Part shown: piece after piece, positions 1 to 64,000 of the stretch
Layout of the letters: each line of letters starts with the position of its first letter
How positions within the stretch are numbered: position 1 is the first letter of the stretch
Source of the DNA: Phycisphaerales bacterium
GTDB lineage: Bacteria; Planctomycetota; Phycisphaerae; Tepidisphaerales; Tepidisphaeraceae
Assembly (NCBI GenBank): GCA_020853095.1
Contig: JADYZN010000050.1
Location: 1 to 64,000 of the forward strand
Length of the DNA: 64,000 nt
Reading direction: 5' to 3'
Made by a program: the position numbers and the translations under genes
The notes under the pieces: model-generated
Told to the model about the DNA's origin: nothing
What the model saw: the letters and a program-made list of their open reading frames with translations, nothing else
Databases searched by the model: none

Positions 1-11
1 GCTGGCGGTGA

Positions 12-740
12 ATGCGCGAAGAAATGACGAATCACAGTGGAAAAGTGGAAGTTCGGCGCTTCCACACCTGGCCGCGTGAGTCACGCCGCGCGCCAGGCGG
101 AAAAGCGACTAAAACCACGGGCTGCTATGCGCCCTATCACACGTTTGATGCGACGTTGAAGGTGGATCGCAACCAGGTGGTGGCGATGCGCAGCACGGAT
201 CAGGGGCGAAGCTGGAACTGCCACGCGATGCTGCGGTTTGAACAAACCGATTCAGGCGGGGCCGAGGCATGGGTGGTGGAATTGACCGACGGCCGGCTGT
301 TGGGGACCAGTTGGCACATCGATCACACCCCCGCCCAGCAGCGATTCGCCAATGCCTATGCGGTTTCAACCGATGGCGGGCGATCGTGGAAACCCACCCG
401 GTCCACCGGTCTGTATGGCAACACCACCGTATTGGCTCCGTTGAACGATGGCAGCGCATTATTCGGATTTGTTCAACGCGGCGATGACCTCGCGGCGATC
501 AGCATCGCCAAGGTCCGGCCGACGCCCGATGATTTTGGCATCGAAGCGCAACAGGTGGTCTTTCGGGCGGATCAATCCACGCGATCGGGAAAGACCGCGG
601 AGGACAACCAGTGGAAGGATTTCAGCTTTGGCGAGCCGTCGATCACGGTTCTGGACGGGGGCGAGGTGCTGGTGACGTACTGGTGCATCGACGGGGATTT
701 CGCGGGAATTCGTTCGATCCGGCTTAGGTTGGTGAAATAG
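12..740 (+). CDS. Sialidase-family (BNR/Asp-box) protein, apparently lacking its N-terminus
   Basis: Two Asp-box motifs are visible, STDQGRSW near residue 63 and STDGGRSW near residue 118, and the last 40 residues (FSFGEPSI... ending SIRLRLVK) resemble the end of the 373-residue propeller at 35072. Measured from its Asp boxes to the end, this protein matches only about the last two thirds of that paralogue, so roughly 130 N-terminal residues are missing. An in-frame TGA at 9-11 directly precedes the ATG, and no ribosome-binding site is visible in the 11 upstream bases. It may be frameshifted, truncated or simply short. Family members bind or cleave sugars, but the substrate cannot be told. 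Confidence 0.6.
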   Translation: MREEMTNHSGKVEVRRFHTWPRESRRAPGGKATKTTGCYAPYHTFDATLKVDRNQVVAMRSTDQGRSWNCHAMLRFEQTDSGGAEAWVVELTDGRLLGTSWHIDHTPAQQRFANAYAVSTDGGRSWKPTRSTGLYGNTTVLAPLNDGSALFGFVQRGDDLAAISIAKVRPTPDDFGIEAQQVVFRADQSTRSGKTAEDNQWKDFSFGEPSITVLDGGEVLVTYWCIDGDFAGIRSIRLRLVK

Positions 741-766
741 CGGCGTCATCCTACAATGATGGCGCC

Positions 767-1681
767 ATGAGCCAGGCCCGGCGTAAATCCACGAAACGAA
801 CGCCCGCGAAAAAGCCGGGAAAAACCAAAAAACCGGCCGCGCAAACCGCGCCGGCCGCCAGGTCCATTTACATCCTGTCCGATTCCACCGGCAATCTCGC
901 CCGTCACATGCTGACGGCGATTTTGACGCAGTTTCCTGAGTCGGCGTTCACGCTGCGGTTGTGGACTTTTTTACGAACTCCCGAACAGATTCAACAGGCC
1001 ATGACAGAGGCCGCCGGCGAGCGGGCGATTATTTTTCACGCGATGGTGTCGGCCGACGACAAACGGTTGATCGCCGATCTCAGCGAACAACTTGGGATTC
1101 CTCAATGCGATTTGACGGGCGGATTCGTCGAATTTCTGGCGGGCGAATCGGGGGTGAAGCCGACCGCCAGCCTCGGCCGGTTGCATGACACGAGCCACGA
1201 ATACCACCATCGCATTCGGTCACTGGAATATACGCTGGATCACGATGATGGACTGGGGCTGGAGACGATCCACAAGGCCGACATCATCCTGACCGGCGTC
1301 TCGCGCACCAGCAAAACCCCCACCAGCATCTACCTGGCGCAGCAGGGTTATCGCGTGGCCAACGTGGCGCTGGCGATGGGGATCGACCCGCCATCGCAAT
1401 TGCTGGCGATGAAGGAGAAAGTGGTGGGATTGGTGATCGACCCGATGCAACTGTCAGAAATTCGCACCAATCGCCAGACCGGCTGGCGGATGGGGAACAC
1501 CAGTTACAACGATCCGCACGCCGTCACCCGCGAAGTCGCATGGAGCAGGAAACTGTTCATCTCGCAAGGGTGGCCGATCCTGGATGTCACCGACCAGGCC
1601 ATCGAGGAAACCGCCGCCCGGATCGTCAATCTGCTGCGACTGGAAAAACCGTTCAACCCGCCCATCCAACAGGGCACTTGA
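767..1681 (+). CDS. ppsR: PEP synthase / pyruvate phosphate dikinase regulatory protein (kinase-pyrophosphorylase)
   Basis: This is a 304-residue member of the DUF299 family, which reversibly phosphorylates a threonine of PEP synthase or pyruvate phosphate dikinase using ADP and removes it with phosphate. The N-terminal 30 residues are Lys/Ala-rich and poorly conserved. The core starts at YILSDSTGNLA, and the nucleotide-binding loop GVSRTSKTPTS lies near residue 176. Length is usual for the family apart from the basic N-terminal tail. Two genes follow on the same strand, a small-molecule kinase and an enolase paralogue, which fits a role around phosphoenolpyruvate. The regulated enzyme itself is not in the window. 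Confidence 0.93.
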   Translation: MSQARRKSTKRTPAKKPGKTKKPAAQTAPAARSIYILSDSTGNLARHMLTAILTQFPESAFTLRLWTFLRTPEQIQQAMTEAAGERAIIFHAMVSADDKRLIADLSEQLGIPQCDLTGGFVEFLAGESGVKPTASLGRLHDTSHEYHHRIRSLEYTLDHDDGLGLETIHKADIILTGVSRTSKTPTSIYLAQQGYRVANVALAMGIDPPSQLLAMKEKVVGLVIDPMQLSEIRTNRQTGWRMGNTSYNDPHAVTREVAWSRKLFISQGWPILDVTDQAIEETAARIVNLLRLEKPFNPPIQQGT

Positions 1682-1717
1682 TCTTCGGCCCCATCATCCA
1701 GATAGTACCCATCATCC

Positions 1718-2743
1718 ATGAGCCACGTAGATTCACTGGACATCGAAAACCCATCGCAACTGCTTGCCTATCTGCGGAGTCATGGCCATTTGTCGGCCGG
1801 TGATCCGGTGACGGTGCGCACGCTGGCGGGAGGGGTTTCCAACAAGACGGTCCTGGTGGAATGGCCCGATGGGCATGGTTGGGTGTTGAAGCAGGCATTG
1901 GCGAAATTGCGGGTGGCGGTGGATTGGTTCAGCGATCCGGCCCGCATCGAACGCGAGGCGATGGGGTTGCGATGGCTGGAACAAATCGCCCCGCCGGGAA
2001 CGATCACCCCACTGGTGTTTGAAGACCCGGCCCATCACCTGCTGGCGATGGAGGCGGTGCCGCGGCCGCACGAAAATTACAAAACATTGCTGTTGGCGGG
2101 ACACGTTGAGCCATCTCATGCCAGACAGTTCGGCCGGCTGCTGGCGGCGATTCATCGCGGCGGTTGGGAAAAACAATCACAGCTCGCGCCGATATTTGAT
2201 GATCGCAGTTTTTTTCAGTCGCTGCGTCTGGAGCCGTATTATCAATACACCGCTCAACAGGTTCCTGAATCCGCCGATTTTATGAATCGCTTGATTCAAC
2301 GCACGCAAAGTCGGCGACTGTCCCTCGTGCATGGGGATTACAGCCCCAAAAACGTGCTTGTTCGCCAGGGCGGGCTGATTCTGCTGGATCACGAGGTGAT
2401 TCATTTTGGCGACCCATCGTTTGACCTTGGGTTCGCGATGACGCACCTGCTGAGCAAGGCCCATCATCTGCCCATGTACCGCCCGGCGCTTCTCATGGCG
2501 GCGGAAAATTTTTGGACCGACTATCTCGATGGATTGGGCGATGTGCCCTTTGCCCCGGATTTGCCTTCGCAGGCGGTGGAACAGACGCTCGGATGCCTGC
2601 TGGCGCGCGTGGCCGGGCGTTCGCCGCTGGAATATCTCACGGCCGAACAGCGCCATCGGCAACGAATTCGCGTACTGGAATTGATGAACAATCCCCCGGC
2701 CGATCCGCCGGAACTTTTTGGCCGTTTTATACAGGAACTTTAA
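1718..2743 (+). CDS. Aminoglycoside/choline-type phosphotransferase (APH family)
   Basis: A 341-residue protein with the protein-kinase-like APH fold. The catalytic loop HGDYSPKNVLV (Asp and Asn) is followed by LLDHEVIHFGDPSFDLGF, which carries the metal-binding aspartate and the family's GDP.FDL signature. The N-terminal lobe has the glycine-rich stretch AGGVSNKTVLVE and the lysine of VLKQAL. Relatives phosphorylate hydroxyls on small molecules such as methylthioribose, choline, fructosamines or aminoglycosides; the substrate here is unknown. The stop codon is 2 bp before the enolase-like start at 2746, so the two are almost certainly co-translated, suggesting the kinase acts in the same pathway. 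Confidence 0.8.
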   Translation: MSHVDSLDIENPSQLLAYLRSHGHLSAGDPVTVRTLAGGVSNKTVLVEWPDGHGWVLKQALAKLRVAVDWFSDPARIEREAMGLRWLEQIAPPGTITPLVFEDPAHHLLAMEAVPRPHENYKTLLLAGHVEPSHARQFGRLLAAIHRGGWEKQSQLAPIFDDRSFFQSLRLEPYYQYTAQQVPESADFMNRLIQRTQSRRLSLVHGDYSPKNVLVRQGGLILLDHEVIHFGDPSFDLGFAMTHLLSKAHHLPMYRPALLMAAENFWTDYLDGLGDVPFAPDLPSQAVEQTLGCLLARVAGRSPLEYLTAEQRHRQRIRVLELMNNPPADPPELFGRFIQEL

Positions 2744-2745
2744 TC

Positions 2746-4014
2746 ATGCCCATCATCGACAAGCTGCAATCCATGGAAATTCTCGACAGTCGCGGCCGCC
2801 CCACCATCTGGGCGCGATGCACGCTGGCGGATGGCGCGTGCGCGGATGCTTCGGTTCCTTCGGGCGCCTCCACCGGTTCGGCCGAGGCATTGGAACTGCG
2901 CGACGGCGACCGCAATCGTTATCGGGGGCTTGGATGCACCAGGGCGGTCGCCAACGTCATCGGACCGATCCAGGAACGCCTGCGCGGACGTGATTTTCCC
3001 GATCAACAGTCATTGGATCGGGCGATGCTGGAACTGGATGGAACCGCCAACAAATCCAACCTGGGCGCCAACGCCCTGTTGGCGGTTTCCATCGCGTTCG
3101 CGCGGGCCTGCGCGGCATCCCGTCACGTGCCGCTGTATTCGCATCTGGCCGACATCGCGGGCCACGACGGCCGGACGCTGCCCCGGCTGACGGTGAATCT
3201 TTTCAGCGGCGGCAAACACGCCGGCGGGCAGGTCTGCATCCAGGATGTGTTGCTGGTCCCCGCGTCGGCCGGCACGATCAACCAGGGGCTGGCGATGGTC
3301 TGGGCGGTTTATCAATCCGCGGCCGAATTGTGCCTGCGCAAATACAACACGCGGGCGTTGAAGGCGGATGAAGGGGGATTGGCGCCGCCGTTCGCATCCA
3401 CCGAAGACATGCTCAAGGATGCGGTGGAAGCCATCTCCGCCGCCGGTTATCAACCCGGCCGCGACATCGCCCTGGCGGTGGACGTGGCATCGTCACATTT
3501 TTATGAAAACGGCGACTACCATTTTGACGGCCAGCGGCTTTCCAGCGGCCGGATGATCGATCTGATCGCACGGTGGATCGAACAGTATCCGCTGGTCAGC
3601 GTCGAGGATGCCTTGTCCGAGGAAGACTGGGCCAACTGGCCGGCATTGCGGCAGGCCATCGGACAAAAGGCGATGGTGCTGGGCGATGATTTTCTGTGCA
3701 CCAACCCGGCCCGCATCCGCCGGGCGATCGACAGCCGTTCGGCCAACGCGCTGCTGCTGAAGGTCAATCAGATCGGCACGCTCAGCGAGGCCGCCGAGGC
3801 GTTGCGTCTGGCCCGGTCGGCCGGCTGGCGCATCACCATCAGCGCCCGCAGCGGCGAAACCGAGGACAACTGGCTGGCCGATCTGTCGGTGGGATGGGGT
3901 GGCGATCAAATCAAGGTCGGCTCGATCAATCAATCCGAGCGGCTGGCCAAATACAACCGCCTGTTGCAGATCGAATCGCAAACCCACTGGCCGGTGGTGA
4001 ACTGGCCGGCGTGA
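2746..4014 (+). CDS. Enolase-superfamily paralogue with altered catalytic residues
   Basis: The 422 residues align along their whole length with phosphopyruvate hydratase: PSGASTGS near residue 38, SGGKHAGG near 154, DEGGLAP at 208, VEDALSEEDW at 286, LLLKVNQIGTLSEA near 336 and SGETEDNWLADL near 369. The metal ligands (D246, E287, D314), the base lysine (K339), H158 and E209 are present. Two positions invariant in true enolases differ: IQEFM has become IQDVL (D167), and the SHRSGETED histidine is alanine (A367). Those residues serve the dehydration step and phosphate/substrate contacts, so ordinary glycolytic activity is doubtful. The ATG at 2746 is chosen because it begins MPIIDK like other enolases; a longer frame would overlap the kinase. 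Confidence 0.85.
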   Translation: MPIIDKLQSMEILDSRGRPTIWARCTLADGACADASVPSGASTGSAEALELRDGDRNRYRGLGCTRAVANVIGPIQERLRGRDFPDQQSLDRAMLELDGTANKSNLGANALLAVSIAFARACAASRHVPLYSHLADIAGHDGRTLPRLTVNLFSGGKHAGGQVCIQDVLLVPASAGTINQGLAMVWAVYQSAAELCLRKYNTRALKADEGGLAPPFASTEDMLKDAVEAISAAGYQPGRDIALAVDVASSHFYENGDYHFDGQRLSSGRMIDLIARWIEQYPLVSVEDALSEEDWANWPALRQAIGQKAMVLGDDFLCTNPARIRRAIDSRSANALLLKVNQIGTLSEAAEALRLARSAGWRITISARSGETEDNWLADLSVGWGGDQIKVGSINQSERLAKYNRLLQIESQTHWPVVNWPA

Positions 4015-4043
4015 TCCGCGCCGCGCGGATTCGATACAAAAAA

Positions 4044-4070
4044 ACCCGGCGGTTTGATCGCCGGGTCTTT
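4044..4070. terminator. Bidirectional intrinsic terminator between the enolase-like gene and the BI-1 gene
   Basis: A perfect 8-bp stem, ACCCGGCG (4044-4051) with CGCCGGGT (4059-4066), encloses a 7-nt loop. Eight adenines precede it on the + strand, giving a good U-tract for the minus-strand gene ending at 4102. On the + strand only CTTT follows, so it is weaker in that direction. Confidence 0.75.
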
Positions 4071-4101
4071 GGGTGAACGTTCGCACCGGATTGGTTTTCG
4101 A

Positions 4102-4833
4102 TCAGCTTCGACGGCCGCCGCCCATGATCCGCAGCATGAACAGGAACAGGTTGATGAAATCGAGGTACAGCACCAGTGACCCCACGATCGACATCCGAGC
4201 CGACAAGGCCGAATTGCCTTCAACCTGGTAACTGAGCTGCTTGAGCTTCTGCGTGTCATACGCCGTCAGGCCGACAAAGATGAAGACGCCGGCATAGGTG
4301 ACCAGCCAGTACAACGCGCTGCTGGCGACGAAGATGTTCACGACGCTCGCCAGGATCAACCCGATCAACGCCATGAACAAAAACCCGCCCAACCGGCTCA
4401 GGTCGCGCTTGGTGACGTAACCGTAAAGACTGGTCGCGCCGAACATCCCCGCGCTGACGGCGAACGCCCCGCCCAATGCCGGCAGGTTATACATCAGAAA
4501 GACCGAGCAAAGCGTCAGACCGTTCAACGCGGCGTACAGTAAAAACAATCCGGTCGCCACCGATGCGTTGATCCGGTTGACCGCCGACGAGATCACCACC
4601 ACCAGCACCAGCTCGGCGATGATCAACATCCAGATCAGACCCGAACCAAAGATCATCTTCAGCATCGCCGGCGACTGGCTGGTGCCCCATGCCACCACCG
4701 CCGTCAGCGCCAGCCCGGCGCACATCCAGGCATAGACCGAGTTCATGAATCGGCTGCCCGCGCGTTCCGATGCATCGGATTGCGCCCAGGGAACCGACCG
4801 GTTCATCCCCATCGGATTTGGAAATTGACTCAT
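4102..4833 (-). CDS. Bax inhibitor-1 (BI-1/YccA) family membrane protein
   Basis: A 243-residue integral membrane protein with about seven transmembrane helices after a hydrophilic N-terminal 30 residues (MSQFPNPMG...). The family hallmark TAYDTQKLKQL, with the pore-associated aspartate, lies near residue 197, and the chain ends in a short basic tail. Family members are pH-sensitive calcium-leak channels or modulators of membrane proteolysis; the bacterial role is poorly known. GAGGAGA lies about 9 nt before the ATG. The gene appears monocistronic, terminated at 4044-4070. Confidence 0.9.
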   Translation of the reverse strand: MSQFPNPMGMNRSVPWAQSDASERAGSRFMNSVYAWMCAGLALTAVVAWGTSQSPAMLKMIFGSGLIWMLIIAELVLVVVISSAVNRINASVATGLFLLYAALNGLTLCSVFLMYNLPALGGAFAVSAGMFGATSLYGYVTKRDLSRLGGFLFMALIGLILASVVNIFVASSALYWLVTYAGVFIFVGLTAYDTQKLKQLSYQVEGNSALSARMSIVGSLVLYLDFINLFLFMLRIMGGGRRS

Positions 4834-4924
4834 GGTTTTGATCTCCTCAACAAAAACACTCGAACATTCTATCTTATCGGCCGTTCATGCGGTGAGTCCA
4901 ACGATTATAAAATTAACCGCCGGA

Positions 4925-6838
4925 TCAACCCGCCGAATCCTGCGAATGGCCCGCGGCGATCACCTGGCCATTGCGTTTGCCCAGCCGGAAGGTGATGTGC
5001 CGCGTGGGCATCTCCTCCCGCAATCGCATCCGATGCGCACGCAGCACGTCGCTGCGCGTGATCATGCCCACCAGTTTTGAAGGTTCCTGGCGGCTGACCA
5101 CCGGAAGCCGTCCCACATCGTGGTTGACCATGTGGTCGGCCGCTTCCCGCAGCGTGCAATCATCGTAGACCACGGTGGGCCTTCGTCGCAACAGGTCTTT
5201 GACCGGCACGCTTCCCTGGATTTCCATCTTCAACAAATCCCGGCGGGTCAATACGCCCAGCAGGTAGCCGTTGGCATCGACGACCGGGAAACCCTGGTGC
5301 GATGAACCCTGCGCGCCCGACTGGATCCATTGCCGCACCTCCCCCACCGGCCGGTTGTCCAGCAACGACACGATCGGCCGGCTCATCATCTGGCTGACCG
5401 ACACCGTATCCAGAAAATCGGCCTCGAATTCTTCGGGCACGTGAACGCCCTGGCGGGCCATTTTTTCGGTCATGATCGAATGGCGCATCAACAAACAGGA
5501 GACCAGGTACGCCGCCGAACAACCCGCCAGCGCGGGCAATATCGTCATCGGCGCCATCGTCGTCTCGACCGCGAAGACCACCGACGTCAACAACGCCCGC
5601 GACGCCCCGGCGAAAATCCCCACCATCCCCACCAGCGCCGCCATCGAAACGTCGATGTGGGCTTCGGGGAACAAATGCCGGCCGGCAATCCCCAGCATCG
5701 CGCCCAGCGTTCCGCCGATGGTGAAGACCGGCGCCAGCGTTCCGCCGGCCGTGCCGCTGCCCAGTGATATCGTCCAAGAGAGAAATTTCATCAGTCCCAG
5801 AAACGCGATCGCTCCCAATGCCAGCTTCTGGCTCAGCAGGTCGTCGATGTTGAAATAACCCGAACCGAACGTCCGCGGGGCCAGATATCCGATCACGCCC
5901 ACCAGCACCGCGCCGATGGCCGGATGCCACATCCAATGGATCGGCACGTGTTCAAACAGGTGTTCGATCAGGTAGACCGTCCGCGTCAGCACCACCGCCC
6001 CCACGCCGATGAAACACCCGATCACCAGGTATGCCATCATCGCCGCGCGGGTGACCGGGTCCATCTCGCTGGGCGCGAAATGGAAAAACGGCCCTTCGCC
6101 TTCAAAAACGTAATGCACCACCGTCGCCACCACGCACGCCAGCGCCACCGGGATGATCGAACGCGGCCGAAATTCAAACAGCAGCAGCTCGATCGCCAGC
6201 AGCACGCTCGCCACCGGCGCGCCAAACGCCGTCGCGATGCCCGCCGCCGCGCCGGCCGCCAGCAACGTCTTGCGTTCGCCGGTGGTCACGGGCAAAAACT
6301 GCCCGAACAACGATCCCAGCGCGCCGCCGGTGGCGATGATCGGGCCTTCAGCCCCGTACGGACCTCCGGTGCCGATCGAGATCGCCGCCGACACCGGCTT
6401 CAGAAAGGTCATTTTGGCGGGAATGTTGCTCTGGTTCAGCAGCACCTGCTCCATCGCTTCGGGAATGCCATGCCCGGCCACCGCCCGCGACCCATATCGC
6501 GCCATCAGGCCGATGATGATCCCGCCGATGACCGGAACCCCGATCACCATGGGGGAGACGAACTCCATCGGCTGGTGGACGATCTCCACCGAAAACCGAT
6601 GGTAAAAAAACAGGTTGGTCATAAACCAGATCAGGTAGATCAGCGCCCTCGACGCCAGCGCCGCCGCCAATCCCACCACCATCGCCGCGAGGCTCACGTA
6701 GACCGCCCGCGGGCCAAACGCGGTCCCTTCGCGCGGGACTTCGGCCGCCTCCAGCGTCGGCCCTAGCGACGGCGACACCGGCAACCCGCCGGTGGTTGAT
6801 GATTGTTCGATCTGTCTGGCCGCCTTGCCCTCATCCAT
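4925..6838 (-). CDS. ClC-type chloride channel/transporter with C-terminal CBS pair
   Basis: The 637 residues contain a ClC membrane domain followed by two CBS domains. Selectivity motifs read GHGIPEA, GPYGAEGP and GSGTAGGTLAPVF. The gating glutamate of GxEGP is kept, but the usual Arg/Lys before it is alanine. At the position of the transporter proton glutamate the sequence is AIELLL, with a hydrophobic residue as in ClC channels, so passive channel behaviour is possible. The ATG at 6838 is preceded by AAAGGCGA; an in-frame TTG at 6880 would overlap the marR stop but is less likely. CBS domains usually sense adenine nucleotides. It is probably co-transcribed with the MarR gene just upstream. 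Confidence 0.88.
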   Translation of the reverse strand: MDEGKAARQIEQSSTTGGLPVSPSLGPTLEAAEVPREGTAFGPRAVYVSLAAMVVGLAAALASRALIYLIWFMTNLFFYHRFSVEIVHQPMEFVSPMVIGVPVIGGIIIGLMARYGSRAVAGHGIPEAMEQVLLNQSNIPAKMTFLKPVSAAISIGTGGPYGAEGPIIATGGALGSLFGQFLPVTTGERKTLLAAGAAAGIATAFGAPVASVLLAIELLLFEFRPRSIIPVALACVVATVVHYVFEGEGPFFHFAPSEMDPVTRAAMMAYLVIGCFIGVGAVVLTRTVYLIEHLFEHVPIHWMWHPAIGAVLVGVIGYLAPRTFGSGYFNIDDLLSQKLALGAIAFLGLMKFLSWTISLGSGTAGGTLAPVFTIGGTLGAMLGIAGRHLFPEAHIDVSMAALVGMVGIFAGASRALLTSVVFAVETTMAPMTILPALAGCSAAYLVSCLLMRHSIMTEKMARQGVHVPEEFEADFLDTVSVSQMMSRPIVSLLDNRPVGEVRQWIQSGAQGSSHQGFPVVDANGYLLGVLTRRDLLKMEIQGSVPVKDLLRRRPTVVYDDCTLREAADHMVNHDVGRLPVVSRQEPSKLVGMITRSDVLRAHRMRLREEMPTRHITFRLGKRNGQVIAAGHSQDSAG

Positions 6839-6876
6839 AAACTCGTCGCCTTTCAATCCCAACCCAATGATTCCAT

Positions 6877-7428
6877 TCAACGCACCACGATGCGCCGCGA
6901 TGCCGGTCGTCGCATCCGGCCGGCCGGCTCGTGGGTTTCTTCCTCAAAAAACAACCCCGCGTGCTGGTCGTCGATGCCGATCAACTGCACCAGCCGGGTC
7001 AGCAGCGCCGCCAGTTCGCCGCGCGGTCCATCGCCCATCCGATGCAACGCCTGAACGATCTGCTCCTGCGCGGCGTTGGGCGTCTGCCGAAGCACTCTTC
7101 GCCCGGCCTCGGTCAACGACAGCTCCAGCCGCCTTCCATCCACCGCCGACCGGCCGCGCTGAATCAACCCTTTGTCAACCAGACGCTGCACCACCACGGA
7201 AACCGTGCTTTGATGCGTCAGCGTCCGCTCGGCCAAATCGTTGACGCTCATCGCCCGCTCCCCCGCAAGCTTTTGCAAAACGAACACCTGCGCCCCGTTC
7301 AACCCCACCTGCCTGTGGGCCAACTGCGAGGATTGCCTTAACGCCCGCACAATCCGGCGAATCGCATCCAACACCTGCCGGGTCTGCGCGCCGGCCGCAC
7401 TTTTCAACGATGATTCCACTTGATCCAT
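6877..7428 (-). CDS. MarR-family winged-helix transcriptional regulator
   Basis: A 183-residue protein with a central winged helix: the recognition region reads LAERTLTHQSTVSVVVQRLVD and the wing GLIQRGRSAVDGRRLELSLT, characteristic of MarR. Flanking helices would form the dimer interface. The C-terminal 30 residues are basic and unusually long. It lies immediately upstream of the ClC gene on the same strand, so it probably controls itself and that gene in response to a small ligand; no clear palindromic operator was identified. Confidence 0.9.
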   Translation of the reverse strand: MDQVESSLKSAAGAQTRQVLDAIRRIVRALRQSSQLAHRQVGLNGAQVFVLQKLAGERAMSVNDLAERTLTHQSTVSVVVQRLVDKGLIQRGRSAVDGRRLELSLTEAGRRVLRQTPNAAQEQIVQALHRMGDGPRGELAALLTRLVQLIGIDDQHAGLFFEEETHEPAGRMRRPASRRIVVR

Positions 7429-7500
7429 GGGTTCCCATACATTTTGCGCCCTCCAGCCCTATTTGTCCAGAGGGTGGGCATGAATTGCGATAAATGAAAC

Positions 7501-7528
7501 GAACCCCGGCACTTGCGTATCGGGGTTC
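7501..7528 (-). terminator. Probable terminator after rho
   Basis: A perfect 8-bp stem, GAACCCCG (7501-7508) with CGGGGTTC (7521-7528), has a 12-nt loop. It lies 42 bp past the rho stop on the minus strand and is followed there by GTTTCATTTA, a weak U-tract. Confidence 0.5.
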
Positions 7529-7570
7529 GGGTAAAATCCAGTTTCTGATCCGCTTTGGGCGGATATACCC

Positions 7571-9013
7571 TTAATCCAGGTTCATGCTCATCAGGAATTG
7601 CGCGTTGCTCGGCACCTTTTCCAGGCGGCCCTTGAGCAACTCGACCGATTCCACCGGATTCATGTCCGACAGGACCCGGCGCAGGCGGTAGACCAGTTCC
7701 AGTTCCTTCGGATCCAGCAGCAACTCCTCGCGGCGGGTGCCGGAGGCGTTGATGTCGATCGCCGGATAGGTGCGGCGGTCCACCAGGCGGCGATCCAGGT
7801 GCAATTCGGCGTTGCCGGTTCCCTTGAATTCCTCAAAGATCACTTCGTCCATCTTCGAGCCGGTATCGACCAGCGCCGTGCCCAGGATGGTCAGCGAGCC
7901 GCCGTTTTCGATGGCGCGGGCGGCGCCGAAGAAGCGCTTGGGCTTCTGCAGGGCGTTGGCGTCCACGCCGCCGGTCAGGATCTTGCCCGAATGCGGCACC
8001 TCGGTATTGTACGCGCGGGCGAGACGGGTGATCGAATCCAGCAGGATGACCACATCCCGCCCGAACTCGACGTACCGCTTGGCCTTTTCGATCACCATCT
8101 CGGCGATCTGCACATGACGGCCGGTCGGCTCGTCAAACGTGCTGCTGACGACCTCCGCCTGCGTGTTGCGCTTCATGTCCGTCACTTCTTCCGGACGCTC
8201 GTCGATCAACAGGACGATCAGCACCACTTCGGGGTGGTTCTTGCTGATCGAATTGGCGATCTTCTGCAACAAGACCGTCTTGCCGGTTCGCGGCGGAGCG
8301 ACGATCAGCATGCGCTGACCCTTGCCGATCGGCGTCACCAGGTCCACGATCCGCATGTTCAGTTCCTTGGGATCGGTCTCCAGGATCAACCGCTTGTTGG
8401 GATGCAGCGGCGTCAGGTCCTCAAAGTTGCTGGTCTCGGTGATCTTCTCGGGGTCTTCCCCGTTGATCGCCTCAACCCGCAACAATGCGAAATATCGTTC
8501 CGATTCCTTGGGCGGACGAATCTGCCCCTGGACAACGTGCCCGTTGCGCAGGCCAAACCGCCGAATCTGGCTGGGCGAGATGTAAATGTCATCCGGTCCG
8601 GGCAGATAGTTGAATTCCGGGCTGCGCAGAAACCCAAACCCATCGGGCAGGATTTCCAGCACGCCCTCGCCGTACATCAGGCCGTTCTGGCGGATGCGGG
8701 CGCGCAGAATCTGGAAAATCAGATCCTGCTTCTTCATGCCGATGTAATCCTGAATGCCTTCCTGCTTGGCGATGTCGTGCAGTTGCTGCACTTCCATCTG
8801 CTGCAGGTCCTTGATGAAAAGCTTGCCGCCTTTCACCTGCTCGTACTTGGCATTGGTTTCGGCATCGAGCGCGGCGATGTCGTCGCTGCCGCCGCCCGAA
8901 CCGGATTCGTATCGGTCCGGCGCGGTTTCCAGCGCTGTGGTTGAATCCTGCGATTCATCCATGTCCGATTGATGTTGTGTCGCCTTGCGCGACTTCTGCG
9001 TGGACTTAGCCAT
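7571..9013 (-). CDS. rho: Transcription termination factor Rho
   Basis: The 480 residues include an acidic, low-complexity N-terminal extension of about 65 residues, the Rho N-terminal helical domain, the cold-shock RNA-binding domain ([12 protein letters not shown]), and the ATPase core with P-loop [11 protein letters not shown], Walker [15 protein letters not shown] and the family signature [10 protein letters not shown]. This hexameric helicase ends untranslated transcripts. GGAGG precedes the ATG. The 309-bp leader before the start has room for autoregulation, which is common for rho, but nothing specific is visible. Confidence 0.98.
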
Positions 9014-9322
9014 TTGGCTTAGCCTCCAAATTGAATGGGGTGAATGTTTCGATGACGTCTTGCCTTGGCCTCAAACCCGTCCGCCTTTGTACCAAAATCT
9101 GGTCAATGGGCTGTTCGTCCTGATGACATCACAACCTCCGCGTCGCGGCAACCGCCGCCGGGAGATCAAATGCCTTAAGCCAAAAGGTGGGACCGCATCG
9201 GTGAAAAAAAATACGATCAATAGACTGTTAATGTATGATACACCCGGTCCCTGCCGGATGTTCGTTCGATGAAAGAAATAAAGTCGTGTTCAGCCAGGAT
9301 GACCGGAGGCACACGCCCCAGC
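9014..9322 (-). other. 309-bp gap between coaE and rho (rho leader)
   Basis: It contains the rho ribosome-binding site (GGAGG) at its 3' end on the minus strand, a T-rich tract around 9205-9215, and a possible small ORF extending out of coaE (listed separately). No convincing promoter hexamer pair or terminator could be placed. Confidence 0.4.
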
Positions 9323-9330
9323 TCAACCAT
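9217..9330 (-). CDS. Possible 37-residue ORF overlapping the coaE stop
   Basis: An ATG at 9330 lies eight bases before the end of coaE in another frame, giving a short reading frame that starts MVELGRVPPVILAEHDF and ends at 9217. The overlap would allow translational coupling, but there is no Shine-Dalgarno sequence, no recognised domain and no hydrophobic segment. It may be chance. Confidence 0.2.
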   Translation of the reverse strand: MVELGRVPPVILAEHDFISFIERTSGRDRVYHTLTVY

Positions 9331-9979
9331 CCCGCACCGGCCTGTTTTGATCTGCCGGACCCGCCTGCTGTTTTGCTGAAAGTATTCGGGAAAGTACTGT
9401 TCTGACTTGATCGCGGGTAAATTCAAGGTCAGCGGTGTTACTGATGACATAATCGGACATTTTCTCCTTCTTGTCTAGGGGTGTTTGCAAAATTTCTCTT
9501 TTTTGCAACTCCTCCTCATCCCACCCCCGGCTTTGCCGCACCCGCGCCAGGCGCTGTTCACGGGGGGCCTTCACAAAGACCAGCACATCGCATTGACGAT
9601 CCCAGCCGGCCTCGACCAGAAGTGGCGTATCCCAAACAAAGGCAAGGACTTGCGCTTCATCGGCCGCGGTTCGCATGACCTGGTCCCGCCGTGCCGCCAC
9701 CCACGGATGCAGGAGCTGTTCCAGCCGTATTCGCTGGGCCGGATCGGCAAAAATTTTCCGGGCGATCCAATCCCGTCTCACCTGGCCGGCCTCATCCATT
9801 ACCTCTGTGCCCCACCACTGACAGAGGGTCTGCCGCACTTTGGGGTCCGCATACGCCTCCCGCACCTGCTCATCCGAGCCGATCACCAGGCAACCCATCT
9901 CACCGAACAACCCCGCCACGGTGCTTTTGCCGCTGCCGATCCCGCCCATGATCCCGATGATGGGTTTCCCATTGAACAC
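9323..9979 (-). CDS. coaE: Dephospho-CoA kinase
   Basis: Catalyses the last step of coenzyme A synthesis, phosphorylation of the 3'-OH of dephospho-CoA. The P-loop GIMGGIGSGKST starts close to the N-terminus. LLHPWVAARRDQV and the DTPLLVEAGWD region (dephospho-CoA site) follow, then VFVKAPREQRLARV. The GTG at 9979 (VFNGKPIIG) is chosen because longer frames would run back into the divergent argC promoter and gene; this gives 218 residues, normal for the family. It lies upstream of rho on the same strand. Confidence 0.9.
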   Translation of the reverse strand: MFNGKPIIGIMGGIGSGKSTVAGLFGEMGCLVIGSDEQVREAYADPKVRQTLCQWWGTEVMDEAGQVRRDWIARKIFADPAQRIRLEQLLHPWVAARRDQVMRTAADEAQVLAFVWDTPLLVEAGWDRQCDVLVFVKAPREQRLARVRQSRGWDEEELQKREILQTPLDKKEKMSDYVISNTADLEFTRDQVRTVLSRILSAKQQAGPADQNRPVRDG

Positions 9980-10052
9980 GACGCCATTTTCCCACAACCC
10001 GCACTCCCAATCCAGCAAATGATTCCAACCCGCCACGACGCCGGCCCGCTCC

Positions 10053-10081
10053 TTCGATCCCATCCGATTATCCGTTATACT
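10053..10081 (+). promoter_or_regulatory. Putative argC promoter giving a very short leader
   Basis: A good -10 TATACT (10076-10081) lies 17 bp after a poor -35 TTCGAT (10053-10058). The argC ATG at 10092 is only 10 bp past the -10, so the transcript would be leaderless or nearly so; no Shine-Dalgarno sequence is present. Confidence 0.5.
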
Positions 10082-10091
10082 CCCCGATCTT

Positions 10092-11060
10092 ATGAGCATT
10101 CGTGTCGGCATCGTCGGTATCAGCGGTTACGGCGGCGGCGAGGTGTTACGCCTGTGCGCCACCCATCCCTCGTTTGAACTGGTTTACGCCGCCGGCGAAT
10201 CATCGGCCGGTGCGAAACTGGTCGAAAAATTCCCCGGCATCGGCCGGCTCGGCGACCTGGTCATTCAGAAATGGAACCCCGCCGAACTGCCGGCGCTGGA
10301 TGTGCTGTTCGCATCGCTCCCCAGCGGCGAATCCAAATCGGCCCTCGCCCGCGTGCCCGCCTCGACCAAAATCGTCGATATCGGAGGCGACCATCGCTTT
10401 GTCGATGGCTGGACCTACGGCCTGGCCGATGTCTGGCCCGACCAGATCCGCAATCAATCCCGCATCGCCAACCCCGGCTGTTATCCGGCCGCATCGCTGG
10501 CGGCGCTGGCCCCCCTGCTGGCCCATCATCTGATCGACCCCGCGAGCATCATCATCGACGCCAAATCGGGCGTCAGCGGCGCCGGCCGGGGAGGCGGGTC
10601 CACCTTCGGGTACGCCGAGGTCAACGAAGACGTCTGCGCCTACGGCCTGCTCAAGCACGCCCACGTTCCCGAAATGACCAGCGCCCTCTCCCGCATCGGC
10701 GGCCAACCGGCGCAAATCACCTTCACCCCCCACCTGATCCCCATGACTCGCGGCATCCTGGCCACCTGTTACGCCGCCGGCAGCGCCACCACCGAACAAT
10801 GCCTGCAAGCCGCCCGTGAATTGTATCGGAACCGCCCCTTCGTCCGCGTGACCGACAAACCCCCGCACACCAAGTGGGCCTTGGGAACCAACCTCGTTTT
10901 CGTCTCCTACGCCGCCGATCCGCAGCGCAAGCTGGTGATGGCCCTGGGCGCCATCGACAACCTCGGCAAGGGAGCCGCCGGCCAGGCGATCCAAAACGCC
11001 AACCTGATCACCGGCCAGGCGGAAGACGCCGGCCTGCAAGGTACGGCCCTGTGGCCGTGA
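10092..11060 (+). CDS. argC: N-acetyl-gamma-glutamyl-phosphate reductase
   Basis: Reduces N-acetylglutamyl-5-phosphate to the semialdehyde with NADPH in arginine synthesis. The Rossmann motif GISGYGGGEVLRL is at the N-terminus, the catalytic cysteine lies in NPGCYPAA, and SGVSGAGRG plus the HxPEM and FTPHLIPMTRGI segments complete the active site. The 322 residues are close to the usual length. It stands alone here; argG is 47 kb away in the window, so arginine genes are scattered. Confidence 0.96.
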   Translation: MSIRVGIVGISGYGGGEVLRLCATHPSFELVYAAGESSAGAKLVEKFPGIGRLGDLVIQKWNPAELPALDVLFASLPSGESKSALARVPASTKIVDIGGDHRFVDGWTYGLADVWPDQIRNQSRIANPGCYPAASLAALAPLLAHHLIDPASIIIDAKSGVSGAGRGGGSTFGYAEVNEDVCAYGLLKHAHVPEMTSALSRIGGQPAQITFTPHLIPMTRGILATCYAAGSATTEQCLQAARELYRNRPFVRVTDKPPHTKWALGTNLVFVSYAADPQRKLVMALGAIDNLGKGAAGQAIQNANLITGQAEDAGLQGTALWP

Positions 11061-11083
11061 CGTTTCCTAAATGATTTTGATGA

Positions 11084-11617
11084 TTAAAACTGCTGGCTGG
11101 ACTCGGGCACGATGACCACCTTGTCCAGCAGGATGTAGTTGCGCCCGCGATATTCGGTCACGACGCCGGAGATTTTGAATTTCAAGTCCCGGCTCGTGCG
11201 CGTCAGCTCGTTTTCTATCGCCATCAGTTTCAGATTGGGCAACAAAATCAACGGCGGATCCTTCATCGCCTTGCCATCGGAATCAAAGGTGAATTCCATC
11301 TGCTGGCCATCGGCGCTGCGGGTCAGATGGCCGACGCGATCCACGACCAACGTCCCTTCGCGCAACACGTTGACACTGGGCGCGCCCGGCGCAACCGCGG
11401 CCGGGCCGCTGGTCTTGTCGGTCGTCGGCGCATCGGGGGCCGGTTGCAACGGCTTGGGGGCCGAATTGCCCGGCCGCAACAGCCGGTCCATCTCACGATC
11501 AGCGCGTTGTGAACCGGTCTCGCCGGGCTGGGTGGAAGGCTGCGTGGACGGTTCGGCCCATGCGAACAACGCCGCCGACAAAACCAGCCCGCCAAGGATC
11601 ATCGTGTATCGACTCAT
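11084..11617 (-). CDS. Small exported protein of unknown function
   Basis: A 177-residue protein whose first 21 residues (MSRYTMILGGLVLSAALFAWA) form a signal peptide. A Pro/Thr/Ser-rich stretch (PSTQPSTQPGETG and following) leads to a beta-rich C-terminal half of about 90 residues including VTEYRGRNYILLDKVVIVP. The last segment resembles a small barrel seen in planctomycete secreted proteins, but I do not recognise a named family. GGAG precedes this ATG. The gene lies 32 bp downstream of pyrB and may share its transcript without a functional link. Confidence 0.65.
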   Translation of the reverse strand: MSRYTMILGGLVLSAALFAWAEPSTQPSTQPGETGSQRADREMDRLLRPGNSAPKPLQPAPDAPTTDKTSGPAAVAPGAPSVNVLREGTLVVDRVGHLTRSADGQQMEFTFDSDGKAMKDPPLILLPNLKLMAIENELTRTSRDLKFKISGVVTEYRGRNYILLDKVVIVPESSQQF

Positions 11618-11649
11618 GAGAACTCCGTTTTCTGGAGAAGCACCGGCCT

Positions 11650-12591
11650 TCAGGCTCCCTGCGTCTGCGTCACCAGGTACAACACCGCCATGCGCACCGC
11701 CAGGCCGTTGGTGACCTGCGTCAGGATTCCGCTCTGAGGCCCGTCGGCGATGTCCGATGAAATCTCGATCCCCCGGTTCATCGGCCCGGGGTGCATGACA
11801 AAGACATCTTTTTTGCACCGCTGAAACCGATCCCAGGTCAGGCCGTACATGCGGGTAAACTCGCGAACCGAGGGAAACTGGCTGCTCTTGATCCGCTCAA
11901 ACTGCACCCGCAGCATGTTGATCACGTCCACCTGTCCGATGATCGAATCCAGATCGTTGGTCACCTTCGCCCCCATCGCCTCGAAACTTTTGCCGACCAT
12001 CGTCGCCGGCCCGACCAGAATGACCTGCGCCCCCATCTTCGTCAGCCCCCACACGTTGGACCGCGCCACCCGGCTGTGGGCGATGTCCCCCACGATCGCC
12101 ACCTTCAACCCCTCGATTTTTCCGAACCGTTCGCGGATGGTGTACAGGTCCAGCAGCCCCTGCGTGGGATGTTCGTGGGCGCCGTCGCCGGCGTTGATCA
12201 CGCACGACCGCACGCTGCGCGCCAGAAGATGCGCCGAACCGGCGGCCGGATGGCGGATGACGATCACGTCCGTCCCCATCGCCTCGATGTTGCGGGCGGT
12301 GTCGATCAGCGTTTCCCCCTTGCTGACGCTGGACCCTTTTTCCGAAAAATCGATCGTGTCGGCCGACAACCGCTGCGCCGCCAGTTGAAAACTGGTGCGC
12401 GTCCGCGTCGAATCCTCCCAGAACGCATTGACCACCACGCGCCCCCGCAGCGCCGGCACTTTTTTAATGCTCCGCGTCGAGACTTCCTTGAACGAGTCGG
12501 CCGTGTCCAGAATCGTCCCGATCTCCGGCGCGGACAACTCCTCCAGCCCCAGCAGATGCTTTCGATTCCATACCGCTTTCGATTCGGTCAT
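11650..12591 (-). CDS. pyrB: Aspartate carbamoyltransferase catalytic subunit
   Basis: Condenses carbamoyl phosphate with aspartate, the committed step of pyrimidine synthesis. The carbamoyl-phosphate loop reads FWEDSTRTRTSF, with KGETLIDT, the HPAAGSAH segment (usually HPxxGA), the HPTQGLLD motif and the C-terminal HPGPMNRGIEI also present. The 313 residues are typical for the catalytic chain. It overlaps pyrR by 4 bp (ATGA). No regulatory subunit gene lies nearby, as in many bacteria that use PyrR control. Confidence 0.96.
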   Translation of the reverse strand: MTESKAVWNRKHLLGLEELSAPEIGTILDTADSFKEVSTRSIKKVPALRGRVVVNAFWEDSTRTRTSFQLAAQRLSADTIDFSEKGSSVSKGETLIDTARNIEAMGTDVIVIRHPAAGSAHLLARSVRSCVINAGDGAHEHPTQGLLDLYTIRERFGKIEGLKVAIVGDIAHSRVARSNVWGLTKMGAQVILVGPATMVGKSFEAMGAKVTNDLDSIIGQVDVINMLRVQFERIKSSQFPSVREFTRMYGLTWDRFQRCKKDVFVMHPGPMNRGIEISSDIADGPQSGILTQVTNGLAVRMAVLYLVTQTQGA

Positions 12592-13169
12592 GGTTGAGCC
12601 GCCCTCGGATCGTTTCGGGTTCCGGTCGGTGAAGCAACGGAATTTTCCACCCGCACTTCATCCACGCCGTCGTTCTCCACCAGGTGTACGTTCACCCGCT
12701 GATCGGCCTGCACATCCAGCAGTTCCAATCCCACAAAATCCGCCTGGATCGGCAATTCCCGCCCGCCGCGCCGATCCACCAGCACCGCCAGCCGAATGAC
12801 GCTCGGCCGTCCAAAATCCGCCAGCGCATCCAGCGCCGCTCGGATCGACCGGCCGGTGAACAACACGTCATCCACCAGCAACATCGGCCTTCCATCCAGT
12901 TCCAGATTGATTTGGGTCGGCCGAACCAGCGGCCTGGGGCCGATCTCCGACAAATCATCCCGGTACAGCGTGATATCCAAAACCCCCCGACCGATCTGAT
13001 CAAACCCCCGCGACGACAACGTCTCCGCCAGCCGCCCGGCCAGCGTCTCCCCCCGCGTGCGAATGCCGATGACGTTGAGCGGCCGGCCGGGCACAAATTC
13101 CCCCGCCACACGCTCCGCCAGACGGTCAATCGCCGATTTTACCTCCCGCTTGTCAAACACCTTGTGCAT
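12588..13169 (-). CDS. pyrR: Bifunctional pyr operon regulator / uracil phosphoribosyltransferase
   Basis: A 193-residue phosphoribosyltransferase-fold protein. The PRPP motif MLLVDDVLFTGRSIRAAL is intact, and the N-terminal IGIRTRGETLA and the ALVDRRGGRELP region match PyrR. In many bacteria PyrR binds pyr mRNA in response to UMP and causes attenuation; here it precedes pyrB directly. The 62-bp gap upstream is too short to hold a classical PyrR attenuator, so its RNA target, if any, is not evident. The C-terminal 20 residues are an extra tail. Confidence 0.93.
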   Translation of the reverse strand: MHKVFDKREVKSAIDRLAERVAGEFVPGRPLNVIGIRTRGETLAGRLAETLSSRGFDQIGRGVLDITLYRDDLSEIGPRPLVRPTQINLELDGRPMLLVDDVLFTGRSIRAALDALADFGRPSVIRLAVLVDRRGGRELPIQADFVGLELLDVQADQRVNVHLVENDGVDEVRVENSVASPTGTRNDPRAAQP

Positions 13170-13210
13170 CGCGACCTAAAGGTAATCGCCGACGCCGCCA
13201 ACAACAAGCG

Positions 13211-13227
13211 TGCCGGCCCGGCCGGCA
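13211..13227. repeat. GC-rich palindrome between acnA and pyrR
   Basis: TGCCGGCC and GGCCGGCA are exact inverted repeats around one central C. It lies 4 bp past the aconitase stop, where it could act as a transcript-end hairpin, although no U-tract follows. GGCCGG-type words are frequent throughout this genome segment. Confidence 0.4.
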
Positions 13228-13231
13228 TTTC

Positions 13232-16024
13232 TCAGCGTTTGCCCGACAACATCTGCCGCAACACCGTATGAAGAATCCCGCCATTGCGGAAATAATCGAT
13301 CTCCACCGGCGTATCGATCCGGCAGGTGGTCACAAATTCAATCGGCGCCTGACCCGCGATCGTCACGCGAACCGGTACATCCGCCATCGGCTTCAATTGA
13401 TCGTCGATCCGGATCGTGATCTGCCCCACGCCGGTCAATCCCAAGCTCGATCGCGTCTGCCCTTTCTTATATTGCAGCGGCAGCACGCCCATGCCCACCA
13501 GGTTGGAACGGTGAATGCGCTCAAACGACTCGGCGATGACCGCCTTGACCCCAAGCAGGTACACGCCCTTGGCCGCCCAGTCGCGGCTGGAACCCATGCC
13601 GTAATCCTTGCCGGCCAGCACCACCAGCGGAACCCCGTCCGCCTGATATTTCATCGACGCATCGTAAATGCTCATCACCTCGCCCGTGGGCAGATATTTG
13701 GTGACGCCCCCTTCCGTCCCCGGCGCCAGCAAATTGCGCAGCCGGATGTTGGCGAACGTCCCGCGGGTCATCACCCGGTCGTTGCCCCGCCGCGAGCCAT
13801 AGCTGTTGAAATCCAGCACGCCCACGCCGTTTTCCTGCAAAAACCGCCCGGCCGGCGAATCCTTCTTGATCGAACCGGCCGGCGAAATGTGGTCGGTGGT
13901 GACCGAATCGCCCACCATCACCAGCACACTGGCGTTTTCAATCGGCTTGATCGGCTTGAGATCGTGCGACAAGTTCGTGAAAAACGGCGGCTCCTGGATA
14001 TAAGTGCTGGCGTCGTCAAAATTGAACAGCTCGCCACCCTTGACCGGAATCTCGTTCCACTGCGGATTGCCCTGGGCCACGTCCGCGTATTCCTTGCGGA
14101 ACATGTCGGCCGACACGCACGACGCGATGAGATCGCTGACTTCCTGCTGGGTGGGCCAGATGTCGCGCAGATAAACCTTTTCACCCTTGGCGTTCTTGCC
14201 GATCGGCTCATCCATCAGGTTCACATCCACCGAACCGGCCAGCGCGAACGCCACCACCAGCGGCGGCGACGCGAGATAGTTCGCCTTGACGTGCGGATTG
14301 ATCCGCCCTTCAAAGTTGCGGTTTCCAGACAACACCGCCGCCGCGACCAGGTCCCCCTTCTCCACCGCGCCGGCGACCGCGTCGGGCAGCGGGCCTGAAT
14401 TGCCGATGCAGGTCATGCACCCATAACCGGTGGTCTGAAATCCCAGCGCATCGAGATATTTGCTCAGTCCCGACTTGTCGAAATAATCCGTCACAACCCG
14501 TGACCCCGGCGAAAGGCTGGTTTTGACGTAAGGCGGCACCTTCAGCCCCTTTTCCACCGCCTTTTTCGCCACCAGACCCGCCGCGATCATCACCGATGGA
14601 TTGGAGGTGTTGGTGCAACTGGTGATGGCCGCGATCACCACGTCGCCGTGGGTCATCTTCACCCATTGATCATCCAACACGGTGATCGCCGAACCGGGCT
14701 GGCCCTTGATTTGCTCGGCCTTGCACGCTTCGCGGGCGGTCACCTCCGGCAACACGTCGGCGGGCGACTCGCCCGACCAGCGATCCAGCCGCGGCATGGT
14801 TGATTCGTCAACCTGTTTCTTGAAAACATCCACCAGCGCGGATCGGAACGCCTGCTTGACGCCTCGCAGCTCCACCCGATCCTGCGGCCGGCGCGGGCCG
14901 GCCATCGACGGCTGAACCGTCGACAGGTCCAGCTCCAGCTTTTCCGTGAAATTCGGCTCAACGTTCGATTGCCGCCACAAACCCTGTTCCTTGCAGTATC
15001 GCTCCACCAGATCAATCTGGGCTTCGGACCGGCCGGTCAATCGAAGATAACTCAGCGTCTGGTCATCCACCGGGAAAAACCCGATGGTCGCCCCGTATTC
15101 GGGGGCCATGTTGCCGATGGTGGCGCGGTCGGCCACCGACATGCGGGCCAGCCCCTCGCCATAAAATTCAACGAATTTCTCCACCACACCATGCGACCGC
15201 AGAATCTGCGTGATCACCAGCACCAGGTCGGTCGCGGTCGATCCTTCGGGCAACTGGCCATGCAGCTTGAATCCCACCACCTGCGGCGTGACCATGTAGA
15301 TCGGCTGGCCCAGCATGCACGCCTCGGCCTCGATCCCACCCACGCCCCAACCCACGACCCCCAACCCGTTGATCATCGTCGTGTGCGAATCGGTCCCCAC
15401 CAGCGAATCAGGGAACGCCACCCCATCACGCACCTGCACCACCTTGGCCAGATATTCAAGATTCACCTGGTGAACGATCCCCGTCGCCGGCGGAACCACC
15501 GAAAAATTCTGAAACGCCTTCTGCCCCCACTTCAAAAATTCATATCGTTCGCGGTTGCGTTCAAATTCCTTCTGGGAGTTCAACAGCAAGGCGGCCGCGC
15601 TGCCATATTCATCCACCTGCACCGAGTGGTCGATCACCAGGTCCACCGGAACCAGCGGATTGATCTTCTGCGGATCGCCGCCGGCCCGTTTCATCGCCGA
15701 CCGCATCGCCGCCAAATCCACCACCGCCGGCACGCCGGTAAAATCCTGCAAAATCACGCGGGCGGGCTTGAAGGGCAATTCCACCGGTTCGAGCTTGGCC
15801 GCGTTCCACCCCGCCAGCCGCTTCACATCCTCCTCGTTGACCTGAAAATTGTCCATGTTCCGCAAGGCGCTCTCCAACAGCACCTTGATGGAAAACGGCA
15901 TCCGGTCCAGACTCCCCAGCCCCAACTCGGCCAACCGCGCCAGCCGATACCCCTTGAGCTCCCCGGCCTTGCTCTTGATCGTGAATTGCGAACCAAACGG
16001 ATTGGATTGATTGTTGTTGGCCAT
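13232..16024 (-). CDS. acnA: Aconitate hydratase A
   Basis: Isomerises citrate to isocitrate in the TCA cycle. The 930-residue length fits the AcnA/IRP type. Iron-sulfur ligands are in [13 protein letters not shown] and the second motif [15 protein letters not shown]; substrate residues lie in [15 protein letters not shown], and the swivelling domain carries [14 protein letters not shown]. The ATG at 16024 ([11 protein letters not shown]) with GAGAG upstream is preferred to a TTG seven codons earlier. It lies alone, with a hairpin repeat element upstream. Confidence 0.96.
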
Positions 16025-16152
16025 AATGCTCTCGTACGTTGTCAAAAATTACCCGGCAAACCCAAAAACCAATCTTATGCGCCCCGCCAGTCCTCCTCAA
16101 GCCAACCGGATAAACCCATTTTTGATCAACCCTCCAATCCCGCCGCCCCCTC

Positions 16153-16222
16153 TGGAGGGCGTCGCTCCGCGACGCCGCCTTTCCCCTCAACCAACCCCGG
16201 CGGCGGAGACCGCAGCCCTCCA
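16153..16222. repeat. Dispersed hairpin repeat element, copy A
   Basis: A 70-bp unit bounded by TGGAGGGC and GCCCTCCA. Its left part is the perfect hairpin GGCGTCGC-TCC-GCGACGCC and its right part a degenerate GGCGGCGG/CCGCAGCC stem. The same left hairpin and termini recur at 47988-48084. It sits in the 287-bp gap between acnA and the lipoprotein gene at 16312, which holds no other feature I can support. Confidence 0.75.
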
Positions 16223-16311
16223 TTGTCACCGCGCGCACCGGAAGAATAAATTGCACCCCGCCATCCCGTTGCATAAAGTAGCCCCGCACAATTTCACTTA
16301 AGGAGAATCGT

Positions 16312-16800
16312 ATGCGACAAATTGCCATCATCGGCCTGTGCATCGCCGCATTGGGTGCGGCCGGTTGTCAGAATCAGAGCGCCACCGAAGCCAAACGCCA
16401 GCAGGACCGCATGGCCATCCAGTTCTCACAGATGGAACGCCAGCGCGACCAGGCCAACGAACAACTCAACTCGCTGCGCACGGAGTTGTCGGCCGCAAAA
16501 CAACAACTCGAACAGGCCCAACAGCAAATCGCCACCCTGCAAACCCAATCCCAGCAGGACCAGGCACAAGCCGACGCTGCAAATCAAAAAGCCAAACAGC
16601 TTCAAGCCCAGTTGGATCAGGCAAATTTCAAATTGGCCGAATTGCAGAAGCAGGTAGACACCATGACCGACCGGAACAAATCATTGACCGAGCAGAATGC
16701 CGACCTGAAAGCCCAGCTCGAATCCTCCCCTGCTCAACCCACCGCGCCGGCCGCCCCCGCGGATTCTTCACAACCCTCCACCCGCCAAATGATGCCCTGA
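16312..16800 (+). CDS. Coiled-coil lipoprotein
   Basis: A 162-residue protein with a lipoprotein signal (MRQIAIIGLCIAALGAAGC, cysteine at 19). Residues 30-135 form a continuous heptad-rich coiled coil dominated by Gln, Ala, Leu and Glu, and the C-terminal tail is Pro/Ala/Ser-rich. It would be anchored to a membrane and extend into the periplasm, perhaps as a spacer or Lpp-like structural protein; that role is inferred from shape only. AAGGAG lies 7 nt before the ATG. Transcription ends at the hairpin shared with rpsG. Confidence 0.8.
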   Translation: MRQIAIIGLCIAALGAAGCQNQSATEAKRQQDRMAIQFSQMERQRDQANEQLNSLRTELSAAKQQLEQAQQQIATLQTQSQQDQAQADAANQKAKQLQAQLDQANFKLAELQKQVDTMTDRNKSLTEQNADLKAQLESSPAQPTAPAAPADSSQPSTRQMMP

Positions 16801-16836
16801 CCGTGAATCGAACCCTCAAACCGGACATTAAAAAGA

Positions 16837-16865
16837 AGGCCGACCCAACCGGGCCGGCCTTTTTC
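16837..16865. terminator. Bidirectional terminator between the coiled-coil lipoprotein and rpsG
   Basis: AGGCCGACCC (16837-16846) pairs with GGGCCGGCCT (16851-16860) with one mismatch around an AACC loop, followed by TTTT and preceded by AAAAAG. It works for both convergent genes. Confidence 0.85.
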
Positions 16866-16892
16866 GTTTCTTGAATCAAAAACAACCGGAAC

Positions 16893-17369
16893 TTACCACG
16901 CGAAATGCGCGAACGCCTTGTTCGAATCGGCCATGCGATGCGTATTTTCGCGAGTGGACATCGCCTTGCCTTCCTTCTTGTACGCGCCCATCAGCTCATC
17001 GGCCAATCGCTGGCTCATGGGCCGGCCGCCGCTGTCGCGACAGGCTTCCAGAATCCATCGAAACGCCAGCGACTGCTGCCGGCGCTTGTTGACCTGCATC
17101 GGAACCTGGTAGTTGGCCCCGCCCACCCGGCGGCTGCGAACTTCCACGTACGGCTTGACGTTGTTCACCGCGGTCTCGAACAATTCCAGCGGCGGAACGT
17201 CCTTGAGCTTCTTGGTCGCGATGTCCATCGCATCATAAAAGATGGTCTGCGCCACCGACTTCTTGCCCGACCACATCAGGCAATTGATGAACTTGCTGAC
17301 CAGCTTGCTGTTGTAGCGCGGGTCAGGCTTCAGAATCGTTTCGCTTGCGGTAAATTTTTTGTAAGCCAT
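16893..17369 (-). CDS. rpsG: 30S ribosomal protein S7
   Basis: The 158 residues match S7, which binds the 3' domain of 16S rRNA and shapes the E site: [18 protein letters not shown] near the N-terminus, then [20 protein letters not shown], the beta-hairpin [17 protein letters not shown] and the C-terminal [17 protein letters not shown]. It is downstream of rpsL as in the str operon, but fusA and tufA do not follow; the operon ends here at a terminator. A short membrane ORF separates it from rpsL. Confidence 0.98.
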
Positions 17370-17390
17370 CTGACTTTTCTTCCGTTATTC

Positions 17391-17510
17391 CTATCGCCTC
17401 AGCCACCAGATCGCCACCAGAAGCAGGACCGTCACAAAGATGCAGACAAAAATGACGCTCTTCAAATCCTGCTTAACGCCGGTCGACGTGACCTCCATCA
17501 AAAAACACAT
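17391..17510 (-). CDS. Small single-pass membrane protein ORF between rpsL and rpsG
   Basis: An ATG six bases after the rpsL stop opens a 39-codon frame (35 codons from the second ATG at 17498). The N-terminal half is hydrophilic (MEVTSTGVKQDLKS), followed by one strongly hydrophobic helix, IFVCIFVTVLLLVAIWW, and the basic end LRR. AAGG lies just before the first ATG. It ends 21 bp before rpsG, so it would be translated in the str operon. The layout (short polar N-terminus, helix, Arg tail) is typical of genuine small membrane proteins. I recognise no family. Confidence 0.55.
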   Translation of the reverse strand: MCFLMEVTSTGVKQDLKSVIFVCIFVTVLLLVAIWWLRR

Positions 17511-17516
17511 CGGACC

Positions 17517-17888
<372 letters not shown>

Positions 17889-17917
17889 GGGCTTCCTTTT
17901 GGGTCTACTGACAAAGA

Positions 17918-17940
17918 CACTTCCGCGACAGGCGGAAGTG
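17918..17940 (-). promoter_or_regulatory. Perfect stem-loop in the rpsL 5' leader
   Basis: CACTTCCGC (17918-17926) and GCGGAAGTG (17932-17940) form a 9-bp stem with a 5-nt loop, between the promoter and the Shine-Dalgarno sequence. It lacks a U-tract, so it may protect the message or bind a regulator rather than terminate. Ribosomal operons are often autoregulated at such structures. Confidence 0.6.
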
Positions 17941-17951
17941 CGAAGTCCGGT

Positions 17952-17979
17952 AGTATAAAAAATCCCCAACGCTTGGCAA
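17952..17979 (-). promoter_or_regulatory. Sigma-70-type promoter of rpsL-rpsG
   Basis: On the minus strand, TTGCCA (17979-17974) and TATACT (17957-17952) are 16 bp apart, preceding a leader of roughly 55-60 nt. This is the clearest housekeeping promoter in the window together with that at 18824. Confidence 0.75.
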
Positions 17980-18052
17980 GCCCCATGAAACGTAATTTAT
18001 CCCGTCCCATCGCCATCCCCCTGTTTGTTAAGGAAATGAAAGGTATCCCAAC

Positions 18053-18703
18053 TCAAGCCTTTTGACCTCCTTGCGCCGCCTTCACCGCCTCAAATGCCAG
18101 CTCCACCGCCGTTTCCAGCCCCACGCACCCCGTATTGATCGATAAATCGTAATTCCTCGCATCGCTCATCATCCGGCCGGTCATCCCCTGGATGAACTTC
18201 TCGCGCTCCTTGTCCACCCGGTCGATCATCGCCCGGGCCTCCTCATCGCTGGCCAGCTTGAATGCCCCTCTCACCGCCCCCACCCGGCCGGCCGGGGGTG
18301 CATGCAGAAAGATCCGCACCAACCGAGGATGCTCCCGCAGCGTCCAAAACGCCCCCCGACCGATCGACACCACGTTTCGACGTTGTGCGATTTCCTCAAT
18401 AATTCGCGATTCCACCGCAAACAACCCCGCATCCCGAACCGGCGGCCCAGGAATCGGCGCATACGCGATCTCCGGCGGCCCAACCGCCAGCGAATCAATC
18501 AATCGCTCCCAAAAACTCGACAACCGTTCATCCCACCGCTGAAGATTCGCCTCGCTCGTTCCGATCTGCTCCGCCGCCAGCCTCAATATCTCCCGATCCA
18601 GATACAAATATCCCAGCCGTGCCGCCAGCTTCTGACCCACGACCGCCCCACCCGCACCCAGTTGCCGCGATATGGTCACCGTCCAGGGAGACTCCTCGAT
18701 CAT
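18053..18703 (-). CDS. Cytidylate-kinase-like P-loop protein
   Basis: A 216-residue member of the cytidylate-kinase-like family. The N-terminal TISRQLGAGGAVVGQKLA occupies the P-loop position, though it lacks a canonical GxxxxGKS/T. LYLDREIL, then VVSIGRGAFW, then VRIFLHAPPAGRV follow, and the DKEREKFIQGMTG and YDLSINTG segments match the LID and base-binding regions. Relatives are annotated as nucleoside monophosphate kinases but most are untested. The ATG at 18703 (MIEESPWT) has GGAG at the right distance, unlike the ATG two codons upstream. It appears monocistronic. Confidence 0.8.
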   Translation of the reverse strand: MIEESPWTVTISRQLGAGGAVVGQKLAARLGYLYLDREILRLAAEQIGTSEANLQRWDERLSSFWERLIDSLAVGPPEIAYAPIPGPPVRDAGLFAVESRIIEEIAQRRNVVSIGRGAFWTLREHPRLVRIFLHAPPAGRVGAVRGAFKLASDEEARAMIDRVDKEREKFIQGMTGRMMSDARNYDLSINTGCVGLETAVELAFEAVKAAQGGQKA

Positions 18704-18799
18704 GGCCATCTCCGATTGAAGTATTGGAAATATACCGAACCGGAGAAATTTTCATAACTCTTTTATCAACAACCGCTTCCCGCACATCACGGACACAAT

Positions 18800-18861
18800 C
18801 CTAACAATTCCCGAATATTTTTCTTGACGTCCGATAAATGTTAGGGTAATATTCTCCTAAC
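18800..18861 (+). promoter_or_regulatory. Strong promoter with repeated CCTAAC/GTTAGG operator-like sites
   Basis: TTGACG (18824-18829) and TAATAT (18847-18852) are 17 bp apart. GTTAGG (18840-18845) and CCTAAC (18856-18861) flank the -10 as an inverted repeat, and a third copy, CCTAAC, lies at 18800-18805. The arrangement suggests a dimeric repressor site overlapping the promoter of the 18902 gene. Confidence 0.65.
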
Positions 18862-18901
18862 AACACCCGATCCGTATTTCGGGATTATTTGTCAAGGAGC
18901 G

Positions 18902-19495
18902 ATGATGACCACTCTCCGCCAGATCGAACGACTTTGGACCGCTCGCCGGTACGACCAGCTTTTTCGACAACTCATGGCCACCCGTCCCGAATCTTCCATG
19001 CGGCTGGAGGTGGAACTGGCCGGCGCGGTCCCCGCCGCCGCGTTGGCATTGATTCGTCTTGATGAGCTGTGCCAGAACCATCAATCCTTGGCCACCGAGT
19101 TGTTACGCACCCTGCTGGCTTCACAGGAAGCCGATGGCGGCTGGGTTGACCCGATGACCACCGCCCTTTGTCTGCGTGCCCTGATCACCAACCATGGCGC
19201 CGGGGCCTCCATTGATCGCGGACTGTTTTATCTGGCCAATCTCCAGAAAACCGACGGCATCTGGCCCAATGTTCCCCTGCGAAGGCTTCCCGCTGATCCG
19301 TATGCTTCGGCTTTTATCCTCTATCAGCTTGGCGACCACGCCGGTTTTCGCGCCGCCGTCCGCTTTATCGATGCCCTGAACTGGTTTGACCATCACGAGT
19401 CCACGCTCGACCCCGAAGCCCGACGGCTGTGGGATCGTGCAACCTCCCGTTGTCGAATGGGAAACCCATCCCAATCCGTCTTCGCCTGGTCCTGA
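18902..19495 (+). CDS. Small alpha/alpha-repeat (terpene cyclase/prenyltransferase-like) protein
   Basis: A 197-residue soluble protein with no signal peptide. Residues 70-100 (LASQEADGGWVDPMTTALCLRAL) carry the QxxDGGW-type motif of squalene-cyclase/prenyltransferase toroids, and a second, weaker unit reads LANLQKTDGIWPN with DPYASAFILYQL. There are too few repeats for a full barrel and no DxDD or zinc motif, so it is probably not a cyclase. AAGGAGCG precedes tandem ATGs. It is transcribed alone from the promoter at 18824 and converges on the LysM gene. Confidence 0.6.
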   Translation: MMTTLRQIERLWTARRYDQLFRQLMATRPESSMRLEVELAGAVPAAALALIRLDELCQNHQSLATELLRTLLASQEADGGWVDPMTTALCLRALITNHGAGASIDRGLFYLANLQKTDGIWPNVPLRRLPADPYASAFILYQLGDHAGFRAAVRFIDALNWFDHHESTLDPEARRLWDRATSRCRMGNPSQSVFAWS

Positions 19496-19507
19496 GGCGC
19501 ATAAAAA

Positions 19508-19527
19508 ATGGCGTTGGGTAACGCCAT
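19508..19527 (-). terminator. Terminator after the LysM protein gene
   Basis: ATGGCGTT (19508-19515) and AACGCCAT (19520-19527) form an 8-bp stem with a 4-nt loop. On the minus strand it is followed by six T residues; on the + strand it lies 12 bp after the stop of the 18902 gene and has only weak T content. Confidence 0.8.
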
Positions 19528-19566
19528 GTAAAAAGGGGAATCGCAATATGTTCGACGTGCGGCCGT

Positions 19567-20487
19567 TTATCGCGCCTGGGCGACCGTCGGCGCTTCGGGC
19601 AGTTCCAGCACCGATCCCACCTTCAGCCGGGCGGGGTCGGACCCGATCAGATTCTTGTTTTTCTCGTAAATCTTGTCGACGTATTTTCCATTTCCATAAA
19701 GCTTGACTGAAATCTTGTACAAGCTGTCCCCCTCCTGCACCCGGTATTGCCGGCTGGTATCCAGCGCGGGCGTGTTGGTCGATCCGCCGGCCGATGACTC
19801 ATCGGAAGCCTGAGTCGAACCATTTGGCACCACCTGATGCGGATCCGGCAGATTGATCACCATGCCCGGCCGCAGCTTATGCGGGTCCAACCCCGGATTG
19901 GCCCGTAAAATATGCGGATAATAGTTGGCGCTTCCATACGTCGCCTTCGCAATGGAGGAGAGCGTGTCCCCCTTTTGCACCTTGTACGTCCTGGCCCCGA
20001 CGGGCTGGGTTGATGGAGCATCCGTCGATGCGGGGGTGTTGGCCGCCGCGACGGTTGATCCCGTGCCGGCCGTCGAACTTTGCGTCAGCTCGGTCGATGA
20101 ATTCGTGGGGGTCGGGTCGTGGCTTGGCGGCGTGCTCGTGACCGTCGGCGGCTGCTGGCCGGTCGCCAGCAACTGGTTCCAGTCCGTCACCGACCTCGGA
20201 TCGTTGGGCGTTGTGCTGACCGCCGGCGGAGGGTTGCCCGGTGTCACCGTCGTCGCAAATGGATCGGCCCCCTGCGCGCTGGCCACTTCCGTGCCGGCAT
20301 TGGGCTGTTGTTCGTGCGTGGTGTCCGCCGGGGCCGGAGGTGTTTGGGATGAAGTCGTCTGCTCGATCGCCGGCGTCGGTTCCCCCGCGGTCTGCACGGG
20401 TTTGCTCCGCATCGTCAACGTGTACACCACGATCACCGCGAGCAGCACACCACCGATGGCCAATCCAAATCGCACGTCCTTGCGCAT
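19567..20487 (-). CDS. Membrane-anchored protein with two LysM domains
   Basis: A 306-residue protein with a cytoplasmic MRKDVRFG start, one transmembrane helix (residues 9-27, LAIGGVLLAVIVVYTLTM), a long Thr/Pro/Ser-rich linker to about residue 165, and two LysM domains (YKVQKGDTLSSIAKATYG near 169 and YRVQEGDSLYKISVKLYG near 247). LysM modules bind peptidoglycan or related GlcNAc polymers, so this is probably a wall-bound spacer. It lies 97 bp downstream of secDF on the same strand and has its own terminator. Wall binding fits the intact mur genes elsewhere in the window. Confidence 0.88.
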   Translation of the reverse strand: MRKDVRFGLAIGGVLLAVIVVYTLTMRSKPVQTAGEPTPAIEQTTSSQTPPAPADTTHEQQPNAGTEVASAQGADPFATTVTPGNPPPAVSTTPNDPRSVTDWNQLLATGQQPPTVTSTPPSHDPTPTNSSTELTQSSTAGTGSTVAAANTPASTDAPSTQPVGARTYKVQKGDTLSSIAKATYGSANYYPHILRANPGLDPHKLRPGMVINLPDPHQVVPNGSTQASDESSAGGSTNTPALDTSRQYRVQEGDSLYKISVKLYGNGKYVDKIYEKNKNLIGSDPARLKVGSVLELPEAPTVAQAR

Positions 20488-20584
20488 AAACCAACTCCCT
20501 TCGAGATGTACTTATTTACCCCGGCCAACCGCACCGCGACGTTTGACCGATGGACCTGTACGAGCGGCCATCCCCGTTGTCTCT

Positions 20585-23500
20585 TTATCGTCCGGCCTTT
20601 TGCAACTGCCCGGCGGATGCCTTGTTCGCCGCCGCCTGTTCTTTCTTGCCACCCCACAGCAAAATCGGCGAGGCGATTGCAATCGACGAGTACGTGCCGA
20701 CAAATATGCCAACCAGCATCACAAAAGTAAAGCCGTGAATCGCCGGCCCGCCCAACAAATACATCACCGCCACGGTTGTCAGCGTCGTTCCGCTGGTCAA
20801 CAGCGTCCGCGACAACGTCTGGTTGATCGAATCGTTGATGACCTGCCGGCTCAAATGCCCGAATCGCCCGCGGTTTTCACGAATCCGGTCAAAGACCACG
20901 ATCGTATCCACCATCGAGTAACCCAACACCGTCAATACCGCCGCCACCACCGTCAAATTGACCCGGAACGGCTCGATCAGCAGCGCACGCCCGAAAAACG
21001 TCTGCCCCAGGTAATGCGACAACCCGATGAACCCGACCACCATCAGCGTATCGTGAACCGTCGCCACGATGGTGGCCGTCCCGTAACGCAGGTCGCCAAA
21101 CCGCAGCCAGATGTACACCATGATCGCCAGCGACGAGAAGACCACCGCCAGCAGCGCATCGCGGGATGTTTCGCCCGCCACCTGCGCGTCAAAGTTCGAC
21201 ACCTTGTTCAACTGCGCCGGCTTGCTGATCGCCTCGTTGACGATCTGCCAGAACGGCCCGGCCAGGTCGTCGCGCCATTTGGCCGGATCGGCCGAATAGG
21301 GCAACGCCGGGTCCGACGTCAAAATCACCGCCCATTTCACCGGCTGGCCCTGATCCACAACGTCCGATTCCACCTTGAAATCGTGGAATGGCGGCTGCGT
21401 CCCATCCGGCCTCGGCTGCAATTGCTGCCCTTCGATTCGCGACCGGATCTCCTTCAAACTCAACGGAGGCGTCAGGTTTTGCAGAACAATCGCCACGCCG
21501 CCCTGATAATCCGCGACCGATCGCGGCTTGAAATTGTTCACGCTGAAACTGGTGTTCTGGATCGGCAGAACCTGGGCATCGACCACCTCGTTGATCGGGC
21601 GGTCGGCCCCTTCAAATTGCGATGGCAACTCCAGCTTCAGGCGGTCGCCCATGACGTCCAGAATCGCGTTGCGAACCTGGATGCTGTTGGCGTTAGCCGT
21701 CACCACTTCGTAATCCCGCTGCGTGTCCCCCACCGTCACCACGCTGGGACTGGGAATCTCGGCGGGCTTTTGTTCCAGCAGCTTCAACACCCGCGGCTGG
21801 TCCATCGGCTCCTTCAATTCAAACTGCACGCTGGTTCCCGACGCGAATTCGATGTCCAGCAGTTTGCCCTGCTGGTATTTGACCACCAGCGCCGTCAGCC
21901 CCGCGATCAACAGCACCGCGCTGACGGTGATGAACCATCCGATTTTGCCCATCCAGTCCACTTTCGGATGCAGCAGCCGCGCCACCGCCGGCACCGACAC
22001 CGGCAGACTTCCCAGCTTTTTAAGCCCGAAATGATCCAGCCAGATGCCGAAGATCGTCTTGGTCACAAACAGCGACGTGAACAGCGAGCTGAGCAGGCCG
22101 ATCGCAAGCGTCAGCCCGAATCCCTTCACTTCCTCGGAACCGAAATAATACAGCACCACGCAGGTGATCAGCGTCGTGACGTTCGAGTCCACGATCGCGC
22201 TCAAGGCGCGGTCGTACGCATTGCGCAGCGCCATCCGCAGCGACAACCCCCGCGACTGTTCTTCGCGCAAACGCTCGAAAATCAGCACGTTGGCATCCAC
22301 CGCGATGCCCATCGTCAGCACGATGCCCGCGATGGCCGGCAGCGTAAACGTCGCCCCCAGCGCCGCCATCGACCCCAGGATCAGGACGATGTTCAACACC
22401 AGCGCCACCACCGCCACGATCCCCGACATGTGGTAGTAGACGATCATCAGCAGACTGACCGCGATCAAACCCACCACGCACGACATCAGCCCGCGGCGAA
22501 GATTGTCCGCTCCCAGTTGCGGCCCGATCGTCTGTTCGCGGATCGGTTCCTCGGCCAGCTGCGCCGGCAGCGAACCGGCGTTGAGCGTGTTGATCAGATA
22601 ATTCAGTTCCTGGTCGGTGAATCCGTTCGCCCCGCCGCCGCTGATGGTCCCGCTGCCGCCGGTGATCGCCTCGTTGATGTTGGGGGCGCTGATCACCTTG
22701 TTGTCCAGCACGATCGCCAGCGGCTTGCCGACATTCCCCCGCGTCAAATCCGCGAACAGCGCGGCGCCGGTGCTGTCAAACTGAAACCCCACCGCCTTCT
22801 GGGCCGCGAATCCTTTTTCGATGCGGGTCGAATAGGCCTGCTGCAACCCCCACGTCGCGCCGCCCGGCCGATGGGTCATCGACTTGTCGGACGTGTCATA
22901 GGCCAGGACGTAATACTTGTCGTTGTACATCTGCAGCATTTCGTGCTGCTGCTTGAATTCCTCGGGCCGATCCACCTGGTACCAGCGCATCTGGTCGTTG
23001 GCCTGCGGCGCGGGGCCTTTTTGCTTCAGCCGCTGGATCATCGCCTGAACGTCCGACGAGGTCTCCGTCACCAGGATGTGAAATTCCAGCACGCCCGACC
23101 CGCGCAGCAACCGCTTGAGTTCGGCCGCGTCGTCGATGTTTCCCCGAACCTTGCTGAACTGCTCCCCCTGCTTGATCATCTGATCGATCGCCTTGAGGCG
23201 AGCGGGGAAATCGGCGTATTTTTCCTTCAATTCCTTCAGCCGCTGATCCCGTCGATCCGGGGCCAGCTCGATGATCTGTTCCAGGTCGGCCGCGCTCAGA
23301 TTCGTCTCGTCGATGCGCAGCTTCAACTGGTCATAATTCAACTCCGCGTCGGCCTGGGCCTTGAAATCCTGTTTGGCCTGTGCCGCCTGGATCGCCTTGT
23401 GGGTATCCACCAGTTCGGCGAACAGTTTTTTGCGGGCGGCCGATCCTTCGGTCAGTTCGTCCAGCCGGGCCTGGTTGCCCGCCTCAACCGCGCTGATGAC

Positions 23501-23881
23501 ATCGGCGGCGCGGACGTTGGTCGCTTCCAGTTCACGCTGGGCGTTCAGATACGACTCGCGGAGCTTGCGGCTTTCTTCGCTGTTGCCGCTGGAAGGCATC
23601 TGGATTTCCAGACGGTTGTTCCCCTGCGGCCGCCAGATCAGGTTGCGAACGCCCTGCGGGTCCACCCGCTTTTTGAGCGAATCCATCACCTTGACCGCGA
23701 GGTTTTCATCGCTGGTCCCGGGCGCCGCCTTGATCTCGTACAGCAGGCTGGTGCCGCCGGCCATGTCGATGCCGGGCTTGAGGTTGGGATGGGTGAAATT
23801 CCCCGTTGGGAAAATCGCCCACAAGGCGATCGCCAGGATCGCCAGAATCAAAAACACGCGGCCGGAATGATTGTGTGACAT
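20585..23881 (-). CDS. secDF: Fused protein translocase subunits SecD-SecF
   Basis: A single 1098-residue chain combining SecD (to about residue 640) and SecF (from about 700), which use the proton gradient to pull exported proteins from SecYEG. SecD shows GIDMAGGTSLLYEI near residue 37 and the QEVNLQFD-like FQFDSTGAALFADLT; both halves have six-helix membrane domains with the conserved IGMAVDANVLIFER-type (here MGIAVDANVLIFERLRE) and YSMVDTIVVFDRIREN motifs. An unusual helical, charged insertion of about 150 residues (roughly 75-225) sits in the first periplasmic domain. yajC and tgt precede it, the standard gene order. Confidence 0.96.
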   Translation of the reverse strand: MSHNHSGRVFLILAILAIALWAIFPTGNFTHPNLKPGIDMAGGTSLLYEIKAAPGTSDENLAVKVMDSLKKRVDPQGVRNLIWRPQGNNRLEIQMPSSGNSEESRKLRESYLNAQRELEATNVRAADVISAVEAGNQARLDELTEGSAARKKLFAELVDTHKAIQAAQAKQDFKAQADAELNYDQLKLRIDETNLSAADLEQIIELAPDRRDQRLKELKEKYADFPARLKAIDQMIKQGEQFSKVRGNIDDAAELKRLLRGSGVLEFHILVTETSSDVQAMIQRLKQKGPAPQANDQMRWYQVDRPEEFKQQHEMLQMYNDKYYVLAYDTSDKSMTHRPGGATWGLQQAYSTRIEKGFAAQKAVGFQFDSTGAALFADLTRGNVGKPLAIVLDNKVISAPNINEAITGGSGTISGGGANGFTDQELNYLINTLNAGSLPAQLAEEPIREQTIGPQLGADNLRRGLMSCVVGLIAVSLLMIVYYHMSGIVAVVALVLNIVLILGSMAALGATFTLPAIAGIVLTMGIAVDANVLIFERLREEQSRGLSLRMALRNAYDRALSAIVDSNVTTLITCVVLYYFGSEEVKGFGLTLAIGLLSSLFTSLFVTKTIFGIWLDHFGLKKLGSLPVSVPAVARLLHPKVDWMGKIGWFITVSAVLLIAGLTALVVKYQQGKLLDIEFASGTSVQFELKEPMDQPRVLKLLEQKPAEIPSPSVVTVGDTQRDYEVVTANANSIQVRNAILDVMGDRLKLELPSQFEGADRPINEVVDAQVLPIQNTSFSVNNFKPRSVADYQGGVAIVLQNLTPPLSLKEIRSRIEGQQLQPRPDGTQPPFHDFKVESDVVDQGQPVKWAVILTSDPALPYSADPAKWRDDLAGPFWQIVNEAISKPAQLNKVSNFDAQVAGETSRDALLAVVFSSLAIMVYIWLRFGDLRYGTATIVATVHDTLMVVGFIGLSHYLGQTFFGRALLIEPFRVNLTVVAAVLTVLGYSMVDTIVVFDRIRENRGRFGHLSRQVINDSINQTLSRTLLTSGTTLTTVAVMYLLGGPAIHGFTFVMLVGIFVGTYSSIAIASPILLWGGKKEQAAANKASAGQLQKAGR

Positions 23882-23936
23882 GGGCTTGTAAAGTGAATCC
23901 GTTGGCTAGTTGCAATGAAAAGGGTCGTCGTGCGGA

Positions 23937-24329
23937 TTATTTTTCCGATTTTTCTTCCTCGATCACGCGATGGATGGCGCTGCGAGAAAACCGAATCTTG
24001 GCATTGGAGCTTTCGTCCACCTTGACCAGGATTTCGGTGTCGCGGGCCTCGACGACGGTTCCGAGAATCCCGCCGATCGTCTGCACGCGATCGCCTTTTT
24101 TCAGCTCCGACAACATATCCTTACGTTTGCGGTCGTCCTTTCGTTTGGACCGAAAGATAAAAAGATAAAAAACCACCGCGATCAAAATCAGCGGAACCAT
24201 CGGGCTGGCCCAGATGGGGGCTTCCGGGCGGGTGGCGGGCGCGGGGGCGCCGTTGGCGTCTAAGACCGTCGGTTGGGTCTGGGCCAGAATTACCGTATGC
24301 GTCAAAGCAAGCTCCTCAATGTAAAACAT
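23937..24329 (-). CDS. yajC: Preprotein translocase subunit YajC
   Basis: A 130-residue protein with a Pro/Ala-rich N-terminal segment, one transmembrane helix (VPLILIAVVFYLFIFRS), then a basic stretch and the conserved LKKGDRVQTIGGILGTVVEARDTEI. YajC joins SecDF in the holotranslocon. The ATG overlaps the last base of the tgt stop (TAATG), implying translational coupling, and secDF follows 55 bp later. Confidence 0.93.
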   Translation of the reverse strand: MFYIEELALTHTVILAQTQPTVLDANGAPAPATRPEAPIWASPMVPLILIAVVFYLFIFRSKRKDDRKRKDMLSELKKGDRVQTIGGILGTVVEARDTEILVKVDESSNAKIRFSRSAIHRVIEEEKSEK

Positions 24330-25477
24330 TACTCGTTCACCGGGCCATCGTTTGACGGTCCCAGCCGGCAGCGCGGGTCGGTTCGGGCAAACGCATCAAA
24401 CGTTTCCTGCTCGATCGCCCGCCGCAGGTCGGCCATCAGCCGCTGATAGAACCGGATATTATGCAGGGAAACAAGGATCGGGCCAAGCATCTCGGAGGCG
24501 AAAAAAAAGTGGCGGATCGCCCCCCGGCTGAAATTCCGGCACGCCACGCAGTCGCAACCGGCCTCAATCGGCCGATCATCGCGGGCATATTGGCTGTTTC
24601 TCAACCTCAAAGGCCCATCGGAACAAAAGGCATAGGCATTGCGCCCGTTGCGGGTCGGCAACACGCAATCGAACATGTCGATCCCCGCCGCCACCGCCGC
24701 CACAATGTCACGGGGAAAACCCACCCCCATCAGGTATCGAGGGCGATCCACGGGCAAAATCGGGCAAATCCCGTTCAAAACCGTCACCATCGACTCAAAC
24801 CCCTCCCCCACCGCCAGCCCGCCCATCGCGTAGCCGGGAAGATTCAACTCGATGAGGCTTTGGGCGCATCGTTTGCGCAAATTCAGGTCGGTTCCACCCT
24901 GCACGATGCCAAAAAGGGCCTGCTCATCCGGCCGACGATGGGCGTCGATGCACTGTCTTGCCCATCGCAAGGTCCGATCAACCGCCCGGACATGCTCATC
25001 GGCCGGGGCATCGGCCGGCGGACATTGATCAAACGCCATGATGATGTCCGCACCCAACGCATTTTGCACCTGCATCGATCGCGCAGGCGTCAGATGAACC
25101 ATCGCCCCGTCAATGTGGCTTTTGAACGTCACCCCGTGGTCGTCGATGCGGTTGAGGTCGGCCAGTGAAAAAACCTGAAACCCACCCGAATCAGTCAAAA
25201 TCGGCCCGTTCCACCCCATGAACCGATGCAAATCCCCCAAATCCGCCACCACCTGTTCACCCGGCCGAAGCATCAAATGATAGGTGTTGGCCAAAATACA
25301 TTGCGCCCCCGTGGCGGCCACATCCGATGGCAACAGCCCCTTGATCGTCCCCTGCGTCCCCACCGGCATGAACGCCGGCGTATCAAACACCCCATGCGGC
25401 GTCTCGATCTGTCCCCGCCGTGCCTTGGACGACGAATCCTGGGCAAGAAGTTGATATCGAACGGGGTAATTGTTCAT
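24329..25477 (-). CDS. tgt: Queuine/preQ1 tRNA-guanine transglycosylase
   Basis: The 382 residues match Tgt, which swaps guanine-34 of GUN-anticodon tRNAs for preQ1. FDTPAFMPVGTQGTIKGL and the catalytic TDSGGFQVFSL region, then GIVQGG and the second aspartate segment MFDCVLPTRNGRN are present; the zinc site is CDCVACRNF with the histidine in RHFF. The gene heads the tgt-yajC-secDF cluster, an arrangement common in bacteria although the modification and export functions are unrelated. Confidence 0.96.
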   Translation of the reverse strand: MNNYPVRYQLLAQDSSSKARRGQIETPHGVFDTPAFMPVGTQGTIKGLLPSDVAATGAQCILANTYHLMLRPGEQVVADLGDLHRFMGWNGPILTDSGGFQVFSLADLNRIDDHGVTFKSHIDGAMVHLTPARSMQVQNALGADIIMAFDQCPPADAPADEHVRAVDRTLRWARQCIDAHRRPDEQALFGIVQGGTDLNLRKRCAQSLIELNLPGYAMGGLAVGEGFESMVTVLNGICPILPVDRPRYLMGVGFPRDIVAAVAAGIDMFDCVLPTRNGRNAYAFCSDGPLRLRNSQYARDDRPIEAGCDCVACRNFSRGAIRHFFFASEMLGPILVSLHNIRFYQRLMADLRRAIEQETFDAFARTDPRCRLGPSNDGPVNE

Positions 25478-25506
25478 CCAACCCGAAGGTTAGCGGAGCG
25501 GAATGG

Positions 25507-25524
25507 AACGCTCAAGCGAGCGTT
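25507..25524. repeat. Small hairpin upstream of tgt
   Basis: AACGCTC and GAGCGTT form a 7-bp stem with an AAGC loop, in the 120-bp gap between tgt and the DUF433 gene. TTTTGTT follows on the + strand, but no + strand gene ends nearby; it may be a remnant terminator. Confidence 0.35.
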
Positions 25525-25527
25525 TTG

Positions 25528-25605
25528 TTAAATAAGTTCTACAAGGGCATCGCCGCTTTGTAACCGTTCGATCACAGATAAAAATGGAACAACATACTCA
25601 GGCAA
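25528..25605 (-). pseudogene. Possible C-terminal remnant of a DUF5615-type partner
   Basis: In another frame overlapping the DUF433 stop, about 25 residues ending VIERLQSGDALVELI then stop resemble the tail of DUF5615-type PIN-like proteins. No start and no catalytic region remain. The similarity is from memory and weak. Confidence 0.2.
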
Positions 25606-25822
25606 TTTGCAGAATGGGATGATCAGCCTGCGCGGCGGCGAATTGCAAGGCGGCGCGGATGTCCTCCGGTTCGAGATAAGGATAGTCCGCCAAAATCTCC
25701 TGCCGGTCGGCTCCAGCGGCAAGCATTTCCAGAATGTCCTTGACGCGAATGCGCAGGCCGCGAATGCAAGGTCGTCCACCGCATTGTTTAGGATTGATGG
25801 TGATCCGTTCGAGTGGGTTCAT
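25598..25822 (-). CDS. DUF433 family protein (antitoxin-like)
   Basis: A 74-residue protein of the DUF433 family: MNPLERITINPKQCGGRPC, then IRGLRIRVKDILEMLAAG, then ILADYPYLEPEDIRAALQFA is the complete domain, including the PxxxxGxPxI-like start and the YPxLxxEDI helix. Members have a helix-turn-helix fold and usually sit beside a DUF5615 PIN-like nuclease as a toxin-antitoxin pair. GGAG lies 6 nt before this ATG. Here no intact partner follows; the next bases encode only a short possible remnant. Confidence 0.8.
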   Translation of the reverse strand: MNPLERITINPKQCGGRPCIRGLRIRVKDILEMLAAGADRQEILADYPYLEPEDIRAALQFAAAQADHPILQIA

Positions 25823-25887
25823 GCCTGTCTCCATTGCATGCGACTGAACGCACGTTGGCCCCATTTTATCAGAAAAAAGATTCAAAT

Positions 25888-26280
25888 TCACACGTACGAC
25901 TTGAGATAAATCAGCAGGTCTTCGGCGGGAAGGAGTTTGGGGAGGGTGCCGACGTGGTGGAAGCCGTGGTCGGTTAAAAAGGCGCGGCCGAGGACATGGG
26001 ATTTTTGGCGGACGGCCATCCAGACCTGTCGAAGGGGTTGGCGGCGTTTGCGGCAGTGGGATTGGGCCTGGGCGATGATGGATTCCAGAAGTTGAGCGCC
26101 CAGCCCTTTGCGCTGGCGGTCAGGGGGAATTTCCAGTTCGAGAATCTGCACGATGCCCGGCGCGCTGTAATGCCAGCAGGCCCGGCCGGCGGGTTTGCCA
26201 TCGTCCATCAGACGGATGGTTTGTACCAGCGGCGAATCGCCAATCTGGTCGAGGGGAGGATCGTATGCCAGTTCCATCAT
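25888..26280 (-). CDS. GNAT-family N-acetyltransferase
   Basis: A 130-residue protein with the acetyl-CoA loop PPDRQRKGLGAQLLESII (RxxGxG) preceded by the beta strand VQILELEI and followed by FLTDHGFHHVG. The start is placed at the tandem ATG at 26280 because an earlier frame would run deep into the upstream lipoprotein gene, whose stop is 13 bp away. Acceptor unknown. It is probably co-transcribed with that lipoprotein gene and the amidohydrolase before it. Confidence 0.82.
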   Translation of the reverse strand: MMELAYDPPLDQIGDSPLVQTIRLMDDGKPAGRACWHYSAPGIVQILELEIPPDRQRKGLGAQLLESIIAQAQSHCRKRRQPLRQVWMAVRQKSHVLGRAFLTDHGFHHVGTLPKLLPAEDLLIYLKSYV

Positions 26281-26293
26281 GGAGATCGCGGTC

Positions 26294-26965
26294 TTAGGGC
26301 GCCGGCGGGTTGGGATGCGGGCCGAGTCGGGCGTTGGCGGTGTTGGCCCTGGCCTGGGCGGGTGTGGATTGCAGCGAACGGACATCGGCAAGCGTCTGGA
26401 TGACGCGCCCGCCATCGTTGAGGGCGGTGATGCTGCCGTGCAGGGTGGCCTGGCCGATCGGATCGGTCATGCGGCCGCGAATTTCGATCGGCGTGAGGGT
26501 GGCGTTGCGGACTTCGAGGGTTCGATAATCGCCCGATCCGTGAACGGTGACATAGGCCGCACCCTGATAATGCAGCAAATCGGCGCCGCGGTCGCTCCCG
26601 GCCGGGGTGATGTACCAGTCGATGGAGGCGTTGACTGCGGAGGGATGGTCGGCCTTGACGCCGCTGAGCGGCCGCCAGAACAGGTGCAGATAGACCACCT
26701 GCCGCAAAGGCGGGGTCGAAGCGGGATGCAGGGTCGATTGATCGTGGCTTGTGTTGGCCGGTGAGGGTTCATCGATCAGGACGACCTGGATATCGCCATT
26801 GGCATCCTGGCCGATGAAGGCCTGATCGAAGTCCTGTAAATACTGGGTCCTGGATTGCGTGGAAGCCAGTCGCAACGACCCCCCGGGCGTGGCACAACCA
26901 CCCGCCAGCGCCAGTATTGAAGCAAAGGACAATAAAATCCGAATGTGTTTCACGCCATTACCCAT
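26294..26965 (-). CDS. Lipoprotein of unknown function
   Basis: A 223-residue protein with a lipoprotein signal ending at LALAGGC (cysteine 24). The mature part is beta-rich (VVYLHLFWRPLSGVKADHPSA, SIDWYITPAG, HYQGAAYVTVHGSG), ending in a Pro/Ala-rich tail. I do not recognise the family; the hydrophilic, mixed-beta nature suggests an envelope protein facing the periplasm or surface. It lies 21 bp after the amidohydrolase stop. Confidence 0.7.
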   Translation of the reverse strand: MGNGVKHIRILLSFASILALAGGCATPGGSLRLASTQSRTQYLQDFDQAFIGQDANGDIQVVLIDEPSPANTSHDQSTLHPASTPPLRQVVYLHLFWRPLSGVKADHPSAVNASIDWYITPAGSDRGADLLHYQGAAYVTVHGSGDYRTLEVRNATLTPIEIRGRMTDPIGQATLHGSITALNDGGRVIQTLADVRSLQSTPAQARANTANARLGPHPNPPAP

Positions 26966-26986
26966 CCTTGGGCAAAAAGTTTCAAA

Positions 26987-27865
26987 TCAACCCAGCCCCA
27001 GCAGTCCCAGCGCATCGCGTTCGACGATGCCACGGAGCGACTCGCGCGGGATGACCGGCAGGTTGGTTCCCTGGGCCATCAGATTGATGCTGTAAAGGGC
27101 CTCGATGCAGTCGGTGGCGTTGGTGTAGGGGAAATCGCTGCCGAACAGCAGTTTGTCGATCGCGCCGTATTGATGGGCGCTGGTCAGGGCATTGTACGCC
27201 TGCCATGGGCGGGCAAGCAGGCCGCTGACATCGGCGAAAACGTGCGGATGTTTGGCCAGCAGGCAGATGGTTTCATCCACCCAGGGTTGGCCGAGCTGGG
27301 CGATGACGATCCGCAGCTTGGGGAATGCCCGCGCCACCTCGTCAAATAGATAGGGGCGGGCATATTCGAGCTTGCTCTGTTCGGTGAAATGGCTGCCGGA
27401 ATGAACCAACAGGGGCATGTTCAGGCGTTCGGCGATGGCATAAATGCGCATCGCGCGGGAATCGGTGGGGTGAAAATCCTGATTGGCGGGGGAAATGGTG
27501 ACGCCGCGCAGCCGCAGGTCGCCATGGGCGATCAGAATTTCATCCTTGGCCGAGGCTTCGGTGGGGTCGATGCCGGCGAACCCGATCAGTTTTTGAGGAA
27601 AACGATTGACGTAATCGGCGACGTATCGATTGGGGATTTCGGCACGCAGATAACGGCTTTTGAATCCGAGAACGATGGATTTGTCCACCGCGTTGCTTTG
27701 TGCCCAATGGTGGTCGGCATCGGCCGCGGGGACCGATCGCCAGGCGGACCGGCCCGTCGTCGGCCGGGCGCTTTGCCGACGGGTGGATTTCATGGGTTCG
27801 CCAAGGTCCACCTGACCCAGTTGTTCAGGGGACTGCCAGATATGGGTATGACAATCAACGATCAT
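26987..27865 (-). CDS. Amidohydrolase family 2 metal-dependent hydrolase
   Basis: The 292 residues form a TIM-barrel amidohydrolase: the N-terminal metal motif DCHTHIW, the barrel histidine in LLVHSGSHF, a further site in VIAQLGQPWVDE, and the aspartate of LLFGSDFPY. Family members decarboxylate or hydrolyse aromatic acids, lactones and related compounds; the substrate is unclear. The ATG at 27865 directly begins the MIVDCHTH strand, as usual; a longer upstream frame is not supported. It heads a probable three-gene unit with the lipoprotein and GNAT genes. Confidence 0.85.
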   Translation of the reverse strand: MIVDCHTHIWQSPEQLGQVDLGEPMKSTRRQSARPTTGRSAWRSVPAADADHHWAQSNAVDKSIVLGFKSRYLRAEIPNRYVADYVNRFPQKLIGFAGIDPTEASAKDEILIAHGDLRLRGVTISPANQDFHPTDSRAMRIYAIAERLNMPLLVHSGSHFTEQSKLEYARPYLFDEVARAFPKLRIVIAQLGQPWVDETICLLAKHPHVFADVSGLLARPWQAYNALTSAHQYGAIDKLLFGSDFPYTNATDCIEALYSINLMAQGTNLPVIPRESLRGIVERDALGLLGLG

Positions 27866-28120
27866 AAGTCGCTCAAAAGACTCCGCGGAACAAGCATCCC
27901 ACGGCGTCCATGCCCAGGTCGGCAACCTTCTGCGCTTGATTCCCCGAGGCTTCGCCAGCCTTGGCGAAACAAGCACAATGGTATGGATTTGCGGACCTTC
28001 GTCAAAGAACCACAGGTCAGGCCGATCTCACAACCGACACATTGAATCTTATCGGACGTGCGGGCGGATTTCTTTTAGAAAATGTAACCTGCTGTAAAAT
28101 ATGGATTTATGAATGGATTT

Positions 28121-29237
28121 CTATTTGTGTGACTGTTTACGGCGGCGCAATTCGGCGTCGATGAAGCCATCGAGTTCGCCGCGATCGAGGACCGATTCGA
28201 CGTTGGCGGTTTCGACATTGGTGCGATGGTCTTTGACCCGGCGGTCGTCCAGAACGTAGCTGCGGATCTGGTTGCCCCAGGCGATGGACCCTTTTTCGCC
28301 ATACATTTTTTTCAGTTCCTCATCGCGCTTGGCCTGCTCGATGAGTTCGAGTCGGCCTTTGAGCAGCGCGATGGCCAGTTGCTTGTTTTGCTGCTGGGAT
28401 CGCTCAACCGAGCAGGTGACCTGGATGCCGGTGGGTTTGTGGGTGATGCGGACGGCGGTGGCGACTTTGTTGACGTTCTGCCCGCCCGGGCCGCTGGCTC
28501 GGACGAAGGCGACGATTTCCATGTCACCTTCGGGGATTTCGATATCCGAATCATCCTCCTCAAATTCAGGAACCACATCAACCGAGGCGAAGCTGGTCTG
28601 TCGTTTGCCCTGGGCGTTGAACGGGCTGGGGCGGACCAGCCGATGGACGCCCGATTCGGCTCGCATGTAGCCAAAGGCGTATTCGCCGCGAACCAGCAGG
28701 GTGACGTTTTTGATGCCGGCCTGTTCGCCCCAGGTTCGGTCCACCTCGGAGACATCCCAACCGCGTCGCTCGAAATAGTACAGGTACATCCGCAGGAGCA
28801 TCTCGGCCCAGTCCTGGGCTTCGGTGCCGCCGGCGCCGGCGTGGATCTGAACGAAACAGTTCAGGGGGTCGTTTTTGCCATCCAGCAGGGATTGCAATTC
28901 GACTTTTTCGCCGAGTTTTTCAAGTTCGGCCAGTGTGTTGTCGGCTTCTTCGAGGGTCTGGTCATCGGAGGCTTCCTGTCCCAGATCATAGAGCGTACGA
29001 ACATCGTCCAACTGCTGGAGCAGCGAAAGGATGGGTTCGGTGATGGCCTTGAGAACCTTGACCTCGGCGACGATGGTTCGGGCGGATTGCTGGTCGTTCC
29101 AGAAATCGGCCTGCCCCATTTTTTCTTCAAGTTCCTTGCGGCGGGAGAGTTTGGCGGGCCAGTCAAAGAGAGTCCCGGATCGCGATGATCCGGGCCGAAA
29201 GGTTTTCGATCGCCTGCGGGATGTTGTCGTGAATCAT
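28121..29237 (-). CDS. prfB: Peptide chain release factor 2, with programmed +1 frameshift
   Basis: Recognises UGA and UAA stop codons. Translation starts at the ATG at 29237 ([16 protein letters not shown]), reaches CTT TGA C at codon 25, and must shift +1 to continue [12 protein letters not shown] to 28121, giving about 371 residues. The stop-recognition tripeptide SPF lies in VRPSPFNAQ and the catalytic loop in [11 protein letters not shown]. The in-frame UGA makes RF2 control its own synthesis, as in Escherichia coli. The ATG at 29119 would drop the conserved N-terminal helix. The start has no strong Shine-Dalgarno sequence. Confidence 0.95.
29162..29168 (-). promoter_or_regulatory. prfB programmed +1 frameshift site
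   Basis: On the minus strand the sequence is CTTTGAC, the canonical RF2 slippery codon plus UGA with following C. A short G-run (CGGGAC) lies upstream but is spaced one codon further than the classical stimulatory Shine-Dalgarno sequence, so shift efficiency may differ. Confidence 0.93.
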
Positions 29238-29293
29238 GTGGGGGACTGTAGCGGGTGAATCGGGCAGGGGCAACAGCGCGGGTTCAAGCGGTT

Positions 29294-30016
29294 TCATCGG
29301 GTGCGATGTTCCAGCCCCTCGTCGCCGGCGATGATCGCTTCATGCGCCAGGCCGATGAACAGGCCGGTTTCGACAATGCCGGCGCGGGATTTGAGGGCGG
29401 ATTGCAGTTGTTCGGGGTCGTCGATGCGGCTGAATCGACAGTCGTAGATGTAATTGCCGTTGTCGGTGGTGTAGAGGGCATCCTGCGCTTTTCGCAGGAT
29501 GGGGGTTGCGCCAAGCGAACGGAGAAATCGTTCGTGGGATTCATGGCCGAAGGGAGCCACCTCAACCGGCAGGGGCGATTTGACGCCCAGTGCGGGGACG
29601 GATTTGGAGGAATCGGCGATGATCAACAGCCGGCGGGAGTTCTGGGCGACGATTTTTTCGCGCAACAGCGCCCCGCCCAGGCCTTTGATGAGGTTGAGAT
29701 GAGGGTCGATTTCGTCGGCGCCGTCGATGGTCAGGTCGGGCGTGGGACATTCCACCAGGCTCGCCAGGGGGATGCCCAGATATTGCGCCCGCCGTTCGGA
29801 TTGGCGGGAGGTGGGAACGCCGCGAAGGTCGGCCAATCGGCCGGTTTTGATCGCGGCGGCCAGCGCCTGCAGGAAATAGTCGGCCGTGGAGCCGGTCCCC
29901 AAACCAAGGACCATCCCGCTTTGAACCTGTTCCAAGGCCGCCTCGGCGGCGCGCTGTTTTGGATTCATCACCAGAAAGATATCGGCCGGACTTCGCGGCG
30001 ACAATGGTGCGGTCAT
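29294..30016 (-). CDS. rpiA: Ribose-5-phosphate isomerase A
   Basis: Interconverts ribulose- and ribose-5-phosphate in the pentose phosphate pathway. Motifs GLGTGSTADYF, the catalytic DGADEID, and KGLGGALLREK are intact, as is ADSSKSV near residue 138. The 240 residues include about 15 extra at the N-terminus if the ATG overlapping the previous stop (ATGA at 30013-30016) is used; an internal ATG (MNPKQRAAE) is an alternative. It is coupled to the TIM-barrel isomerase upstream. Confidence 0.95.
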   Translation of the reverse strand: MTAPLSPRSPADIFLVMNPKQRAAEAALEQVQSGMVLGLGTGSTADYFLQALAAAIKTGRLADLRGVPTSRQSERRAQYLGIPLASLVECPTPDLTIDGADEIDPHLNLIKGLGGALLREKIVAQNSRRLLIIADSSKSVPALGVKSPLPVEVAPFGHESHERFLRSLGATPILRKAQDALYTTDNGNYIYDCRFSRIDDPEQLQSALKSRAGIVETGLFIGLAHEAIIAGDEGLEHRTR

Positions 30017-30849
30017 GGTGTCGAAAGATCGACGCTTTCCATCAATTTTCGCGTGGCCAGCCAGCCCAGCCGGGCGGCGGCCGCAGGCGGCATGGCGGAC
30101 AATTGCGGGCTGAAGACTTCCAGCGAACAGCCGCCGGCGTAACCGGCTTTTTTCAAAGCGGCCAGGAATCCGGGCAGGTCGATGACCCCTTCTCCGGGCA
30201 AAACCCGTTCAAAATCCTGTAATTTCGCCAAAGGAAGATCGGGCGCATCGTTGATATGAACCCAGACGATCCGATCCGCAGGCAGGCAGGCCAGTTGATC
30301 GAAACTGACCTGCGCGGCATGGCAATGGAACGAATCGACCAGCAAGCCGGCGTTTGGACCGACCTCATCGGCCAGTTCCAGCATCTGGCCCGGCGAGAAG
30401 ATGAATTCGTGCCGGCCCTGACGTCGCAGGTGTTCGGGGGCGACAAATTCCAACCCCAGCCGCAGGCCATGATCGGCCAGCAATCGGGCAATGGGACCAA
30501 GCCGCTGGACGTGAAATCGCCAGTTTTCCATCAACGGCCGGTCGGCTGATGGCAGGATATAGGTGCAACAGCGATCGATGGCCAGCTCGGCGGCGATTTT
30601 CGCCTGGGCATCCAGATGTCGCAGATCATCGGCCGACAGGGGATTGGGGCCGCGCCATTCGGGCAATCCCCAGGCGCCAAAACGCAGCTTATGGCGCTCA
30701 TACACCCGCCGGAGGTCATCGGCTCCATGTTCCACCCCATGGGACAAATCGACATCCGCCCCATGAAAGCCGGATTCTGCGGCGATGGCGACAAATTGTT
30801 CCATTGCCAGCCCCCGGCCGGCGGTTCCTCGATCCAGACAGCAATACAT
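30013..30849 (-). CDS. Sugar phosphate isomerase/epimerase (AP-endonuclease-2 TIM barrel)
   Basis: A 278-residue xylose-isomerase-like barrel. Metal ligands expected for the family can be seen in LGLEFVAPEH (Glu), LLVDSFHCH (Asp, His), VWVHINDAP (His) and the final SLEVFSPQ (Glu). Such enzymes isomerise or epimerise ketoses and inositols. GAGAGA precedes the ATG. Four-base overlap with rpiA suggests it feeds a pentose or ketose into the pentose phosphate pathway, an inference from position only. Confidence 0.85.
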   Translation of the reverse strand: MYCCLDRGTAGRGLAMEQFVAIAAESGFHGADVDLSHGVEHGADDLRRVYERHKLRFGAWGLPEWRGPNPLSADDLRHLDAQAKIAAELAIDRCCTYILPSADRPLMENWRFHVQRLGPIARLLADHGLRLGLEFVAPEHLRRQGRHEFIFSPGQMLELADEVGPNAGLLVDSFHCHAAQVSFDQLACLPADRIVWVHINDAPDLPLAKLQDFERVLPGEGVIDLPGFLAALKKAGYAGGCSLEVFSPQLSAMPPAAAARLGWLATRKLMESVDLSTP

Positions 30850-30947
30850 TAAAATTTCTCTCTTTCGTTGTTTGGGAGGTTGGCATGATACAATGTGGCA
30901 TCCGTGTTAGACACTGTGGGTGATTCAGTACAACGCCGCGACATCCC

Positions 30948-31610
30948 ATGAACGCCAAACTCCGCAGCACGCTTCGACGCGCCCTGACGGTCGTGGATGA
31001 ACACGACTTAAAAGGCGCTCGTCTGCTGGATGATGCCCAGCGGACCTGGCAGCGCGTGCGCCGATTCCTGGACATGGGTTTGATCGGCCCGGGCGCGGAT
31101 GTCGAGGCGCTGGAGCTGGCCTGTTATGCGATGCAACTGCCGTTGCGGCAGGTCAAAATGCTTCCGGCCGGACGGCTGGGGCGGACGAATCTGCGTGACC
31201 GGGCGGAACAGTCGGCCGAGTTGCTGGTGGGTCTGCTGGGAGAGCAGGCGGAGGAGTCGCTCCTGGACCGCGCTACGAGAATGCTGCACGAATCGCCGCA
31301 GCGATCGCCGGTGCTGGATGAGGCCAAGGTGCTGGCGGATGCGGTCAACCTGGACGATTTCGGCGTGACGGGGTTGTTTATGCAGGCCATTCAGATCAGC
31401 CGGCAGGGGGATGGATTGTCGCAGGTGGCCGAGGGGTGCGAGAAAAGGGAGCAATACGGATATTGGGAAGCCCGGCTGAAAGATGGGTTTCATTTTGAGC
31501 CGGTCCGGCAGATCGCCACCCGCCGATTGGCCGAATCCCGGCAGGTGGCGGCTTTACTCCTGGGCGAATTGGCGGAAGATCGGGCGCGTGAAAACCATAC
31601 TGAGCGCTGA
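30948..31610 (+). CDS. HD-domain-like protein with degenerate metal site
   Basis: A 220-residue all-helical protein. LDEAKVLADAVNLDDFGVTGLF resembles the EAKxVxDADRLDxxGxxG part of HD-family phosphohydrolases, but the DADRLD core is AVNLDD and no HD pair is apparent before it, so catalysis is unlikely. The remainder shows no known domain. No good Shine-Dalgarno sequence precedes the ATG. The downstream deaminase gene starts inside its last 23 bases, indicating a two-gene operon. Confidence 0.55.
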   Translation: MNAKLRSTLRRALTVVDEHDLKGARLLDDAQRTWQRVRRFLDMGLIGPGADVEALELACYAMQLPLRQVKMLPAGRLGRTNLRDRAEQSAELLVGLLGEQAEESLLDRATRMLHESPQRSPVLDEAKVLADAVNLDDFGVTGLFMQAIQISRQGDGLSQVAEGCEKREQYGYWEARLKDGFHFEPVRQIATRRLAESRQVAALLLGELAEDRARENHTER

Positions 31611-32814
31611 TTGGGTCTGTCCAATGATCGAGCCGCCGATGCGGGATGGGGCGGTGGTGTTTGAAGGGGGACGGGTGGCGGAGGTGGGGAATGCCGCCGA
31701 CATCCGCCGGCGGCATGCGCAGGCTCATCACATTCATCTGGTTAATCGGGCGATTGTGCCGGGATTGATCAACGCCCACGCGCACCTGGAGCTGTCGCAC
31801 CTGCGGGCGGAGGATTTGCCGCACGACACGTTTGTGCAATGGGTGGTGGGGCTTCGCGCGATGATGCGGGGCGGCGGCGTGGACCCGGCGGCCAGCGCGT
31901 TGGAAGGGGCGAGGCAATCGGTGCGGTTCGGGGTGACGCACATCGGGGATATTTCACGCTCCTGCCGGGCCACGCGCGGGGCATTGCGACAGGGGCCGGC
32001 GCGGATCACCAGTTTTGGCGAGGCACTGGGGTTGGCGAGATTGCGGCCGAATTTTGAGGATGGTCTGCCCGGGGCGCTGGATGATTCCTCCCAAAGCGAT
32101 CTGCTGCGCATCGGCCTCAGCCCGCATTCACCCTACACGGTGGACTTGGCGGGATATCGACAATGCCTGGAACTGTCTCGCGAAAGGGGCATTCCGCTGG
32201 CGACCCATCTGGCGGAAGTGCCTCAGGAGCGGGAATTTCTCATCGAACAGTCCGGCCCGCTGCGTGGATTGTGGGACCAGATCGGGCTGTGGTCCGATCC
32301 GGTGGAAACATTCAAAGGTTCGCCTCTGGAAATGGCCCGGGCCATCGGACTGTTGGAATATCCCACGCTCCTGGCCCACGTCAACGACTGCACGGAGGAG
32401 GAACTGGCGTGGCTCAAACAAGGCAACGCCTCGGTGGTCTATTGCCCGCGCACGCACGCCTATTTCAACCGCCCCGCCCACCCGTGGCGGCGGATGATGG
32501 AACTGGGGATCAACGTCGCGGCGGGGACGGACAGCTGCGCCAGCTCGCCCGATCTGAACCTGCTGGCCGAGTTGCGGCTGTTGCACCAGCAATCACCCGA
32601 TGTGCCGGTGAAACGAATCTGGCACATGGGGACGATCAACGCGGCCAGGGCGTTGCGCTGCGATGGAGGGCAGATCGCCCCCGGCGGCCCGGCCGACCTG
32701 GTGGCGTTCAACGTTCAGGGCGATGATCCGCTGACTGAAATCCTTGAAAACAACCTCATCCCCAATCGCGTATGGATCGGCGGAACGATCATCCCCCCGC
32801 AATCGCCCCAATGA
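31588..32814 (+). CDS. Amidohydrolase of the aminofutalosine/adenosine-type deaminase group
   Basis: A 408-residue TRZ/ATZ-like hydrolase. The metal site has [10 protein letters not shown] (HxH), LATHLAEV (His), LLAHVNDC (His) and [18 protein letters not shown] (Asp). The N-terminal strand [10 protein letters not shown] starts at a GTG (31588) that overlaps the HD-like gene; no better ATG precedes the metal motif. The group deaminates cytosine, S-adenosylhomocysteine, 5'-deoxyadenosine or aminofutalosine (menaquinone pathway), and the last is common in planctomycetes; the exact substrate cannot be assigned. Its 3' end overlaps the convergent MoaD-like gene by 26 bp. Confidence 0.82.
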
Positions 32815-33085
32815 TGAAAAACGGTTCCGTGCCCTGTCCCACGGCATCCGGCAGCGGCGTGTCGGCCGGCTGGTTGGACCAGTCCTCCTGACAGACGAAA
32901 AACCGCACCAACGGCCTGCGCCGAAGGGTCACGTGGTCGCGGATCGTGCCGCGCAGCATGGGATATCGCGATTCCACCGCATCCAGAATCGATGCGATGG
33001 TGATGACACCACGGACCTCCAGCCGCACCTCGCGGTCGACGGTCGCCAGGGTTCTCAGATGTTGGGGAAGGACGACTCGAATCAT
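32789..33085 (-). CDS. MoaD/ThiS-type ubiquitin-like sulfur-carrier protein
   Basis: A 98-residue beta-grasp protein starting [13 protein letters not shown] and ending [10 protein letters not shown]. The C-terminal Gly-Gly is what activating enzymes adenylate and thiocarboxylate in MoaD and Thi[10 protein letters not shown] closely follows the MoaD pattern ...PAIAGG. No moaE, moeB or thi genes are near; instead it is 16 bp downstream of a BNR-propeller gene and clearly in its operon. The ATG at 33085 is chosen over a TTG two codons earlier. Confidence 0.85.
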
Positions 33086-33101
33086 GGCCAAAAGCGGTCG
33101 A

Positions 33102-34286
33102 TTATTTCAACGTCTGCACTTCCACCGACAAGACCGCGGGCAAATCCCGCACGATGGCGGACCATGAATCGCCCGAATCGGCCGAGGCGTACACCTGCCC
33201 GCCGGTGGTGCCGAAATAGATGCCGCATTCATCCATCGAATCCACCGCCATCGCATCGCGCAGGATGTTCACGTAACAATCCTTCTGCGGCAGGCCGTTG
33301 GTCAGCGCTTCCCATTCGTTGCCGCCGGTGCGGCTGCGGTAGACGCGCAATTTGCCTTCCGGTGGATAATGCTCGCTGTCGCTCTTGATCGGCACGACGT
33401 AGACCGTTTGCGGCTCGTGCGCGTGAACGTCGATCGGAAACCCGAAATCGGTGGGAAGGTTTCCGCTCACCTCGTACCACGATTCGCCGGCGTTGTCCGA
33501 TCGCATCACATCCCAATGCTTCTGCATGTACAACACCTGTGGCTTGTCGCGGTGCAGGGCGATTCGATGCACGCAATGGCCCACTTCCGCCTCCGGATTG
33601 GGAATGTAATTGGATTTCAATCCCTTGTTGATCGGCTTCCAGGACTTTCCGCCATCGTCCGTGCGAAACGCGCCGGCCGCCGAAATGGCGATGTACATCC
33701 GCAGCGGGTTGGTCGGGTCGAGCAGGATCGTGTGCAACCCCATGCCTCCAGCGCCCGGCATCCATTTGTCGCCGTGGGCCTGCCGCAGGCCGGCCAGTTC
33801 ATTCCACGTCCTGCCCCCGTCGGTGGTCTTGAACATCGCCGCATCCTCCACGCCGGCATAAACCGTCTGCGGATCGCTCAACGACGGTTCCAGATGCCAC
33901 ACCCGCTTGAATTCCCAGGGATGCTGCGTGCCATCGTACCACTGGTGGGTCGTCAACGGCCGGCCGGTCGCATCGGAGGTGTCATAGACGAATTTATTGC
34001 TCTCCCCCAGGGGAAACCCTTCGGGGGATTTTAATTCCTGCCCCGCGGGCGTCCCCGGCTGATGCCAGGTCTTTCCACCATCGTCCGACCGTTGAATGAT
34101 CTGCCCGAACCAGCCGCTGGTCTGCGAGGCGTAAATTCGGTTCGGATCGGCCGCCGACCCTTTCATGTGAAAAATCTCCCACCCCGCGAAATGCGGCCCG
34201 CTGACCTCCCATTTGCGGCGGCTGCCATCCGAACTGAGAATAAACGCACCCTTGCGTGTGCCCACAAGAACCCGTACGCAACTCAT
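33102..34286 (-). CDS. BNR/sortilin-like beta-propeller protein
   Basis: A 394-residue cytoplasmic propeller with repeated Asp boxes: [49 protein letters not shown], and [12 protein letters not shown]. The N-terminal [17 protein letters not shown] is typical of the group annotated as WD40/YVTN/BNR-like or exo-alpha-sialidase. There is no signal peptide. No sialidase FRIP arginine motif is evident, so enzymatic activity is doubtful. It is read from the promoter at 34364-34391 and followed by the MoaD-like gene. Confidence 0.85.
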
Positions 34287-34363
34287 TGGTCCATCCTTCC
34301 AATCTGGTCCGGCCCTCAATATCCGAAGACCGATGGTTTCTTCTTATTTATGTAATGCTCGCT

Positions 34364-34391
34364 ATAATATGTATTAAAAATAGCTTGTCAA
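34364..34391 (-). promoter_or_regulatory. Promoter of the BNR-propeller/MoaD-like operon
   Basis: On the minus strand TTGACA (34391-34386) and TATTAT (34369-34364) are 16 bp apart, with a leader of about 70 nt. The surrounding 100 bp are unusually AT-rich for this genome. Confidence 0.7.
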
Positions 34392-34412
34392 AGAAAAAAA
34401 TATTGTAGAATA

Positions 34413-34426
34413 GGATAAATATATCC
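34413..34426 (+). promoter_or_regulatory. Possible TetR operator before the tetR gene
   Basis: GGATA (34413-34417) and TATCC (34422-34426) form an inverted repeat just ahead of the ribosome-binding site CCGGAG, with TAGAAT nearby as a possible -10. The arms are short, so this is a candidate only. Confidence 0.35.
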
Positions 34427-34436
34427 GGAGATGCGC

Positions 34437-35060
34437 ATGCCACGCGGACGGCCGCGACTATTCAATCCCGACAAGGCACTTGATGCCGCGTTGATGCTGT
34501 TTTGGCGGCACGGCTATGAGGGGACTTCGTTGGCGGCGCTGGCCGAGGCGATGGACATCAACATGCCCAGTCTCTACGGCGCTTTTGGCAACAAGGAATC
34601 GCTCTTTCGCAAGGCCCTGGTCCGTTACATCGAACGACCCGCATCGTATCTGTCCAACGCCCTCAAGACGCCCGATGTCCGCCTGGCGATCAGGAAGATG
34701 TTTCAGGGGGCCATCGACATGGTGATGGAGCCGGGACATCCGGATGGATGCCTGCTGGTGCAGGGGGCGCTGGCATCCGGTCCCGCATCGGAATGGGTTC
34801 GGCGGGAATTGAGCCAGCGCCGGGCCGGCGCCGAGGCGGCCGTCCGCCGTCGTCTCGAACGGGCTGTGGATGAGGCGGACCTTCCCGCCTCCACCGATCC
34901 GGCCCGATTGGCCCGTTATCTGATCACCGTCCTCTGGGGCATGTCGGTGCAGGCCGCCGGCGGCGCGACCCGCGAACAACTGCTCGACATCTCCAACCAC
35001 GCCCTGCGCGCATTGCCACCCGACCACAAGGTGGCTAAGTTATCGCTCCATTCAGCTTGA
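34437..35060 (+). CDS. TetR/AcrR-family transcriptional regulator
   Basis: A 207-residue regulator with N-terminal helix-turn-helix: ALDAALMLFWRHGYEGTSLAALAEA, then MPSLYGAFGNKESLFRKAL. The C-terminal helical ligand domain is variable. The ATG at 34437 (MPRGRPRLF) has CCGGAG 6 nt upstream, whereas the ATG two codons earlier abuts it. The next gene, a sialidase-like propeller, begins 11 bp after its stop, so the regulator probably controls that gene. Confidence 0.92.
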   Translation: MPRGRPRLFNPDKALDAALMLFWRHGYEGTSLAALAEAMDINMPSLYGAFGNKESLFRKALVRYIERPASYLSNALKTPDVRLAIRKMFQGAIDMVMEPGHPDGCLLVQGALASGPASEWVRRELSQRRAGAEAAVRRRLERAVDEADLPASTDPARLARYLITVLWGMSVQAAGGATREQLLDISNHALRALPPDHKVAKLSLHSA

Positions 35061-35071
35061 AGGAGCAATCA

Positions 35072-36193
35072 ATGAAGGTGGTGGATTCGGGTTTGGTGGT
35101 TGCATCACGTCCCAAAACAGATGCCGCCAGTTGTTGCTTTCCTTCGATTTGCGTTCTGGACAACGGGCGATGGCTGGCGGGAATGAGGATCGGGCCGGCC
35201 AAAATGAGCCGGATGCAGCGGGCCTGCATCTGCTGGTCGGATGATCAGGGCAAAACGTGGTCTGCGACGATTGAGGTGGCCGGCCCGCTCAATGTGGATG
35301 GCAAGCCGGGAACCTGGCGCACCATCGGCCTGACGGCGCTGGGCGGCAACCGCGTGGCCGCGGTCATCTGCCGGGAAGATGCCGTCAACCCGTTTTTGCC
35401 CATGTTCAACGAATCGACCGAAGGTCTGATCGACATGAAACTGTTCACCGTTGTCTCCGAAGATGGCGGCGAACATTTTTCCGCGCCCCAGCCGGTTCGA
35501 TGCGGCAAATACGACTCGGTTCCCACACCCGCCACGGGGCCGATGCTGGCTCTGCCCAATGGCCGCTGGGCGGTGCAATTTGAAGTCAACAAGCACTACA
35601 ACGACCCGACCCCCTGGCAACATTCCTCGGCGCTGACCTTCTCATCCGACCAGGGCAAAACCTGGGGAGATGTGCTGGACATTCATACCGATCCTCAACG
35701 ACGGATCTTCTGCTGGGACCAGCGAATCGCGACATCGGGCAACACCGTCGTCGCGGCCTTCTGGACGTTTGACCAGAAGGAAAACCGTTATCTGAACATC
35801 CACAGTCGCAAATCAACTGATGGGGCCAGGACGTGGGGGCCGCTGGAAGACACCGGCATCCCCGGCCAGCCTGCCCGGCTGGTCATGGTGGATGAGCATC
35901 GTTGGATCATGGTCTACGTTGACCGCACCTCGACGCCGGCGATCCGCGCCCGCCTCAGCACCGACGGCGGTAAGAGCTGGCCTCAATCCGATGACATCCT
36001 CATTCATCAACGCCAGTTGCGCACGCAGACCTGGAACAAAGGCTCGATGCAGGATGCCTGGGCCGAAATGAATGCCTTTTCCATCGGCCTGCCGGATGCG
36101 ATCCGAATGCCCAATGGCGATGCCCTGGCGGTCTTCTACAGCGGCGACCACCACGACTACACGGACATCAACTGGGTGCGGCTGCGGGCGTAA
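35072..36193 (+). CDS. Sialidase-family (BNR/Asp-box) protein
   Basis: A 373-residue six-bladed propeller without signal peptide. Asp boxes: WSDDQGKTWSAT, VSEDGGEHFSAP, FSSDQGKTWGDV, STDGARTWGPL, and STDGGKSWPQS. It ends NWVRLRA, similar to the gene at 12. AAGGAG precedes this ATG by 7 nt. Family members include sialidases and proteins that only bind glycans; the catalytic arginine triad could not be confirmed by eye. Its operon partner is the TetR regulator. Confidence 0.82.
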   Translation: MKVVDSGLVVASRPKTDAASCCFPSICVLDNGRWLAGMRIGPAKMSRMQRACICWSDDQGKTWSATIEVAGPLNVDGKPGTWRTIGLTALGGNRVAAVICREDAVNPFLPMFNESTEGLIDMKLFTVVSEDGGEHFSAPQPVRCGKYDSVPTPATGPMLALPNGRWAVQFEVNKHYNDPTPWQHSSALTFSSDQGKTWGDVLDIHTDPQRRIFCWDQRIATSGNTVVAAFWTFDQKENRYLNIHSRKSTDGARTWGPLEDTGIPGQPARLVMVDEHRWIMVYVDRTSTPAIRARLSTDGGKSWPQSDDILIHQRQLRTQTWNKGSMQDAWAEMNAFSIGLPDAIRMPNGDALAVFYSGDHHDYTDINWVRLRA

Positions 36194-36221
36194 TGCTCAT
36201 TGCAGGCTTGGCGGCACGCCG

Positions 36222-36875
36222 TCAATGCTCTTCCATGATCTGCTGAACGTACGGATTGGTTTGCAATTCCTGATCCAGATCACTGGGTTCGCCATGACCC
36301 GGCAGCAGCTTGGTCTTTCCGGGCAATTGCATGATCCGCCGGATTGATCGGGCAAGGTCCGAATGGCTCGAATCGGCGAAATCCGTCCGGCCGGTCGCCT
36401 GCATGATGATCAGATCGCCCCCCACCAGAACCTGTTGGTCCGGCAGATAATACGCCACGTGACCCGGAGAATGCCCCGGCGTGTGCATCACCTGAACCGC
36501 CATCGTCCCGATCATCAATTGATCCCCATCATTCACATGCCCATCGGCCGAACGGGGCGGCACCAGAAACGGCACCGGAATCGGCAGCTTGAACGGCAAT
36601 TTCGGCTTTTGCAGCTTGATCTCATCATCCGGATGAATCAGCACCTTGGCCCGCGGAAATCGGCCCGTCACCACCTCGTGATCCGCCACGTGATCAAAAT
36701 GCCCATGCGTCAACCACAACCCCACCACATCCCACCCCTGGCGTTGCGCCTCATCCAGCAACGGCCCGGTGGTGTCGTTGGGCGCATCAAACAGCACGGC
36801 CTGTTTGCTGATCTCGTCGGCGATCAGATAACTGTTGGTGGCCGCGATTCCCCCGTTGTTCATGATGATTTTCAT
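36222..36875 (-). CDS. Metallo-beta-lactamase-fold hydrolase (glyoxalase II-like)
   Basis: The 217 residues have the zinc motif LTHGHFDHVADHE, the second histidine in MHTPGHSPGHVAYYL, the bridging aspartate in VGGDLI and the last ligand in LPGHGEPS. Size and motif spacing fit the glyoxalase II-like group that hydrolyses thioesters. The start overlaps the NDH-2 stop by 4 bp (ATGA), so the two are one operon; a shared role in redox or carbonyl detoxification is conceivable. Confidence 0.88.
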   Translation of the reverse strand: MKIIMNNGGIAATNSYLIADEISKQAVLFDAPNDTTGPLLDEAQRQGWDVVGLWLTHGHFDHVADHEVVTGRFPRAKVLIHPDDEIKLQKPKLPFKLPIPVPFLVPPRSADGHVNDGDQLMIGTMAVQVMHTPGHSPGHVAYYLPDQQVLVGGDLIIMQATGRTDFADSSHSDLARSIRRIMQLPGKTKLLPGHGEPSDLDQELQTNPYVQQIMEEH

Positions 36876-38194
36876 GCCGATGCCTTCTGGTTCTTTTCCC
36901 TTGATCGTGCGGCCGGATGCTGATCGCCAAACAAATCCAACTGCACCACATCATTTTTGACAATCAACGCCACCGTCCAGTCCAGCATGATGCGAATCCG
37001 CCGGCTCCATCGGGGCATCTGGAACAGGTAATAACTCCGCCAGACCCACCATGCCACAAACCCCCGAATCTTAAATCCCAACACCCGCCCCACCCCCTGA
37101 TAATGTCCCAATGCCGCCAATGTTCCCAAGCTCTTGTATGCAAAAGGTTTAAGAGGCGCACCACGCAACGCCGCGGTGATGTTGCCCGCCAACACCCGCG
37201 CCTGACGCAGCGCATGCTGGGCCAGCGGAGGATAGGGCTTGCCCTGCGGGTCCGGCACGGTGGCACAATCGCCCAATGCCCACAGGTTGGGCCGCTGACC
37301 AGAGCGAAGCGTCGGTTCTACCACCGCCCGGCCGCGATGATCTTTCTCGATGGGCAATCCGGCCACCAGCGGATTGGGGGCAACGCCAGTCGCCACGACG
37401 ATCGTTTGTGCCCTAAGTATTTGTCCATCCTCCAGTTGCAATCGGTCTTCCTCGATGCTCCCCACCCGGGTGTTCAGTCGAATGTTCACCCCACGCCGTC
37501 GCAAGACATCGGCCGCGTATTGGGCCAAATCCTCATCCAGTTCCGGCATGATTCGCGGGCCGGCCTCGATCAACTCAAACTTCAAATCCTTGCAAGTCAC
37601 GTTTGGATAAGACTTTCGGACATTGTGCAAAAATTCCGTCATCTCTCCGATCAGTTCCACCCCCACCAATCCCGCTCCCACGATAATAAAGGTCAGCAAC
37701 GCCGACTTGCGGGATGGATCCTGTTCAACGTCCGCCCGTTCAAAAAGCTGGATCGCATGATTTCGCAGGAAAATCGCATCCCCAAGCGTCTTGAACGTCA
37801 GCGCCCCTTCCGAACCTCGAATAAAAGAGCGGTTGGTGATCCCTCCCAGCGCCAGCACCACATGGTCGTAAGGAATCTCGTATTGTTCCTCAAACTCCGG
37901 CCGGGCAACGACTTTTTGTCGTTCCAGATCGATTGCTTCCACCTGCGCCTCGATGAACCGCGTGTGTCGAAGCAGCGGCCGGATCGGATTCACCGCGTGC
38001 CTTGGCTCCAACACCCCCGAACCGGCCTCAAAGAGCAGCGGCGTCATCAGGTAATAATTGTTCCGGCTGATCAACGTCACGTCGATGCGACGATCCCCCA
38101 GCCAGATTCGTTCCAGCCACATGGCCGTGTAGACCCCCGCAAACCCTCCCCCCACGATCACCACCCGCGCCGGCTGTGTCTGGTTCTGATCCAT
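36872..38194 (-). CDS. ndh: Type II NADH dehydrogenase
   Basis: Transfers electrons from NADH to quinone without pumping protons. The FAD-binding VVIVGGGFAGVYTAMWL is at the N-terminus, the NADH-binding IIVGAGLVGVELIGEM near residue 180, the second FAD motif LWALGDCATVP near 310 and the quinone-side LAQHALRQARVLA after it. The C-terminal region has an amphipathic/membrane helix (VAWWVWRSYYLFQM). The ATG at 38194 is preferred; the extended frame enters the divergent ftsW upstream region. Confidence 0.9.
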   Translation of the reverse strand: MDQNQTQPARVVIVGGGFAGVYTAMWLERIWLGDRRIDVTLISRNNYYLMTPLLFEAGSGVLEPRHAVNPIRPLLRHTRFIEAQVEAIDLERQKVVARPEFEEQYEIPYDHVVLALGGITNRSFIRGSEGALTFKTLGDAIFLRNHAIQLFERADVEQDPSRKSALLTFIIVGAGLVGVELIGEMTEFLHNVRKSYPNVTCKDLKFELIEAGPRIMPELDEDLAQYAADVLRRRGVNIRLNTRVGSIEEDRLQLEDGQILRAQTIVVATGVAPNPLVAGLPIEKDHRGRAVVEPTLRSGQRPNLWALGDCATVPDPQGKPYPPLAQHALRQARVLAGNITAALRGAPLKPFAYKSLGTLAALGHYQGVGRVLGFKIRGFVAWWVWRSYYLFQMPRWSRRIRIMLDWTVALIVKNDVVQLDLFGDQHPAARSREKNQKASA

Positions 38195-38298
38195 GATCTG
38201 CGCATTCTTGCGGCAAAAAGGAAAATTGACGAGGGATGAAATGCGAAATTCCGGCTTGCGTTCAAGTGCCCTTCCCCACAGGTCCGATAAACTGGCTA

Positions 38299-39483
38299 AT
38301 GGACGCTTCCATCGACCGCCTGCACCATCGCGACATCTTGACCTTCTGCGTGCTGGCCCTGCTGGGCATGGGCATTCTGATGGTCCAATCCGCCGCCATG
38401 AGTGCTTCGGGCAACATCGGCTGGCAATGGACACAGCTTGGCACGCGCCACATCACCTACGTCCTGGTCTCCATCGCGACGTACTTTGTCATCGGGCACA
38501 TCGACTACGCGGCGCTGGCCCGACATGGCGGCAGAGTCTGGCGCAGCCCGGTGGTCTGGATGCTGGCCGTCGCCTTTTTTACCTGTGCCATCGTGCTGAT
38601 TCCGCACGTCGGCAAGGAAGTCAACGGCGCCCGACGGTGGCTCATGCTGGGATTCGTGCAGGTCCAACCTTCGGAACTGGCCAAATGGGGCGTGGTCATC
38701 TTTCTGGCATGGTGGCTGAGCGCCCGGCCGGTGCCGATCGAGGAATTTTTCGGCGGGTTCATCCCGACGTTGCTGCCGATCGGACTGATCTGCCTGCTGG
38801 TGGTGATTCAGGATTTTGGCACCGCCGCGCTGATTGGCGGGGCGGCGCTGACCATGCTGCTGGTCGGCCGGGTTCGATTGTGGCATCTTGCGATCGTGAT
38901 CCCGCCGGCGCTGCTGGCCGCCTTCTGGTTTGTCCACCACGAACCGTATCGCTGGGCACGGATGACGGCTTTTCTCGATCCTTTCGCACAACCCAAGCGC
39001 GAAGGGTATCACATGATCCAGAGCCTGCTGTCGTTTTCCAGCGGCGGCATCTTCGGGCGCGGGCTGGGCAACGGCATCCAGAAACTCGGGTATCTTCCCG
39101 AAGACACCACCGACTTTATTTTTGCGATTATTTGCGAGGAGCTGGGGCTTTTCGGCGCGATCCTGGTCGTGGCGCTCTACATGGGAATCCTGTACGTTGC
39201 CTGGCAGGTGATCCGCCAGAAGCGCGATTCGTTCGGCAGGATGCTGGCGTTCGGTGTGGCGTCGATGATCTGCCTTCAGGCGGTCATCAACATCGCGGTG
39301 GCCACTGTCTCGGTGCCGACCAAGGGATTGTCATTGCCTTTGATCTCGGCCGGCGGGTCGGGGCTGGTCATCACCTGCGCCGCCCTGGGATTGTTGTATT
39401 CGGTCACCCGGCACGAGCATGAGCTGGAAACCGCCTCTGAAACTCCCGCGTTGTCGCCACCCCTGATCGCCGCTACAAATTAA
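38299..39483 (+). CDS. ftsW: Lipid II polymerase FtsW/RodA (SEDS family)
   Basis: About ten transmembrane helices. SEDS signatures are NGARRWLMLGFVQVQPSELAKW, GRGLGNGIQKLGYLPEDTTDFIFAIICEELG and the final PLISAGGSGLVI; the LPEDTTDFIF form and the position before murG point to FtsW rather than RodA. It polymerises peptidoglycan glycan strands at division. The ATG at 38299 gives 394 residues; an upstream in-frame ATG at 38236 abuts its only possible Shine-Dalgarno sequence and is less likely. It is the first gene of the wall/division cluster. Confidence 0.92.
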   Translation: MDASIDRLHHRDILTFCVLALLGMGILMVQSAAMSASGNIGWQWTQLGTRHITYVLVSIATYFVIGHIDYAALARHGGRVWRSPVVWMLAVAFFTCAIVLIPHVGKEVNGARRWLMLGFVQVQPSELAKWGVVIFLAWWLSARPVPIEEFFGGFIPTLLPIGLICLLVVIQDFGTAALIGGAALTMLLVGRVRLWHLAIVIPPALLAAFWFVHHEPYRWARMTAFLDPFAQPKREGYHMIQSLLSFSSGGIFGRGLGNGIQKLGYLPEDTTDFIFAIICEELGLFGAILVVALYMGILYVAWQVIRQKRDSFGRMLAFGVASMICLQAVINIAVATVSVPTKGLSLPLISAGGSGLVITCAALGLLYSVTRHEHELETASETPALSPPLIAATN

Positions 39484-39492
39484 CCGTTGCGA

Positions 39493-40620
39493 ATGTCCGA
39501 TACGTCTACAACCATCCTCCTGGCCGGCGGCGGCACCGGCGGGCATCTGTACCCGGGTATCGCCGTCGCCAGCGCGCTGGTTGGGCTTGACCCGACCATC
39601 CGCCCGGTTTTTCTCTGCACGATGCGCGAGATCGACCGCACGATCCTGGCCCCCACCGGATTTGAATTCATCCCCCAGCCCATCGTCCCCCCCCACCGCA
39701 ACATCGGCGGACTGCTGAAATTCTGGAAAAGCTGGCGGGAGACCAAGGATTTGGTCCGACATATATTGCAGACCGATAAACCGATGGCCGCGATCGGACT
39801 GGGCGGATACGCCGCCGGCGTCGCGATCAAACTGGCCGCCCAGGGTGGCATCCCCACCGCCATCCTGAACCCGGACGTCATCCCCGGCAAGGCCAACCAG
39901 TATCTGTTGCGTTACGTCAGCGCCGTCTGCTGCCAGTTCGAGGCCACGTTGACGCGAATCCCATCCGACAAGCGCGACAAATGCCACGTCACGGGTTGCC
40001 CGATCCGCCAGGACATCGCCCATTTGCCCGACCGCGAGCCGGCCAAGGGACGGTTGGGCCTCGATCCGAGGCTCCAGACCCTGGTGGTGACCGGCGCTTC
40101 GCAGGGGGCGACGACCGTCAATGAGGCGGTTCTGGAAGCACTCAAAGACCAGAAATTCCAAGGCTGGCAGGTGTTGCACCTGTCGGGCAAAGACCATGCT
40201 TCGGCGGTCCGGACCGCCTATCGGGAGCTGGAGGTGTCGGCACGGGTGATTGATTTCACGCCGGACATGGCGGATGTCTGGGCGTCGGCCGATCTGGCGA
40301 TTTCGCGATCCGGCGCCAGCTCGTGCGCTGAATTGGCCGCCTGCGGCATTCCCTCGGTGCTGATGCCCTACCCTTTTCACAACGACATGCACCAGCGCGC
40401 CAACGCCAAAGTTCTGGCGGATGCCGGGGCGGCGATCCTGATGGACGATGAAAAGGATCGGCGAAAAAACGGGCCAAAACTCCGCCCGATCCTGCAATCG
40501 CTGCTGTACGACCTGCCGCGACGACAGGCGATGTCGGCGGCGGCCCGATCGCTCTCCAAACCGGATGCCGCCAAGGCCGTTGCCAGTCTGATCACGCGGA
40601 TGGTTGCCAACGGCCGATGA
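39493..40620 (+). CDS. murG: UDP-N-acetylglucosamine-N-acetylmuramyl-(pentapeptide) transferase
   Basis: A GT28 enzyme that adds GlcNAc to lipid I to make lipid II at the inner membrane face. N-terminal loop LAGGGTGGHLYPGIAVA, second glycine-rich loop VTGASQGATTVNEAV, and the nucleotide-sugar site RSGASSCAELAACGIPSVLMPYPF with HQRANA are present. The 375 residues start at the ATG at 39493, 9 bp after ftsW. The PGKAN segment of the lipid-binding region is kept. Confidence 0.94.
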   Translation: MSDTSTTILLAGGGTGGHLYPGIAVASALVGLDPTIRPVFLCTMREIDRTILAPTGFEFIPQPIVPPHRNIGGLLKFWKSWRETKDLVRHILQTDKPMAAIGLGGYAAGVAIKLAAQGGIPTAILNPDVIPGKANQYLLRYVSAVCCQFEATLTRIPSDKRDKCHVTGCPIRQDIAHLPDREPAKGRLGLDPRLQTLVVTGASQGATTVNEAVLEALKDQKFQGWQVLHLSGKDHASAVRTAYRELEVSARVIDFTPDMADVWASADLAISRSGASSCAELAACGIPSVLMPYPFHNDMHQRANAKVLADAGAAILMDDEKDRRKNGPKLRPILQSLLYDLPRRQAMSAAARSLSKPDAAKAVASLITRMVANGR

Positions 40621-40629
40621 TGAGCTACT

Positions 40630-42093
40630 ATGCCCAATGTTGTGGAGAATGCTGTGAGCCAGTTGCGAAAGGACTCGCGCTCGGCCAGCCGGTTTACCGG
40701 CCGTCGGGTCCACTTTATCGGCATCGGCGGGTGCGGCATGTCCGGCCTGGCGCGGATGCTGCTGGACGCCGGGGCCATCGTCAGCGGATCGGAACCCAAA
40801 CCCAATCCCCAAACCTTTGAACTGGCCCGCCTGGGGGCCTCCATCTCGCGCGACCAGATGGGCGAATTGCTCTCGCGCGACACCGACCTGGTCGTCCGCA
40901 CCGCCGCCATCCCCGACACCAACGCCGAATTTCTGGCCGCCAAAACCTACGGCCTGCAATCGATCAAATACGCCGAGTTGCTCGGCCAGATCATGCAGGA
41001 GCGGTTTGGAATCGCCATCGCCGGCACGCACGGCAAATCGACCACCACCGCCATGCTCGCATGGGCCTTGATGCAATGCGATGCCAACCCCTCGTTTGTC
41101 GTCGGCGGAACCGTCCCGCAACTGGGAGGTGGGTCGCATTCGGGTTCCAGCCGGTTTTTCGTCGCCGAGGCCTGCGAGTTTGACCGCAGCTTTCATAAGC
41201 TTCACCCGACCGTCGCCATCGTCACCAACATCGAGGAGGACCACCTCGACTGTTACAAAGACATCGATCAGATCGTCGATTCGTTCCGGCAGTTCGCCCG
41301 ACTGGTTCCGGCCGATGGGTTGATCATCTCCAATGGAACCGATCCCCGCGCGCGGCAGGCCCTGGCGGGGCTGACGACGCCGGTTGAGTTCTGCACCATC
41401 GGGGAATCTGTTGGAGAATCGGGACAATCCGCCGATCCGGCGGCGCAATCCGCCTGGCACACGCGAATCATCGGCGTCGAAAAAGGATGCTGCCACGGCG
41501 AGGTGTTCCAACGGGGCCGGCGGGTTTGCCAACTGAGGCTGTCCGTGGCCGGGCGGCACAACCTGTTCAACGCCACCATGGCGCTGGCCGCCTGCAATGC
41601 GTGCGGTGTCGATCTGAACCGCGCGGCCGACGCCATCAACCGATTCACTGGCGTCGATCGACGCATGACCGAAATGGGCCACGTCAACGGCGCGACCATC
41701 GTCGATGATTATGGCCATCACCCCACCGAAATCCGCGCCACGCTGAAGGCCGTCCGCGAAAAATATCAACCCAACCGGCTCTGGTGCATCTTCCAGCCCC
41801 ACCAGCACAGCCGGACACGATTCTTACTCGAAGATTTTGCCGCCAGCTTCGCGTTGGCCGATGAAACCCTGGTGCCGGATATTTATTTCGTGCGCGATTC
41901 GGAATCCGAACGACAGAGCGTCAACGCGGCCGACCTGGTGGCGCGCATCGCCGCCCATGGACGGGTTGCCCGACATCTGCCGGAATTTTCCGAGATCATC
42001 CGGCACGTACGCCAAAACGCGCGCCCGGGCGATCTGATATTGACCCTCGGCGCCGGCAACGTCTGGGAAATCGCCCGCGACCTTGCCACCTGA
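40630..42093 (+). CDS. murC: UDP-N-acetylmuramate-L-alanine ligase
   Basis: The first Mur ligase, adding L-alanine to UDP-MurNAc. IGIGGCGMSGLARMLLDAG binds the uridine part, GTHGKSTTTAMLAWAL is the ATP loop, AEACEFDRSFHKL and TNIEEDHLDCY follow, and DDYGHHPTEIRATL marks the C-terminal domain with the HQHSRT segment. 487 residues, normal length. Spaced 9 bp from murG; a repeat-filled 208-bp gap separates it from murB. Confidence 0.96.
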   Translation: MPNVVENAVSQLRKDSRSASRFTGRRVHFIGIGGCGMSGLARMLLDAGAIVSGSEPKPNPQTFELARLGASISRDQMGELLSRDTDLVVRTAAIPDTNAEFLAAKTYGLQSIKYAELLGQIMQERFGIAIAGTHGKSTTTAMLAWALMQCDANPSFVVGGTVPQLGGGSHSGSSRFFVAEACEFDRSFHKLHPTVAIVTNIEEDHLDCYKDIDQIVDSFRQFARLVPADGLIISNGTDPRARQALAGLTTPVEFCTIGESVGESGQSADPAAQSAWHTRIIGVEKGCCHGEVFQRGRRVCQLRLSVAGRHNLFNATMALAACNACGVDLNRAADAINRFTGVDRRMTEMGHVNGATIVDDYGHHPTEIRATLKAVREKYQPNRLWCIFQPHQHSRTRFLLEDFAASFALADETLVPDIYFVRDSESERQSVNAADLVARIAAHGRVARHLPEFSEIIRHVRQNARPGDLILTLGAGNVWEIARDLAT

Positions 42094-42103
42094 TATTCGC
42101 CCT

Positions 42104-42280
42104 CCCCTACTTTCCCCTCTCCCTGTACTCCGGGGGAGGGTTAGGGAGGGGGCCGTGTGTGGGTCCCGACCCACCGATATTTGATTTGGTGGGCCAATGC
42201 CCACCCTACTTTTCCCTCTCCCGGTACGCCGGGGGAGGGTTAGGGAGGGGGCCGTTCGTGGGCCAAAGCCCACCGATGTT
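42104..42280. repeat. Two tandem copies of a ~99-bp intergenic repeat between murC and murB
   Basis: Copy 1 starts near 42104 and copy 2 near 42203, with period 99. Both contain a pyrimidine-rich block (CTACTTT..CCTCTCCC), the hairpin-forming CCGGGGGAGGGTTAGGG, then GGGGGCCG and a GGTGGGC/GCCCACC pair with ACCGAT. They differ by point changes and small indels. No gene is present in the gap; murB must be reached by read-through or an internal promoter. Confidence 0.8.
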
Positions 42281-42301
42281 TGTTGTCACGGATTTCCGCC
42301 C

Positions 42302-43198
42302 ATGCGCATCGCCAATGCCAACCCCTTCGCAGACCTTGAACCGTTCGTTCAGGAAAATTTCCCGCTGGCCCGTCACACCTGGTATCGCATCGGCGGCCCA
42401 GCCCGATGGTACGTCCAGCCACGGTCACTGGAAGAGCTTCAACAGGCCGTCCAACGCTGCAATGAAGCCGAAATCCCCATTTACGTCCTGGGGCTGGGGG
42501 CCAACCTTCTGGTGAAGGATGAAGGCGTCGACGGCGCGGTATTCCGGTTGGACGATGAGCATTGGCGGCGGGTGCGCTACGATGGCAATCTCGTCGAGGC
42601 CCATGCCGGCGTCGATCTTCAAAAGCTCATCCTCCACACCGTCCGGCAGGGGTTGATGGGCATCGAATGTCTGGCCGGCATCCCCGGAACCGTCGGCGGC
42701 GGCATCCGCATGAACGCCGGCGGCAAATTCGGCGACATCGGCGCGGTCGTCAACAAAGTCGTCGTCATGGACGCCAACGGCCACGTCTTTGAACGCGAAA
42801 AAGACGACCTGATTTTCGACTATCGCTCATCCAACATCGCCGCCACCTTCATCCTCAGCGCGACGCTGGAACTGGAAGCCGAAGACCCCGAGCGCATCAT
42901 GCGCAAAACCAAGGAAATCTGGATGTACAAACGCAACACCCAGCCCTTGAACACCAAAAGCTGCGGCTGCATCTTCAAAAACCCCCGCGGCCTGAGCGCC
43001 GGCGCCCTGATCGACCAGGCCGGCCTCAAGAGCATGCGCATCGGCGGCGCCGAAGTCTCCGAAAAACACGCCAACTTCATCGTCGCCCACCCGGGCTGCA
43101 AAGCCGATGATGTGCTGCGGCTGATCAACATCATCCGCGAAAAGGTGTACGATAAGAATCAGGTCCATCTGGAAAGCGAAGTGCAGATTTGGTCATGA
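42302..43198 (+). CDS. murB: UDP-N-acetylenolpyruvoylglucosamine reductase
   Basis: An FAD/NADPH enzyme producing UDP-MurNAc. HTWYRIGGPARW, the FAD loop LGLGANLLVKDEG, IPGTVGGGIRMNAGG, the catalytic-region CIFKNPRGLSAGALIDQ, and the C-terminal glutamate in VHLESEVQIW match the family. The ATG at 42302 (MRIANANPF) is after the repeat element; a longer frame enters the repeat. 298 residues; the stop overlaps ddl (ATGA). Confidence 0.95.
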   Translation: MRIANANPFADLEPFVQENFPLARHTWYRIGGPARWYVQPRSLEELQQAVQRCNEAEIPIYVLGLGANLLVKDEGVDGAVFRLDDEHWRRVRYDGNLVEAHAGVDLQKLILHTVRQGLMGIECLAGIPGTVGGGIRMNAGGKFGDIGAVVNKVVVMDANGHVFEREKDDLIFDYRSSNIAATFILSATLELEAEDPERIMRKTKEIWMYKRNTQPLNTKSCGCIFKNPRGLSAGALIDQAGLKSMRIGGAEVSEKHANFIVAHPGCKADDVLRLINIIREKVYDKNQVHLESEVQIWS

Positions 43199-44103
43199 CC
43201 CCGACATCCACCCTTCGCATCACCGTCCTTCGCGGCGGCCCATCGGCCGAGCGCGAGGTTTCGCTGGTTTCCGGAGCCGCCGTCGCCAATGGGCTGCGGC
43301 AGATGGGGCATGATGTATTTGAATCGGACATCACCCCGGACAATCTTTCCGCATTGAATCGGCCGGCCGACGTGATTTTTCCGGTCCTGCACGGGGCATG
43401 GGGCGAATCGGGAGAGTTGCAGGAGATTCTCGAAGATCGAAACCTCCCCTTCGTCGGCTCCGGATCGGCCGCCTCGCGGCTGGGGATGAACAAGGCACAA
43501 ACCAAACTCGCCTGGGATTTATCTGGCCTGCCAACACCCTCCTATCAGGTTCTGTTCCGAAACAACCGTCAGATCGGCATCCCCATCCCCTGTGTCGTCA
43601 AAGCCCTAGATTCCGGCTCCTCCATCGACGTTTACATCTGTCACACCCGCGATGAGGCCCGCAAGGCGGTGGATGCCATTCTGGCCAAACAGGAACAGGT
43701 CATGGTCGAGCAGTTCATCAAAGGCCCTGAATTGACCATCGGCCTGCTGGAAGAACAACCCCTGGCCCCGATTCGCATCATCGCCAAACGGGCGTTTTTC
43801 GATTACGAGGCCAAATACCGCTCCAACGACACCGAACACCGTTTCGACACCGGCCTGCCGGCCGACGTGGTCGAATCGTGCCGGCAACTGGCCCGCAAGG
43901 CCAATGAAATCGTGGGGGCACGCGACCTGTCGCGAATCGACATGATGCTGGATGAGAAACACCAACCCTATTTGCTGGAAATCAATACCCTGCCGGGGTT
44001 TACGCCAAAAAGCCTTTTGCCCGAAGCCGCCGCCCATGCCGGCATCCCATTCGGCCCGCTGGTCGACCGCCTCGCCCGCCGGGCGTTTGCACGATCGCAA
44101 TAA
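43195..44103 (+). CDS. ddl: D-alanine-D-alanine ligase
   Basis: An ATP-grasp enzyme making D-Ala-D-Ala for the stem peptide. GGPSAEREVSLVSG near the N-terminus, PVLHGAWGESGELQ, KALDSGSSIDV, the ATP-binding VEQFIKGPELTIG and the metal/product motif EINTLPGFTPKSLLP are all present. 302 residues with the ATG overlapping the murB stop by 4 bp. An ftsQ-like gene follows after a 121-bp gap containing a repeat. Confidence 0.95.
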   Translation: MTPTSTLRITVLRGGPSAEREVSLVSGAAVANGLRQMGHDVFESDITPDNLSALNRPADVIFPVLHGAWGESGELQEILEDRNLPFVGSGSAASRLGMNKAQTKLAWDLSGLPTPSYQVLFRNNRQIGIPIPCVVKALDSGSSIDVYICHTRDEARKAVDAILAKQEQVMVEQFIKGPELTIGLLEEQPLAPIRIIAKRAFFDYEAKYRSNDTEHRFDTGLPADVVESCRQLARKANEIVGARDLSRIDMMLDEKHQPYLLEINTLPGFTPKSLLPEAAAHAGIPFGPLVDRLARRAFARSQ

Positions 44104-44159
44104 ATCGACACCGGCGGCATTGCCTTCAGTTCTTCTTCAATCCCGTCCGATAACAGACT

Positions 44160-44215
44160 TGTAGGGTGGCATGGCCCACCGGTGAAAAGGATGGTGGGCC
44201 ACGCCCCGCCCTGCG
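44160..44215. repeat. GTAGGGTGGC-type intergenic repeat before the ftsQ-like gene
   Basis: GTAGGGTGGCATGGCCCACC and GGTGGGCCACGCCCCGCCCTGC lie back to back around a short AAAAGGAT spacer. The GTGGGC/GCCCAC words and terminal TAGGGTGG match parts of the tandem repeat at 42104-42280 in the opposite sense, so the elements are probably related. Confidence 0.55.
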
Positions 44216-44224
44216 TTGGAAGGT

Positions 44225-45184
44225 ATGTCCAAGCCTAAGAAGACCAAGCCCGTCCGGGTGAAAAAACCCGCCGACCCGCAGCGTGCCGCACGTTGGAGAC
44301 GGATGGCGCTGCATGGGGCGCTGGCGTTTTTTGTCATCAGCCTGGGCACGGTGGGGCTGCGTTATTTGAAACGGTACGTCGAGACGAGGCTGGCATATCC
44401 GGCCGAACCGCCCAAGGTGGTGATCGTCAATCGGCCTGCCTGGATGAGCGATTTTCTGGCCGCCCAGATCGCCGCCACGGTTCGACCCATCGGCAACCAC
44501 TCGGCCTTCGATCATCAGATGCTGGTCGATGCCTACCAGATGCTCAAATCCGATCCGAAGATCAGTCCGTGGATCAAGCAGATTCGCCGGATTCGGCGGG
44601 CATACCAGGATGGGCCGGGCGATGTGATCGAGCTGGATTGCGAATTTCGCGCCCCCATCGCGCTGGTGCAGTCCGACAACGATTTCTGGCTGGTCGATGG
44701 TGAAGGGGTGCGTCTGCCGGATAAATTCAACGTCAAGCAGATTCCGCAGATCGTGTATGGCCAGGATGGGCACACCAACATTCGCGTGGTGCAGGGCGTT
44801 CGCGCTGCGCCGCCGGCACTGGGCGGGCAAAAATGGGCCGGGCCGGACCTGGTGGCGGCGCTGGATATGGTCAAATTGCTGTATGGCCGCAAATTCGCGG
44901 AGGAAATCCTGACCGTCGACGTCTCCAATTTTGGCGGCCGAAAAGACCCCCGCCAGGCTCAACTTGTGCTGGTGACCCGTTATCTGACGCAAATCCGCTG
45001 GGGCCGGCCAATCAATGCCGATGATTATTTCGTCGAGGTCTCCACCGCTCAAAAACTCGATTATCTTCAACGCATCTACAGCGAATACCATCGGGTTGAC
45101 GCCAACCACCCCTGGATCGACATCCGTTTTGATCAGATCACCTATCCCAGCGAACCGGCCGCCCAAGTGGACACGAGGCGATAG
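44225..45184 (+). CDS. FtsQ-like cell-division protein (by position and architecture)
   Basis: A 319-residue protein with a Lys/Arg-rich cytoplasmic N-terminus (MSKPKKTKPVRVKK), one transmembrane helix (residues about 30-48) and a periplasmic domain. That region has a plausible POTRA-like part and the segment FWLVDGEGVRLPDKF, like the LVDxxGxxF strand of FtsQ. FtsQ/DivIB bridges FtsB/FtsL and the septal synthase. Sequence identity is low, so the call rests on gene order (ddl then ftsQ) and topology. TTGGAAGGT precedes the ATG; the upstream gap carries a repeat. Confidence 0.65.
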   Translation: MSKPKKTKPVRVKKPADPQRAARWRRMALHGALAFFVISLGTVGLRYLKRYVETRLAYPAEPPKVVIVNRPAWMSDFLAAQIAATVRPIGNHSAFDHQMLVDAYQMLKSDPKISPWIKQIRRIRRAYQDGPGDVIELDCEFRAPIALVQSDNDFWLVDGEGVRLPDKFNVKQIPQIVYGQDGHTNIRVVQGVRAAPPALGGQKWAGPDLVAALDMVKLLYGRKFAEEILTVDVSNFGGRKDPRQAQLVLVTRYLTQIRWGRPINADDYFVEVSTAQKLDYLQRIYSEYHRVDANHPWIDIRFDQITYPSEPAAQVDTRR

Positions 45185-45210
45185 GCCGCGATTCGCGTTA
45201 GCATAGGCCC

Positions 45211-45816
45211 ATGCACCGGGCATCGAACCAGCATTCAAACCTCTCATTGGCCGGGCCATTGGTCATCTGGCTTATGCCGCAATTGGTGATGCTGGGGGCG
45301 TGCGCGGGTGGATTCATCTGGAATCGCATCCAGCCCCACCCGGCGGATCGGCTGACGTTGCATCTGGTCGTGTCTGCGCAAATCATCGTTCTTTTCTTAT
45401 TGTTCCCGATCCTGGTGGATCGCTGGCGAAAGGCGGCGTTGATCGCCGCATCATCCGGGCCGTTCTGGTTGATCTCGATGATTCTGGCCGGGATCGGCTG
45501 GCCGGCCACGTTTTCGGCGGCCGGATATATTTTATTCTGGATGGTCGCCCTGCGACTGGTGATGGTCCACCTCGGTCGTCCTTCGTGGACGCTTCATGCC
45601 TGCACGATTTCCAGCGTCTGGCTTGGAATTGGCCCCCTGCTTTGGTATTTGCGCGCGGAAACCGGCCTGAGTGCCGATTTATCCTCCTGGTCGCCCCTGA
45701 CAGCGGCGATGGGACTGATCGAACACCCCTTCCACTTGGTCCCACTTGCGGTTCCACTGGCCGTTTGCCTGATGGCCGGGGTGATCTTCTTGATCCGACG
45801 GCGATCCATCTCGTAA
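45211..45816 (+). CDS. Multi-pass membrane protein of unknown function
   Basis: A 201-residue hydrophobic protein with about six transmembrane helices (for example PLVIWLMPQLVMLGACAGG, VVSAQIIVLFLLFPILV, LVPLAVPLAVCLMAGVIFLI) and a basic C-terminus, IRRRSIS. I recognise no family. It occupies the place where ftsA/ftsZ would follow ftsQ in other bacteria, 26 bp after the ftsQ-like gene, and is probably co-transcribed with it. Confidence 0.6.
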   Translation: MHRASNQHSNLSLAGPLVIWLMPQLVMLGACAGGFIWNRIQPHPADRLTLHLVVSAQIIVLFLLFPILVDRWRKAALIAASSGPFWLISMILAGIGWPATFSAAGYILFWMVALRLVMVHLGRPSWTLHACTISSVWLGIGPLLWYLRAETGLSADLSSWSPLTAAMGLIEHPFHLVPLAVPLAVCLMAGVIFLIRRRSIS

Positions 45817-45848
45817 TCACATTCCGCTGACAAAACGATTGCGACAAG

Positions 45849-45868
45849 TTATCCACAACTCATGCACA
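45849..45868 (+). promoter_or_regulatory. DnaA-box pair upstream of mraZ
   Basis: TTATCCACA (45849-45857) matches the TTATNCACA consensus exactly; TCATGCACA (45860-45868) differs at one base. Both have the same orientation, 11 bp apart, beside an AT-rich stretch (45900-45985). This could be DnaA regulation of mraZ or an origin fragment; no dnaA, dnaN or gidA gene is near. Confidence 0.5.
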
Positions 45869-45987
45869 ATCACCGCGCAATTTCGGCCTATTTTCCCTGA
45901 AATTTAGACAAATTTCCACCTTTCGGCAGACCAAGGCCGGGTGCTTGAAATTTTCTCATCAATTTCGAAATTTCTTTCTTGAAAAAG

Positions 45988-46002
45988 TGGGAGGATGTGG
46001 TA
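45988..46002 (+). promoter_or_regulatory. MraZ-box-like direct repeat
   Basis: TGGGA (45988-45992) and TGGTA (45998-46002) are spaced by exactly 5 bp, the layout of MraZ binding sites (TGGGN repeats spaced by 5). They lie 25 bp before the mraZ ATG, consistent with autorepression. Only two repeats are clear; three are usual. Confidence 0.5.
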
Positions 46003-46026
46003 GATATTCCCTATCGCTGAGAGCGG

Positions 46027-46506
46027 ATGGAAAAAATTCCCTTGCGGCCCCTGATTTTATATGGCGAGTACGAGCTGACCATCGACGACAAGAATCGGTT
46101 GTTGATTCCATCCGAGGTCCGCAAGTCGTTGGATGGTGAACGGGATGGTGAGGCGTTTTTCCTGGTGGTGGGCGTCAATCGCCGCCCCTGGTTGTATCCC
46201 GAAAAGGGATATGAAGCCCTGGTTGCCCGGGCACAGCAGGAATTGACGCCGGCCGAAGATTTGCTGGCGTTTGATCAGATGAATTTCGCGATGGCCAGCC
46301 GGTTGGAATGGGACAAACAAGGTCGCGTGCTGGTGCCGGAAAAGACGTTGCGGCGGACCAGTGTTGGCAAGGAAGTGACTTTGATCGGCGTTCGCGACCA
46401 TCTGGAGCTGTGGAATCGAGGAGACTGGGAGCCGCACTTTGAGCAACTGCTTTCGCGCGGCGCCGAGGTGGCCTTGAAAGCGAAACAAGCACGACAGACG
46501 CCATAA
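46027..46506 (+). CDS. mraZ: Transcriptional regulator MraZ
   Basis: The 159 residues contain two SpoVT/AbrB-like repeats: GEYELTIDDKNRLLIPSEVRKSL near residue 12 and SRLEWDKQGRVLVPEKTLRR near 96, each with the family D-x-KGR-like turn. MraZ binds DNA as a ring and normally represses the division/cell-wall cluster that it heads. Here it lies at the downstream end of that cluster, with no rsmH, ftsL or ftsI following. The MraZ box before it suggests autoregulation. Confidence 0.93.
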   Translation: MEKIPLRPLILYGEYELTIDDKNRLLIPSEVRKSLDGERDGEAFFLVVGVNRRPWLYPEKGYEALVARAQQELTPAEDLLAFDQMNFAMASRLEWDKQGRVLVPEKTLRRTSVGKEVTLIGVRDHLELWNRGDWEPHFEQLLSRGAEVALKAKQARQTP

Positions 46507-46575
46507 GGCTGGCATGGCCTACTCAAGCCGGCGAGGCGCAAGTCGATGCGGAGATGAGATTTCGGGTTGGTGGAG

Positions 46576-46618
46576 GCCGTCGTGGCCGGGCATGGATTGA
46601 ACGACGCGACGGCTCATT
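46576..46618 (+). terminator. Possible terminator after mraZ
   Basis: GCCGTCG (46576-46582) pairs perfectly with CGACGGC (46607-46613), followed by TCATTTTTG. The 24-nt loop contains further GC pairs. It lies 70 bp beyond the mraZ stop. Confidence 0.45.
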
Positions 46619-46637
46619 TTTGCGGGAGTCTTCCAGG

Positions 46638-46925
46638 GAAGGATGCCTCCTTCGCAGTGAGAACAATGTGAGCGAACGATTCGCGGCCGTAAAAGGATCA
46701 TCGGCGCGGGCACGGATGCGGTGCGCCTTGATCCGACGATGGGAATGGATGCCCATCATGCAGGCTGATCATCCGCGCACGAGGCGCGGGTGTCGGGCCG
46801 GCCGCGAGGTTTTGAGGTGTGACCTGCCGGCGCTGGTGTTGTGGAGCCGGTCGGTGACATCCGGCGTCCGCCCGCCGTTGGATGCCCTGATGCGGGGTGA
46901 TGGATCACCCGGTCGGGATGCATCA
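46638..46925 (+). ncRNA. Hairpin-dense gene-free region, candidate structured RNA
   Basis: Within the 693-bp stretch between mraZ and higB (46507-47199), which holds no convincing gene, successive perfect inverted repeats occur: GAAGGA/TCCTTC (46638-46653), GCGAA/TTCGC (46672-46684), nested GGATCA..GGCGC/GCGCC..TGATCC (46695-46734), GATGGG/CCCATC (46738-46757), CCGCGC/GCGCGG (46773-46789), and nested TGATGC..GGGTGA/TCACCC..GCATCA (46888-46925). A further CCCTCG/CGAGGG lies at 47003-47021. No RNase P, tmRNA, SRP or 6S signature is visible. The strand is not known. A 135-codon Arg-rich frame overlaps it but looks non-coding. Confidence 0.3.
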
Positions 46926-47146
46926 AACGGCAGGCGGATGTCCATTTTGAACGTATTGTGACGGATTATTGTGCGATACGCGGAGTCGTCTCACGGATGG
47001 GGCCCTCGCTGCAATCGAGGGGGTAGGATGCCCGGCTCTGCCGTATCGTTTAGCTCGCCGTCCCCTGGCCGTCGTTACAAACAACGACCAAACAATTCTA
47101 CGATTAAAACACATGTCGGGCAAGGGGTGAACTCATGAAATAGTTT

Positions 47147-47193
47147 GCATAATGCAAGTTTTTAATTGCATTATGCTAGGACCGCGATATAAT
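47147..47193 (+). promoter_or_regulatory. higBA promoter and palindromic operator
   Basis: GCATAATGCAA (47147-47157) and TTGCATTATGC (47166-47176) are an exact 11-bp inverted repeat with an 8-bp spacer. It overlaps the -35 TTGCAT (47166-47171), 16 bp from a perfect -10 TATAAT (47188-47193). The higB ATG at 47200 lies where transcription should start, so the message is probably leaderless. The palindrome is the expected HigA site. Confidence 0.8.
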
Positions 47194-47199
47194 ACACCG

Positions 47200-47490
47200 A
47201 TGGTTATCCGAGGCCGGCTGGCGGTCGAGAGCTTTCTGAAAAAGAACGCGGCCGCTCGCAAGCCTTTTAATCGATGGCTGGCAATCGTCAATGCAAACAA
47301 TTGGTCCAGCATCATGGATATGCGGCAGGTGCTGCCGACAGCGGATGCGATCAAGGGTACGGATCTGACCTGCTTCAACATCGGCGGCAACAACTACCGC
47401 CTGATCGCCTGGGTGTCTTACCGACATCAGGAGATCGTGATTCGGGAACTGATGACCCACGCTCAATACACCGCGCAATTTGGGAGCTAA
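47200..47490 (+). CDS. higB: HigB-type mRNA interferase toxin
   Basis: The 96 residues match the HigB_toxin (RelE-superfamily) group: MVIRGRLAVESFLKK at the start, WLAIVNANNWSSIMDMRQ and CFNIGGNNYRLIAWVSYRHQEIVIRELMTHAQY with the basic and histidine residues typical of ribosome-dependent cleavage. The ATG at 47200 is used because the longer frame covers the operator and -10. higA starts 1 bp after the stop. Toxin-first order is usual for higBA. Confidence 0.88.
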   Translation: MVIRGRLAVESFLKKNAAARKPFNRWLAIVNANNWSSIMDMRQVLPTADAIKGTDLTCFNIGGNNYRLIAWVSYRHQEIVIRELMTHAQYTAQFGS

Positions 47491-47491
47491 G

Positions 47492-47938
47492 ATGACAAAA
47501 GCGGCAAACTCACCGAAGAACGATCGAGCTGTGGACGACTATCTGGACCTCGTTTGTCGATTCGCGTTGCGACCGATCCGCACCCGCGGCGAATACAATC
47601 AGGCCATCGATATCCTGGGGGGCCTGGTGGGCCGCGCTGATGCCGGCCTGACTAGTGGCGAGCGGGATTATGCGGATGTGCTGGGCCAACTGATCGATAA
47701 ATACGAGCAGCCGCACTCCGGCGCCCTGGAAGAAATGGGCATCACCGGCAAAATCTCTCCCATCGAGGCGCTGAAATACCTCATGGAAGAACACGGCATG
47801 AACACGATCACGCTGGGCAAGCTGGTCGGCGGGAGCGGCCAGGCATCCATGATCCTCAACGGCAAGCGGGAACTCAGCAAGGCGAATATCCGAACCTTGG
47901 CCGCCCATTTTCACGTCAGCCCGGCGCTGTTTATCTGA
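47492..47938 (+). CDS. higA: HigA-type antitoxin with C-terminal helix-turn-helix
   Basis: A 148-residue protein with a C-terminal Xre/HigA helix-turn-helix, ALKYLMEEHGMNTITLGKLVGG with SGQASMILNGKRELSKANIR, after a helical N-terminal region of about 90 residues that would neutralise HigB. It should also repress the operon through the palindrome upstream. GGGAG lies within the end of higB, giving coupled translation. A repeat element follows about 50 bp downstream. Confidence 0.88.
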   Translation: MTKAANSPKNDRAVDDYLDLVCRFALRPIRTRGEYNQAIDILGGLVGRADAGLTSGERDYADVLGQLIDKYEQPHSGALEEMGITGKISPIEALKYLMEEHGMNTITLGKLVGGSGQASMILNGKRELSKANIRTLAAHFHVSPALFI

Positions 47939-47987
47939 TGACTCTCGGTGGATTCAAAAACAATGAATTGGTCTGCGGGCGAAGACG

Positions 47988-48084
47988 ATTGGAGGGCGTC
48001 GCTCCGCGACGCCGGGAATTGTGAGATGTCGGTGATCGGGCGGTTTCGGGTTGAAATCGGCGGCGGGGACCGCCGCCCTCCAAT
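47988..48084. repeat. Dispersed hairpin repeat element, copy B
   Basis: A 97-bp element bounded by the perfect 10-bp inverted ends ATTGGAGGGC and GCCCTCCAAT. It contains two perfect hairpins, GGCGTCGC-TCC-GCGACGCC on the left and GGCGGCGG-GGA-CCGCCGCC on the right, joined by a variable centre. Left hairpin and termini match copy A at 16153-16222. It lies in the 219-bp gap between the convergent higA and DUF1444 genes. Confidence 0.85.
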
Positions 48085-48157
48085 CATATCCCGGGAATTC
48101 AATTAATTATCGCGGCTCCGAGCCGGCAATGGCGTCGGGGATTGGGAGGGTTGAAAT

Positions 48158-48937
48158 TTACAGTCGCGGCGCGACGCCGTCGGCCGTGACCAGCAACAGG
48201 CGGTCGGTGACCTGGTGGGGCATGTTGCGATAGTCGTTAGAGATTTGTTGTTGCAGGCGTTGGACGTTGGCCGGGTCGTTGCGGAAACAAAGCAGGATGT
48301 CGCGGTTGGGGATGCCGGCGGCGAAGGGGCTGCCGAGGTGGCCGCGCAGGCGGTCGTGCAGCATCGGCAAAAGGATCCGGCTGGCATCGTACCCATCCAT
48401 CGTCTGAAACAGGATCAAATTGACTTTCCCTTTGTCATCCTGGGCGGCATGGGCGTTCATGGATTGGCTGCGGGCGACGAGGTTTTTCAGTGCGGTCTCG
48501 TGCAGTTGTTCGAGGGTAATGCCCCAGGACTGGAAATGCCCCACGGGGATGTAGGCGATGGTCCGGTCGCTGTCGACGGCGTAGGCGATCAGCAGGTTTT
48601 CGACAAACGGCTGGGTCACCATCGAGCCGGTGTTCATGTCGGTGGTGGTGCTGGTCAGGACCATGGGGAAGATTCGGTCGCGCAGTTCGTCGAAGGTGGC
48701 CTGTTGATCGGGCGTTCCTTCGGCCGCGCGAAGCAGCTCAACGACCCAGCGTTCAACGTGGCGGACCAGATCATCGGGACGAAGCGAGACGATGCGGTAG
48801 AGGTTTTCAAGGCTGGCGACGTGGCCGTTGATCCGCAATGAAAAGGTCTGCTGTGCCCGCCCCACTTTCACCAATGGAAAGCGGATGCGGATGTGCTCGA
48901 TGGACTTTTCAACAAATTGCTCGCGGGTCAGGGCCAT
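48158..48937 (-). CDS. DUF1444 family protein
   Basis: A 259-residue soluble protein of the YtpQ/DUF1444 type: FSLRINGHVASLENLYRIV near residue 31, then VERWVVELLRAA, then MTQPFVENLLIAYAVDSDRTIAYI, and a C-terminal DILLCFRNDP. The function of the family is unknown. No neighbour suggests a role; the divergent oxidoreductase gene starts 80 bp away and the gene is flanked downstream by a repeat element. Confidence 0.8.
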   Translation of the reverse strand: MALTREQFVEKSIEHIRIRFPLVKVGRAQQTFSLRINGHVASLENLYRIVSLRPDDLVRHVERWVVELLRAAEGTPDQQATFDELRDRIFPMVLTSTTTDMNTGSMVTQPFVENLLIAYAVDSDRTIAYIPVGHFQSWGITLEQLHETALKNLVARSQSMNAHAAQDDKGKVNLILFQTMDGYDASRILLPMLHDRLRGHLGSPFAAGIPNRDILLCFRNDPANVQRLQQQISNDYRNMPHQVTDRLLLVTADGVAPRL

Positions 48938-49016
48938 CTACCGCATAGCTTAGCCGCCCGGCGCTGGAATGGCCATCGGAGAATGCCTATAACAGCCGGC
49001 CACAGGAAAGGATTTC

Positions 49017-50054
49017 ATGGCGGACACCATCCGTGTCGGAATTATTGGAGCGGGCTGGCCGGGATCGGCTCATGCGAAAGGTTATCAACAGGCCGGTGGT
49101 TACAAACTGGCGGCGGTGGCGGATTTGATTCCGCAACGTCGAAAGAGCCTGATGGGCGAATTTGGCATCCCCGTTGAATATGCCGACTGGGCGGAATTGA
49201 TCGCCGACCCGAACATCGACCTGGTGAGCGTCTGCCTGCCGACCGATCTGCACGCGGTGGCCGGCCTGGCCGCGCTGCGCAAGGGCCGGCACGTGATCTG
49301 CGAAATGCCGCCGGCCACGAACGCGGTCGAGGCCCGCAGGATGGAAACGGCCGCAGCCAAGGAGGGCAAAACGCTGCTTTACGCGGCCCAACGGCGGTTC
49401 GGCGCGGCCGAACAGGCGGCCCATCAGGCCATCGCCAAAGGATACGCGGGAGAGATTTATCATGCCCGGGCATCGTGGACGCGCACACGGGGCATCCCGA
49501 TCGGAACGGGATGGTTTACCGATGGTGCGCGTTCGGGCGGCGGGGCCTTGATCGACCTGGGGGCGCACATGCTGGACCTGGCGTGGCACCTGATGGGCCA
49601 GCCCGTGCCGCGGAGCGTGTTCGCGGCCGGCCACCAGAAATTTCAATCCCTGACGCCGGCGGAGATGAAAAACAACGTCGAGGATTCAGCCTTTGCGATC
49701 CTGCGGTTTGAAGGGGGAAAATCATTGGAACTGGCGTGCAGTTGGGCGATCAATCAGCCGCCCAACCAGAATGGCACGGCCTGCCGGGTGTATGGAGACC
49801 AGGGTGCGGTGGAGGTTTACACCCCGCGCGGGCCGGTTTTGTATCGGGGGTTTGAACCCAACGGGCGGGCCAAAGAAATCCAGCTTAAACAACCCAAAAG
49901 TGGCGGACACATGGCCTTGATGCGTCACGCGCGGGATTGCATCGTCCGCGGCGCGGCGCCGATCAGCGGGCCGGCAACCGGATCGGGGTTGATGCGGATG
50001 CTGGATGCGCTCTACAAGAGCATTGCCACGGGAAAGAGCATCTCGCTGACATGA
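49017..50054 (+). CDS. Gfo/Idh/MocA-family oxidoreductase lacking the EKP lysine
   Basis: 345 residues: Rossmann motif RVGIIGAGWPGSAHAKGY, then VSVCLPTDLHA, and the C-terminal barrel with GGGALIDLGAHMLDLAW, whose Asp and His belong to the active site. The family's EKP lysine, which contacts nicotinamide and substrate, is replaced: the sequence is VICEMPPA (Met97). Relatives oxidise sugars or inositols with NAD(P). The altered residue suggests changed or lost dehydrogenase activity. AAAGGA precedes the ATG. Confidence 0.88.
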   Translation: MADTIRVGIIGAGWPGSAHAKGYQQAGGYKLAAVADLIPQRRKSLMGEFGIPVEYADWAELIADPNIDLVSVCLPTDLHAVAGLAALRKGRHVICEMPPATNAVEARRMETAAAKEGKTLLYAAQRRFGAAEQAAHQAIAKGYAGEIYHARASWTRTRGIPIGTGWFTDGARSGGGALIDLGAHMLDLAWHLMGQPVPRSVFAAGHQKFQSLTPAEMKNNVEDSAFAILRFEGGKSLELACSWAINQPPNQNGTACRVYGDQGAVEVYTPRGPVLYRGFEPNGRAKEIQLKQPKSGGHMALMRHARDCIVRGAAPISGPATGSGLMRMLDALYKSIATGKSISLT

Positions 50055-50069
50055 TGCGCGATGGCGGGA

Positions 50070-51179
50070 TCATGCTCGCGGCGTCAGGGTCAGGCGATAC
50101 AGGGGAGATTCGACGGCGCCCAAATGCAGTTTATAAGGTTCGGGGCCGCGCAGGAGATCGACCTTGGTGAATCGCTGGTCGATGGCGTGCTGGATGGTCA
50201 GAGCGAAGGTGGTGATTCCGGGGCTGATGGCCGCGAAACGTTCATCGTATCCGCAGTTCCAGAGCATGGGGCCGGCCGGCGTGGGCAGGATAATGAGGAC
50301 GGCGGCCGGGTCGGCGCCGATCATCAGCCAATGCAGATGAAGCGAACCGGCCTGAGCCAGCGCGCCGGCCGCGGGGGTCAGGAATGAATCGAGGATGCCG
50401 CGCACCGCACGGCGTTTGGATCGGTGATGCGAAGCCATCATCTTCATCGCATCGGGCATCCGGCGTTCGATTTCGGCCGGATCGTCGCAACGGATCAGTT
50501 GTGCGCCGGCCGTGCGGGCTTTTTTCAGTTTTCGGCGCAGCTCCTTTCGCTGGTGCGCGTGCAACGAATCCTGATACGCTTCCCAGGTTTGGCCTGTCAC
50601 GATGTGTGCTGTGTTTTGCGCCGACAGGCGAATGCAATCGAACCCCTGCTCATCGGCCGTCGGCGGCAAAATCTCAAGGCAGGGTGAGTGAGGTCGAAAA
50701 TTATGAAAATGCACCCCTTTTAACCGTCGATCCCACCGATCTCGAAGGTATGCCAGCAACGCGCCCCAGCAACGCCGGCGGTCGGATGGATGAATCAGCG
50801 GCTCGAGATAATCCGAAACATCCTCTCCCACGGTCTCCAGAAATCCCTCGGCGTTGATTCTCATCGCCATGGCGGCTTTCAGTTGCGAGCCATCGTAAAT
50901 CAGTATCAGGCGATACGCATTGGATGCCAGGTGGTCATGGAGTGCTTTTTGCCAGACCCGGCCATGAAATGGCGTCGCGTTGGGACAATCCGCATGCAGT
51001 TGATCCCATTGCCGGCCCAGCTCGGGATCGTTCGGCCAGCTTCGCCGGCATTCAACCCGCAGGTTCTGGTATGCAAAATCGGACTCCTCCCCAGCGGTTC
51101 GGCTGAGGCGCAAGTCATCATAAATCAAATCCAACAGGGAATGCCGGAGATGATGCGACCATGCCGATGCCAGACTCAT
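50070..51179 (-). CDS. CelD/BcsL-type acyltransferase (GNAT-like, FemAB-related)
   Basis: A 369-residue protein whose C-terminal half has the Acetyltransf_6 pattern: HQRKELRRKLKKARTAG, the strand HLHWLMIGADPAAVLIIL, YDERFAAISPGIT and DLLRGPEPYKLHLG. Such enzymes transfer acyl groups in exopolysaccharide or cellulose synthesis. The ATG at 51179 has AAGAGG upstream; another lies at 51209. A longer frame would cross the dnaE start. It is transcribed divergently from dnaE and converges with the oxidoreductase. Confidence 0.75.
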   Translation of the reverse strand: MSLASAWSHHLRHSLLDLIYDDLRLSRTAGEESDFAYQNLRVECRRSWPNDPELGRQWDQLHADCPNATPFHGRVWQKALHDHLASNAYRLILIYDGSQLKAAMAMRINAEGFLETVGEDVSDYLEPLIHPSDRRRCWGALLAYLRDRWDRRLKGVHFHNFRPHSPCLEILPPTADEQGFDCIRLSAQNTAHIVTGQTWEAYQDSLHAHQRKELRRKLKKARTAGAQLIRCDDPAEIERRMPDAMKMMASHHRSKRRAVRGILDSFLTPAAGALAQAGSLHLHWLMIGADPAAVLIILPTPAGPMLWNCGYDERFAAISPGITTFALTIQHAIDQRFTKVDLLRGPEPYKLHLGAVESPLYRLTLTPRA

Positions 51180-51352
51180 GCGATGATGCCTCTTGCCCTT
51201 ATCGTTCATCGACTTAAACCCATGCCGGCTTTGGGTGATGCAACCGATTCCGAAGAAAAAAAAGTGAACGTCCTGTCGCGACACCGCCGAGGCGTTGTTA
51301 GGGTTTCGTTGGCGTGGTATAAGCGCGGCCAGTCCTGACAAGGAGTGGATTG

Positions 51353-54300
51353 ATGTCGGCACTGGCGTTTACACACCTGCATGTCCACACACATTATTCA
51401 TTATTGGACGGCGCCTGCAAAGTCCCGGATTTGGTCAAACGATGCAAGTCATTGGGAATGAACAGCTTAGCAATCAGCGATCACGGCTGCTTGTTTGGCG
51501 TCATCGAATTTTATAACGAGTGCGTTAAACAAGGCGTCAAACCCATCCTGGGGATGGAAACCTATATGGCGCCGGGAGATCGGCGTGAAAAATCCACGCC
51601 GAGCGGCACCGGATCGGATGCTTCCTATCACCTTCTTTTACTGGCGGAAAACCTGGAAGGTTATCAGAACCTGCTGAAACTCAGCAGCCTCGCCTACAAG
51701 GAAGGATTTTACTATAAGCCAAGGATTGACAAGGAGATACTGCGTGAATACTCCAAAGGACTGATCGCCACCAGCGCTTGTCTTGGTGGTGAAATTCCCT
51801 CGGCGTTTTTGAAGCGGGATGCCAAGACCGCCCGTCGGATCGCGGAGACGTATCTGGAGATTCTTGGGCGAGACCGGTTTTTCATCGAAATCCAGAAACA
51901 GGGGATCAAAGAGCAGGATTTGGTCAATCCTGAATTGGTGGAGATCGCTGCCAAGTTGGGGTGCGGCACGGTGGCCACCAACGATGTGCATTTTCTGAAT
52001 CAGGAAGATCACGATGCCCACGATGTGTTGTGCTGCATCAGCATGGGCCGGCTGGTGAGCGATGAAAATCGGCTGAAATACCCGACCGAGTTGTACTTAA
52101 AAAGCCCGGCCGAGATGCACCAGGCGCTGGGGGCATATCCTGAGGCGTTGGAGAACACCGGCCGGATCGCGCAGATGTGCAACGTCGAGCTGGATTTCAG
52201 CAAACGCCATGCGCCGGTCTATCGCGTGCCGGCCGACAAATTGACCGAACCGATCAAACCCTCGGCCGAGATGCGCGACGATGAGCGATATCTTCGCCAG
52301 CTTTGCGAAGAAGGATTGACGTGGCGCTATGGCACGCGCGAAGTTCAACAGGAGGTGCGCGAGCGGCTGGACAAAGAGTTGAAGGTCATCGCGTCCAAGA
52401 ATTTCTGCTCGTATTTCCTGATCGTGTGGGATTTTTGCAATTACGCCCGCGACCACGGCATCCCCGTGGGGGCCAGGGGAAGCGGCGTGGGGACGATGGT
52501 GGGATACCTGCTGGGATTGTGCAACGTCGATCCGCTGCGGTACGGGCTGCTGTTCGAGCGGTTCATGGACCCCAGCCGAAACGAGATGCCGGACATCGAC
52601 ATCGACATCTGCCAGGAAGGAAGGCAGAAGGTCATCGAATACGTCCGCAACAAATACGGGCACGTCGCCCAGATCATCACGTTCGGGACGCTGGCGGCCA
52701 GGGCCGCGTGCAAGGATGTGGGCAGGGTGCTGGGGGTTCCGCTGGCGGAGATCGACAAGCTGACCAAGCTGATTCCCGGCACGCCGGGGATGACGTTGGA
52801 CAAGGCGCTGGGCGCATCGCCTGAATTGAAGGAGCTGTACCAGAACAACCCGCAGATCCAGAACGTGATCAACATCGCCAAGCGTCTGGAGGGGATGTGC
52901 CGCAACGCCGGTTGTCACGCGGCCGGCGTGGTGATCGCGGATCAACCATTGGAGAATTTCGTCCCGCTGTACAAGAGCGGCGAGGACATCCTGACGCAGT
53001 TTGAAGGGCCGATCGTTGAAAAAGTCGGCCTGTTGAAGATGGACTTTCTGGGCCTTCGCACGCTGACGACGCTGGAGCGCTCGCTGGACCTTGAATCGCA
53101 GACACGCGCCACGCGGGGCGGAACATTGCCGCCGGATGTGCCGTTGGATGCGCGGGGACGGATCGACATCGAGCGGATCGATTTTGCGGATCGCAAGGTG
53201 CTGGATTTGTTCGCGCGGGGGGAGACCAGGGGCATTTTCCAGTTTGAATCCGGCGGGATGCAGGACCTGCTGATGAAGATGCGGCCGGACCGCATCGAAG
53301 ACCTGATCGCGGCCAACGCGCTGTATCGACCCGGCCCGATGGAGCTGATCCCCCTGTATTGCAACCGTAAAAACGGGCGGGAGCACGTTCCGCAGGTGCA
53401 TCCGATCATGGATCAGATCCTCGCCGAGACGTACGGGATCATGGTCTACCAGGAACAGGTGATGCAGATTTTCAATCAGCTCGGCGGCATCGAGCTGAGC
53501 GCCGCGTACAAGCTGATCAAGGCGATCAGCAAAAAACAAACGGAGGTCATCGCCAAATACAAACCCGATTTCATCAAGGGGACGATGGAAAAAGGGGTGG
53601 GCCGGGAAAAGGCGGAGGAAATTTTTGAGCTGATCCTGAAGTTCGGCGGATACGGCTTCAACAAGTCGCACTCCAGCCGATATGCCATCATCGCGTTCCA
53701 GACGGCGTTCATGAAGACGTATTTCCCCGTGGAATACATGGCCGCATTGCTGACGTTTGAAATGGGATCGACCGACAAGGTGGTGGAATACATCGAGGAA
53801 TGCCGGCGGATCAATCTGCCGGATGGAGAGCGCGGGATCGGCGTGCTGCCGCCGGACGTGAACGTCTCCAACGTGGACTTCACGCCGATCTACGACGTGG
53901 TGGAACCGAAAAAAAAGGGCAAACGTCAGGCAAAGAACGACAAAAAGACCGGCGTCATCCGCTTTGGGCTGGGAGCGGTCAAAGGCGTGGGGACCAAGGC
54001 GGTCGAGGGGATCATCAACGCCCGCGCTGAACGGGGCGCGTTCAGGGGCCTTTACGATTTTTGCGAACGGGTGGATTCACGGCAGGTCAACCGGGCCACC
54101 ATCGAGGCGCTGATCAAATGCGGATCGTTCGCCGACACGGGGGCGAACCGCGCCCAGTTGCTCAACGTACTCGACCGGGCGATCGAAATAGGCCAGCAGA
54201 CGCAGCAGGATCGAAAATCGGGGCAGATGAGCATGTTCGGTTCGCCGGCCGGTCCCGCCGCCGATTCCACCCGCGTGGGAGGCGATGCGCTGCCGATGGT

Positions 54301-55090
54301 CGAGGAATACAAAAGCGCTGAACTGCTGAAATTTGAGAAGGAAGTCCTGGGGTTTTACATCACCAGCCATCCGCTGACCGAGCATCAGTCGGCGCTGGAG
54401 CATTTCAGCACCGATTCGACCCGCCATGCGGCCAATCGCTCCGAAGGCTCTGAAATCACCATCGGCGGCATGATCTCCCGCGTCAAAAAAAGCGTCACCA
54501 AAAATGGCCGGTCGGCCGGCATGAACATGGCGATGATCACGCTGGAAGACCTCGAAGGTCAAATCGACGGCGTGGTGTTCGCCGAAAATTACGCCGAAAT
54601 CCAGAAACGCGGCTCGATCATCGAGCCGGAGCGGATCGTCTTCATGCGCGGAAAGGTGGACAAACGTCGCGAAACCCCCTCCATCATCGTCAGCGACATG
54701 ATCCCCATCGAGGAGGCGGCCGGCAAACTGACCACCGCGCTGCTGTTGAAACTCGATCCGCCAAACCAGGCGAATACGTTTCTGGACGAACTGAAAACAG
54801 TTCTGGAATCTTCCCGCGGCTCAACGCCCGTTTTCGTGCAGGTTCCGGTCAATGGATCGCAACTGGCCACCGTCCGGCTCGACAATTCACTGTTTATCCG
54901 CCCCACCGCCGAATTATCCGATCAACTGAAACGATTGCACGGCATGGACGAGGTTCAATACTGCGGCGCCGGCACGCGCCGACGCCAGCAAATCGAACAA
55001 CGCCCGCTGTTCAAAGAACCCCAGGATGATCCCCAAACGCCGATCATGATGGATCCGGCCGACATGGATGATTCCATCATGGCATCGTAG
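51353..55090 (+). CDS. dnaE: DNA polymerase III alpha subunit
   Basis: The 1245-residue replicative polymerase. The N-terminal PHP domain has HLHVHTHYSLLDGA, SDHGCLFG, GMETYM, SACLGGEI and TNDVHF, so its metal ligands look intact, which could allow PHP proofreading. Catalytic aspartates are in MPDIDIDI (about residue 411) and KMDFLGLRTL. Then come the beta-clamp and OB-fold region (GGMISRVKKSV..) and a C-terminal domain. It lacks a DnaQ-type insertion, so it is DnaE rather than PolC. AAGGAG precedes the ATG at 51353. Confidence 0.97.
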   Translation: MSALAFTHLHVHTHYSLLDGACKVPDLVKRCKSLGMNSLAISDHGCLFGVIEFYNECVKQGVKPILGMETYMAPGDRREKSTPSGTGSDASYHLLLLAENLEGYQNLLKLSSLAYKEGFYYKPRIDKEILREYSKGLIATSACLGGEIPSAFLKRDAKTARRIAETYLEILGRDRFFIEIQKQGIKEQDLVNPELVEIAAKLGCGTVATNDVHFLNQEDHDAHDVLCCISMGRLVSDENRLKYPTELYLKSPAEMHQALGAYPEALENTGRIAQMCNVELDFSKRHAPVYRVPADKLTEPIKPSAEMRDDERYLRQLCEEGLTWRYGTREVQQEVRERLDKELKVIASKNFCSYFLIVWDFCNYARDHGIPVGARGSGVGTMVGYLLGLCNVDPLRYGLLFERFMDPSRNEMPDIDIDICQEGRQKVIEYVRNKYGHVAQIITFGTLAARAACKDVGRVLGVPLAEIDKLTKLIPGTPGMTLDKALGASPELKELYQNNPQIQNVINIAKRLEGMCRNAGCHAAGVVIADQPLENFVPLYKSGEDILTQFEGPIVEKVGLLKMDFLGLRTLTTLERSLDLESQTRATRGGTLPPDVPLDARGRIDIERIDFADRKVLDLFARGETRGIFQFESGGMQDLLMKMRPDRIEDLIAANALYRPGPMELIPLYCNRKNGREHVPQVHPIMDQILAETYGIMVYQEQVMQIFNQLGGIELSAAYKLIKAISKKQTEVIAKYKPDFIKGTMEKGVGREKAEEIFELILKFGGYGFNKSHSSRYAIIAFQTAFMKTYFPVEYMAALLTFEMGSTDKVVEYIEECRRINLPDGERGIGVLPPDVNVSNVDFTPIYDVVEPKKKGKRQAKNDKKTGVIRFGLGAVKGVGTKAVEGIINARAERGAFRGLYDFCERVDSRQVNRATIEALIKCGSFADTGANRAQLLNVLDRAIEIGQQTQQDRKSGQMSMFGSPAGPAADSTRVGGDALPMVEEYKSAELLKFEKEVLGFYITSHPLTEHQSALEHFSTDSTRHAANRSEGSEITIGGMISRVKKSVTKNGRSAGMNMAMITLEDLEGQIDGVVFAENYAEIQKRGSIIEPERIVFMRGKVDKRRETPSIIVSDMIPIEEAAGKLTTALLLKLDPPNQANTFLDELKTVLESSRGSTPVFVQVPVNGSQLATVRLDNSLFIRPTAELSDQLKRLHGMDEVQYCGAGTRRRQQIEQRPLFKEPQDDPQTPIMMDPADMDDSIMAS

Positions 55091-55097
55091 CTGCGAA

Positions 55098-56150
55098 TCA
55101 CGACGTACAATCCAGCCGCTGTTTGACCGCCGCCAGCACGCGCTCCACGGGTAAATTGATCAGGCAGGTATGCCCCGGAACGCGCCATCGCGGCCGGCGG
55201 CAGACGTCACAATTTGAGTTGTCCCGCACCACCTGGTCCGGATGGCCATACGGGCCGGTCCGCACGGGGTCGGTTGGGCCGTAAATCCCCACCACCGGCC
55301 GGCCCAACGCCACCGCCAGGTGCAATGGCCCCGAATCGTTGGCGACCATGAGCCGCGATCCGGCGATGATGGCCATGGAGATGGACAAGGATGTGCCGGT
55401 CAAGACGAAAACGCCCCGCCCCGCCTGATCGGCGATTTGCCGGGCCAGTGGTTCATCCGCCCGCGTCCCCATCAGCACCACCGGAAGATGCAGCGTTTTC
55501 CATATCTCCCGCGCCAATTCCGCGAACCGACCGGCCGGCCATTCCTTGATCGGATTGGCGCTGCGCGGACAGAACACCAGATAAGGCGAACCCGGAACGA
55601 TGCCCTGTTGTTTCAGCAATTGGCCCGCCTGTTCGCAAGCGGCGGGCGTGGGCGACAAGTCGTACCGGACCGGCCCGGCCGCGCCCAGGCTTTCCACCAG
55701 TTTCAGGCATCGATCCACGGCATGAAGATCGCGGGAAATCCAATGTCGCCGGGTATAAAAGATCGCCGCCCCTTCGCGCGCGTTGGCAAACCCGATGCGC
55801 TGTCGCGCCCCGGTGGCGGCCGTCAAAACGCCGGTGCGGAACAACCCCTGCAGATCGATCACCCGATCAAAGTTTTCGCGCCGCAACCGTGGAGCCAGTG
55901 AATATTGCACCGTCGCCCGTAGCAGGTCCGATCGCGGCCAGCGCGCGATCAACGGCGTCGAGGGGGCGACAATCACCCGGTCGATGGCCGGGTGGCCATT
56001 CACAATCGCCGCAAAACGCGGGTCCACCAGCCACGACAGTTGCGCTGATGGGAACCGTTGGCGCAACGCGCACACGGCAGGCAGGGCGTGCACCACGTCG
56101 CCCATGCTGCTCATTTTAATCAGGAGTATCTTCGATGCCGTTCCCGCCAC
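55098..56150 (-). CDS. Glycosyltransferase family 9 (ADP-heptose:LPS heptosyltransferase-like)
   Basis: 350 residues resembling WaaC/WaaF: ILLIKMSSMGDVVHALPAV at the N-terminus, VIDLQGLFRTGVLT, then VANDSGPLHLAVALGRPVVGIYGPTDP with the donor-binding Asp and GPLH. Such enzymes add heptose to lipopolysaccharide core on the cytoplasmic membrane face, supporting a diderm envelope. It converges with dnaE at 7 bp. No other LPS genes are adjacent. Confidence 0.88.
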   Translation of the reverse strand: MAGTASKILLIKMSSMGDVVHALPAVCALRQRFPSAQLSWLVDPRFAAIVNGHPAIDRVIVAPSTPLIARWPRSDLLRATVQYSLAPRLRRENFDRVIDLQGLFRTGVLTAATGARQRIGFANAREGAAIFYTRRHWISRDLHAVDRCLKLVESLGAAGPVRYDLSPTPAACEQAGQLLKQQGIVPGSPYLVFCPRSANPIKEWPAGRFAELAREIWKTLHLPVVLMGTRADEPLARQIADQAGRGVFVLTGTSLSISMAIIAGSRLMVANDSGPLHLAVALGRPVVGIYGPTDPVRTGPYGHPDQVVRDNSNCDVCRRPRWRVPGHTCLINLPVERVLAAVKQRLDCTS

Positions 56151-56230
56151 GCGGGGCCTATCTTATGCCTCACCGGCTGTCGCGACAACAAATCGACCTT
56201 GGCCGCCGGGCCGTCGCGGTTCACGATCGC

Positions 56231-57271
56231 TCATCGGGCCTTGCCCGACTGGTCGAGCTGCATCAGGGCGTCCACATCCTCTTTGATCTGTTCCGGGCCG
56301 CCGCCGGGACAATTGAAGATTTCGTTGCCGTAATAATCGACGATTCGCAACTGCGGTTCGGTCATCATCATGGACCGGATCACCCCCACCTTGATCGCAT
56401 CGGCCTTGGGCAAGGCCGGCCAGGGCATGTCCGATTCGGTCATGTATTTGAACATCTCCGATGGCTGGTCATCGTCGTTGATCATGACAAACGTCAATCC
56501 CGGATTGCGCGGGCCGATCTCCTTCATGACTTTGATCAGATGGGGAGAGAGCTTGTGGCACCACGGGCACCAGTTCGCCCCGTAATAAATCGCGAAAATT
56601 TTCGTCTTTGACAAATCAACGTCCGACGGCGAACCATCGGCGTTCACCAGTTTCCCCCGCAATTCCTCGACGATGCGCGATGGGCGCTTGTCCGGTTCGA
56701 CGTTCGCCAGTTCCCGGGCGCGGGCCAGCAGGTCGGTGTCGCTGAGTTCAACGCCGGTCAGGCCCCCCTCGTTGGGTGGATAATAAACGTGCGCTCCATC
56801 CTTGGTGAATTGCGCGAGCGTGATTTCCGTGCCGGCCCCCAGCCGCGCCCCCTTGATCGTCACCGGCACCAGCAGCTTGATCCGCGCCGGCCACAACGAG
56901 GCATCCGTAATCAGCGCCTTGGCATCCACGGCCCGTTGCGCGGGGGTCAGTTTGCTCCACTGCTCGTTGGCGGCCTCCAGCAAATTGCATTCATCGGGAT
57001 CGATCGGAAAATTGGTGCGGTTGTGCGTGACGCGCAACGTCTGGCCATCGAAATCCAGCGTATGCACCTTCTGCCCTTTTCGCAGAGACAGGCCGCCGCC
57101 AAACCGGATCGTCTTTTTCATCACGACGTAATCGGGCAAACGTTCGGGATGATTGACCAGGTCCTTCAGCGTCAATCTCTCCGGCGGCGACCCGGCCATC
57201 GCCACCGGCGAATACGCCAACATCCCCATTAAAACCAACGCCATCACGACAAAAACAGGTTTGACTTTCAT
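56231..57271 (-). CDS. Exported thioredoxin-like protein
   Basis: A 346-residue protein with a signal peptide (MKVKPVFVVMALVLMGMLAYSPVAMA), a middle region of about 190 residues that I cannot assign, and a C-terminal thioredoxin domain with active site YYGANWCPWCHK (Cys235, Cys238). It resembles nucleoredoxin/TlpA-like periplasmic oxidoreductases. The middle part includes repeated VRVTHNRTNF- and KGARLGAGTEITL-like beta segments, possibly an SH3-like domain. It is monocistronic and divergent from argG. Confidence 0.82.
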   Translation of the reverse strand: MKVKPVFVVMALVLMGMLAYSPVAMAGSPPERLTLKDLVNHPERLPDYVVMKKTIRFGGGLSLRKGQKVHTLDFDGQTLRVTHNRTNFPIDPDECNLLEAANEQWSKLTPAQRAVDAKALITDASLWPARIKLLVPVTIKGARLGAGTEITLAQFTKDGAHVYYPPNEGGLTGVELSDTDLLARARELANVEPDKRPSRIVEELRGKLVNADGSPSDVDLSKTKIFAIYYGANWCPWCHKLSPHLIKVMKEIGPRNPGLTFVMINDDDQPSEMFKYMTESDMPWPALPKADAIKVGVIRSMMMTEPQLRIVDYYGNEIFNCPGGGPEQIKEDVDALMQLDQSGKAR

Positions 57272-57457
57272 TTCGATCCTTTCATTCGATCAATGCGAAA
57301 CGCCAAATGTGTAATACCAACGACACATTTATCACCAACAAGTTAGATCACACAACCCCCATTGAATACATTTCCCGTGTTGTACCTGATGACGCAACCC
57401 CTCGCCGACGTTGGTTCCGGTCGATATACTGCCCCCCTTTAACCGGAGCAACGTCAA

Positions 57458-58675
<1,218 letters not shown>

Positions 58676-58726
58676 GCGGATTCCCGCTCTGTCACAACGG
58701 GTGATACGATGGGTACACTGAATCCC

Positions 58727-59260
58727 ATGCGAACCTTCGTCAGCATGATCGCCCTGCTGTTCTGGTGCGGCGGATGCGCAACCTATGAATACGACCTGGT
58801 CCGGCCGCAGGAACTGGCCCGCCACGTCGGTGGCCAACCACAGGCTTTGCAGGTTGAGCCGTTGATTTATCACCTGCAAAGCTATGACAACCGGCTGGTG
58901 ATGCAGATTCAGAACCCAACCGCCGATCCGGTCATGTTGCGGGGCGACCAAAGCACCATCGTCGATCCGGCCGGCCAGTCGCACCCGTTGCGCAGCCAGA
59001 CCATCGCGCCGGGGTCGTTTATCAAGCTGATCTTTCCGCCGATCATCCCCCGCATCGAGCGGAGCGGCCCAAGCATCGGCATTGGCATTGGTTATGGCCG
59101 TCATGTCGCCTGCCCGGAACCGCAATATCTCGCGGTTTACGAAGATTCAGCCCTGTATTGGGACTGGGATGGCCAGACCGACGCCAAAATCAATCTGGTT
59201 TATGAACGGGCCGGACAGCCGTTTGCGCATTCGTTCATTTTTCATCGCAAGAAAATGTAA
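58727..59260 (+). CDS. Lipoprotein of unknown function
   Basis: A 177-residue protein with a lipoprotein signal MRTFVSMIALLFWCGGC (cysteine 17). The mature part looks like a small beta-sandwich: YHLQSYDNRLVMQIQNPTADPVML, then STIVDPAGQSHPLRSQTI and FIKLIFPP with a Gly-rich loop SIGIGIGYGR. This resembles the envelope beta-domain of many predicted planctomycete lipoproteins but has no named family I can cite. A start six codons upstream is possible. It is followed 11 bp later by ybaB. Confidence 0.65.
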   Translation: MRTFVSMIALLFWCGGCATYEYDLVRPQELARHVGGQPQALQVEPLIYHLQSYDNRLVMQIQNPTADPVMLRGDQSTIVDPAGQSHPLRSQTIAPGSFIKLIFPPIIPRIERSGPSIGIGIGYGRHVACPEPQYLAVYEDSALYWDWDGQTDAKINLVYERAGQPFAHSFIFHRKKM

Positions 59261-59271
59261 AGGAGATTTCA

Positions 59272-59598
59272 ATGTCCGGATTCAATCTTGGCGAACTGAT
59301 GAACGCGGCCCGGCAGATGCAGGACAAGATGAAGCAGATGCAGGAAGACCTGGCCCGCCAGCAGGTGACGGCCGACGCCGGTGGTGGAATGGTTCAGGCA
59401 ACGGTCAATGGCAAGCTGGAGCTGGTGAAACTCCGGATCGACAAGACCAAAATCGACATTTCGGACACCGAAATGCTGGAAGATGTGATCGTGGCGGCCG
59501 TGACCGGGGCACAGGCCCGTGCCAGCGAGATGATGAAACAGCAGGTGCAAAAAGCGGCCGGTGACATGGGATTGCCGCCTGGAATGCTCGGGCAATAG
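59272..59598 (+). CDS. YbaB/EbfC nucleoid-associated protein
   Basis: A 108-residue protein with the tweezer-like dimer fold: N-terminal helix NAARQMQDKMKQMQEDLARQQVTAD, then strands GMVQATVNGKLELVKLRID and helix LEDVIVAAVTGAQARASEMM, ending in Gly/Met-rich GLPPGMLGQ. It binds DNA without strong sequence preference. In most bacteria it lies between dnaX and recR; neither is here. AAGGAG precedes the ATG. Confidence 0.92.
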   Translation: MSGFNLGELMNAARQMQDKMKQMQEDLARQQVTADAGGGMVQATVNGKLELVKLRIDKTKIDISDTEMLEDVIVAAVTGAQARASEMMKQQVQKAAGDMGLPPGMLGQ

Positions 59599-59879
59599 CA
59601 AATTATCTGGATTAGCAATATTTCGATATTTTTCTCCTCAAATACACCTATGTATTTGGGGCACTTCACTTTATAGCAATAAATCATAATCAAACTGGGG
59701 TATTGGGGAGTTTTGGTCGATGGATTTGCAGTTGCTTTATTTTGCACGTTGAAACTATAGTTTTGGGTGCATGACAGTGGGTGTGAGCCGGAGATGTGGC
59801 CGGTGCCGCGAAAGAGTTGTTACCCGCCAGTGTTGTTCAATGAATCGGTAGTGTCCGCCGTGACGATAAGAGGCAAGGG
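59599..59879 (+). promoter_or_regulatory. AT-rich region upstream of the exopolysaccharide operon, with hairpin and palindrome
   Basis: This 281-bp gap contains the hairpin CAAATACA-CCTA-TGTATTTG (59639-59658), which may end the ybaB message or bind a regulator, and the exact 12-bp palindrome AAACTATAGTTT (59752-59763), an operator candidate overlapping a TATAGT-like -10. No gene is seen. The composition is much more AT-rich than its surroundings. Confidence 0.5.
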
Positions 59880-61868
59880 ATGTTTCTCCAGTCGGGAGAG
59901 CTTGCATTGGATACCGTTGACGTTGCCGCAGGCCCGCCGCAGGTTGCGATGCGCGGTTCATCCATCATGATGAAGCGCCCCGCGCCGTGGGGTCCGCATC
60001 GTCAGCATTTGCCCATTGTCGAGCTTCGCGGGGTGCAATTTCACGCGATCACCGAGCCGCAGTGCATCGAATACATTCTGAATGAATTGAGAGGCGGCCG
60101 GGGCGGGGTGGTGATGACGCCGAATCTGGATCATCTGCGTCGATGCGGCGTGGACATGAGTTATCGGGCGTTGGTGGCGGAGGCGGACCTGGTGGTGGCC
60201 GATGGGATGCCGCTGGTCTGGGCCAGCCGATTGCAGGGGACGCCTTTGCCGCAACGGGTGGCGGGATCGGATTTAATCTCCAGCCTGAGCAAGGCGGCGG
60301 CCACCGAGGGGCGATCGCTGTTTTTGCTGGGTGGCGCGCCCGGATCGGCCGAGGGGGCCGCCAAAGTGTTGCGCGAGCGATTTCCAGGCGTGAAAATCGC
60401 GGGAATTCATTGTCCGCCGATGGGGTTCGAGGATGATGAACGGCAGATGGCGGCGGTGGTCGAGGCGTTGGAACAAGCCCGGCCGGACATCGTATACCTG
60501 GGGCTGGGGTCGCCCAAGCAGGAAAAGCTCATCCAACGGGTGCGGCGATACGTTCCCGGCGCGTGGTGGCTGGGGTTGGGGATCAGCTTCAGTTTTCTGT
60601 GTGGCGAAGTGCAACGCGCGCCCCGGTGGATTCAAAGGCTGGGGCTGGAATGGGTGCATCGGCTGGTGCAGGAACCCAAGCGGCTGTTCAAGCGGTACAT
60701 CGTGCATGGGATTCCGTTTGCGGGTCGATTGCTGGGGCGCAGCGCGTTATCGGGCCTGGCGGTGAAGCTGCATCTTCGGCGCGTCTCGGCGCAGGGGTCG
60801 AGCCTGTTGGAGACTTTTAGTGATCAGGATTTGGATTTATTGATTGCATCGGAACGGATGAAGAGTACAACCGGCGTTGCGTCGTCGCGGGTTGAACCTG
60901 TAATTGAGCGGCCAAAGCCTGCGGGAGAAGTTCGGAACCGGGTAATGACAGCTTCGGCGGATATCAAAACAGGACGGCTGGGGCGGTTGCGGGCGCTGGT
61001 GCTGCTGGGCGGGTCGGTTCGGCCGACGCCGCTGACCACGAACAGCGGGCGGTCGATTCTGGACCTTCCGGTGGATGATACCGGTTCGATCCTGAACCAT
61101 TGGGCACGTCACGCGGCCGAGTTATCGGCCGGTGCGGGGGTTGCGGATTTGCCGGTGCGGGTGCTGGTGAACCAGGGTTCATCGGACCTGGTGTCGATGG
61201 CGGGCGGGAATTTGCCCAATTTGCGAATTGAGCGGGATTTTGCGGAATACCGTGGAACCGGGGGCGTATTGGGCGATCTCGCCAAGGATTATGAAGATCA
61301 GGATTTGATCCTGGTGGCCAATGCCGCGCAATTGCTGATGGATGGATTGTATCCGTTGGCGCAGGCGCTGGATGAATCGGGCGGGCAGGTGAGCCTGATG
61401 GCACATCAGGATGGAACGCCCAGCGGGATGATGCTGATAACGTGTGGAGCTTTGCGGCTTATTCCGAGGTCCGGTTTCGTCGATATGAAAGAGCAGGCGC
61501 TGCCGGGGATCGCGGGAGAATACGAAGTGACGGTGGTGAACCGCAAGCGGCCGACGGGCCTGCCGATCCGATCGCTGACGGAATACATCGCGGCGTTGCG
61601 GCAGTATCACCGCAGGCGACTGGGCAAGCCGGCGATCAGCGATCCGCTGGCCGAGGAGTGGCGGCCGACGTTTTCGATCGTGGAGGAAGGGGCGCAGGTG
61701 GATGGGATGGCACGGGTTCATGATGCGGTGGTGCTGAAAGGCGCCCGCGTCGAGGCGGGAGCGGTGTTGGTGAGGTCGGTGGTGTGCGGGGATGCGGTGG
61801 TTCGGCGGGACCGGACGGCGGTGGACCGGATCGTGGCGGCGAACGATGGGATAAGACGGCGCGGATGA
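59880..61868 (+). CDS. WecG/TagA/CpsF glycosyltransferase fused to a degenerate nucleotidyltransferase-like domain
   Basis: A 662-residue two-domain protein. Residues 45-280 are GT26: VVMTPNLDHLRR, then VVADGMPLVWASRLQG, then RVAGSDLI, FLLGGAPGSAEGA and YLGLGSPKQEKLI, which in TagA/WecG transfer ManNAc-type sugars to undecaprenyl-linked acceptors. From 370, RALVLLGGSVRPTPLT and SILDLPVDD recall sugar-1-phosphate nucleotidyltransferases, ending with a left-handed-helix-like GARVEAGAVLVRSVVCGDAV. The GxGTRLxP signature and its lysine are missing, so that half is probably non-catalytic. Downstream exosortase genes follow with ATGA overlap. Confidence 0.82.
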   Translation: MFLQSGELALDTVDVAAGPPQVAMRGSSIMMKRPAPWGPHRQHLPIVELRGVQFHAITEPQCIEYILNELRGGRGGVVMTPNLDHLRRCGVDMSYRALVAEADLVVADGMPLVWASRLQGTPLPQRVAGSDLISSLSKAAATEGRSLFLLGGAPGSAEGAAKVLRERFPGVKIAGIHCPPMGFEDDERQMAAVVEALEQARPDIVYLGLGSPKQEKLIQRVRRYVPGAWWLGLGISFSFLCGEVQRAPRWIQRLGLEWVHRLVQEPKRLFKRYIVHGIPFAGRLLGRSALSGLAVKLHLRRVSAQGSSLLETFSDQDLDLLIASERMKSTTGVASSRVEPVIERPKPAGEVRNRVMTASADIKTGRLGRLRALVLLGGSVRPTPLTTNSGRSILDLPVDDTGSILNHWARHAAELSAGAGVADLPVRVLVNQGSSDLVSMAGGNLPNLRIERDFAEYRGTGGVLGDLAKDYEDQDLILVANAAQLLMDGLYPLAQALDESGGQVSLMAHQDGTPSGMMLITCGALRLIPRSGFVDMKEQALPGIAGEYEVTVVNRKRPTGLPIRSLTEYIAALRQYHRRRLGKPAISDPLAEEWRPTFSIVEEGAQVDGMARVHDAVVLKGARVEAGAVLVRSVVCGDAVVRRDRTAVDRIVAANDGIRRRG

Positions 61869-62836
61869 CGATACAGTCGATCAATGGCGAGCGATGGAAG
61901 CCGTGGCACTTTGTGGCCGCGGTCGCTTTGGCCGCGCTGGGCGTGTGGGTCACGTTTGATGCGTGGGCGGACATTTTCCGCATCGCGGCCAACGACGAGG
62001 AATACAGTCATATTTTCATCGTGCCGGTGGTGGCGGGCTGGTTGATCTGGGTTCGTCGGGCGCGGCTGAGACATTGCCGGCCGTCGTTTACGATTCTCGG
62101 TCCGATCCTGGTGGCGATCGGGTGGATGTGTTCTTATTACGGCTTTTATCGGCTGGGGCCGGCGAAAATCGCCCTGCTGGACTGGCCGGCGCGGGGGATG
62201 TTCTGGGCGATGTGGGGGGTGCTGAAGGCATTGCATCTGGACATGGCCGGGCAGGTGTTGTGGCACAGCGGCGCGGTGCTGGTGGTGCTGGGATGCGTGC
62301 TGTCGGTGTTGGGAAAGAGCGTGCTGTTCCGGTTTTTTCCGGCGATCGCGGTGCTGGTGTTTTTGATCCCGGTGCCGGGGATGCTGCGGCAGAAGATCGC
62401 GATTCCGCTCCAGTCCTATACGGCACAGATCAGCGAGTGGCTTCTGGTGTTGTTCGGGGTGGACGTGGAGCGGTCGGGCAACATGCTGTCGATCAACGGC
62501 CGGCCGGTGACGATCGCCGAGGCGTGCAACGGGATTCGGATGGTGTTCGCGCTGATCCTGGTGGTGTACGCCTTCGCGTTTGGAATGCCCTTGCGCAATT
62601 CGGTGCGGCTGCTGGTCCTGGCGATCAGCCCGATCGCGGCGATCGCGTGCAACGTGCCGAGGATCTTGGCCACGGCGATGGTGTACGGGTATTTCACGCC
62701 GCAGACGGGCCAGATGTTCCACGATTACAGCGGGTGGCTGATGCTGCCGATCGCGTTTTTGATGTTGTACGGAATCATCTGGATTTTGAAATGGGCGATG
62801 ATCCCGGTGACGAAATACACGCTGGCATCGCAATGA
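61865..62836 (+). CDS. Exosortase (EpsH/Xrt family)
   Basis: A 323-residue membrane protein with about eight helices. The transpeptidase-like triad can be seen: Cys221 in IAEACNGIRM, Arg266 in CNVPRILA, and His286 in MFHDYSGWL. Exosortases process PEP-CTERM-type proteins and often accompany exopolysaccharide genes. The start overlaps the GT26 stop by 4 bp (ATGA). EpsI follows 18 bp later, which matches the exosortase-EpsI pairing. Confidence 0.93.
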   Translation: MTIQSINGERWKPWHFVAAVALAALGVWVTFDAWADIFRIAANDEEYSHIFIVPVVAGWLIWVRRARLRHCRPSFTILGPILVAIGWMCSYYGFYRLGPAKIALLDWPARGMFWAMWGVLKALHLDMAGQVLWHSGAVLVVLGCVLSVLGKSVLFRFFPAIAVLVFLIPVPGMLRQKIAIPLQSYTAQISEWLLVLFGVDVERSGNMLSINGRPVTIAEACNGIRMVFALILVVYAFAFGMPLRNSVRLLVLAISPIAAIACNVPRILATAMVYGYFTPQTGQMFHDYSGWLMLPIAFLMLYGIIWILKWAMIPVTKYTLASQ

Positions 62837-62854
62837 GATGAGAAACAGGACGAG

Positions 62855-63550
62855 ATGAACATCCGGATTCGCAAAGTTCTGATGGTGATGACGGCCCCGC
62901 TGGTGACGGCGGCGTTGCTGGGCGGCATGGCCATGGAGAACAGCACGCACATCAAGCCGCAAAACGTCGAGGCGTTTCACGACGAGGCGAAGGCGGCGCT
63001 GGATGAGGTTCCGTACGTCATCGGGTCGTGGGTGGGCAAGGATGAGGCGGTTCCGACCGAGGCGGTGAAGCTGCTTCGGCCCAACCGGATCATCAGCCGG
63101 ACGTACGTGGACGTGGCGGATGTGAATCGGCGGGCGAGCCTGTTGATCGTGCAGTGCCGCGATTCGCGGGACATGATGGGGCATTATCCGCCGATCTGCT
63201 ATCCGGGGCAGGGCGAGGTGTTGATCTCATCCCGAAAGCGCGACTGGAAGGCGGGGGACATGACGATTCCGGGGATGGAATACCTTTTTGAGCGTCGCGG
63301 GCACGAATTTACGACCCAGCGGTACGTTTATGACTTCATGATCGTGCCGGGCGTGCCGATTATTCGGGATATGGACGGCGTTTTTCGCGCCGCGGAAGAT
63401 TATCAGCGGCGTTATTTTGGCGCTGCGCAGTTTCAAGTGGTGATGACGGGTGATTTGAGCGAAGCCGATCGCGACGAGATTTTCAACGTGTTGATCGGCG
63501 CCAACACCAAAACAATCCGTTTACTGATGAACGGAGGGATAACGAAATGA
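62855..63550 (+). CDS. epsI: Exosortase-associated protein EpsI
   Basis: 231 residues with an N-terminal signal/anchor (MNIRIRKVLMVMTAPLVTAALLGG) and the DUF3485/EpsI domain: the family's conserved histidine-cysteine segment is MMGHYPPICYPGQGE, and GSWVGKDEAVPTEAVKLL starts the domain. It is thought to work with exosortase in exopolysaccharide or protein export. The stop overlaps the next start (ATGA). Confidence 0.88.
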   Translation: MNIRIRKVLMVMTAPLVTAALLGGMAMENSTHIKPQNVEAFHDEAKAALDEVPYVIGSWVGKDEAVPTEAVKLLRPNRIISRTYVDVADVNRRASLLIVQCRDSRDMMGHYPPICYPGQGEVLISSRKRDWKAGDMTIPGMEYLFERRGHEFTTQRYVYDFMIVPGVPIIRDMDGVFRAAEDYQRRYFGAAQFQVVMTGDLSEADRDEIFNVLIGANTKTIRLLMNGGITK

Positions 63551-64000
63551 ACGAGCAACCCCCCCAAAGTCCGCTGGCGATGCCCAATCGCAACCTGGGT
63601 CCGGCGACCGATCTGTGGCAGACGCAGCTTGACCTGAGCGGCCAGCCGCAGGCGCAGCAGCAGCAACAACAACAGCCCCTGCGCAAACTGCATCGGTTGC
63701 TGCGCGGGCGATATCTTGTGGCGCTGGGTCTGGCGTTGGTGTGCGCGGTTGGCGGCGGGCTGGCGGGGTACATGAGCCAGAAGCCGCGCTTCCAGAGCCG
63801 CGGATACATCGAAATCAAGCCGTTTTTGTCCAGCATCGGCGAGGCGCCGGTGGTGATGCCCATGTACCAGGCGTACATGGAGACGCAGGTGACGAGGTTG
63901 CAGGATCAGCGCGTGATCCAGCGGGCGATGTCCAGCGACAAATGGCGTTCGCTGGGTCGCGGGATGAGCGATGCCGAATTCCGTGCTTTCATCGAAAACC
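63547..64000 (+). CDS. Wzz/GumC-type polysaccharide chain-length protein (cut by window end)
   Basis: The first 151 residues are visible. A cytoplasmic N-terminus includes a run of seven glutamines interrupted by one alanine (QAQQQQQQQP), then PLRKLHRLLRGRYLVALGLALVCAVGGGLAGYM, the first transmembrane helix, followed by FQSRGYIEIKP and the periplasmic helix. This is the start typical of Wzz/GumC or tyrosine-autokinase proteins that set polysaccharide length. It completes the operon of glycosyltransferase, exosortase and EpsI within this window. Whether a kinase domain follows cannot be seen. Confidence 0.75.
   Translation, partial: MNEQPPQSPLAMPNRNLGPATDLWQTQLDLSGQPQAQQQQQQQPLRKLHRLLRGRYLVALGLALVCAVGGGLAGYMSQKPRFQSRGYIEIKPFLSSIGEAPVVMPMYQAYMETQVTRLQDQRVIQRAMSSDKWRSLGRGMSDAEFRAFIEN

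Follow-up and report, generated by a model that had tools for sequence, protein, structure and literature searches.

A pseudo-nucleotidyltransferase domain fused to glycan-assembly and sorting enzymes in Planctomycetota

Gene clusters of Planctomycetota that combine glycan assembly with exosortases encode a family of degenerate sugar-nucleotidyltransferase-like domains, here termed PNT (pseudo-nucleotidyltransferase). In different planctomycetes the domain is fused to one or another of three membrane enzymes from a single glycan and sorting cluster, which suggests that it holds or controls those enzymes. The member described here forms the C-terminal ~296 residues of a protein with an N-terminal GT26 glycosyltransferase, encoded in a 64,000-nucleotide stretch of a Phycisphaerales bacterium (the window; Table 1). 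It was compared with mostly draft, multi-contig assemblies, and the searches around the window covered Planctomycetota genomes.

Table 1. Features of the PNT-bearing gene, its product and its downstream neighbours in the window.
Feature	Position	Strand	Basis or remark
GT26-PNT fusion protein, 662 aa	59880..61868	+	one open frame; same architecture in relatives
GT26 (WecG/TagA/CpsF) domain, residues 41-300	60000..60779	+	PF03808 E 2.3e-60; PDB TagA 7mpk E 7.8e-36
VVADGMP, Asp counterpart of TagA Asp65 (catalytic base)	60192..60212	+	7mpk alignment
Arg-rich C-terminal appendage of GT26	60645..60725	+	sequence; compared with TagA (PMC6493773)
Linker, residues 301-366, weakly conserved	60780..60977	+	dN/dS 0.27 vs 0.05 and 0.07 in flanking domains
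PNT domain, residues 367-662	60978..61865	+	hhalign 97.0% to catalytic NTases, 99.8% to bridge family
GGSVRPTPL, degenerate GxGTR loop	61008..61034	+	alignment
GRSILDLP, Arg at catalytic Lys position (residue 391)	61047..61070	+	alignment
LVANAAQ, position of NGD metal-binding Asp (lost)	61311..61331	+	lost in 50/50
VDMKEQALP, family motif D-x-K-E-Q	61479..61505	+	alignment of 50 members
TGLPIRSLTEY, position of WxDIGTPEDY Asp (lost)	61554..61586	+	lost in 50/50
Short left-handed beta-helix-like end	61671..61814	+	weak PF24894 and PF25084 matches, residues 599-645
Exosortase; ATG overlaps PNT stop (ATGA)	61865..62836	+	PF09721 E 1e-49; longer frame from 61784
EpsI-like protein (DUF3485)	62855..63550	+	PF11984 E 6e-10
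Wzz/tyrosine-kinase-like gene, runs past window end	63547..64000	+	767 aa in L128 with AAA_31

The fusion protein and its two halves

The frame is unbroken over 662 codons, and the joined GT26-PNT architecture recurs in a protein of locus L001 (92% identical to the window protein) and, throughout the order to which the window belongs, in open frames of 645-1118 aa. Since the same long frame is found in L001 and in many genomes of the order, the joint is not a frame error, and a misread frame joining two genes, considered in the original prediction, is ruled out. Between the window and L001, dN/dS is low in GT26 (0.053) and PNT (0.073) and higher in the linker (0.27). PNT is thus under purifying selection, kept for some function, and not a relic. 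The missing Pfam nucleotidyltransferase match and the failed catalytic motifs would suit a decaying relic or two genes joined by an assembly artefact, but the low dN/dS, the occurrence of this fusion, with a single origin, in many genera and the open frames in independent assemblies all speak against that reading. Given purifying selection and repeated fusion, this explanation was rejected, its probability being close to nil.

The GT26 half is readily recognised: the PF03808 (WecG/TagA/CpsF) match spans residues 102-273 and reaches 203.7 bits against a curated cut-off of 27.4. GT26 enzymes transfer the second sugar, and priming is not their step. The 'priming or early glycosyltransferase' proposed originally needs correcting in this respect: priming belongs to a Bac_transf gene four genes downstream. 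In TagA, Asp65 acts as the catalytic base, Gln/Glu lie in the pocket, and an Arg-rich appendage serves as a membrane and active-site element (PMC6493773). Alignment to TagA reveals equivalents of Asp65 (VADGMP) and Gln167 (SPKQEK) as well as the appendage (EPKRLFKRY) in the window protein. Because these elements are retained, the GT26 half is probably an active second-sugar transferase. It shares active-site residues and the C-terminal appendage with the TagA/WecG/CpsF enzymes, yet TagA lacks the C-terminal nucleotidyltransferase-like domain.

The origin of the PNT half is less easily seen. Its predicted ALVLLGG start is present (residues 372-378); the left-handed-helix-like end, also predicted, gives weak left-handed beta-helix (LbH)/hexapeptide matches at residues 599-645 and is short in the window protein. 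No Pfam nucleotidyltransferase (NTase) model matched the C-terminal half, either in the window protein or in any of 27 homologs; only weak LbH/hexapeptide hits came up, and both Pfam and NCBIfam models miss the NTase-like core of the window protein. A direct phmmer search of the PDB with the domain returned chance matches only, hhalign of the window family against RmlA/ManC-type NTases from the same genomes alone was not significant, and single-sequence AlphaFold2 gave an unusable model of the domain (mean pLDDT 34.8).

The connection is made by a bridging group (L086-L090) from the phylum genome search, whose proteins match the window family (E down to 1.5e-11) and also exceed the PF00483 cut-off. 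In hhalign, the window family scored 97.0% directly against catalytic NTases (255 columns) and 99.8% against the bridge, the bridge scored 100% against catalytic NTases, and the control against GT26 gave 0.3%; these probabilities are single comparisons rather than database E-values, and the catalytic set consists of other NTases of the phylum, partly found via the bridge profile, and is not an independent sample. Judged by these profiles, PNT descends from LbH-bearing sugar-1-phosphate NTases. Common ancestry and domain order link it to the PF00483 NTases with LbH, i.e. GlmU-type, RmlA-long and mannose-1-phosphate guanylyltransferases; unlike these catalytic proteins, PNT has none of the catalytic residues, save possibly one Arg.

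Motifs were counted in an alignment of 50 sampled PNT members and nine catalytic NTases. The GxG(T/S)R loop has lost the third position of GxG in most members, and its Arg is possibly retained (GGSVR) in 37 of the 50. The lysine column of PKP holds Arg in 45 and Lys in none, compared with Lys in 9/9 catalytic NTases. The original prediction of a missing GTR and lysine is thus right for the lysine, replaced by the Arg of GRS at residue 391, and for GxG-T; the Arg of GTR, by contrast, is plausibly kept as GGSVRP. The decisive losses were not on that list: both metal-binding Asp (NGD and DIG) are gone in 50/50 members, and the EKP segment is ~27 residues shorter (a median of 33 vs 60 residues between flanking columns), its lysine column being a gap in 42 members and Lys in only two. 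With the Asp, the Lys and the EKP segment lost, sequence rules out, as far as it can, catalysis by the customary metal-dependent mechanism; binding of a nucleotide or sugar phosphate is compatible with the same losses. The domain's status as a pseudo-enzyme is therefore well supported, and the degenerate, non-catalytic NTase that was originally proposed is borne out by profile comparison and catalytic-column losses alike.

In place of D-M-T-x, PNT members carry D-x-K-E-Q (K in 49/50, E in 50/50), a motif found in 0/9 catalytic NTases. Together with the conserved arginines, this motif might form a rebuilt active site for another reaction on sugar phosphates or lipid-linked sugars. The near-invariance of the motif, the strong constraint on the domain and the arginines conserved at the old Arg and Lys positions would all fit such an enzyme; both metal-binding Asp are nevertheless lost throughout and the EKP segment is deleted, and the conserved residues could equally serve binding, so we regard this possibility as quite unlikely.

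The cassette and the fusion partners of PNT

In the window, the PNT-bearing gene is translationally coupled to the exosortase by the ATGA at 61865. Beyond the window, the Wzz/kinase gene is followed by a priming transferase (PF02397, Bac_transf) and then a TPR protein. The latter (1430 aa; L128 10241-14533, G000:C50) resembles the TPR gene of PEP-CTERM loci.

Across 39 PNT loci, the exosortase is fused to PNT in five and lies ≤500 bp downstream of it in 24 (29/39 together); a Wzz/kinase gene follows in 33; 34 have the priming transferase fused to PNT or nearby; and GT26 is fused in nine and nearby in 11. None of 36 control loci of catalytic NTases had any such cassette neighbour within 1.5 kb. 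PNT hence belongs to a cassette of GT26, PNT, exosortase, EpsI, Wzz/kinase and priming sugar transferase. The exosortase locus of the original prediction is confirmed by the PF09721 protein beside EpsI, Wzz/kinase and priming transferase, and the cassette is conserved. Several PNT loci (L143, L144, L145 and L157) have no exosortase nearby, which makes it a frequent but dispensable rather than obligatory partner; the constant partners are glycan-initiation and export genes.

At the genome level, at least two exosortase matches were found in 45/47 PNT-bearing genomes vs 1/11 genomes without PNT (gene fragments counted once), a contrast that is descriptive since related genomes are not independent. 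PNT-negative genomes usually retain a single exosortase. The window genome has a second exosortase (G000:C67:36677-37468) and a single PNT match, the one in the window. In two cassettes that contain PNT, the priming transferase (PF02397) itself carries a hexapeptide/LbH stretch before its catalytic domain (L130 5018-6625 and L138 7688-9451, both on the minus strand).

PNT was found in 27 of the 61 genomes searched (the window's and 60 relatives), in 23/26 genomes of the window's order (three being without it) and, in a phylum-wide sample of 294 genomes, in members of several further families and classes. Its partners vary. The GT26-PNT fusion occurs in the window and its order, and GT26 and PNT are separate tandem genes in L136, L145, L149, L150 and L165. 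Frames of 636-701 aa join PNT to an exosortase (L086, L088-L090, L103-L106), L107 and L108 fuse it to the priming transferase, and L154 and L155 show a GT2-GT26-PNT arrangement. In the tree, a branch with support 98/93 separates all PNTs from the sampled catalytic NTases, a grouping that holds against the nine catalytic sequences of the outgroup rather than against all NTases. Each fusion type needs one origin, that of GT26-PNT lying inside the window's order. The original prediction had left to be checked whether the fusion is conserved beside exosortase genes; the cassette is conserved, but fusion to GT26 is just one arrangement of several, PNT being joined elsewhere to the exosortase or the priming transferase.

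The GT2-GT26-PNT proteins have 1073-1110 aa (L155 821-4150, G016:C95; L154 6522-9740). The GT26 part of the L155 protein is degenerate too: its catalytic Asp is replaced (VAGGLP) and the EP..KRY appendage is lost, which makes it, by these residues, a second pseudo-enzyme within one chain. Genome G008 has two similar standalone PNT genes (L151 3266-4309 and L150 7781-8731), the second copy with GT26 upstream and no exosortase found on the contig.

LbH domains commonly oligomerise. This property, and a partner that differs between lineages, would suit a purely structural role for PNT, as a spacer or oligomeriser whose pocket is empty and binds no ligand. However, conservation peaks in the NTase-like core loops and D-x-K-E-Q and not just in the beta-helix, and we consider such a ligand-free role quite unlikely.

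Proposed function and an allosteric alternative

The function of PNT is inferred from genomic association, and the allosteric or scaffold role of the original prediction stays a proposal. To the reading that it is a non-catalytic, probably ligand-sensing LbH scaffold organising or gating early polyprenyl-linked glycan assembly in exosortase cassettes, we give about an even chance. PNT would be placed on the cytoplasmic membrane face, where it would oligomerise through its beta-helix and hold or gate the enzymes that begin polyprenyl-linked glycan assembly. It would probably bind a nucleotide sugar or sugar phosphate without turnover, and glycan initiation—as well as exosortase action where an exosortase is present—would thereby track precursor supply. 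The partners of PNT differ, but all of them work at the membrane, either in the initial steps of polyprenyl-linked glycan assembly or in sorting, which fits a non-catalytic gathering or gating module.

NTase-fold pseudo-enzymes are known regulators and scaffolds in eukaryotes. GMPPA, for instance, has no catalytic activity of its own; it binds GDP-mannose and inhibits its paralogue GMPPB (PMC11228364). Alternatively, then, PNT could be an allosteric subunit of a catalytic NTase, as GMPPA is of GMPPB, that tunes nucleotide-sugar supply for GT26. Besides the precedent, the weak match of the LbH end of PNT to GMPPA (7d72) and the six catalytic NTases in the window genome are compatible with this alternative. 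A same-strand catalytic NTase within 8 kb was, however, found in only 3/39 PNT loci (a partner could be encoded elsewhere in the genome), and no fusion of PNT to a catalytic NTase was seen; we rate an allosteric subunit of a catalytic NTase as unlikely. GMPPA and PNT resemble each other: each is non-catalytic, has the NTase fold (predicted from profiles in PNT) and an LbH end, and belongs to a context of sugar activation. They differ in that GMPPA partners a catalytic NTase, while PNT adjoins, or is joined to, membrane enzymes of glycan assembly and sorting and lacks the EKP segment.

Another parallel to the proposed scaffold is found in eIF2B, of which a subcomplex of the gamma and epsilon subunits binds GTP (PMC8633983). 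Here too, NTase-like and LbH modules are re-used as binding or scaffold parts, but eIF2B is a eukaryotic translation factor without a glycan or membrane partner.

Novelty and meaning for exosortase loci

Neither the NTase fold nor the concept of a regulatory pseudo-NTase is new. What seems not to have been described before is the bacterial PNT family, with its motif and with the fusions that link it to exosortase, GT26 and priming transferase: in the literature searched, which left most subscription journals outside, no paper linked exosortase and nucleotidyltransferase in a way relevant to PNT. Since Pfam and NCBIfam models miss its NTase-like core, PNT is likely unannotated in many genomes.

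Co-occurrence had already tied exosortases to exopolysaccharide loci in 2006 (Haft 2006, PMC1569441). Like the PNT cassette, the PEP-CTERM/exosortase loci described there place the exosortase near glycosyltransferases and other exopolysaccharide genes; a nucleotidyltransferase-like protein is absent from that text, and the exosortase fusions it reports are to CAAX-protease-like domains. The fusion of PNT to three members of one cassette provides Rosetta-stone evidence that those enzymes work together, and the fusions offer a concrete protein with which to test the exosortase-exopolysaccharide link. In a more far-reaching and doubtful version of the scaffold proposal, PNT could be a shared ligand-sensing hub that joins priming transferase, GT26 and exosortase in one membrane complex, so that surface proteins would be sorted and anchored in step with glycan precursor supply. 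If true, such a hub would give a direct molecular reason for the presence of exosortases in exopolysaccharide loci.
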